DNA from: a virus
Length of the DNA stretch: 24,005 bases
Reading direction: 5' to 3' (one strand)
Virus record (IMG/VR): IMGVR_UViG_3300037497_000015
Coordinates: 1-24,005 of that record
Part shown: in pieces, positions 1-24,005 of the stretch
Numbering within the stretch: the first letter of the stretch is position 1
How the letters are laid out: each line of letters begins with the position of its first letter
The notes under the pieces: generated by a model
The model's input: only the letters and a program-made list of their open reading frames with translations
Databases searched by the model: none
What the model was told of the DNA's origin: nothing
Translations under genes and position numbers: made by a program

Positions 1-7
1 CGCATCG

Positions 8-3000
8 CTAATCCCACTGCCCGAGGACCGCAGCCGTCGTCGACCCGGTCCGCCACACCTCGAAGAAGCTGCCGTCCTCCACGACCGCAGCCGCCGCCGT
101 GAGGAGCGTAATCGCGGGCTGGATCGTGCCGGCGACGCTGATCTCGAACGTGCCGAACATGTTGACGTAGAGCCCCGTGCCCGTCTGCACCGACACCATC
201 GCCGCGCCGGTCTGCGCGGTCTGGTGCGCCGTACCGCTGTTTGAAGCGCCCGTCGCAGGCGTCGAGGTGTCGAGCCCCACCACGTGGTAGAGCGGCTGCG
301 CGATGGTGGCCCCGCCAGTCCCGAGGAGATCGAAGGCCGCGTTGCCGCTCGTGGCCGACATGGCCGTGACGAGGATCAGAGCTCGGAATTGGTAGAGCCC
401 GGTCTCGAGCGTGATGCGGCCGTTCGCCGAGCAGTTGAAGAGCTTCTGCTCCGTCGTCGCGCTCGTAAGCGTGTAGTCCGCGTCGAGGCGGCAGATGTGG
501 ATCGCGGGCGAGTAGCCGCGGTTCCCTGCGTCGGTTGTCAGGTAGTGGACGTTCGCGTCCGCCTCCCACGCGCCGTCCTCGGCGGTCGTGAGCACCGTTC
601 CGCTCGCGAACGTCGGCCAGGTGCCCGCAGAAGCGGTCCCCGCAGCGATGGTCGGAGCTGTCAGGGTCCAGCTCGACACGGCCACGCTGTCGGAAATCGT
701 CGTCGCGTTCCCACCAGCCGCGGCCGTCACCTCTCCAGTGAGGGCGGCGCGCGAGAGATCGAGCGCAGCGAGGGTCAACGAGTCATCGACGACGATCTCC
801 TGCATGACGCCAGCCCCCCCGGTCGTGCGTCCGATCATGCGCGCCGTCGCCATCGACGTGGTTACGGAGTCGCCGGAGATCACGATGGGCGCGACGGCTC
901 CGAGGTTCGTGTCGGCGCTGATGTCGAGCGCGGCGACCTGTGTGGTCCCGACCGACCCGCTCGTGAGGTCTGCGCCGTCCAGTGTGCCGCCCGTAATCTG
1001 GACGATCTCGCTTGCGTCGGCAGCCATCGTGACGTCGGTGCCTGCCGGAGACGCTTCCCACGCGAGCGCCTCGGCGTTATCGAGCCGCACCGCTCCAGAG
1101 TCCGCCGCGTCGCTCGCGTCGATCACCGCGGGCTTCGCGAGATTGATCGTCGTCGTGCTCGCGTTGCCGACCGTCACCGCGCCCTCGGCTACCGAGCGAA
1201 TCGCATCGACGAACGCGCCGTTCACCTGCTGAGTCAGCGCAACGTCCATGTCCTCTGCGCCAGTGCCCGTCGCCGTGAGGTTGCCCTCGAACCGCGCGTT
1301 GTCCTCGTCGTCGGTGCCGTCGAGGTCGCGCAAGGCGACCAGCGGCAGCGAGATTGGCGTCGTCGTCACGCTCGTGAACGTCGCGTTGCCGCCCGTGTCG
1401 AGCGCGGTGCCGCTGATCCCGAACTCGGTCATCAACTGCGCCCACGTCTTGCCCGCGGCGAAGAAGCCGACGAGCGAGTCGCCGGTCAGCGCTGCACCCG
1501 TGCTGTCTGCGCTCGCGATGTAGTCGGTTGTGTCCACACCGTCCTGCGACGGGAAGCAGTGAAGCTGCTCGTTGGTGTTAGCGGTCGAACCCTCACTCAA
1601 GAAGCCACCACCAGGGCAGTCGTCTGAAAACGCTGCGCCACTCACCGCGATAGCCGGGTTACCCGCGAGTGTTTGCGCGTAAGCGAGCTCCAGCGTCGCC
1701 GTGTCGGGTGAAGCGCCGGTCGCCAGCGCCACCGACACGCCTAGGCCGTTCAGGAAGTCCACGCCAGAACCGTCTGCGACCGCGGCTCCGTTCACGAGGA
1801 TCGAGTCTCCGCCTCCCGCCCCTACTCCATCGCCCTGAAGAGCCCAAGTGTTCGCCGCCTCACACAGATAGTGGCGCTGACCCGTGGTCGCGTCCGTGTC
1901 CATATACTGTTCGCCAACAACGCAGGTGCCTGGCAACGTGGTGCTGTTAGGGATTTCGAGCGTGCCGCCACCGAAGTCGAACTTCGCCGTCACCGTCTTG
2001 GTGCCGGTGTTGAAGCTCTGCACGGCTTCGAGGGCTACGTAAGTGAACGTGCCACCCGTGGCGATGCGATTCCAAGTCGAGTCTGAGCCGGTCGGCTCGT
2101 TGTGGCAATCGAGCAACTCGTTGCCGTCCGCCGTCGCGCCTTCGCTGATCCAGCAATTCGAGTTGTCGTCTAGATCGCGCTGGTACGCGCCGAGGGTTGC
2201 CCCCACCAATGACTTCGCAGGGTTGAAATTGATGTTGTCTGTGACGCCGGTGCTCCGCGCGATCAGCCAGTTCGTGTCAGTGGGAAGCTCGTAAAGATAC
2301 GGCGTGCCACCCGGCCACAGGCGGTTCATGTCGATCAGGATTTCGTTCGCGGTGACTTCCTGAACCACCGAGTCCGTTCCACCGTTATCGTTGGCGGTGT
2401 TGATCCTGATCACTCCGGTGCTCTCGTCGGAAGCGTCGTCGTTCAGGTCAAGCGCAACCGCGCCGTCGCCAACTACGGCGAACACGGAACCAGTCCAATA
2501 ACAAAGTGTACGAAACGTCCCGGTAGGTGCTCCCGGGTCACAGTCTCCAGCGGCGTTCCCGTTCGCAACGATCACCACCTCGTCTGCCCAGAAGACTTCA
2601 CCGGGGGAAGTCGTGAGCGACGTAATCATTCGTGGTGTCTTGCGAAGCGCGCTCCGCGTGTAGGCCGCATGACCTGTCGGCGGGGGATGGTTGTACGCCG
2701 AGAAGTTCTCGGTCAGGTCAACGCGCGTCTTGCTCGCGGCGTTGGCGACGAAGGCCGACATTGTGAACGTCGTGTCGCTCGTGTCGGTGTCGCTGCCGCC
2801 GTTGTTCCCACCGAGGAACACGGTCGCGCTGGCGTTGGTTGCATCGTTTACAGCGTGCGGTCCCAGCACCACACCGTCGCGACCGGGCCAGTTGCCGTCG
2901 CCAGCCTGGATACCGCCCTTGAAGCGAACGCTCGTGTCAACGGTACTGCTCGCTCCGGTGTAGGAGCACGTCGTCGATGCAGCCCACTGGTCGTCCCGCG

Positions 3001-6000
3001 AGCAGACGCGGTTCGACGAGTCCATACCCGCGCCGATCAGGATGCTGTCGCCCTTGGTGACCGAGAACAGGATCGAGTCGCCGTTGTCGAATGATCCGCT
3101 CGGGGTCAGTGCTGCCACGCACGTCGCGGTGTTCGAGTCGGTGACGGTCGCGATCCTGCACCACGAATCGTCAGTGATGTTCCAGAGAATCGCGCCTACC
3201 GTGTCGCCGTCAGTGGAGAAGGTCGTACCCGTTAGGTTGTCGATGACGGTGCTAGAGCCGCCGGTGCCCGCGGTGCCCGCGCCGGTCGTTCCGGCGCCCT
3301 CGGTCCAGACGTGATCGAAGAGGTAAGAAGACCCCACCCCAACCGCAATCTCATTGATGCGGTTGCCCTCGACGGTCATGCCCGAGAACTTGTGAACCCC
3401 GCCAATCCCGCCCGCTGCCTGCGAGCGATCGGCGCAGAAGCCGCTGGCGCAACTCGACCAAGCGTGTTGGACGCCGGAAGTCTTCAGGTCATCGAGCACG
3501 ATGCCGAACTGATTTCCCGCAAGCTCTCCGCCCTCGGTCACTCCGTCCCAGTTCCCGAAGCCGTAGATGCCGACGCCGCCCCAATACATCTCCGTCTCAC
3601 CGTAGTTGTTAATCCAGCCCTGCCACGAGTGGGAGACTCCGAAGTCGTCCATGTCGTGTGGCTGGCTGTAGAAGTACCGGCGAAGCTGGCCGAAGTCGCC
3701 GCGCGTAACCTGCCCGGCCTCGTGCCACCAGACATGGGTCGTTGACTTCGCCCCGGTACGATGGAACTGCGGAAGTGGCATTTCGCCCACGACGATCGGG
3801 TCTATGCCGCCGTCCTGATCGCGGTCGGTGTTCGTGGTTCCGAAGATATACCCACTCATCGAGAGGTTGTTCACCGTGCCGTAGGTGCTGATGTCCGACG
3901 CCGTGTTGTTCACGAAGCCCGTGCGGTCGCTGTTTCCGATTCGGATGAACTCGGACCAAACCGACTGAGCAGAGTTATCAATGAGCGGGTTCAACGCCCA
4001 CTCGATGTTCCCTTGGCCTATGGAGAAGTTCAGATTCGAGGATGTCGCTGCCGTGTCGCTCGGGTAGCCGTCCGCATCCGGCGAAGCTCCCGGCCCGCTG
4101 ATGAAGATGCAGGCGCGCATCGAAGGGGAGCCCGAGAGCAGCTTGTAGTCGGAGATCGGTACGAGTGCGGGTGGTGTTCCGCCGATGTAACCACGGAACG
4201 GGCCATTAGGTACCGCTTGCAGTCCTTGAATCACTCGCTGCGAGCCCTGGCAGCGGTTCGCCACCTTGCTCAGCGTGGTTCCGTTCCACAGCAGGCCGGA
4301 TGTCCAATCGTACCAGCGGTCGTAGCGTTTCCAGGGTTCTGTGTTGACGCCCTCAGGCGTGATGGTCTGAGGGGTTCCGAGGTCGTGGCGATCTACGATC
4401 TTGGGACCGCCCCCCGTAGAAGTCACGTTGATGGCTACGTCGCTCAGGTCGGCACCGTAGTTCCACGCCGCGAGGTTCCCGGCCATGTAGACGGGCGACG
4501 CTCGCGTGGCGTCAGGGTTGTTAAGCTCGATGTCGCACTTTCGCGCGGCATCCGCGCTGTTGCTCGACCAAGTGTTGCCGACCATCGTGAGCGAGGCCCG
4601 CGAGTTGTGTTCGACGCATGTGTGCTCGGTCGTGGCGTTCACTTGCATCTGGAAGCGCACGCGACCCAGGTGATGCGGATACGCGGCACCAGAGCCGCAG
4701 CCCAGGCCGGTGTCTGAATACTTAATCACCGTGCCGTTATCGCCGGTCCACTCCACCGAGGCTTCGTCGAAGCGCGTCACCGTGGCGCAGGAATCAACTT
4801 GGATGCCAACGGAGTTGGCGAGGCTGCCACCCAGGAAGAAGTCGTAGAAGCTGATCCCGCCGCGCTGCACGAGGATGCCAGGGCTGGCGGTCCAGTTGGC
4901 GCATTCGAGTTGGACGATGCGATTCTGGATCGCTTGCGTCTCGCTCTGCCGCAGGCAGTGGCGCGAGTCGCGAATCTGAACCTGCTCGACCACCCAGTGG
5001 TCGTTCTGACCGTTGTTGCCGCCACCGCCCTCGCTGTCGAAGGCGATGCCCCATCCCTGCGTTGCAACCGTCGTATCGAGCACGTCCTCGATCGTGACGC
5101 TCCGGATGATGCCCTTGCCGGTTGTTAGACCGAGGCCGTTGTCGGCGGTGAGACGAATGCCGAACCCGGCCTCGCCGTTCCCATCCAGCGCGAAGTCGAG
5201 TAGTTGGTGGTTGAAGCCAACCACCTGCATCATCGTGCCGCCGTTCGCTCCGCCCCAGGTGAGCGTGGTCCCGGCATAATTGATCGCGCTGGGCTCGTAG
5301 CCAGAGCCGTGCCCCATGAGGATCACGCCCTGCTGGTAGTCGGTGGCGATGTTCACCACGTCGCCGATCTTGATCGTCGTGGTGATCGTCTTCTCGCCCT
5401 TCGGCAACCAGACGACGCAGCCGAGGTTTGCGTTGCCGCTCCCCTTGCCGCACGCCGCGATAGCCTCGTTGATCCCCGCAGTCGTCGATCCGGCCACGTA
5501 AGAGTCGGCGTGAAAGACCCGAGATGCGTCAACGCAGTTCTCACTGTTGTCGCGGTCGCCGGAACCACCCGAGTCGAGATCGTGGAAGAAGCCGCTCGCG
5601 CACGTCGCCGAACTGATCGGCTGGATGTCGGGGCCGCTCACCGCCTTGAGCAGCGTCGCCGCGTTGGTGCCAGTGCCGCTTACGTCGAGGCTCGACCCGG
5701 TGCCAACAACCATCGCGGCGGTGGTGTTGGTGCCGCCCGTGATGGCGGAGAACGCGGAAGAGCCGCCGCCCGCCGGGTTCTCGGCGATGTAGGCGCTTTG
5801 CTGGCAGGTGCAGACGTGATTATTCGAGCCGCCACCCACGGTGCAACTCGAGGCGCTCGTCGCATCCGTGACCTTGAAGCTGCGCCCCTCGGCCGCCGTG
5901 TTGCACGTCGGCAGCGTCGCGATCGTGCGCTGCGAAGGCGACGCGCTGCGGATCACGCCGTCCGACTTCGGCACCGGGTCGGCAGTTGCCGAGAGAGCCG

Positions 6001-6037
6001 CGAACACGACGATCAGCGCGGCGAGAACTTTGCGCAT
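8..6037 (-). CDS. Giant Sec-targeted beta-helix tailspike/fibre-like protein
   Basis: A 2009-aa protein starting at ATG with AAGGGG 4 nt upstream. Residues 1-19 (MRKVLAALIVVFAALSATA) form a Sec signal peptide with an Ala-Thr-Ala site. Cys45, 65, 76 and 78 form a first cysteine module. Residues about 170-440 resemble the pectate-lyase superfamily beta-helix of tailspikes (INEAIAACG, VVWLPKGEKTITTTIKIG, GVILMGHGSG). Residues about 440-1100 are further Gly/Asn/Thr-rich beta material. Repeated cysteine-pair modules lie at about 1295-1311, 1372-1392 and 1474-1494. A shaft-like region of short Thr/Ala/Gly repeats runs to about 1840. The last 160 residues look like a C1q/TNF-like trimeric head (LETGLYQFRALILV, FGTFEISVAGTIQP). 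Receptor binding or glycan cleavage is likely; no catalytic residues can be assigned. GC is lower than in the rest of the module. Confidence 0.85.
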   Translation of the reverse strand: MRKVLAALIVVFAALSATADPVPKSDGVIRSASPSQRTIATLPTCNTAAEGRSFKVTDATSASSCTVGGGSNNHVCTCQQSAYIAENPAGGGSSAFSAITGGTNTTAAMVVGTGSSLDVSGTGTNAATLLKAVSGPDIQPISSATCASGFFHDLDSGGSGDRDNSENCVDASRVFHADSYVAGSTTAGINEAIAACGKGSGNANLGCVVWLPKGEKTITTTIKIGDVVNIATDYQQGVILMGHGSGYEPSAINYAGTTLTWGGANGGTMMQVVGFNHQLLDFALDGNGEAGFGIRLTADNGLGLTTGKGIIRSVTIEDVLDTTVATQGWGIAFDSEGGGGNNGQNDHWVVEQVQIRDSRHCLRQSETQAIQNRIVQLECANWTASPGILVQRGGISFYDFFLGGSLANSVGIQVDSCATVTRFDEASVEWTGDNGTVIKYSDTGLGCGSGAAYPHHLGRVRFQMQVNATTEHTCVEHNSRASLTMVGNTWSSNSADAARKCDIELNNPDATRASPVYMAGNLAAWNYGADLSDVAINVTSTGGGPKIVDRHDLGTPQTITPEGVNTEPWKRYDRWYDWTSGLLWNGTTLSKVANRCQGSQRVIQGLQAVPNGPFRGYIGGTPPALVPISDYKLLSGSPSMRACIFISGPGASPDADGYPSDTAATSSNLNFSIGQGNIEWALNPLIDNSAQSVWSEFIRIGNSDRTGFVNNTASDISTYGTVNNLSMSGYIFGTTNTDRDQDGGIDPIVVGEMPLPQFHRTGAKSTTHVWWHEAGQVTRGDFGQLRRYFYSQPHDMDDFGVSHSWQGWINNYGETEMYWGGVGIYGFGNWDGVTEGGELAGNQFGIVLDDLKTSGVQHAWSSCASGFCADRSQAAGGIGGVHKFSGMTVEGNRINEIAVGVGSSYLFDHVWTEGAGTTGAGTAGTGGSSTVIDNLTGTTFSTDGDTVGAILWNITDDSWCRIATVTDSNTATCVAALTPSGSFDNGDSILFSVTKGDSILIGAGMDSSNRVCSRDDQWAASTTCSYTGASSTVDTSVRFKGGIQAGDGNWPGRDGVVLGPHAVNDATNASATVFLGGNNGGSDTDTSDTTFTMSAFVANAASKTRVDLTENFSAYNHPPPTGHAAYTRSALRKTPRMITSLTTSPGEVFWADEVVIVANGNAAGDCDPGAPTGTFRTLCYWTGSVFAVVGDGAVALDLNDDASDESTGVIRINTANDNGGTDSVVQEVTANEILIDMNRLWPGGTPYLYELPTDTNWLIARSTGVTDNINFNPAKSLVGATLGAYQRDLDDNSNCWISEGATADGNELLDCHNEPTGSDSTWNRIATGGTFTYVALEAVQSFNTGTKTVTAKFDFGGGTLEIPNSTTLPGTCVVGEQYMDTDATTGQRHYLCEAANTWALQGDGVGAGGGDSILVNGAAVADGSGVDFLNGLGVSVALATGASPDTATLELAYAQTLAGNPAIAVSGAAFSDDCPGGGFLSEGSTANTNEQLHCFPSQDGVDTTDYIASADSTGAALTGDSLVGFFAAGKTWAQLMTEFGISGTALDTGGNATFTSVTTTPISLPLVALRDLDGTDDEDNARFEGNLTATGTGAEDMDVALTQQVNGAFVDAIRSVAEGAVTVGNASTTTINLAKPAVIDASDAADSGAVRLDNAEALAWEASPAGTDVTMAADASEIVQITGGTLDGADLTSGSVGTTQVAALDISADTNLGAVAPIVISGDSVTTSMATARMIGRTTGGAGVMQEIVVDDSLTLAALDLSRAALTGEVTAAAGGNATTISDSVAVSSWTLTAPTIAAGTASAGTWPTFASGTVLTTAEDGAWEADANVHYLTTDAGNRGYSPAIHICRLDADYTLTSATTEQKLFNCSANGRITLETGLYQFRALILVTAMSATSGNAAFDLLGTGGATIAQPLYHVVGLDTSTPATGASNSGTAHQTAQTGAAMVSVQTGTGLYVNMFGTFEISVAGTIQPAITLLTAAAAVVEDGSFFEVWRTGSTTAAVLGQWD

Positions 6038-6047
6038 AGCACCCCTT

Positions 6048-6076
6048 GGCCCCGACGTGCCGAAGCACGCGGGGCC
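6048..6076 (-). promoter_or_regulatory. UUCG-capped hairpin in the leader of the large fibre-like gene
   Basis: Coding strand arms GGCCCCGCGTGC and GCACGTCGGGGCC close on the loop TTCG with a C-G closing pair, giving a 12-bp stem with one bulged T. cUUCGg is an extra-stable tetraloop. The stem ends 1-2 nt before AAGGGG, the ribosome site for ATG 6037. No T run follows, so it is more likely a translation or mRNA-stability element than a terminator. Confidence 0.65.
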
Positions 6077-6095
6077 GAGTCGAGTAATCGTTCGG

Positions 6096-6326
6096 CTACG
6101 GATTCGGCACCGTGAGCTGAGGCGTGATGCTCAGCACTCGGCCCGAGGCGTCGTAGCGGTAGACGAGGTACGTGGTCGAGTCGGGCGCCGCGAAGTTCAG
6201 CGTCGCCGAAACAGCGACGGTGATGTACGACGGCCCGCCCTCGTTGATCACCCGGCGCGTGATGCCGCGCTCGGGGATCGGGAGGGTGACGTAGACGTAG
6301 GTCCAGCGTTCGGTAAGTGAGGTCAC
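6096..6326 (-). CDS. Small paralogue of the preceding gene's C-terminal domain
   Basis: A 76-aa protein starting at GTG in a GTGA overlap with the preceding gene; no good ribosome site is visible, so it probably depends on coupling. It opens TSLTERWTYVYVTLPIPERG, then RRVINEGGPSYITVAV, PDSTTYLVYRYDASGR and TPQLTVPNP. It aligns over its whole length from residue 8 with the last 69 residues of the preceding protein (33 identities of 69 by eye, no gaps). Both genes even end with the same bases, ACGGTGCCGAA. It has no signal peptide and no cysteine, so it would stay in the cytoplasm unless it is a read-through fragment or a subunit carried along. Function unknown. Confidence 0.72.
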   Translation of the reverse strand: MTSLTERWTYVYVTLPIPERGITRRVINEGGPSYITVAVSATLNFAAPDSTTYLVYRYDASGRVLSITPQLTVPNP

Positions 6327-6916
6327 GGGTTCGGCACCGTCGAGCTCGGCAGCGTGTAGTAGTCGCGCCCGGTCGAGTCGTAATACCTGATGAGGTAGTA
6401 CGTCGTGTCTGGCGTCGCGAAGTCGCCGTCGCACGCCACGTCGACGCGCGTGTACGACGGGAAGCCCTCGTTGATGAGCGACTGCGTTAGGCCGCGCGCG
6501 CCGATCGGGCTGTTCGCGTAGATGAACGTCGGCTTCTCGCAGCGGTCGGGCACGTCGCCCGTCGAGCCCGCGACGCCGGCGACGGTCGCCGTAGACCAGA
6601 CCTCGTTCGTCTGGTCGTCGCGGAACTTCACGACGTAGTGCTTCTCGGTCGCGTCGCTCGCCGCCGGGTACGCGATGCCCGATGCCGCGGCGAGGTTGAA
6701 GTCGTAGCAGTCCGACGTCCCCGACACGCGCGTGAAGCTCCCGTTCGGAACGGTCGCGAGGAGCGCCGCGGCTGCAGCGGCGTTGTAGACGTCGGCGACA
6801 ATGCTCGATGGCGTGCCCGTCAGGCCGCAGGCCGTAAGCCACTGCGCGACCGTCCGCTCGGCGAGCGCGGGCGACGCGAGCGCGAGCGCGAGGGCGAACG
6901 CGAGTAAGCGCGTCAC
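6323..6916 (-). CDS. Sec-exported protein of unknown function, fibre region
   Basis: A 197-aa protein starting at GTG in a GTGA overlap with the fibre gene, with GGAGGA about 7 nt upstream. An ATG 15 bases further up has no ribosome site. Residues 1-19 (MTRLLAFALALALASPALA) form a textbook Sec signal peptide: Arg, a Leu/Ala core and an Ala-Leu-Ala cleavage site before Glu20. Four cysteines in the mature part could form two disulfides. Residues about 129-197 form a domain containing SLINEGFPSY and a C-terminal TVPNP. That domain is repeated as the next gene with about 48 percent identity by hand alignment. No family is recognised. Location suggests a fibre accessory, a periplasmic fibre chaperone or a host-surface protein; none is proven. 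Confidence 0.78.
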   Translation of the reverse strand: MTRLLAFALALALASPALAERTVAQWLTACGLTGTPSSIVADVYNAAAAAALLATVPNGSFTRVSGTSDCYDFNLAAASGIAYPAASDATEKHYVVKFRDDQTNEVWSTATVAGVAGSTGDVPDRCEKPTFIYANSPIGARGLTQSLINEGFPSYTRVDVACDGDFATPDTTYYLIRYYDSTGRDYYTLPSSTVPNP

Positions 6917-7884
6917 AGCGAGTTCCTCCATCCGCCGACGATGACCTCGTGCTTGATCACGCCAGGGCTGCTTCCGAGAAACTGGATCACGGCCCAGACG
7001 ATCGTCGGCGTCGAATCGCACGGGATGTCGAACGTGTTGGAGTCGGTCAGAGTGTCCGAGGTCACGTCGATCGCGCCGAGGCGTGTGGCCGACTTGTTCG
7101 TTGCGACCGTGGCGCCCGAGAGCGCCTCGTGCGCGTAGTGATGCTGCGCGTCGTCGTGGCGCGTGTGCGCCGTGATCCGCACCGCGCGCGCGGTCGCGGG
7201 CACGCCGGTCAGCGTGAGCGACGTGTAGGTGGCCGGCATCGTTAGGCCGGGCGAGAACTCGAGCGTGTCGGGCGCCCGCAGAACGGTCCAGCCGTCGGGC
7301 ATCTCGTCGAAGTCGGCCCACACCGCGGAGCCCGCCTTCGTCCGCATGGCGAAGATGCACCGCTCGCTCGTGCGCGTCGGGTGATAGCCGACCTTGCCCG
7401 TGGTCGATGGCGCCGTCGCACTGATCTTCTTGGCGAGCGCGTCGGCGGTGACGAGCGCGTAGAGGTAGTAGACGGTGTTCGCCGCGACGCTGCCCGTGTC
7501 CATGTCCGCGGTGTTGTCCCAAGTGAGGCTCGCCGCTTCGCGCAGTACGCCGTCGATCTCGATCGCGATCTTGTCGCTGCTCTCCGGCGCGAGCGTGATG
7601 ACGGCATTCGACGTGCGCGAGCAGGTGCCCGTGCGCGCGCCGCGCAGCATCCCGCCCGCGAGCCGCTTGATCGCATTGGTGAGCTGCGTGTAGTCGCCGC
7701 CCGCCACCGAGAGCGTGAGCCCCGCGGCGGTAACGACGTTCGCCAATTCCTCCTGCTGAACGTCGAACGTGACCGCGCCGGGTCGCGTCGCGGTGACGCC
7801 GGCCGCCTTGTCGCCGTCGCGGAAGCCGTCCTTGCCGGTGCCGAACTTATCGACGTGGCGGTTCGCTTCGGTGATTCGATGCAC
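6913..7884 (-). CDS. Short tail fibre protein, Mu-type N-terminus
   Basis: A 323-aa protein starting at GTG, with AAGGGGA about 6 nt upstream. The first 90 residues (HRITEANRHVDKFGTGKDGF, ATRPGAVTFDVQQEELANVV, YTQLTNAIKRLAGG) match the baseplate-attachment end of Mu S-type and other fibres. The middle has VYYLYALVTADALAKK and GKVGYHPTRTSERC, common in fibre shafts. The C-terminal third is beta-rich with Thr and His (ITAHTRHDDAQHHYAHEALSG) and could form a tip domain. It has no signal peptide, in contrast to the next exported proteins. It follows gp48 as in Mu, but it is short for a complete fibre. It may act as the adaptor to which the large downstream protein binds. Confidence 0.78.
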   Translation of the reverse strand: MHRITEANRHVDKFGTGKDGFRDGDKAAGVTATRPGAVTFDVQQEELANVVTAAGLTLSVAGGDYTQLTNAIKRLAGGMLRGARTGTCSRTSNAVITLAPESSDKIAIEIDGVLREAASLTWDNTADMDTGSVAANTVYYLYALVTADALAKKISATAPSTTGKVGYHPTRTSERCIFAMRTKAGSAVWADFDEMPDGWTVLRAPDTLEFSPGLTMPATYTSLTLTGVPATARAVRITAHTRHDDAQHHYAHEALSGATVATNKSATRLGAIDVTSDTLTDSNTFDIPCDSTPTIVWAVIQFLGSSPGVIKHEVIVGGWRNSL

Positions 7885-7893
7885 GATATCCCC

Positions 7894-8595
7894 TTACTTT
7901 AGCGGCCCGGTCAAGCGCAGCGAGCCGAGCAGCGAACCGATGCGGATGGGCAGGATGAGCGGGCGCGCCTGCGCCAGAGGCGATGCGACCGTCATCGTGT
8001 TGACGAACGCCACGAGCAGCCGCGTGTGCGCCGGCTTCAATCGGTTGAGCAGGCACTCGAGAACTTGGTCGCCCCACTCCGCGAGCCGTTCGTCGCAGAG
8101 CGAGTCGCAAGTGAAGTAGGTCACGCCGCCGCTGTCCGCGACATTCACGCGCCAGACGAACCACCAGTCGTTGCCCGAGTAGCCGAGCCCGCCCGGCCCC
8201 GGAGCCGACGGCGTGAACTCGTCGATCGACGTAACCGTGAAACCAAGCTGCGCCGCGATGCCGATGTAGAACGCGCGCGAGAGCGAGCCCTGTGACGTGA
8301 GTCTCGCGACGAGTTCGGCACGCCGCGCCTCGAGCGTTGCGCCGAGGCCGTGGCAGTCGTCGGGCAGGCCGGCCATCGCCTCCCAGTCGGCGAGCATCTC
8401 GGTCGTCGTGCGCGGGTCGGCCTCGTCGACGAGATCGTGGCCGCGCTGCTCGAGCCGAACGAACTCCTCGGCGACGCCAAGCAACAGGAGGGAGAGGTGG
8501 CTGTCGAGCGACTCCGGCCAGATGCGGCCCGGCGGCACGAGGCCGCGGAGCGCGCCCGCGTACTGTTCCGCCGTCTGCGGCTGTGCGTGCGGCAC
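7894..8595 (-). CDS. Baseplate / tail protein (Mu gp48-like, DUF2313)
   Basis: A 233-aa protein starting at GTG. It starts QTAEQYAGALRGLVPPGRIWP, then LLLLGVAEEFVRLEQRGHDLVDEADPRTT split by a few residues, and TTEMLADWEAMAGLPDDC, which is the DUF2313 (YmfQ / Mu gp48) signature. The later FYIGIAAQLGFTVTSIDEF and NRLKPAHTRLLVAF also fit. The protein links wedges to fibres at the baseplate rim. About 35 residues after the usual end (from NTMTVASPL, rich in Leu, Ile and Pro) form an extension that may bind the fibre. It ends at TAA, 9 nt before the fibre gene. Confidence 0.9.
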   Translation of the reverse strand: MPHAQPQTAEQYAGALRGLVPPGRIWPESLDSHLSLLLLGVAEEFVRLEQRGHDLVDEADPRTTTEMLADWEAMAGLPDDCHGLGATLEARRAELVARLTSQGSLSRAFYIGIAAQLGFTVTSIDEFTPSAPGPGGLGYSGNDWWFVWRVNVADSGGVTYFTCDSLCDERLAEWGDQVLECLLNRLKPAHTRLLVAFVNTMTVASPLAQARPLILPIRIGSLLGSLRLTGPLK

Positions 8596-8604
8596 GGCGG
8601 CGCC

Positions 8605-9666
8605 CTAGACCCAGGTGATCGAGGCGGCGGCGAAGATCGGCATCTGCGCTGCCGTGTGCGTGATGTCGGCCGCCGGCACGGTCACGGCGTTGTCGTTCTC
8701 GCCCGCCGCGCGCGAGACGGCTTCGCGGATCTGAGAGAGCAGCATCGTCGCGCCGGGCTCGGCCGCGCGCCGGTAGAGGTCGGCGAGTTCGGCCTCGATC
8801 GCTGTGCGGATCGTTGCCGTGTCGGGCACCGGGTGGATCGTGAATGCGTCGCTCGCCGCGGTAGGCGCCGAGACGGTGACGGCGGCGGTCACGGGCCGCA
8901 CGGTCTGGATGTAGGTGTTCACCTCGGCGACTTCGGGCGCGGACGGGATGATCGCCGTGCCGAGACCGTCGTCGTCGCGCACGAAGTAGACCTGCACGTT
9001 GCCGACTGTCGGCGAGGTCGCCCAGGCGCGCGTGACGCCAGCGATCGAGAGCGCCCAGGCCACGTAGTCGTGGACCGCGCCGCCCTGAGGTGGCGACTGG
9101 ATGCGCGCGAGCACCTCGGCGCGAAGATCGTCGTCGTCCTGCTCGTCGGCGCCGCTCACGAGCACGGTAGACGTCGCCGTAGCCGGCGAGTCGGCGCCCG
9201 AGATCGGCGAGACGAACGAGAGCGCGGTGCCGGTGGCCGTGTTGCCGTCGGCGCCCGCCACGGACGCCGTGAGCTTGATCGTCGCCGTGCCGCCCGCGAT
9301 CGTGACCTCGGCGTTGACCGAGACCTCTGCCGTGTCGGAGCGCGCGAGCAGCGTCCCGAGCGGGATCACCGTGCCGTTGACGCCCGTCACCGTCGCCTCG
9401 AACTGCGCGGCGATCGCCGCCGAGCGCGTGATGCCGTAGATGCCCGCGTGCCGGTCGAGAAGTTCGTCCTCGGCCGTATCGACGAGCACCTGCCGCGAGA
9501 TCCACGCGAGGAAGCCGTAGAGCGCGTAGAAGCCGGCGGCGAGAACGAACGCGATGACGCCGAGGATCGAGCGGCGCAGGCGCGCGTCGGCGCCGGGGAT
9601 GCGCGTCTCGATGTCGCCCATGATTCGGTCGCGCAGTTCGGTCAGGGTCGGCGTCGCGTAGGCCAC
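8605..9666 (-). CDS. Baseplate J-like wedge protein (Mu gp47-like)
   Basis: A 353-aa protein starting at GTG. It begins PTLTELRDRIMGDIETRIPGAD, then LAWISRQVLVDTAEDELLDRHA and GITRSAAIAAQFEATVTG, the N-terminal pattern of baseplate J-like proteins. The middle has SPPQGGAVHDYVAWALSIAGV and VQVYFVRDDDG, the family's most conserved portion. The C-terminus has TIRTAIEAELADLYRRAAEPG and LLSQIREAVSRAAGE. It corresponds to T4 gp6 and P2 J, which form the ring of wedges around the hub. Length matches Mu gp47. It ends at TAG, 9 nt before gp48. Confidence 0.94.
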   Translation of the reverse strand: MAYATPTLTELRDRIMGDIETRIPGADARLRRSILGVIAFVLAAGFYALYGFLAWISRQVLVDTAEDELLDRHAGIYGITRSAAIAAQFEATVTGVNGTVIPLGTLLARSDTAEVSVNAEVTIAGGTATIKLTASVAGADGNTATGTALSFVSPISGADSPATATSTVLVSGADEQDDDDLRAEVLARIQSPPQGGAVHDYVAWALSIAGVTRAWATSPTVGNVQVYFVRDDDGLGTAIIPSAPEVAEVNTYIQTVRPVTAAVTVSAPTAASDAFTIHPVPDTATIRTAIEAELADLYRRAAEPGATMLLSQIREAVSRAAGENDNAVTVPAADITHTAAQMPIFAAASITWV

Positions 9667-9667
9667 C

Positions 9668-10147
9668 TCAGTTGATCTCCCAGACGTAGCGGAACCGATA
9701 GGAGATCACGCGGTCGGGCGGCTTGATGACGCTGACGCCGATCGCGAGAACGGGTCGCACCGTATCGGACGGCGACGTCGGCAGGAGTTCGACCGTCACT
9801 TCGACGCGATCCGCGATGCCGTCCTCGCGCATCCACGCGAGCGACTCCTCGGCGTACCGCTTCGCCCGCTCGGCGACGACGGCGATCGACTTCTCGCGCG
9901 CCAGCGTCCAGAGCAGCGAGCCGAACTGATCGCCGGCCGTCTCCGCGTAGGTGTCGCCCCACCACCCGCGCCGGTCGCGCTCCGAGCCGAGCTCGAGCGA
10001 GGCGGGCGCGCGGCGATCCGTGAAGAGCGAGAGCAAGATCGCCGTCGAGAGGTCGCGCTCCGGCGTGAGATCGCCACCCGTTAGGGTGAGGTCCGCTGCG
10101 AGAGCGACCGGATCGAACGCGAGCGCGGCGTCGTAGAGCGGCTGCAC
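9668..10147 (-). CDS. Baseplate wedge protein (Mu gp46-like)
   Basis: A 159-aa protein starting at GTG 7 nt after the previous stop. It contains DLSTAILLSLFTDRRAPASLE, then ERDRRGWWGD, FGSLLWTLAREKSIAVV, and AKRYAEESLAWMREDGIADRV. These are the signature segments of the GP46 family (S-L-F-T-D-R-R-A, R-G-W-W-G-D, G-S-x-L-W, E-x-L-x-W-x-x-x-D-G). Distant relatives of T4 gp25, these proteins sit in the baseplate core that triggers sheath assembly. The last segment, SYRFRYVWEIN, is the final strand. The stop is one base before gp47, which is its usual neighbour and partner. Confidence 0.9.
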   Translation of the reverse strand: MQPLYDAALAFDPVALAADLTLTGGDLTPERDLSTAILLSLFTDRRAPASLELGSERDRRGWWGDTYAETAGDQFGSLLWTLAREKSIAVVAERAKRYAEESLAWMREDGIADRVEVTVELLPTSPSDTVRPVLAIGVSVIKPPDRVISYRFRYVWEIN

Positions 10148-10154
10148 GCCGGCC

Positions 10155-10712
10155 TCAGTTCAGCGCAACGACTTCGAGGTCATGCACCTGCATCGTCTCC
10201 GCGGTCGAGCCCGAGCGGAGCGCCTGAACGCTGATGATCTGCGCGGCCGTCAGGTCGCACGCACCCGAGACTACGGGCGCGCTGTCTGGGATCAGGATCG
10301 GCGCGAGCGTGCTCGCGATTGCCCCGACGTGAACGTCTGCCCGTCCGGTCACGAAGAGCGTGCCCGTCGCGCCGATCGTTCGGCAGTGAACGAACGCCTC
10401 GAGCATCCACGAGACGTTCGTCTGCGAGATCGAAAGCGCCTTGGCGAGGCTCACCGCGAGCTGAACGCCGTTCGCATCGGCGCCCGTCCCGTAGTAGATG
10501 CCGAACTGAAGGTTGCCCGGCGTCGCGGCCGTCGTCATGCGGCCGAAGAGCCGGATGCGGAGCTTCTTGCCGGGTCGCGCGAAGTATTGGCCGCCGAGCA
10601 CCGGGAAGTTCGACGCCGGGTAAAGCGCCTTGAAGGTCGCCGCGAGCGTCACCGCTGCGATGTCGGTCGCGATGAACGGCTCGCGCGTGTCGTGGTAGAA
10701 AGCCCCATCCAT
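10155..10712 (-). CDS. Unrecognised 185-aa protein inserted in the baseplate block
   Basis: A 185-aa protein starting at ATG with a strong AAGGAG 7 nt upstream, after an 18-nt gap. The sequence is beta-rich with few charged stretches: GGQYFARPGKKLRIRLFGRMTT, LQFGIYYGTGADANGVQLAV, VSWMLEAFVHCRTIGATGTL, STAETMQVHDLEVVAL. The alternation of strands and Gly/Thr turns suggests a jelly-roll or similar beta sandwich. No signal peptide or membrane segment is present. I do not recognise a named family. It separates gp45 from gp46, which are adjacent in Mu. Its own leader and ATG start differ from its neighbours' GTG starts and suggest higher expression. A virion surface or decoration protein is an inference. 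Confidence 0.8.
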   Translation of the reverse strand: MDGAFYHDTREPFIATDIAAVTLAATFKALYPASNFPVLGGQYFARPGKKLRIRLFGRMTTAATPGNLQFGIYYGTGADANGVQLAVSLAKALSISQTNVSWMLEAFVHCRTIGATGTLFVTGRADVHVGAIASTLAPILIPDSAPVVSGACDLTAAQIISVQALRSGSTAETMQVHDLEVVALN

Positions 10713-10730
10713 TGTCGTCTCCTTGAAGTG

Positions 10731-11300
10731 TTAGGACACCGGCCCGCTTGTGCCGCCGCCGGTCGTAACGCCCGAGTGCGTGTGCGTGAGGAACAGCTTG
10801 CCTTCGATCGTCACGCCAGAACTGTTGATGACGATGGTCTTCGCGCCGAACGAGAGCGTCAGACTCGTCGCCGTTCCAATTACCTGCGCGCCGCCCGCCG
10901 TCTTGAGGTCGAACTCGGTCGCGCGCACGACGATCTTCTTGCCGCTCGATACCAGCGCGATGCGATGCTCCGCGCTCGCGTGCGCCGCCGTCTCCGCGTC
11001 GCCGTCCGTGTAGAGCGCGACATCCCCGGCGCTGAGCACCCCGCGCGGCCGGTAGCGGCGGTCGCCGAGTGCCACCACCACGGCGTGATCGCGCGATCCG
11101 CCGACCGAGGCGATGATCGCCTCTGCGCCAGCGAGCGGTCGCGACGTAACGCCGTACTCCTCGAACCGCTCGACGCCTTCGAGCGTCTCGCCGTCGAGCG
11201 CCGTGAGTTGGAGCTCCTGCATCCTCAGCGAGTCTCGAATCGTCGTCACCACGGCGCGCGCGATCATCATTCGCACGCGGCGCGCGAGCGCGGCGATCAC
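10731..11300 (-). CDS. Membrane-puncturing spike protein (Mu gp45-like)
   Basis: A 189-aa protein starting at GTG in a GTGA overlap with P, with GGAGG 8 nt upstream. The same frame is open much further upstream but reads as nonsense. It opens IAALARRVRMMIARAVVTTI, then LTALDGETLEGVERFEEYGVTS and AVVVALGDRRYRPRGVLSAGDVALY, the conserved oligonucleotide-binding domain of Mu gp45. A beta-helical stem follows (KIVVRATEFDLKTAGGAQV, FGAKTIVINSSGVTIEGK). The tip has HTHSG (His173, His175), the H-x-H iron-binding motif seen in P2 gpV and related spikes. A trimer of this protein pierces the outer membrane when the sheath contracts. Confidence 0.92.
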   Translation of the reverse strand: MIAALARRVRMMIARAVVTTIRDSLRMQELQLTALDGETLEGVERFEEYGVTSRPLAGAEAIIASVGGSRDHAVVVALGDRRYRPRGVLSAGDVALYTDGDAETAAHASAEHRIALVSSGKKIVVRATEFDLKTAGGAQVIGTATSLTLSFGAKTIVINSSGVTIEGKLFLTHTHSGVTTGGGTSGPVS

Positions 11301-12418
11301 TTTGGCTGCCTCCGAGCTCGTATGATAGCTAGCAACGCCTCCAGGGCGGGGTTCGTCACCTCGTCCTTCGGCTTCGCCTCGGGTAGAGGCACCAGCGCGT
11401 AAGCCTCGGGGCGCACGACTTCGATCTCGGTCGTCGATCCGCTCGAGGCGATGGCGTGGCGCACGGTCACGACGAGCATCTCCATCGCGATGCCGAGCAG
11501 CGGGTCGAGCACGTTGACGAGTTCGTTCGGTCGCCAGAGCCCGCCCTTGTGCTTCCAGCCCTGGACGCGATAGGTCGCGCGGCGCCCGCGCCCCGCGCGC
11601 ACGTTCGCCTCCCACTGAGCCCGCGTGCGGCACGTTGCGATGTCGGCCTGCTCCTCGGCCACGACGACGAGCGGCCGATACCGCTGGACGATCGGATCGA
11701 GAGCGACGCCCGCCGGGCCGCTCGCCTGCGTCCCGTGAACCGCGTCGGTCCCGGCCAACTGACCCTTGACCGTGTAGTCGCGGAACCGTTCGCGAAGCGA
11801 CGAGAGCCCGCTCGCCGAGAGGATGTTCTCGCCGAGCACGAGCGCCGTCGTCGCCTTTGAAGTCCCGGCGCGCGTCAGCACGAGCCCGCCGCGCCCGTCG
11901 CTCACGGCTAGGACAGCGCGGGTTCGCGCCATGCGCTCGATCGCCTCGTAGGCCGTCTCGCCCTGCTGGATCGTGAACTTGCGCGCGAGCGGCGCGCCGA
12001 TATCGGTGCCGTCCGCGACCGTGACCGGAATGCCGAACGGCGTGCAGATCGCGCGCGTGATCGCGTCGATCCGCTGTCCCGTCCACTCGTTCGGCGGCCC
12101 GACGTGCGAGCAGTCCACGAGGTCGCCCGTCGCGTCGCGCCCCGCGATCGCGACTTCGTGCGCGCCGTCGCCGCCGTCTGAGCCCGGCGCGTACTGGCCG
12201 TTCACGTCGTCGACGAATCCCGAGAGCACGACCTCGCCGTCGAGCGTCACCTCGCAGGCGTCGCCCGGATTGATCTCGCGCCGCGTCGGCTCGCCGGGCC
12301 ACTTCTCGGAGACGACGACCTCGAAGCTGCCGGCGAGCGCCTCGATCGTGCGCGTGACGCTCGCCTCTTTCCAGCCGCCGTAGCTCTGGCCGTTCACCAC
12401 GACGCGGAAGTCGGGCAC
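11297..12418 (-). CDS. Baseplate hub / tail protein P (Mu gpP-like)
   Basis: A 373-aa protein starting at GTG one base after the N stop. It begins PDFRVVVNGQSYGGWKEASVTRTIE, then FEVVVSEKWPG, INPGDACEVTLDGEVVLSGFVDDV and VAIAGRDATGDLVDCS. These are the conserved N-terminal beta barrels of Mu P / contractile-tail hub proteins. ARKFTIQQGETAYEAIERMAR is the LysM-like linker common in hubs. The C-terminal part has RGRRATYRVQGWKHKGGLWRPN, a further conserved hub segment. It forms the trimeric hub between tube and spike. The stop codon overlaps the gp45 start (GTGA), and GGAGG for that gene lies within this gene's end. Confidence 0.9.
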   Translation of the reverse strand: MPDFRVVVNGQSYGGWKEASVTRTIEALAGSFEVVVSEKWPGEPTRREINPGDACEVTLDGEVVLSGFVDDVNGQYAPGSDGGDGAHEVAIAGRDATGDLVDCSHVGPPNEWTGQRIDAITRAICTPFGIPVTVADGTDIGAPLARKFTIQQGETAYEAIERMARTRAVLAVSDGRGGLVLTRAGTSKATTALVLGENILSASGLSSLRERFRDYTVKGQLAGTDAVHGTQASGPAGVALDPIVQRYRPLVVVAEEQADIATCRTRAQWEANVRAGRGRRATYRVQGWKHKGGLWRPNELVNVLDPLLGIAMEMLVVTVRHAIASSGSTTEIEVVRPEAYALVPLPEAKPKDEVTNPALEALLAIIRARRQPK

Positions 12419-12419
12419 G

Positions 12420-13619
12420 CTAGGCGCTCAGCACTTCGAGCGGATCGCCGCCCGGCAGGAACAGCGGATGGCGCACGCGGTTGCGCGCCACGATCTCGTC
12501 CGCGCGCGTCGCGTCCGCGTAGAGGCGCTGCGCGAGCGCGAGCGCCGGAACCGATGCCGGGAGCGTCTCGTACTGAACGCGCGCGAGGTTCGCGCCGCGC
12601 GCCGTGAGATCGCGCGCCGTCGCGGCGTAGAGATCGGACAGCGTGCGGAACTCTTCGTCGTGCCCCGCGTCCGCCGCGCGGTCGATCTCCGTCTCGAGCA
12701 GGTCCGCGAGCCGCTCGCGCTCCGCGGCCGCCGCGTCGTAGGAGTCGTAGGCGATCTCGGAGGCCGCCTCGCAGGCGCTCGCGAGCGCGTGGCGCCGCAC
12801 GAGCCCGTGGATCGCGTCCGAGTTCGCCGTGTCTCGCTGGCCGCTCTCCGTCTGCGAGTTGATCGCCGCAACCGTCGTCACGAAAGCCGCGAGCCGAACG
12901 AGGCTGCGGTAGCGCCCGAGCGCCGGCACGTTCGCCGCCGCGAGATCGAAGAGGCCGACGATGCCCTCGGCGAGCGCGCTCGGGGTTCGCACCCAGATCG
13001 AGGCGTTGGTCACGAGATCGTTCACGCCGCTCGCGAGCTCCGCGAGTTCTTGCCCGCTGATGCCGAACTGCGCGAGTTCGGCGTCGAATCGCTCGGCGAA
13101 CTCCTCGACGATCGACGCCGCGTTCGTCGCGAGGAAGCCCGGCCCCGTCACGTCGAGCGCGCCGTTCAGGCGATCGACGATGCTCGTTACGACGCCGAGC
13201 GAGCGCGTGGCGACCACCGTGCCCGTCGCAATCGAAGCGTCTGGCCGGATGTTCTCGGCGAGCGTCCGAACGCACTCGATCGAGAACCGCGCGACGCCGC
13301 CCTCGTCGCTCGTCTCGGCTAGCGAGTAGCGCGTGACGGCGACGTTGATCGTGCCGAGGTACGGGTGAACCAGTTCGCCAGATCCGGCGAGCCGAAGCGC
13401 AACGCGGAGCGCATCGCGCGCGGCGAAGTAATCCGTGCCGACGACGAAGGCCGCCACCGTCATCTGGTCCGGCGCCGCGCCTAAGTCCTCGAAGAACGGA
13501 TCGTCGCGGAACGGATAGACGTGGAGTTCGCCCTGGCGGCCGGCCGACTCCTCGTGGCCCTGCACCAAGAACGGAACGCCGCGGAAGGTCGCCGGCAGTA
13601 GCCGGTCTCGCCACGCCAC
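12420..13619 (-). CDS. DNA circularisation / tail protein N (Mu gpN-like)
   Basis: A 399-aa protein starting at GTG immediately after the tape-measure stop (TAGGTG). The N-terminal domain (about 1-95) reads MAWRDRLLPATFRGVPFLV, then HVYPFRDDPFFEDLG, VAAFVVGTDYFAARDALRVAL and GSGELVHPYLGT. This is the DNA_circ_N signature found in Mu gpN and related proteins. The rest is Ala-rich and helical and is less conserved. In Mu, N is a tail/baseplate component injected with, or bound to, the DNA ends, and the family name comes from a circularisation phenotype. It ends at TAG one base before the next gene. The order N then P is that of Mu. Confidence 0.9.
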   Translation of the reverse strand: MAWRDRLLPATFRGVPFLVQGHEESAGRQGELHVYPFRDDPFFEDLGAAPDQMTVAAFVVGTDYFAARDALRVALRLAGSGELVHPYLGTINVAVTRYSLAETSDEGGVARFSIECVRTLAENIRPDASIATGTVVATRSLGVVTSIVDRLNGALDVTGPGFLATNAASIVEEFAERFDAELAQFGISGQELAELASGVNDLVTNASIWVRTPSALAEGIVGLFDLAAANVPALGRYRSLVRLAAFVTTVAAINSQTESGQRDTANSDAIHGLVRRHALASACEAASEIAYDSYDAAAAERERLADLLETEIDRAADAGHDEEFRTLSDLYAATARDLTARGANLARVQYETLPASVPALALAQRLYADATRADEIVARNRVRHPLFLPGGDPLEVLSA

Positions 13620-14696
13620 CTAGAAAGCCCCGCCGAAGCCGACGCCCATCGGTCCCATGTTCGACTTGACCGCTACGCCCGGTGCGAGGCTCGAGCCGGG
13701 CGCGAGGCGCGCTTCGGTCCCGGGCCCGGCCTCGAGAATGATTCTCGTCGGTTCGTGACCCATCGCGCGCCTGCGGTACTCGTAGTCGAACAGGAACTTC
13801 GACAGCCCGCCGTCGGCGCGAATGTCTCCCGGCTGAGCCGGCCCTGTTCGTACTCCGGCCGGCTTCATCGTCAGGTCGAATACCTGAACCCGCGAAATGC
13901 GCTCGACTGCGCCTGCGATGGTTTCGATCGAAGGCGCGAGGCGGGCGATGGACTCGATGATGCGCGCGAGATCCTTGAAGAACTTCACGATCTCGGCGCG
14001 ATTCTCGGGGCTGCCGAGCCACCGCTCCGTCGCCACGGCGGCTCGCTCGAGGTCGGGTAGGAACGCGGAGAACCCGGCGCCGAAAACGCCGCCGAGCGCG
14101 GACTTGATTCGCTCGTAAGCGTCGCCGAGTGTCTCCGCGCGCCGCAGCGTGTCCTCGCTCTGGAGCGCGCCGAGCTTTCGGAACTGCTCGACCACCGCCG
14201 CGACGCCACGCGAGCCGTCCTTGAACAGCGGGCCGAGTTTCTGGCCGCTCTTGCCGAGCACCTTGACGAGGAACTGAGCGCGCAGCGTCTCGTCGCCGAT
14301 CCCGGCAACCGTATCGGCGAACGTCGTCGCGAACTCTTCGGCGTTGCCGCCTTCCTTCACGAACTTCCGCATCGCGAGTTCGAGGTCTGACTGTGAGACG
14401 CCGACCTGTTCCGCCGCGAGCGCGAGTCCCTGGAACGCCTCCGCCGTTATCCCGATGCGATCCGCCGCATCGACGAGGCCGCTCGCCTTGTCGATGAAGC
14501 CCTTGACGAGCCGCGTGCCCGCGTAGGCCGCCGAGACGCCGAGCGCGAGCATCGCCGCACCGACGCGCGCGACCACGCGCCCGGCCGTCGCCATTGCGCG
14601 CTTGAAGCCTGACGTGCGGCCTTCGATCCGGCGGAACACGCCGCTGAGCTTGTCGATCGCCGTGATCGTGATCTTGATCGGCGGAAAGGAAGCCAC
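13620..14696 (-). CDS. Tail tape measure protein (short)
   Basis: A 358-aa protein starting at GTG, 3 nt after the chaperone extension's stop, with GAGGTGA upstream. It shows the tape-measure pattern: an N-terminal segment KITITAIDKLSGVFRRIE, a helical stretch, a hydrophobic segment at about residues 43-60 (VARVGAAMLALGVSAAYAG), then ADRIGITAEAFQGLALAAEQ and long Ala/Glu-rich helices to about residue 260. The C-terminal 100 residues are Gly/Pro-rich and end MGPMGVGFGGAF. The protein lines the tube lumen during assembly and sets tail length. It is much shorter than Mu's tape measure. At about 0.15 nm per residue it predicts a tail of roughly 50 nm. Position after the chaperone frameshift is diagnostic. 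Confidence 0.88.
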   Translation of the reverse strand: MASFPPIKITITAIDKLSGVFRRIEGRTSGFKRAMATAGRVVARVGAAMLALGVSAAYAGTRLVKGFIDKASGLVDAADRIGITAEAFQGLALAAEQVGVSQSDLELAMRKFVKEGGNAEEFATTFADTVAGIGDETLRAQFLVKVLGKSGQKLGPLFKDGSRGVAAVVEQFRKLGALQSEDTLRRAETLGDAYERIKSALGGVFGAGFSAFLPDLERAAVATERWLGSPENRAEIVKFFKDLARIIESIARLAPSIETIAGAVERISRVQVFDLTMKPAGVRTGPAQPGDIRADGGLSKFLFDYEYRRRAMGHEPTRIILEAGPGTEARLAPGSSLAPGVAVKSNMGPMGVGFGGAF

Positions 14697-14699
14697 GCT

Positions 14700-14861
14700 T
14701 CACCTCTTGGGCGGCGCGAGAATCGCGCTCGCCTCGCGCGTCCAGCGCACCAACTCGTAGAGCTCGAGCGCGTCGATCTCGGACGGCGCGAAGTGGAAGA
14801 CGTAGGCGAGCCCGGCCATTAGGCTCCACAGCTCGTCGGAGCCGGGGAGCCCTAGAGTTCC
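14700..14861 (-). CDS. Frameshift extension of the tail assembly chaperone (GpE-like domain)
   Basis: This frame is one base back (-1) relative to the chaperone and stays open past the chaperone's stop to TGA 14702-14700. From about 14834 it reads SDELWSLMAGLAYVFHFAP, then SEIDALELYELVRWTREAS. That is the GpE-type motif (a small domain with W-x-x-x-M, F-H-x-x-P/S, and E-L-x-x-W) known as the second half of the E-E' product in P2-like and Mu-like phages. It is probably made as a chaperone fusion by slippage on a G5 run at 14864-14860. A separate start at ATG 14819, with GGAG 4 nt upstream, would give a 39-aa protein and cannot be excluded. The end carries GAGGTGA, the ribosome site for the tape measure gene. 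Confidence 0.75.
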   Translation of the reverse strand, partial: GTLGLPGSDELWSLMAGLAYVFHFAPSEIDALELYELVRWTREASAILAPPKR

Positions 14862-15115
14862 CCCATTAACTCCGCGAGCGCCTCCGCAAGCGCCGTGAAG
14901 TCGTCGATCTCGAACGTGTCGAGGTCGGCCGGGATGATGCCCGTACACTGGGCGAGAAGTTGCCGCGTCTCCTCGACGCCGCCCTTCGACTTCGACGCCT
15001 CGCTCGCGAGCCGGAGTTCGCGCACGCGCGGCTTCGTGATCGTGACGCTCTCGATCGTCTTCGAGCCCGCCTCGACCGGATGCTTGAGCTTGATCTCGAC
15101 GGACGGTCGGCTCAA
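14852..15115 (-). CDS. Tail assembly chaperone (Mu gp41 / TAC family)
   Basis: An 87-aa protein. I prefer TTG 15115 as start: it lies in a TTGA overlap with the tube gene's stop and has GAGGAG 5 nt upstream. The in-frame GTG at 15130 has no ribosome site. The protein reads VEIKLKHPVEAGSKTIESVTI, ITKPRVRELRLASE, LLAQCTGIIPADLDTFEIDDF and a final helix ALAEALAELMGEL. This is the pattern of the Mu/P2 E-like chaperone family, in which a short beta part is followed by L-x-x-x-T/S-G-x-x-x-x-x-L-D-x-x-x-x-x-D. The chaperone holds the tape measure protein while the tube polymerises. A second open frame immediately after it provides the usual frameshift extension. Confidence 0.85.
   Translation of the reverse strand: MSRPSVEIKLKHPVEAGSKTIESVTITKPRVRELRLASEASKSKGGVEETRQLLAQCTGIIPADLDTFEIDDFTALAEALAELMGEL
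14858..14866 (-). other. Candidate -1 ribosomal frameshift site
   Basis: Zero-frame codons ATG GGG GAA contain five G in a row, two codons before the chaperone stop TAG (14854-14852). Slipping one base back lets the glycine tRNA re-pair perfectly on GGG; the glutamate tRNA would face GGA. GGAG lies 5 nt upstream of the G run and could stimulate slippage. The heptamer is not the classical X-XXY-YYZ type, so the exact site is uncertain. Confidence 0.5.
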
Positions 15116-15468
15116 AGGATCTCCTCGCACGACTTGCCGGTGAACTCGACGGGCACCTCACCCTCTTCGGTCGTCGCCTCGCCTGCGCCCGAGTACCAGC
15201 CGTTGCGCAGCACGATCGTCTTGCCGTTCGCGAGCGCGAGCTCGAACGTCTCGTTCTCCATCGCGTAGAGCGCCGCGAGGTCGATGTCGTTCGAGTCCAC
15301 GAGTTGACCGCTGATCATGCCCGGCCGCGTCGTCTCGGAGAAGTAGACGCCGCCGTCGGCGCCGATCACCGGCGCGCGCTCGACACCGCTCAGCCGGTAG
15401 GTGAACGAACCCTTGGCGCGTAGCTGTGTGCCCGCCGCCTTGAAGTGCAGGATGCCGCCGACCTTCAT
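15112..15468 (-). CDS. Tail tube protein (Mu gpM-like)
   Basis: A 118-aa protein starting at ATG after a 30-nt leader containing GAGGT and a run of CG repeats. Family landmarks are GTQLRAKGSFTYRLSGVERAP near the start, then VYFSETTRPGMISGQLVDS, FELALANGKTIVLRNGWYSG and EGEVPVEFTGKSCEEIL at the end. This is the Mu-type tail tube family (hexameric rings stacked as the inner tube). Length is typical. The order sheath then tube then chaperone is that of Mu and P2. The last codons (GAG GAG) also supply the ribosome site for the chaperone gene. Confidence 0.93.
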   Translation of the reverse strand: MKVGGILHFKAAGTQLRAKGSFTYRLSGVERAPVIGADGGVYFSETTRPGMISGQLVDSNDIDLAALYAMENETFELALANGKTIVLRNGWYSGAGEATTEEGEVPVEFTGKSCEEIL

Positions 15469-15498
15469 CGCATTACCTCGCCCGCGCGCGCGCGGTTG

Positions 15499-16971
15499 TT
15501 AGAGAACGAACGCGATCTGCGTCGCCATGATGTGCAGGCCGTTCACGATGTTCGGCGAGATCCGCAGATCGAGCCGCGTCGGATCGCTCGCGTTCACCTC
15601 GGCGATCAGGTCGCGCTTGAACTGCGCCGCGTCCTCGACGAGGCCGAGTTCCTCCCACTGGCGGAAGAGCCCGACTACTTCGCCCTTCGCGCCCTTCGGC
15701 GTCAGGATCGCCTGGCCCGGCGCGAACCGATTGCCGTCCGCCGCGAGCTTGTGCCGCGGATAGGCGGTTAGGAACCGCGTGCGGAGCGAGTAGCGCAGGT
15801 AGGCGAGCGTGAGCACCGTGTTGGCGTCGAGGTACGAGATGTCGTCGGCGCCCGCCGAGTTCGTCTGGTAGGTCGTGATGATCCGGTCCACCGTGACCGT
15901 GCCGTCGGAGCCCGCGCGCTGCGTCGCGATGCCGTCGAAGAGCAGCAGGTTGCGCTCGCTCTGCGTGAACCTGTCGAGCACCGCGGGCGCGAGCACGCCC
16001 GAGACGGTCAGGCCGTTCCACGGGCGCGCGGGATCGATCTGCCCGTAGTAGGCGACGATGCCCGCGAACGCCGCCGCCTGCTCGTAGGTCGGCGTCGGCG
16101 AGAGCTTCACGCCGACGATTGTTAGGTGAGCGTCGTTTCGCGCGGCGCCGAATGCGGTGAGCGCCGAGAACGTCCCGATCATCGCCGTGACGGCGTGGCC
16201 CTCGATCATCTCGAGCGGCCCCCAGCGCGCGTCGAGTTCGGTCTTCATCAGCGCGAGGTTCGCCGTGTCGATGTACGGGTGCGAAATCACGTCGTACTGG
16301 ACGTCGGCCATCGCCGTGATCGCCGCCGTGATGACCGGGTTCGTCGCGCCGGCCGTGAGCACCGTGCCCGAAAGCGTGACCGTCACGCCGGCCGGCGTCG
16401 CCTCGGTCGCGTCGTAGTTCACCCGGAGGTCGACGTTGCCGAGCTCGCCCTTGTGGCGCGCGGTCAGCGTGACGACGTTCGTCGCAACGCCGGTCGTCAC
16501 CGGGAGGTCGAGCGCGAGGCCGATCGCCGTGTTGATCGACGTGGCGATCGTGTTCTGTACGTCGCCCGATACGACGGCGACCTGCACGCGCTGGCCCGCG
16601 ATGTAGAGCGCGAGCGTGCCCGAGGCCGTCGCCGTGCCCGTGATCGTGATCGTTCCCGTCGCCTGAACGCCCGCGCCGTTGTCGTCGAGCGCGATCGCCC
16701 AGACCTCGGTCGCCGGATTGTTCGCGAACCACTTGATCGCCATGCGCTCGAGCACCGAGGCGCGGCCGAAGTACGTTCGCGCCTGGGCCGCGCTCGAGAG
16801 CCGCGTCGGGATCGCCGCGGCGATGGTGCCCGCCGCGAGTCGCTGCCCGATGAGCAGCGCGCGGTAGGCTTTGAGCGCCGGGCCGCGCACGGCGCCGACG
16901 TTCGTGATCTCCGTGTAGGCGCCCGGCGTGCGGAGAGTCGTCGGGATCGTCTCGAAACTGATCGGGGGCAT
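15499..16971 (-). CDS. Contractile tail sheath protein (Mu gpL-like)
   Basis: A 490-aa protein starting at ATG with GAGGAG upstream; length is typical for Mu L-like sheaths. The N-terminal arm PISFETIPTTLRTPGAYTE followed by ALKAYRALLIGQRLAAGT is the conserved start of this family. A variable beta domain (about residues 95-240, Thr/Val/Gly-rich) follows, then the conserved core: ISHPYIDTANLALMKTELDARWG, AARNDAHLTIVGVKLSP, RPWNGLTVSGVLAPA and a long C-terminal domain with SYLDANTVLTLAYLRYSLRTRF and NGLHIMATQIAFVL. The sheath surrounds the tube and contracts to drive it through the host envelope. This establishes a myovirus tail. It has its own short leader and an ATG start, as expected for a very abundant protein. 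Confidence 0.95.
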   Translation of the reverse strand: MPPISFETIPTTLRTPGAYTEITNVGAVRGPALKAYRALLIGQRLAAGTIAAAIPTRLSSAAQARTYFGRASVLERMAIKWFANNPATEVWAIALDDNGAGVQATGTITITGTATASGTLALYIAGQRVQVAVVSGDVQNTIATSINTAIGLALDLPVTTGVATNVVTLTARHKGELGNVDLRVNYDATEATPAGVTVTLSGTVLTAGATNPVITAAITAMADVQYDVISHPYIDTANLALMKTELDARWGPLEMIEGHAVTAMIGTFSALTAFGAARNDAHLTIVGVKLSPTPTYEQAAAFAGIVAYYGQIDPARPWNGLTVSGVLAPAVLDRFTQSERNLLLFDGIATQRAGSDGTVTVDRIITTYQTNSAGADDISYLDANTVLTLAYLRYSLRTRFLTAYPRHKLAADGNRFAPGQAILTPKGAKGEVVGLFRQWEELGLVEDAAQFKRDLIAEVNASDPTRLDLRISPNIVNGLHIMATQIAFVL

Positions 16972-16977
16972 CGGTGA

Positions 16978-17172
16978 TTACTCCTCGCCGCGCTTGCGCG
17001 CGGACTGGGTTGCCGGGGGAGCGCCGACCGCTACCTCGCCGTCCTTGATGCGTCGCTGCCAGAACGTCGAGTCGATGACCGAGGCGCCCTCTGCGGGGAG
17101 CAGCGCGCGCGAGCCGGTGACGTCGATGAACGGAATGCGCGCGCCGTTCACCGGCACGACGTAAATCCTCAT
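16978..17172 (-). CDS. DUF2635 family protein (Mu gp38-like)
   Basis: A 64-aa protein starting at the ATG of a TAATG overlap with the tail-terminator gene; it ends at TAA. It opens MRIYVVPVNGARIPFIDV and continues LLPAEGASVIDSTFWQRRIKDGEVAV. The signature of DUF2635 is present: a short beta strand with P/V-x-P, then L-P-A-E-G, then a W/Y-Q/W-R-R-L/I-x-D-G-D/E-V stretch. The family is found directly upstream of the sheath gene in Mu-like phages. Its job is not established. The Lys/Arg-rich end (SARKRGEE) overlaps the GAGGAG ribosome site for the sheath gene 6 nt downstream. Confidence 0.82.
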   Translation of the reverse strand: MRIYVVPVNGARIPFIDVTGSRALLPAEGASVIDSTFWQRRIKDGEVAVGAPPATQSARKRGEE

Positions 17173-17735
17173 TACGGGTTCTCCTGAACGTCGAGCGTGT
17201 CCTCGGCGTCGGTGATGCCGTCGGTCGGCGCGAGATCCCAGAGCACGGAACCCAGCGCGAACTCCGGCGCGATCGTTTCCTGAGCCGGCGCCTCGTAGGT
17301 CGCCGTGAATGTGAGCAGCGCGATCCCGACCGGCGTCTCGGCCTGAGCCTCGAAGCGAATCTCGGTCGAAGCGAGAACGATGTGCTGGACGCGACCCGCG
17401 AGCGTCTCGTCGTCGGCCACGGCGAGTTCGACGGCGCGGCAGTCGCTTTCGAGCGTCTCCGCGAGCGCGGCCTCGTAGTCGGCGTCGTCCGTGTTCGATC
17501 GCCGAACGATCTCGACCTCGACCGTCAGCGCGCGTGTGAGAATCCGCGCGTTCTCGAACTCGTCGGCCGCGATAATCGATTCGCTCGTCGCGCGAACCGA
17601 GACGAGCGGAAGTTGCCCGACCCGATGCGGAGTGACGCGCGAATCGACGATTCGCAGCGGCTGGTTCGTGACGTTCTTGAGCCGCGTTACGACCGCGCGC
17701 CGAATCTCGGTGCGCGGGTGAAGCGACTTCGCCAC
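17172..17735 (-). CDS. Tail terminator / completion protein (lambda U-like)
   Basis: A 187-aa protein starting at GTG directly after the TAG of the previous gene. The N-terminus is a helix (HPRTEIRRAVVTRLKNV) followed by RIVDSRVTPHRVGQLPLVSV, then ALTVEVEIVRRS, a long helix with DYEAALAETLESDCRAVEL, and VGIALLTFTATYEAP. This helix-strand-strand-helix-strand order is that of the gpU / tail-terminator fold, in which a hexamer caps the top of the tail tube and fixes its length before the head is added. The last 35 residues (from about 153) are an acidic extension. The stop overlaps the DUF2635 start (TAATG). Function is inferred from fold pattern and from the position just before the sheath block. 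Confidence 0.68.
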   Translation of the reverse strand: MAKSLHPRTEIRRAVVTRLKNVTNQPLRIVDSRVTPHRVGQLPLVSVRATSESIIAADEFENARILTRALTVEVEIVRRSNTDDADYEAALAETLESDCRAVELAVADDETLAGRVQHIVLASTEIRFEAQAETPVGIALLTFTATYEAPAQETIAPEFALGSVLWDLAPTDGITDAEDTLDVQENP

Positions 17736-18059
17736 CTAGATCACCTTGCGGAGCGCGAGCCGCGCGCCGCCTTGCCCGTCGGGCTGCGAATCCGTGACCC
17801 GGTAGGCGATGGCGTCGATCGTGAGCGTGTCGCGATCGACGTCGACGGCGGCCGAAAGATCGGAGAGCTGAACGCCGAGCGAAGGCTCGACGTCCGAGAG
17901 TTCGCCCGTCGCGAGATCGATCGCTCGGTGCGGAGCGTCCCAAACCGCGGCGATCGAGACGGGCGAGAAACCGAACGAGGTGTACGAGACGACCGGAGAG
18001 CCCTGGGCACGATGAATCTCGTCGATGATCGTGCCGAGGGCGTCCCCGAATAGGCTCAC
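17736..18059 (-). CDS. Head-tail joining protein, lambda FII-like
   Basis: A 107-aa protein starting at GTG in a GTGA overlap. An N-terminal helix (FGDALGTIIDEIHRAQG) is followed by a beta barrel: VSIAAVWDAPHRAID, PSLGVQLSDLSAAVDVDRDTL, IDAIAYRVTDSQPDGQGGARLALRK. Length and order match lambda gpFII/phage_attach proteins: helix, a 'G/A-V-x-D-x-P' strand, a 'D-T-L-x-I-x-x-x-x-Y-x-V' strand, and a glycine-containing last hairpin before x-L-x-L. In lambda, FII joins the gpW-closed head to the tail tube. The position between decoration protein and tail terminator is correct for that role. The match is by pattern only, so moderate confidence. Confidence 0.7.
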   Translation of the reverse strand: MSLFGDALGTIIDEIHRAQGSPVVSYTSFGFSPVSIAAVWDAPHRAIDLATGELSDVEPSLGVQLSDLSAAVDVDRDTLTIDAIAYRVTDSQPDGQGGARLALRKVI

Positions 18060-18244
18060 ACCGGCTCGGTCTTCGCCCGCTTCTTGGCCTCGGCCTTCGC
18101 CGCCGGCTCGTCGATCACGATGTTGACGTGACCTCGGAGATCGGCGGCGCAGGCGTCGGGAAGTTCGAGCCCGTCGGGCGTCAGGGTGGACTCGACGCCT
18201 TCCCAGTAGACGCGGAGCTCGCCCTGCTTGGTGCGGACGAACAC
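18056..18244 (-). CDS. Small protein of unknown function in the head-tail connector region
   Basis: A 62-aa protein starting at GTG, immediately after the stop of the decoration gene (TAGGTG). The first half is beta-rich (MFVRTKQGELRVYWEGVE, with Pro-rich LTPDGLELPDACAADLRGHV following). The C-terminus is an Ala/Lys/Glu-rich charged helix (EPAAKAEAKKRAKTEPV). No family is recognised. Its stop overlaps the start of the FII-like gene (GTGA), so the two are translationally coupled. In lambda-like phages this slot often holds a small protein between decoration protein and joiner. A structural or connector role is an inference from position only. Confidence 0.6.
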   Translation of the reverse strand: MFVRTKQGELRVYWEGVESTLTPDGLELPDACAADLRGHVNIVIDEPAAKAEAKKRAKTEPV

Positions 18245-18616
18245 CTAGCTGCTCGTGGCGTTGCGGATGGTCTGGACGATCAGCATGTTGCAGCTGATCT
18301 CGCCCGCGCCCGCGCCCGTCGAGCTGACCGCGATGCCAACTTCCTTGGTCGTGTTCGTCTTGTTCACGACCTTGCCGGAGTCGTCCCAGTAAAGGACGTC
18401 GCCGATCGCGACGGCGAGCGTGCCCGCCTTCTTGATCTGGACGACGCCGCGGACACGGAGTTGCATGTCCTGAACCGACGCGCTCGATGCGTAGTCGGTC
18501 TCGGCGACGCCGAAGAGCGTGCCGAGTAGAACGCCCTGGCCGCCGGGGCAGGAGGCTGCCGAGGAAGCCGAGAGCACGATGACGTTCGCAACGTCTTGTC
18601 GAACGAGTAGAGACAT
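18245..18616 (-). CDS. DUF2190-type capsid decoration (cement) protein
   Basis: A 123-aa protein starting at ATG with GGGAGA about 7 nt upstream. It contains GGQGVLLGTLFGVAETDYASS, then VRGVVQIKKAGTLAVAIGDVLYWDD and VGIAVSSTGAGAGEISCNML. This is the DUF2190 layout (G-x-x-V/L-x-G at the start, a mid-protein A-x-x-x-G-D-x-L/V-Y-W-D-D, and a terminal hydrophobic strand). Members are small trimeric proteins that bind the outside of the capsid and stiffen it. The position directly after the capsid gene agrees. It is one of the genes with its own leader and ATG start, consistent with high copy number. Its TAG stop is followed at once by the GTG start of the next gene. Confidence 0.85.
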   Translation of the reverse strand: MSLLVRQDVANVIVLSASSAASCPGGQGVLLGTLFGVAETDYASSASVQDMQLRVRGVVQIKKAGTLAVAIGDVLYWDDSGKVVNKTNTTKEVGIAVSSTGAGAGEISCNMLIVQTIRNATSS

Positions 18617-18652
18617 CTGATTTCTCCCTGTGAATGAAACCTTGTGGAAAGT

Positions 18653-18695
18653 GAACCGAGCGCGACGGGCCGACTGCGCCCGCCGCGCTCAGTTC
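18653..18695 (-). promoter_or_regulatory. 18-bp RNA hairpin downstream of the capsid gene
   Basis: On the coding strand, arms GAACTGAGCGCGGCGGGC and GCCCGTCGCGCTCGGTTC enclose the 7-nt loop GCAGTCG. All 18 positions pair, two of them as G-U. It starts 16 nt after the capsid stop codon in the longest gene-free gap of the window. No run of T follows (the next bases are ACTTTCC), so it is not a textbook intrinsic terminator. A 3'-end stabiliser of the abundant capsid mRNA or a partial terminator/processing site fits better. Confidence 0.7.
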
Positions 18696-18710
18696 GGGGT
18701 GGCGAACTCT

Positions 18711-20717
18711 CTACGCGCCTGCGCCCGTGACGCCGTAGCGGAAGTCGATCGTGCCCGCGCCGAAGTCGTGGGCCACCTTGACCTGCACGCCCTCGACCTC
18801 GAAGCCGGGCCGCACCTCGAAGCGCGGACCGCTGCCACCGATCGTGCCGTACACGTAGTTCGAGCCGACCGCGGGGTCGGCCAGAACGTAGTACCGCACG
18901 CTCGAGAGGTTCGCGTCGAAGATCGGCTCCATCAGACCGGAGAACGCATTCACGTTCGACGCCTGCGCCGCGTAGATCGGCGAGAGGAGCCGGCGGGCCA
19001 GGATGTGCGACGTCGGCGACGTGAGCACGAACCGCCCGGGCACGTTCAGCTTCAGGCCGTTGATCGACGTCTGCGCCGCCATGAGGCCGAACGCCTCCTC
19101 GAGCCGCGTGTTGTCGAGCGCGCCTGCGCTGTTCACGTTCGTGTGCGCCGCGTTGTAGCAGGCGACCGCATCCGACATCGTCTGGCCGAGGCCAGAGCCC
19201 GTCGTGATCACGCGGCTGTAGAACGTCGCGTTCTCGAAGTCCGTGATGCGCCGTGCGACCATGCCGCCGAAGTCCCCGAACGCCGACAGATCGTCGTTGA
19301 CGAGAACCTCCCACAGGATCGCCATGATGCGGCCGTACTTGAGCGCCGTGATCGACTCCGAGCCTTCGCCCATCGAGCCCTGCGTGATCTCGCCGCCTTC
19401 TCCGATGAGGAGCGGCAGCGGGAAGTCGCCGGATCGGATGAACTTGTGCGCCCGGTAGTCCTTGAAGTCGCGCTTCGCCGCGATCATGCGGAACGACGGG
19501 TTCGCCGTCTGGTATCGCTCGAGGAGCGACTTGTTCAGCACGTTCGCGAGGATGTTGGGGAAGTCCGCATTGGACATCGCCAACTTGATCACGTCGTAGG
19601 GCGCGCGGATCGGATCGAGCGCGCGGCCGCGGGTCTGGCCGAGCTTCTCGAGCACGCCGTAGGCGCACTCCGCGAGCGACATTCGCGCGTACTGCTGGGC
19701 CGGTGCCGGGCACGGCGTCTTGAGCGCGCGCGCCGAGAGCGCGTCGCTCATGCGGGCGACCGCCCAGCCGAGACTCTGGTAATCCTCGCCGAACTTGAGG
19801 CCCGAGTCGATGACGCCAGCGTCGGTCGTCTGCACGAGTTTCTTCGCGGCGGCGAGCGCCTCCGTGACCGTGCTGCCGAGCTTCTGGTGGCGACGGACCC
19901 AGAGGTCGTCGAGTTCGTAGTGCGTCGCGATCTCGCGCAGACGCGCCACCCGCTTCGTGTCCGACGCGAGCGCGTCGGCGAGCGCGAGGTCTTCGGCGCG
20001 GTCGTCGGACTGATCCGACGGCGCCGCCTTCTTGAGTTCCCGCGTGTGGAGCTCGGAGTCGAACTCGAGCTTTTCGATTTCGACGATCTCACCGAGTTTG
20101 CCCACGTCCTTCACGTCCGCGAGCAGGCGCACCTTGATCTTGTCCATGTTTCTCTCTCCCTTTGGCGCGAGTGCGCCAGACAACTCGCAGGGGAACTTTT
20201 CCGCCTGCGCCAGAACCTGAGCACCGGAATCCGCGGGAACTGGCACGATGCTCAATTCCATCGGTTCCCAGTCAACGGCGAGCATTCGCTTCTGCGAGTC
20301 GCCCTTCTTCGTGACGTCGCGCGCCGTGTGAATGACCGCGCCCATCGAGAAGTTCCGAAGAATCCCGTCGCGCAGCCGCGCGAGAATGTCGGGCCGATCC
20401 TCGGCGATCTTCACGCGCGCGTGGCCGCCGTCGGCCGCGAGCCACGCCGCCTCGACGACGCCGATCACGGCCTGCGACACCGGCAGATCGTCGCGGTGAT
20501 TATCGACGAGCGGAGCGCCCGCGTTGAAACGGCCCATCCGCACCGAGCCCTTATCGAGCGAGAACGCAAGCTCGTAGGGATCGTCGAAGAACGGGAATCG
20601 CTGAACCGACGCGCCCGAGTAGAAGATCACCTCGACCGTGCGCGCGTCCACGTCGAGCGTCGAGGCCACGACGGGCGCCTCGGAGCGGAGCTTCGGGAGC
20701 ATTAGGTGCTTCGGCAT
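18711..20717 (-). CDS. Prohead protease / major capsid protein fusion
   Basis: A 668-aa protein starting at the ATG of a TAATG overlap with the methyltransferase, with GGAGG just upstream. Residues 1 to about 165 are a prohead protease of the HK97/U35-like serine class: LVDNHRDD gives candidate His74, and ILRNFSMGAVI gives candidate Ser124, followed by WEPMELSIVPVPAD. Residues about 191-668 are the shell subunit, with an N-terminal charged helical stretch that may act as a scaffold, then GDFPLPLLIGEGGEIT, ITALKYGRIM and LVNDDLSAFGDF, motifs of Mu T-like/fusion capsid proteins. Such protease-capsid fusions are known in proteobacterial phages. An ATG at residue 191 has its own ribosome site, so the capsid part may also be made alone. 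The stop is TAG at 18713-18711. Confidence 0.9.
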   Translation of the reverse strand: MPKHLMLPKLRSEAPVVASTLDVDARTVEVIFYSGASVQRFPFFDDPYELAFSLDKGSVRMGRFNAGAPLVDNHRDDLPVSQAVIGVVEAAWLAADGGHARVKIAEDRPDILARLRDGILRNFSMGAVIHTARDVTKKGDSQKRMLAVDWEPMELSIVPVPADSGAQVLAQAEKFPCELSGALAPKGERNMDKIKVRLLADVKDVGKLGEIVEIEKLEFDSELHTRELKKAAPSDQSDDRAEDLALADALASDTKRVARLREIATHYELDDLWVRRHQKLGSTVTEALAAAKKLVQTTDAGVIDSGLKFGEDYQSLGWAVARMSDALSARALKTPCPAPAQQYARMSLAECAYGVLEKLGQTRGRALDPIRAPYDVIKLAMSNADFPNILANVLNKSLLERYQTANPSFRMIAAKRDFKDYRAHKFIRSGDFPLPLLIGEGGEITQGSMGEGSESITALKYGRIMAILWEVLVNDDLSAFGDFGGMVARRITDFENATFYSRVITTGSGLGQTMSDAVACYNAAHTNVNSAGALDNTRLEEAFGLMAAQTSINGLKLNVPGRFVLTSPTSHILARRLLSPIYAAQASNVNAFSGLMEPIFDANLSSVRYYVLADPAVGSNYVYGTIGGSGPRFEVRPGFEVEGVQVKVAHDFGAGTIDFRYGVTGAGA
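20145..20163 (-). promoter_or_regulatory. Internal ribosome-binding site and start codon for the capsid part of the fusion
   Basis: Inside the protease-capsid gene, the coding strand reads AAAGGGAGAG, then 6-8 nt, then ATG (20147-20145), which opens with MDKIKVRLL in the same frame. The purine-rich GGGAGAG is very like the site before the decoration gene (GGGAGA before ATG 18616). It sits exactly at the linker between the two domains. A capsid-only product of about 478 aa is therefore expected in addition to the fusion. Confidence 0.6.
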
Positions 20718-21235
20718 TACGCCTCCGGCTTCTTCCAAGTCGAAACGAGGTCTTGATTCGCTTCCGTGTAGAACATCGAAGCGAACTGCTGGAACTCTTG
20801 GTTCCGCACCGCGATCTCCGGGTGCATGGTCGTGCCCGACTCGATCGTGAAGTCGCAGGTGTAGTCGTCGCAGGCGTGCGGCGCGTGCTTCTCGCGCCAC
20901 CAGCGCGCGAGGTAGAGGAACCAGAACCCCGTAACAGGCGGCCATTGATGCGTGAGGTCGCCGTAGGCTCGGCCGCTCGACCAGTGCGGCGTGATGATCT
21001 CGGCCGTTCCGCCCGGCTTAAGAACGCGGAACAGTTCGTTCGCGAAGTTCATGCGCTCGCGAGCTGTTAGGTGCTCGACGAAGTGAGAGCTATAAACCTC
21101 GTCGACCGAATCGTCGTCCCACTTCCACGGGCCGCGCAGGTCGTGAACGAGGATGTCCGAGCGCCCGTAGTCGCGGACGTCTACGCCGATGAAGCCAGCC
21201 TTCGGGTTCGGGCCGCAGCCCAAGTCGAGCCTCAT
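20717..21235 (-). CDS. SAM-dependent methyltransferase (class I, type 11-like)
   Basis: A 172-aa protein starting at the ATG of a TGATG overlap with the glycosyltransferase. An upstream extension of the same frame exists but reads as nonsense, so this start is preferred. Motif I is at the very N-terminus (LDLGCGPNPKAGFIGVDV, residues 3-20), where Gly6, Gly8 and Asp19 form the SAM pocket. SSHFVEHL (49-56) and FRVLKPGGTAEIITP (69-83) match motifs II-III of class I methyltransferases. The C-terminal third is rich in Trp, Phe, Tyr and His and probably forms the substrate lid. The substrate is unknown. Tight coupling to the glycosyltransferase suggests one pathway, for example methylating a transferred sugar. 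It lacks the catalytic motifs of DNA methylases (no N/D-P-P-Y/W or Pro-Cys motif). Confidence 0.82.
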   Translation of the reverse strand: MRLDLGCGPNPKAGFIGVDVRDYGRSDILVHDLRGPWKWDDDSVDEVYSSHFVEHLTARERMNFANELFRVLKPGGTAEIITPHWSSGRAYGDLTHQWPPVTGFWFLYLARWWREKHAPHACDDYTCDFTIESGTTMHPEIAVRNQEFQQFASMFYTEANQDLVSTWKKPEA

Positions 21236-21945
21236 CACCACACCATCCCGCTCGCGTCCATGTGGCCCACCTTGACCGCGCAATCGACGGCGCACCGGTA
21301 TCCGAGTTGCCGAGCGTTGTGCCAGAACGACATGTCCTGCGTCATCTGCGGCTGCTGCGTCGTCGCGAACAGGGGACGCGGTAGGCGAGGGTCGCGGAAC
21401 ATCGGGAGCCGCCAGAGCGCGAATCCCATGCCGACACAGCAGCACTCGACGAGCTCGTTGTTCACCGGAGGCTGCGGACGGAAGTTAGGGATTGGGTCTT
21501 TCGGGTCGCCCCAGATCTGCGGGTAACCGCCTTCGCCCTTCTGGAAGTAGAGGCCCGAGATGCACGCGAGCTCGGGGTGAGCCTCCATGCGCTCTAACAA
21601 CTTCAGCACGCCGTTCGGACGCGGCAGATTGTCGTGCTCGACCGTCAGCATGAACTCCCAGTCCGAGAGCGCCGGTTCCGCGAGGATGCCTTCGACCGCG
21701 TTCGAGTACGCCTCGCCGACCTCCATGCCCATCGCGAGCACGCGCATCACCGGATTGTTAGGCGGGAAGCCGAGGTTCCAGATCGAGAGCGCGACCTTGG
21801 CCGGGATCGCCGTGCCGGTCGGGATCACGACGGCGATGCGTTGCTTCTTCCACGAGCCGCCCTCGAGAACCCGAGATCGCCCCTGCTCGAACTCGCCGTT
21901 GTGAAATCCGGCGAAGTCCTGCACCACGAGCTCGCTCTTACTCAC
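21235..21945 (-). CDS. GT-A-type (family 2-like) glycosyltransferase
   Basis: A 236-aa protein starting at GTG inside a GTGA overlap with the portal, with a strong AGGAGG about 6 nt upstream. After about 35 residues comes a beta strand, QRIAVVIPTGTAIP, typical of the nucleotide-sugar domain of family 2 glycosyltransferases. EHDN at residues 103-106 fits the metal-binding DxD position, TQD at 202-204 the catalytic-base region, and VGHMD with His228 a C-terminal metal ligand. Three adjacent cysteines (168-170) precede a GMGFALWR segment. Donor and acceptor cannot be read from sequence. It forms a coupled pair with the methyltransferase (TGATG) between portal and protease, where structural genes normally follow directly. 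It may therefore be a cargo gene that modifies virion or host glycan. The fold call is good; the role is inference. Confidence 0.72.
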   Translation of the reverse strand: MSKSELVVQDFAGFHNGEFEQGRSRVLEGGSWKKQRIAVVIPTGTAIPAKVALSIWNLGFPPNNPVMRVLAMGMEVGEAYSNAVEGILAEPALSDWEFMLTVEHDNLPRPNGVLKLLERMEAHPELACISGLYFQKGEGGYPQIWGDPKDPIPNFRPQPPVNNELVECCCVGMGFALWRLPMFRDPRLPRPLFATTQQPQMTQDMSFWHNARQLGYRCAVDCAVKVGHMDASGMVW

Positions 21946-23498
21946 GCAGCCTCCTGCTCATCGTCTTCCTCTTCTTCGTCGTCGGGTTCCGGCGCGTCCG
22001 GCTTCGGTTCGGCCGGCTCGGCCGGCTCGATGCGCTGAACCCCAGGCCCGGCGTTCACGCGGGCGTCGCTTGTTAGGACGATGCCGCGCTTCGCGACTTC
22101 CTTCTGCCACGCCTCGATCTCGTCGAGCACCTCGCCGGGCTCGTAGCCTTCGCGGCGGATCGTCTCGGTCCAGCTCACCAGACCGCCCTGAACCGCCGCG
22201 ATCATCGCCGGCACCTCGCGCGCGGGATCGAGCAGGCCGAACCGCGGCGGCGTGAACTTCGCCGGCACTCGCGTCTGCTCGGCCTCCATGACGAAGGCGT
22301 CCCAAATCGGCTGGCAGATCTGCGGGATCACGAGCTGCCACTGGTCGGCTTCGATCGACGCCTTGAACTGAACGAGCGCCGCGCGGAACGAGGTGTAATT
22401 GACCTTCGAGAAGTCGCCGGTCAGAAGCTCGTATGGAAAGCGAAGGCCCGAGGCGATCGCGTGAAGCTCGACCTCGAAGAACTCCGCGTAGCCGTCGCTC
22501 GGCTTCGGATCGAAGAACTCGATCGACTCGCCGGGGCGCCCGTAGTGCCACATGCCGGGCGCGAACGACTCGAGCGTTCGCCCCGCTTCGTCGGTCGTCG
22601 TCGGCGCGAGCGAGGAGGCCGGCAGTCCGCCGGGCGTCGTCACGACGCCGATCGCGCAGGCCGCGATCTTCTTGCGCATGAGTTCGGCGTCGGCGTAGCC
22701 GTCGAGGTCGTAGAGCCGGCGAATAACGGGCGCGAACTCCGTCACGCCGGATAGCTGCCCCGCGCGCAGCGTCCGGTAGTAGTGAATGATCTGGGACGCC
22801 GGCACCCGCACGCTCTTGCGCGTGAATGAGAGGATCGGATTCGAGTCGCCGGGATGCGAGTTGAAGAGCCAGTAGGCGACGACGCGACCGTCGGCCGCAT
22901 TTTCGATGCCCTCGAAAACCTCGCCGCCGTTATCGAACCGCTCGTTCCGCGTCGTGTCGATGTAGTCGGGCTCGATCACCTGAAGCCTGATCTCGACGTC
23001 GTCGGCGTCGAGTCGCTTCGACGGAACGATCCGAATCAGCGCCTCGCCCGATTCGATGCGGCACCGCTCGGCGAGCGCCTGAATCCCGTAGAGATCCGTG
23101 CGGCCGGCGAAGTCGCAGCGGTCGATCCACCGCTTCCACCGCTTCCCGAGCGTCGCGTTGAAGCGCAGATTCTCCGAGTCCGGCGTCGTGATGATCCCCG
23201 TGCCGATCCGATTGACGACGAGCGTCTCGAGCCCCTTGACCGCGTAGGCGTTGTCGCGCATCAGCGACCGCGTGCGGTCCCTCAGCATCGCGCGCCCGCC
23301 CGAGATCTCCGCGTTCGCCGAACTCGTGCCCGCGAACCATCCGGCCTCTCGTCGACCGGCGCGCGCGCCCTCGTAGGAGAGCCGCGACCCGAAGGCGTCG
23401 ATCGCGCGCCGCGCCGCTAGGCGCCGGGCACCGCGTTCGGGCGAGACGTAGGAGATCATCCGGTCGAGCAGCGAGTCAGTCACGCGAGAAGCCCGCAT
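21942..23498 (-). CDS. Phage portal protein, lambda gpB family
   Basis: A 518-aa protein, the usual size for lambda-type portals. Family landmarks in order are an early ISGGRAMLRDRTRSLMRDN segment, WIDRCDFAGRTDLYGIQAL, SGEALIRIVPSKRL, GRVVAYWLFNSHPGD, and VPASQIIHYYRTLRAGQLSG followed by the stem-like LDGYADAELMRKKIAAC. The portal forms the dodecameric ring through which the terminase packages DNA and to which the connector binds. The C-terminus is a Pro/Glu/Asp-rich tail ending EEEEDDEQEAA. The ATG start at 23498 overlaps gpW by 23 bases and lacks a clear ribosome site; GTG at 23483 is an alternative. The stop codon overlaps the next gene's start (GTGA). AGGAGG for that next gene lies inside the portal's end. 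Confidence 0.92.
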   Translation of the reverse strand: MRASRVTDSLLDRMISYVSPERGARRLAARRAIDAFGSRLSYEGARAGRREAGWFAGTSSANAEISGGRAMLRDRTRSLMRDNAYAVKGLETLVVNRIGTGIITTPDSENLRFNATLGKRWKRWIDRCDFAGRTDLYGIQALAERCRIESGEALIRIVPSKRLDADDVEIRLQVIEPDYIDTTRNERFDNGGEVFEGIENAADGRVVAYWLFNSHPGDSNPILSFTRKSVRVPASQIIHYYRTLRAGQLSGVTEFAPVIRRLYDLDGYADAELMRKKIAACAIGVVTTPGGLPASSLAPTTTDEAGRTLESFAPGMWHYGRPGESIEFFDPKPSDGYAEFFEVELHAIASGLRFPYELLTGDFSKVNYTSFRAALVQFKASIEADQWQLVIPQICQPIWDAFVMEAEQTRVPAKFTPPRFGLLDPAREVPAMIAAVQGGLVSWTETIRREGYEPGEVLDEIEAWQKEVAKRGIVLTSDARVNAGPGVQRIEPAEPAEPKPDAPEPDDEEEEDDEQEAA

Positions 23499-23676
23499 AG
23501 GTCGAGCGCGAACCGCTCGAGGCCGGGCCGGCGACCTCGGCGAGCATCGCCGTGAGCGCCGTCATCATCGAGTCGATGTCCTGGTACTGAATCACCTTGT
23601 CGGCGTAGGCCACGGACTTCGTGCCCGAGGCGATCGCCGCCTTCAGGCGGTCCACGTCCGTTTGAGTCCACGCCAC
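23476..23676 (-). CDS. gpW-like head-tail joining protein
   Basis: A 66-aa protein starting at GTG, with GGGAGG about 6 nt upstream inside the end of the terminase gene. It opens MAWTQTDVDRLKAAIASG and then has VIQYQDIDSMMTAL. This is the helix-hairpin-helix pattern of the lambda gpW family, which has the usual length of 60-70 aa and the conserved segment in which a beta hairpin precedes an L/M-rich helix. In lambda, gpW enters the filled head at the portal vertex, stabilises packaged DNA and allows the next connector to bind. The position between terminase and portal is the classical one. Its last 23 bases overlap the annotated start of the portal gene. Confidence 0.88.
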   Translation of the reverse strand: MAWTQTDVDRLKAAIASGTKSVAYADKVIQYQDIDSMMTALTAMLAEVAGPASSGSRSTYAGFSRD

Positions 23677-23679
23677 CGA

Positions 23680-24005
23680 TCACCTCCCCAACCAGCCCTG
23701 AGTGTCCCCGAGCCAACCGCGCGCGGCCGGAGCGCGCCGCTCGCGACTCGGCGCGACCGGAGCCTGCGCCCGCGGCGCCGCCACCGTCGTCGCTGTGATT
23801 TCTGCCTTCGGGAGCTCGAACACCACGCGCGCGCCGATGTCCTCGCACGCCGCGTCGAGATCGAACCCGAGCGCGCGGATCGCGCAGAGCGCCGCGTAGG
23901 CGTAGACGGCCGCGTCGAGCGGCTCGTTCCTGACGCCCGGCTTCCGCTTCTCCCAGGTCCGCTGCGGGAATCCCCGCTTGTCGGTTCGCGTAACGCACCG
24001 CTCCG
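23680..24005 (-). CDS. terL: Phage terminase large subunit, GpA type (3' end only)
   Basis: The last 107 codons of a gene that enters from the right edge, ending at TGA 23682-23680. The visible protein contains TWEKRKPGVRNEPLD followed by VYAYAALCAIRALG. This is the C-terminal signature of lambda GpA-type large terminases (W-E-K, then R-N-E-x-L-D, then a Y-A-Y-A-A helix). In this family the protein cuts concatemeric DNA and drives it into the prohead with ATP; the ATPase and most of the nuclease domain lie outside the window. An Ala/Pro/Arg-rich tail ends in a Trp-Leu-Gly repeat. Its end carries a GGGGAGG ribosome site for the gpW-like gene, which starts 3 nt downstream. The frame was chosen by these motifs; another minus frame is open here but gives an Arg-rich nonsense translation. 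Confidence 0.85.
   Translation of the reverse strand, partial: ERCVTRTDKRGFPQRTWEKRKPGVRNEPLDAAVYAYAALCAIRALGFDLDAACEDIGARVVFELPKAEITATTVAAPRAQAPVAPSRERRAPAARGWLGDTQGWLGR

Follow-up and report, generated by a model that had tools for sequence, protein, structure and literature searches.

In the standard view, the fibres of tailed phages fold and are assembled in the cytoplasm, a reducing compartment. Some lysogenic conversion genes that lie close to tail fibres, such as lom of phage lambda, are known to encode signal peptides. A survey of phage DGR target proteins, tail fibres included, recorded no signal peptides (PMC6199706), and in one depolymerase study the missing signal peptide was taken as support for a role in the tail (PMC13097943). 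Phages do use Sec signals in the lytic phase, as seen with the Sec-exported endolysins (PMC6116005). Our literature searches returned no report of a tailed-phage fibre that is exported before assembly, a result that is not proof of absence.

The DNA analysed here (the window) is a whole IMG/VR virus record of 24,005 bases. Read from the right, its minus strand encodes a lambda-family portal, a methyltransferase with an adjoining unassigned ORF, a capsid protein and a cement protein, followed by sheath, tube, tape measure, DNA-circularisation protein, gpP, gp45, gp46, gp47 and gp48. From the portal through the sheath and tube to gp45-gp48, this gene order is Mu-like. The nearest cultured relatives are Bordetella phages (47-52% in gp47 and sheath). 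Downstream of gp48 lie, in order, a conventional fibre gene, a small gene with an export signal, a partial duplicate of the latter and the gene for a very large protein, just past which the record ends. A preliminary description had placed an ORF for a 2009-residue protein at 8-6037, where Mu-like phages encode fibres. Both the location, after gp45-gp48 and a tail fibre, and the single uninterrupted frame of 2009 codons are borne out, with the amendment that the gene runs on the minus strand from 6037 to 8. The small gene at 6916-6323, upstream of the large one, was absent from that description. The features of this region are as follows.

8-6037, minus strand: single ORF for the 2009-aa spike-like protein with a predicted export signal; 32 Cys, which are paired (p = 5e-5); no family match
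5981-6037, minus strand: predicted Sec signal peptide of the large protein, residues 1-19, MRKVLAALIVVFAALSATA
5762-5980, minus strand: conserved N-terminal "adapter" of the mature large protein, residues 20-92 (~75 aa)
6042-6047, minus strand: Shine-Dalgarno sequence AAGGGG of the large gene
6048-6076, minus strand: GC-rich hairpin with a UUCG loop, directly 5' of the Shine-Dalgarno sequence (z = -2.18)
6096-6326, minus strand: 76-aa partial duplicate of the C-terminus of the small protein, identified by alignment, with neither signal peptide nor Cys
6323-6916, minus strand: second protein with a predicted export signal, 197 aa, 4 Cys
6860-6916, minus strand: predicted signal peptide of the small protein, VTRLLAFALALALASPALA, followed by ERT
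6913-7884, minus strand: conventional tail fibre without a signal peptide (PHROG tail-fibre N-terminus, E = 1.7e-13)
7894-8595, minus strand: Mu gp48-like baseplate protein (PF10076, E = 1.4e-30)
8605-9666, minus strand: Mu gp47/baseplate J protein (PF04865, E = 6.8e-57)

The match of the conventional fibre to PHROG tail-fibre families covers its first 77 residues. Its stop codon and the start codon of the small gene overlap as GTGA (6913-6916), and the stop of the small gene overlaps the start of the duplicate in the same way. From these overlaps, the fibre gene, the small gene and the duplicate are very probably translated together with the late tail operon. A scan of 5800-8700 limited to the sigma-70 consensus detected no promoter-like or terminator-like site.

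In the N-terminus of the large protein, MRKVLAALIVVFAALSATA followed by DPVPKSDG, a charged n-region precedes a strongly hydrophobic core, 13-16 residues long, and an A-T-A motif. This N-terminus is by a wide margin the most hydrophobic part of the protein, and no long transmembrane helix follows it. For a membrane helix this hydrophobic run would be short, and it does not resemble a glycine/alanine-rich signal-anchor-release sequence. Signal peptides were scored with a simple heuristic written for this analysis (pass score 5). Among the 118 six-frame ORFs of the window, each read from its first start, the large protein alone passed, and the chance pass rate of this heuristic was 0.16% for random N-termini of the phage's own composition. 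The canonical signal peptide with an A-x-A site proposed for the first 19 residues thus has the sequence features of a type I Sec substrate. The AAGGGG cited in support of the start is present at 6047-6042, 4 nt upstream of the ATG. In the related contig described below, inspection of the 28-nt gap by eye showed no equivalent of the adjoining hairpin.

That contig, L002 (IMGVR_UViG_3300037422_000213), is Mu-like and related to the window phage (71% identity in gp47 and 80% in gpP). It has the same layout: a fibre without a signal peptide (61% identical to that of the window), a small protein with an export signal and then a 1454-aa protein with an export signal. The small protein (L002:8806-9399) is 68% identical to its window counterpart, with the signal MRSILLAATILALSASAFA followed by ERT, and retains all four Cys. 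The signal peptides of both the small and the large protein are retained in L002 although their sequences have diverged. As the large L002 protein aligns from Met-1 of the window protein and keeps a signal peptide, a misplaced start codon is ruled out, as the preliminary description had maintained.

The first 96 residues of the 1454-aa protein, comprising signal and adapter, are 54% identical to those of the window protein. Beyond the adapter the two proteins differ, save for one weak stretch at about residues 1190-1360. Receptor-binding proteins are usually built in this way, with a conserved N-terminus and an exchanged distal part, and so is the large protein. The C-terminal domain of the L002 protein also occurs in a signal-less tail-region protein, gp74 of EBPR siphovirus 2. 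Two further genes with signal-like N-termini follow the large gene in L002, giving four in succession, the signal of the fourth being weak (heuristic score 3.51). The gene after these encodes a short, possibly holin-type protein whose N-terminus is hydrophobic. Possible lipoboxes in the large protein (LASC) and the third protein (LSAC) of L002 suggest that some of these proteins could be lipoproteins.

A search with the fourth L002 protein led to a 39.6-kb contig, L080 (IMGVR_UViG_3300038379_000636). This is a T7-like podophage, with a PF03906 tail fibre, a PF12236 connector and a PF19821 capsid; gpP was not found in it. Its fibre lacks a signal peptide and is followed by a group of genes of which five of six have signal-like N-termini, and then by a possible holin gene and a DUF5675 gene. 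The L080 signals are, in order, MRRAFLALALCFASLAASA followed by AQW, MRTLRAVLALCFVWFAALPSVAG followed by TWS, that of a lipoprotein-like short protein, VKPILTLLVLVLLARAASA followed by QSP, and MRVAATLILLLLATLALA followed by QVA. The QVA protein is 68% identical to the fourth L002 protein and has all 20 Cys in common with it; the signal regions of the two align poorly. The TWS protein shares one domain with the large protein of the window:

3296-3730, minus strand: domain of the large protein (residues 770-914) shared with the L080 TWS protein, 32% identical over 145 aa (E = 1e-15)

Residues C863 and C868 are conserved in this domain, and the N-terminus of the L080 protein differs from that of the window protein. 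Two domain families are therefore common to L080 and the Mu-like group. In L002 and L080 the signal-bearing genes occupy the slot between a fibre without a signal peptide and lysis-type genes. This shared slot and the shared domains point to a cassette of putatively exported proteins, found in the same place in two phage types and exchanging domains. The pattern is drawn from three contigs, all of them metagenomic.

Elsewhere the cassette was not encountered. About 70 additional loci that carry related gp47 or fibre genes were read with a crude gene finder, and many of them end early; none had a downstream signal-peptide gene above about 330 aa, and none of that size was found with the gpP relatives L082-L089. 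No signal peptide occurs in the fibre region of Bordetella phage PBb001, the nearest cultured relative. The large protein had no relative among viral contigs when its own peptides were used as queries, nor in 50,697 phage records; no relative of its C-terminal 180 aa was found, and the adapter alone gave one chance-level match. The small protein had no match in phage records and only that of L002 among viral contigs. Among 398 genomes searched from the phylum of G003, the one match was weak and lay in a proline-rich protein.

In the signal-bearing genes cysteine makes up 1.6% in the window and 2.2% in L002; the figure for comparison is 0.7% in both cases (the other 18 ORFs of the window, p = 4e-4; L002, p = 2e-6). 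Because some ordinary fibres without a signal peptide reach 2%, abundance was dropped as sole evidence and the pairing and even number of Cys were used instead. All six large signal-bearing proteins have an even Cys count and close pairs (p from 5e-5 to 0.035); among nine fibre controls one reached p < 0.05 for pairing and four had odd counts. Cysteines were also gained or lost two at a time. C65 and C76 of the large protein are both missing from L002, the signal-less duplicate lacks both C126 and C162 of the small protein, and C1374 and C1416 occur in the L002 large-protein domain but not in its signal-less counterpart, gp74. Disulfide bonds would be expected to leave such a pattern, which does not depend on the signal-peptide call. 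A bona fide export signal on a fibre-like phage protein is well supported, being conserved in a relative, repeated in adjacent genes and again in an unrelated phage, and accompanied by matching cysteine pairing.

The β-helix, shaft and trimeric head attributed to the large protein in the preliminary description were not confirmed. Searches of Pfam, PHROGs and NCBIfam families and of PDB sequences gave no match, to tailspikes and tail fibres or to anything else. For lack of relatives the AlphaFold models of residues 20-760, with a mean pLDDT of 31.6, and of the small mature protein are unusable. Family searches revealed no murein hydrolase domain of the kind found in signal-peptide or SAR endolysins, and no outer-membrane anchoring domain was seen in the large protein.

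The reading we prefer, whose chances we put at about even, is that the large protein belongs to a cassette of late-made, Sec-exported, disulfide-bonded, glycan-directed phage proteins released by lysis. The cassette proteins would be synthesised late, along with the tail proteins, then leave the cytoplasm through the host Sec machinery and be cut by signal peptidase. Folding, with disulfide bonds, would follow in the periplasm, and lysis of the cell by the phage would free them. They may be modular, fibre-derived proteins that bind or cleave glycans outside the cell, possibly opening the capsule or biofilm around the burst or stopping progeny from sticking to debris. The adapter would link the variable part with a phage partner that is itself conserved; the best candidate for this partner is the co-conserved small protein, another perhaps the virion.

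The glycan reading draws on fibre-like modularity and on the fourth cassette protein, which resembles BT3328-type polysaccharide lyases (E = 2e-9 for L080 and 6e-9 for L002) and has weak pectate-lyase-like Pfam matches. The match to NCBIfam NF058554 is partial, at 34.7-36.3 bits against a cut-off of 1100. Glycan activity is thus suggested for the fourth protein family only. That family is absent from the window, whose sequence stops shortly beyond the large gene, and profile comparison found no match between it and the large protein.

The chief alternative is that the large protein is a receptor-binding fibre with a periplasmic detour, exported, disulfide-bonded and then mounted through its adapter on finished virions during or after lysis. 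Its conserved adapter and replaced distal part are laid out as in the usual receptor-binding protein. The distal "FDHVWTEG" domain is common to the T7-like phage and the adapter is not, as expected if adapters are tail-specific, and the recurrence of the L002 C-terminal domain in the tail region of EBPR siphovirus 2 points the same way. However, a conventional signal-less fibre gene already stands just upstream of the cassette in the window (7884-6913), L002 and L080, the fourth protein is common almost whole to two tail types without an adapter, and no published precedent was found. We regard such a fibre as rather doubtful. The cassette proteins may dock onto virions. Slightly more doubtful still is a two-compartment route by which some tailed phages would make receptor-binding or depolymerase spikes: the particles would be put together in the cytoplasm, the exported, disulfide-bonded spikes would mature in the periplasm, and lysis would bring the two together, with the cassette traded between myophages and podophages.

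It is improbable that the N-terminus serves as a hydrophobic anchor inside the virion, any disulfides forming after lysis as in phage Milano. Disulfide-rich virion proteins do exist (PMC10811340), and signal-less fibres can have many Cys. Yet signal-like N-termini are seen, in two phage types, on four or more protein families that are unrelated to one another. The unrelated sequences of these N-termini repeat the same n-, h- and c-region pattern, mostly with small residues at -3 and -1, which makes a non-functional signal less likely. The shortness of the hydrophobic run also tells against an anchor, as do the signal-less fibre of the same operon and the PBb001 fibre region.

Of the two outcomes that the preliminary description had offered for the signal, passage through the periplasm is the better supported and display by the lysogen is weakened. 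A moron-type conversion gene whose product sits on the surface or in the periplasm of the infected cell or lysogen, acting in adhesion or superinfection exclusion, would agree with the lom precedent and with the possible lipoboxes of the two L002 proteins. We consider it still more improbable than a virion anchor: morons are transcribed independently (PMC6469090), whereas here the first cassette genes are coupled to the fibre gene by GTGA overlaps and no promoter-like site was detected by the sigma-70 scan, no outer-membrane anchor was seen, and the adapter/variable layout with fibre-type domains better suits a receptor binder.

A fibre-like cassette with export signals and paired Cys, occupying one and the same slot in two phage types that are unrelated, would mean either secreted, spike-like effectors of the lysis stage or a part of the virion that matures in the periplasm. 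Among described systems, the BT3328-type hyaluronan lyase (NF058554) is a distant match to the fourth cassette protein of L002 and L080 and not to the window protein. Agrobacterium phage Milano likewise has disulfide-rich tail proteins; the available text (PMC10811340) places intersubunit bonds in sheath and baseplate and describes no export signal. WceF of Pantoea stewartii (PMC7949094) has a phage-tailspike-like fold, leaves the cytoplasm by means of a signal peptide and acts on exopolysaccharide. It is, however, encoded in a bacterial EPS cluster and uses the Tat pathway, whereas the window protein is encoded by a late gene of a phage, carries a Sec-type signal and many paired Cys, and has a putative tailspike fold. 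Lys44 of phage fOg44 and other signal-peptide endolysins (PMC6116005, PMC8878798) are Sec-exported in the lytic phase with a cleavable signal and act outside the cytoplasm; they are small murein hydrolases, whereas the window protein is huge and spike-like and matches no lysin family. Tailspikes and tail fibres of the T7 gp17, P22 tailspike and Mu S type can also be compared. Like the window protein, they are large and modular, with a conserved N-terminus, a replaced distal part and a fibre-type composition, and are encoded after the baseplate genes; unlike it, they fold in the cytoplasm without a signal peptide.

The gene for the 2009-aa protein is preceded by a GC-rich hairpin of 29 nt with a UUCG loop (window 6048-6076, minus strand), which directly abuts the Shine-Dalgarno sequence on its 5' side and might have a role in translation regulation or processing. 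No counterpart of this hairpin was apparent in the related Mu-like contig L002. Window 6096-6326 (minus strand) encodes a partial duplicate of the small exported protein's C-terminal end, and this duplicate has neither the signal nor the cysteines. Parts of it resemble the L002 counterpart of the small protein more than they do the adjoining window copy.

In the T7-like podophage, two spike-like genes with signal peptides flank a 133-aa gene without one (L080:3657-4058), the product of which had no Pfam match. An ORF of ~2700 aa (L091:3411-11516, minus strand, in the podophage sequence) lies upstream of the T7-like tail fibre, and its product may be an internal virion protein of very large size.

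The portal and capsid genes of the window are separated by an insertion (20717-21945, minus strand) encoding a methyltransferase (PF08241) and an adjoining protein, which had no family match and by eye looks glycosyltransferase-like. An ORF of 185 aa (window 10155-10712, minus strand), also without a family match, is flanked by gp45 and gp46 and, relative to the Mu gene order, is an addition in this interval.
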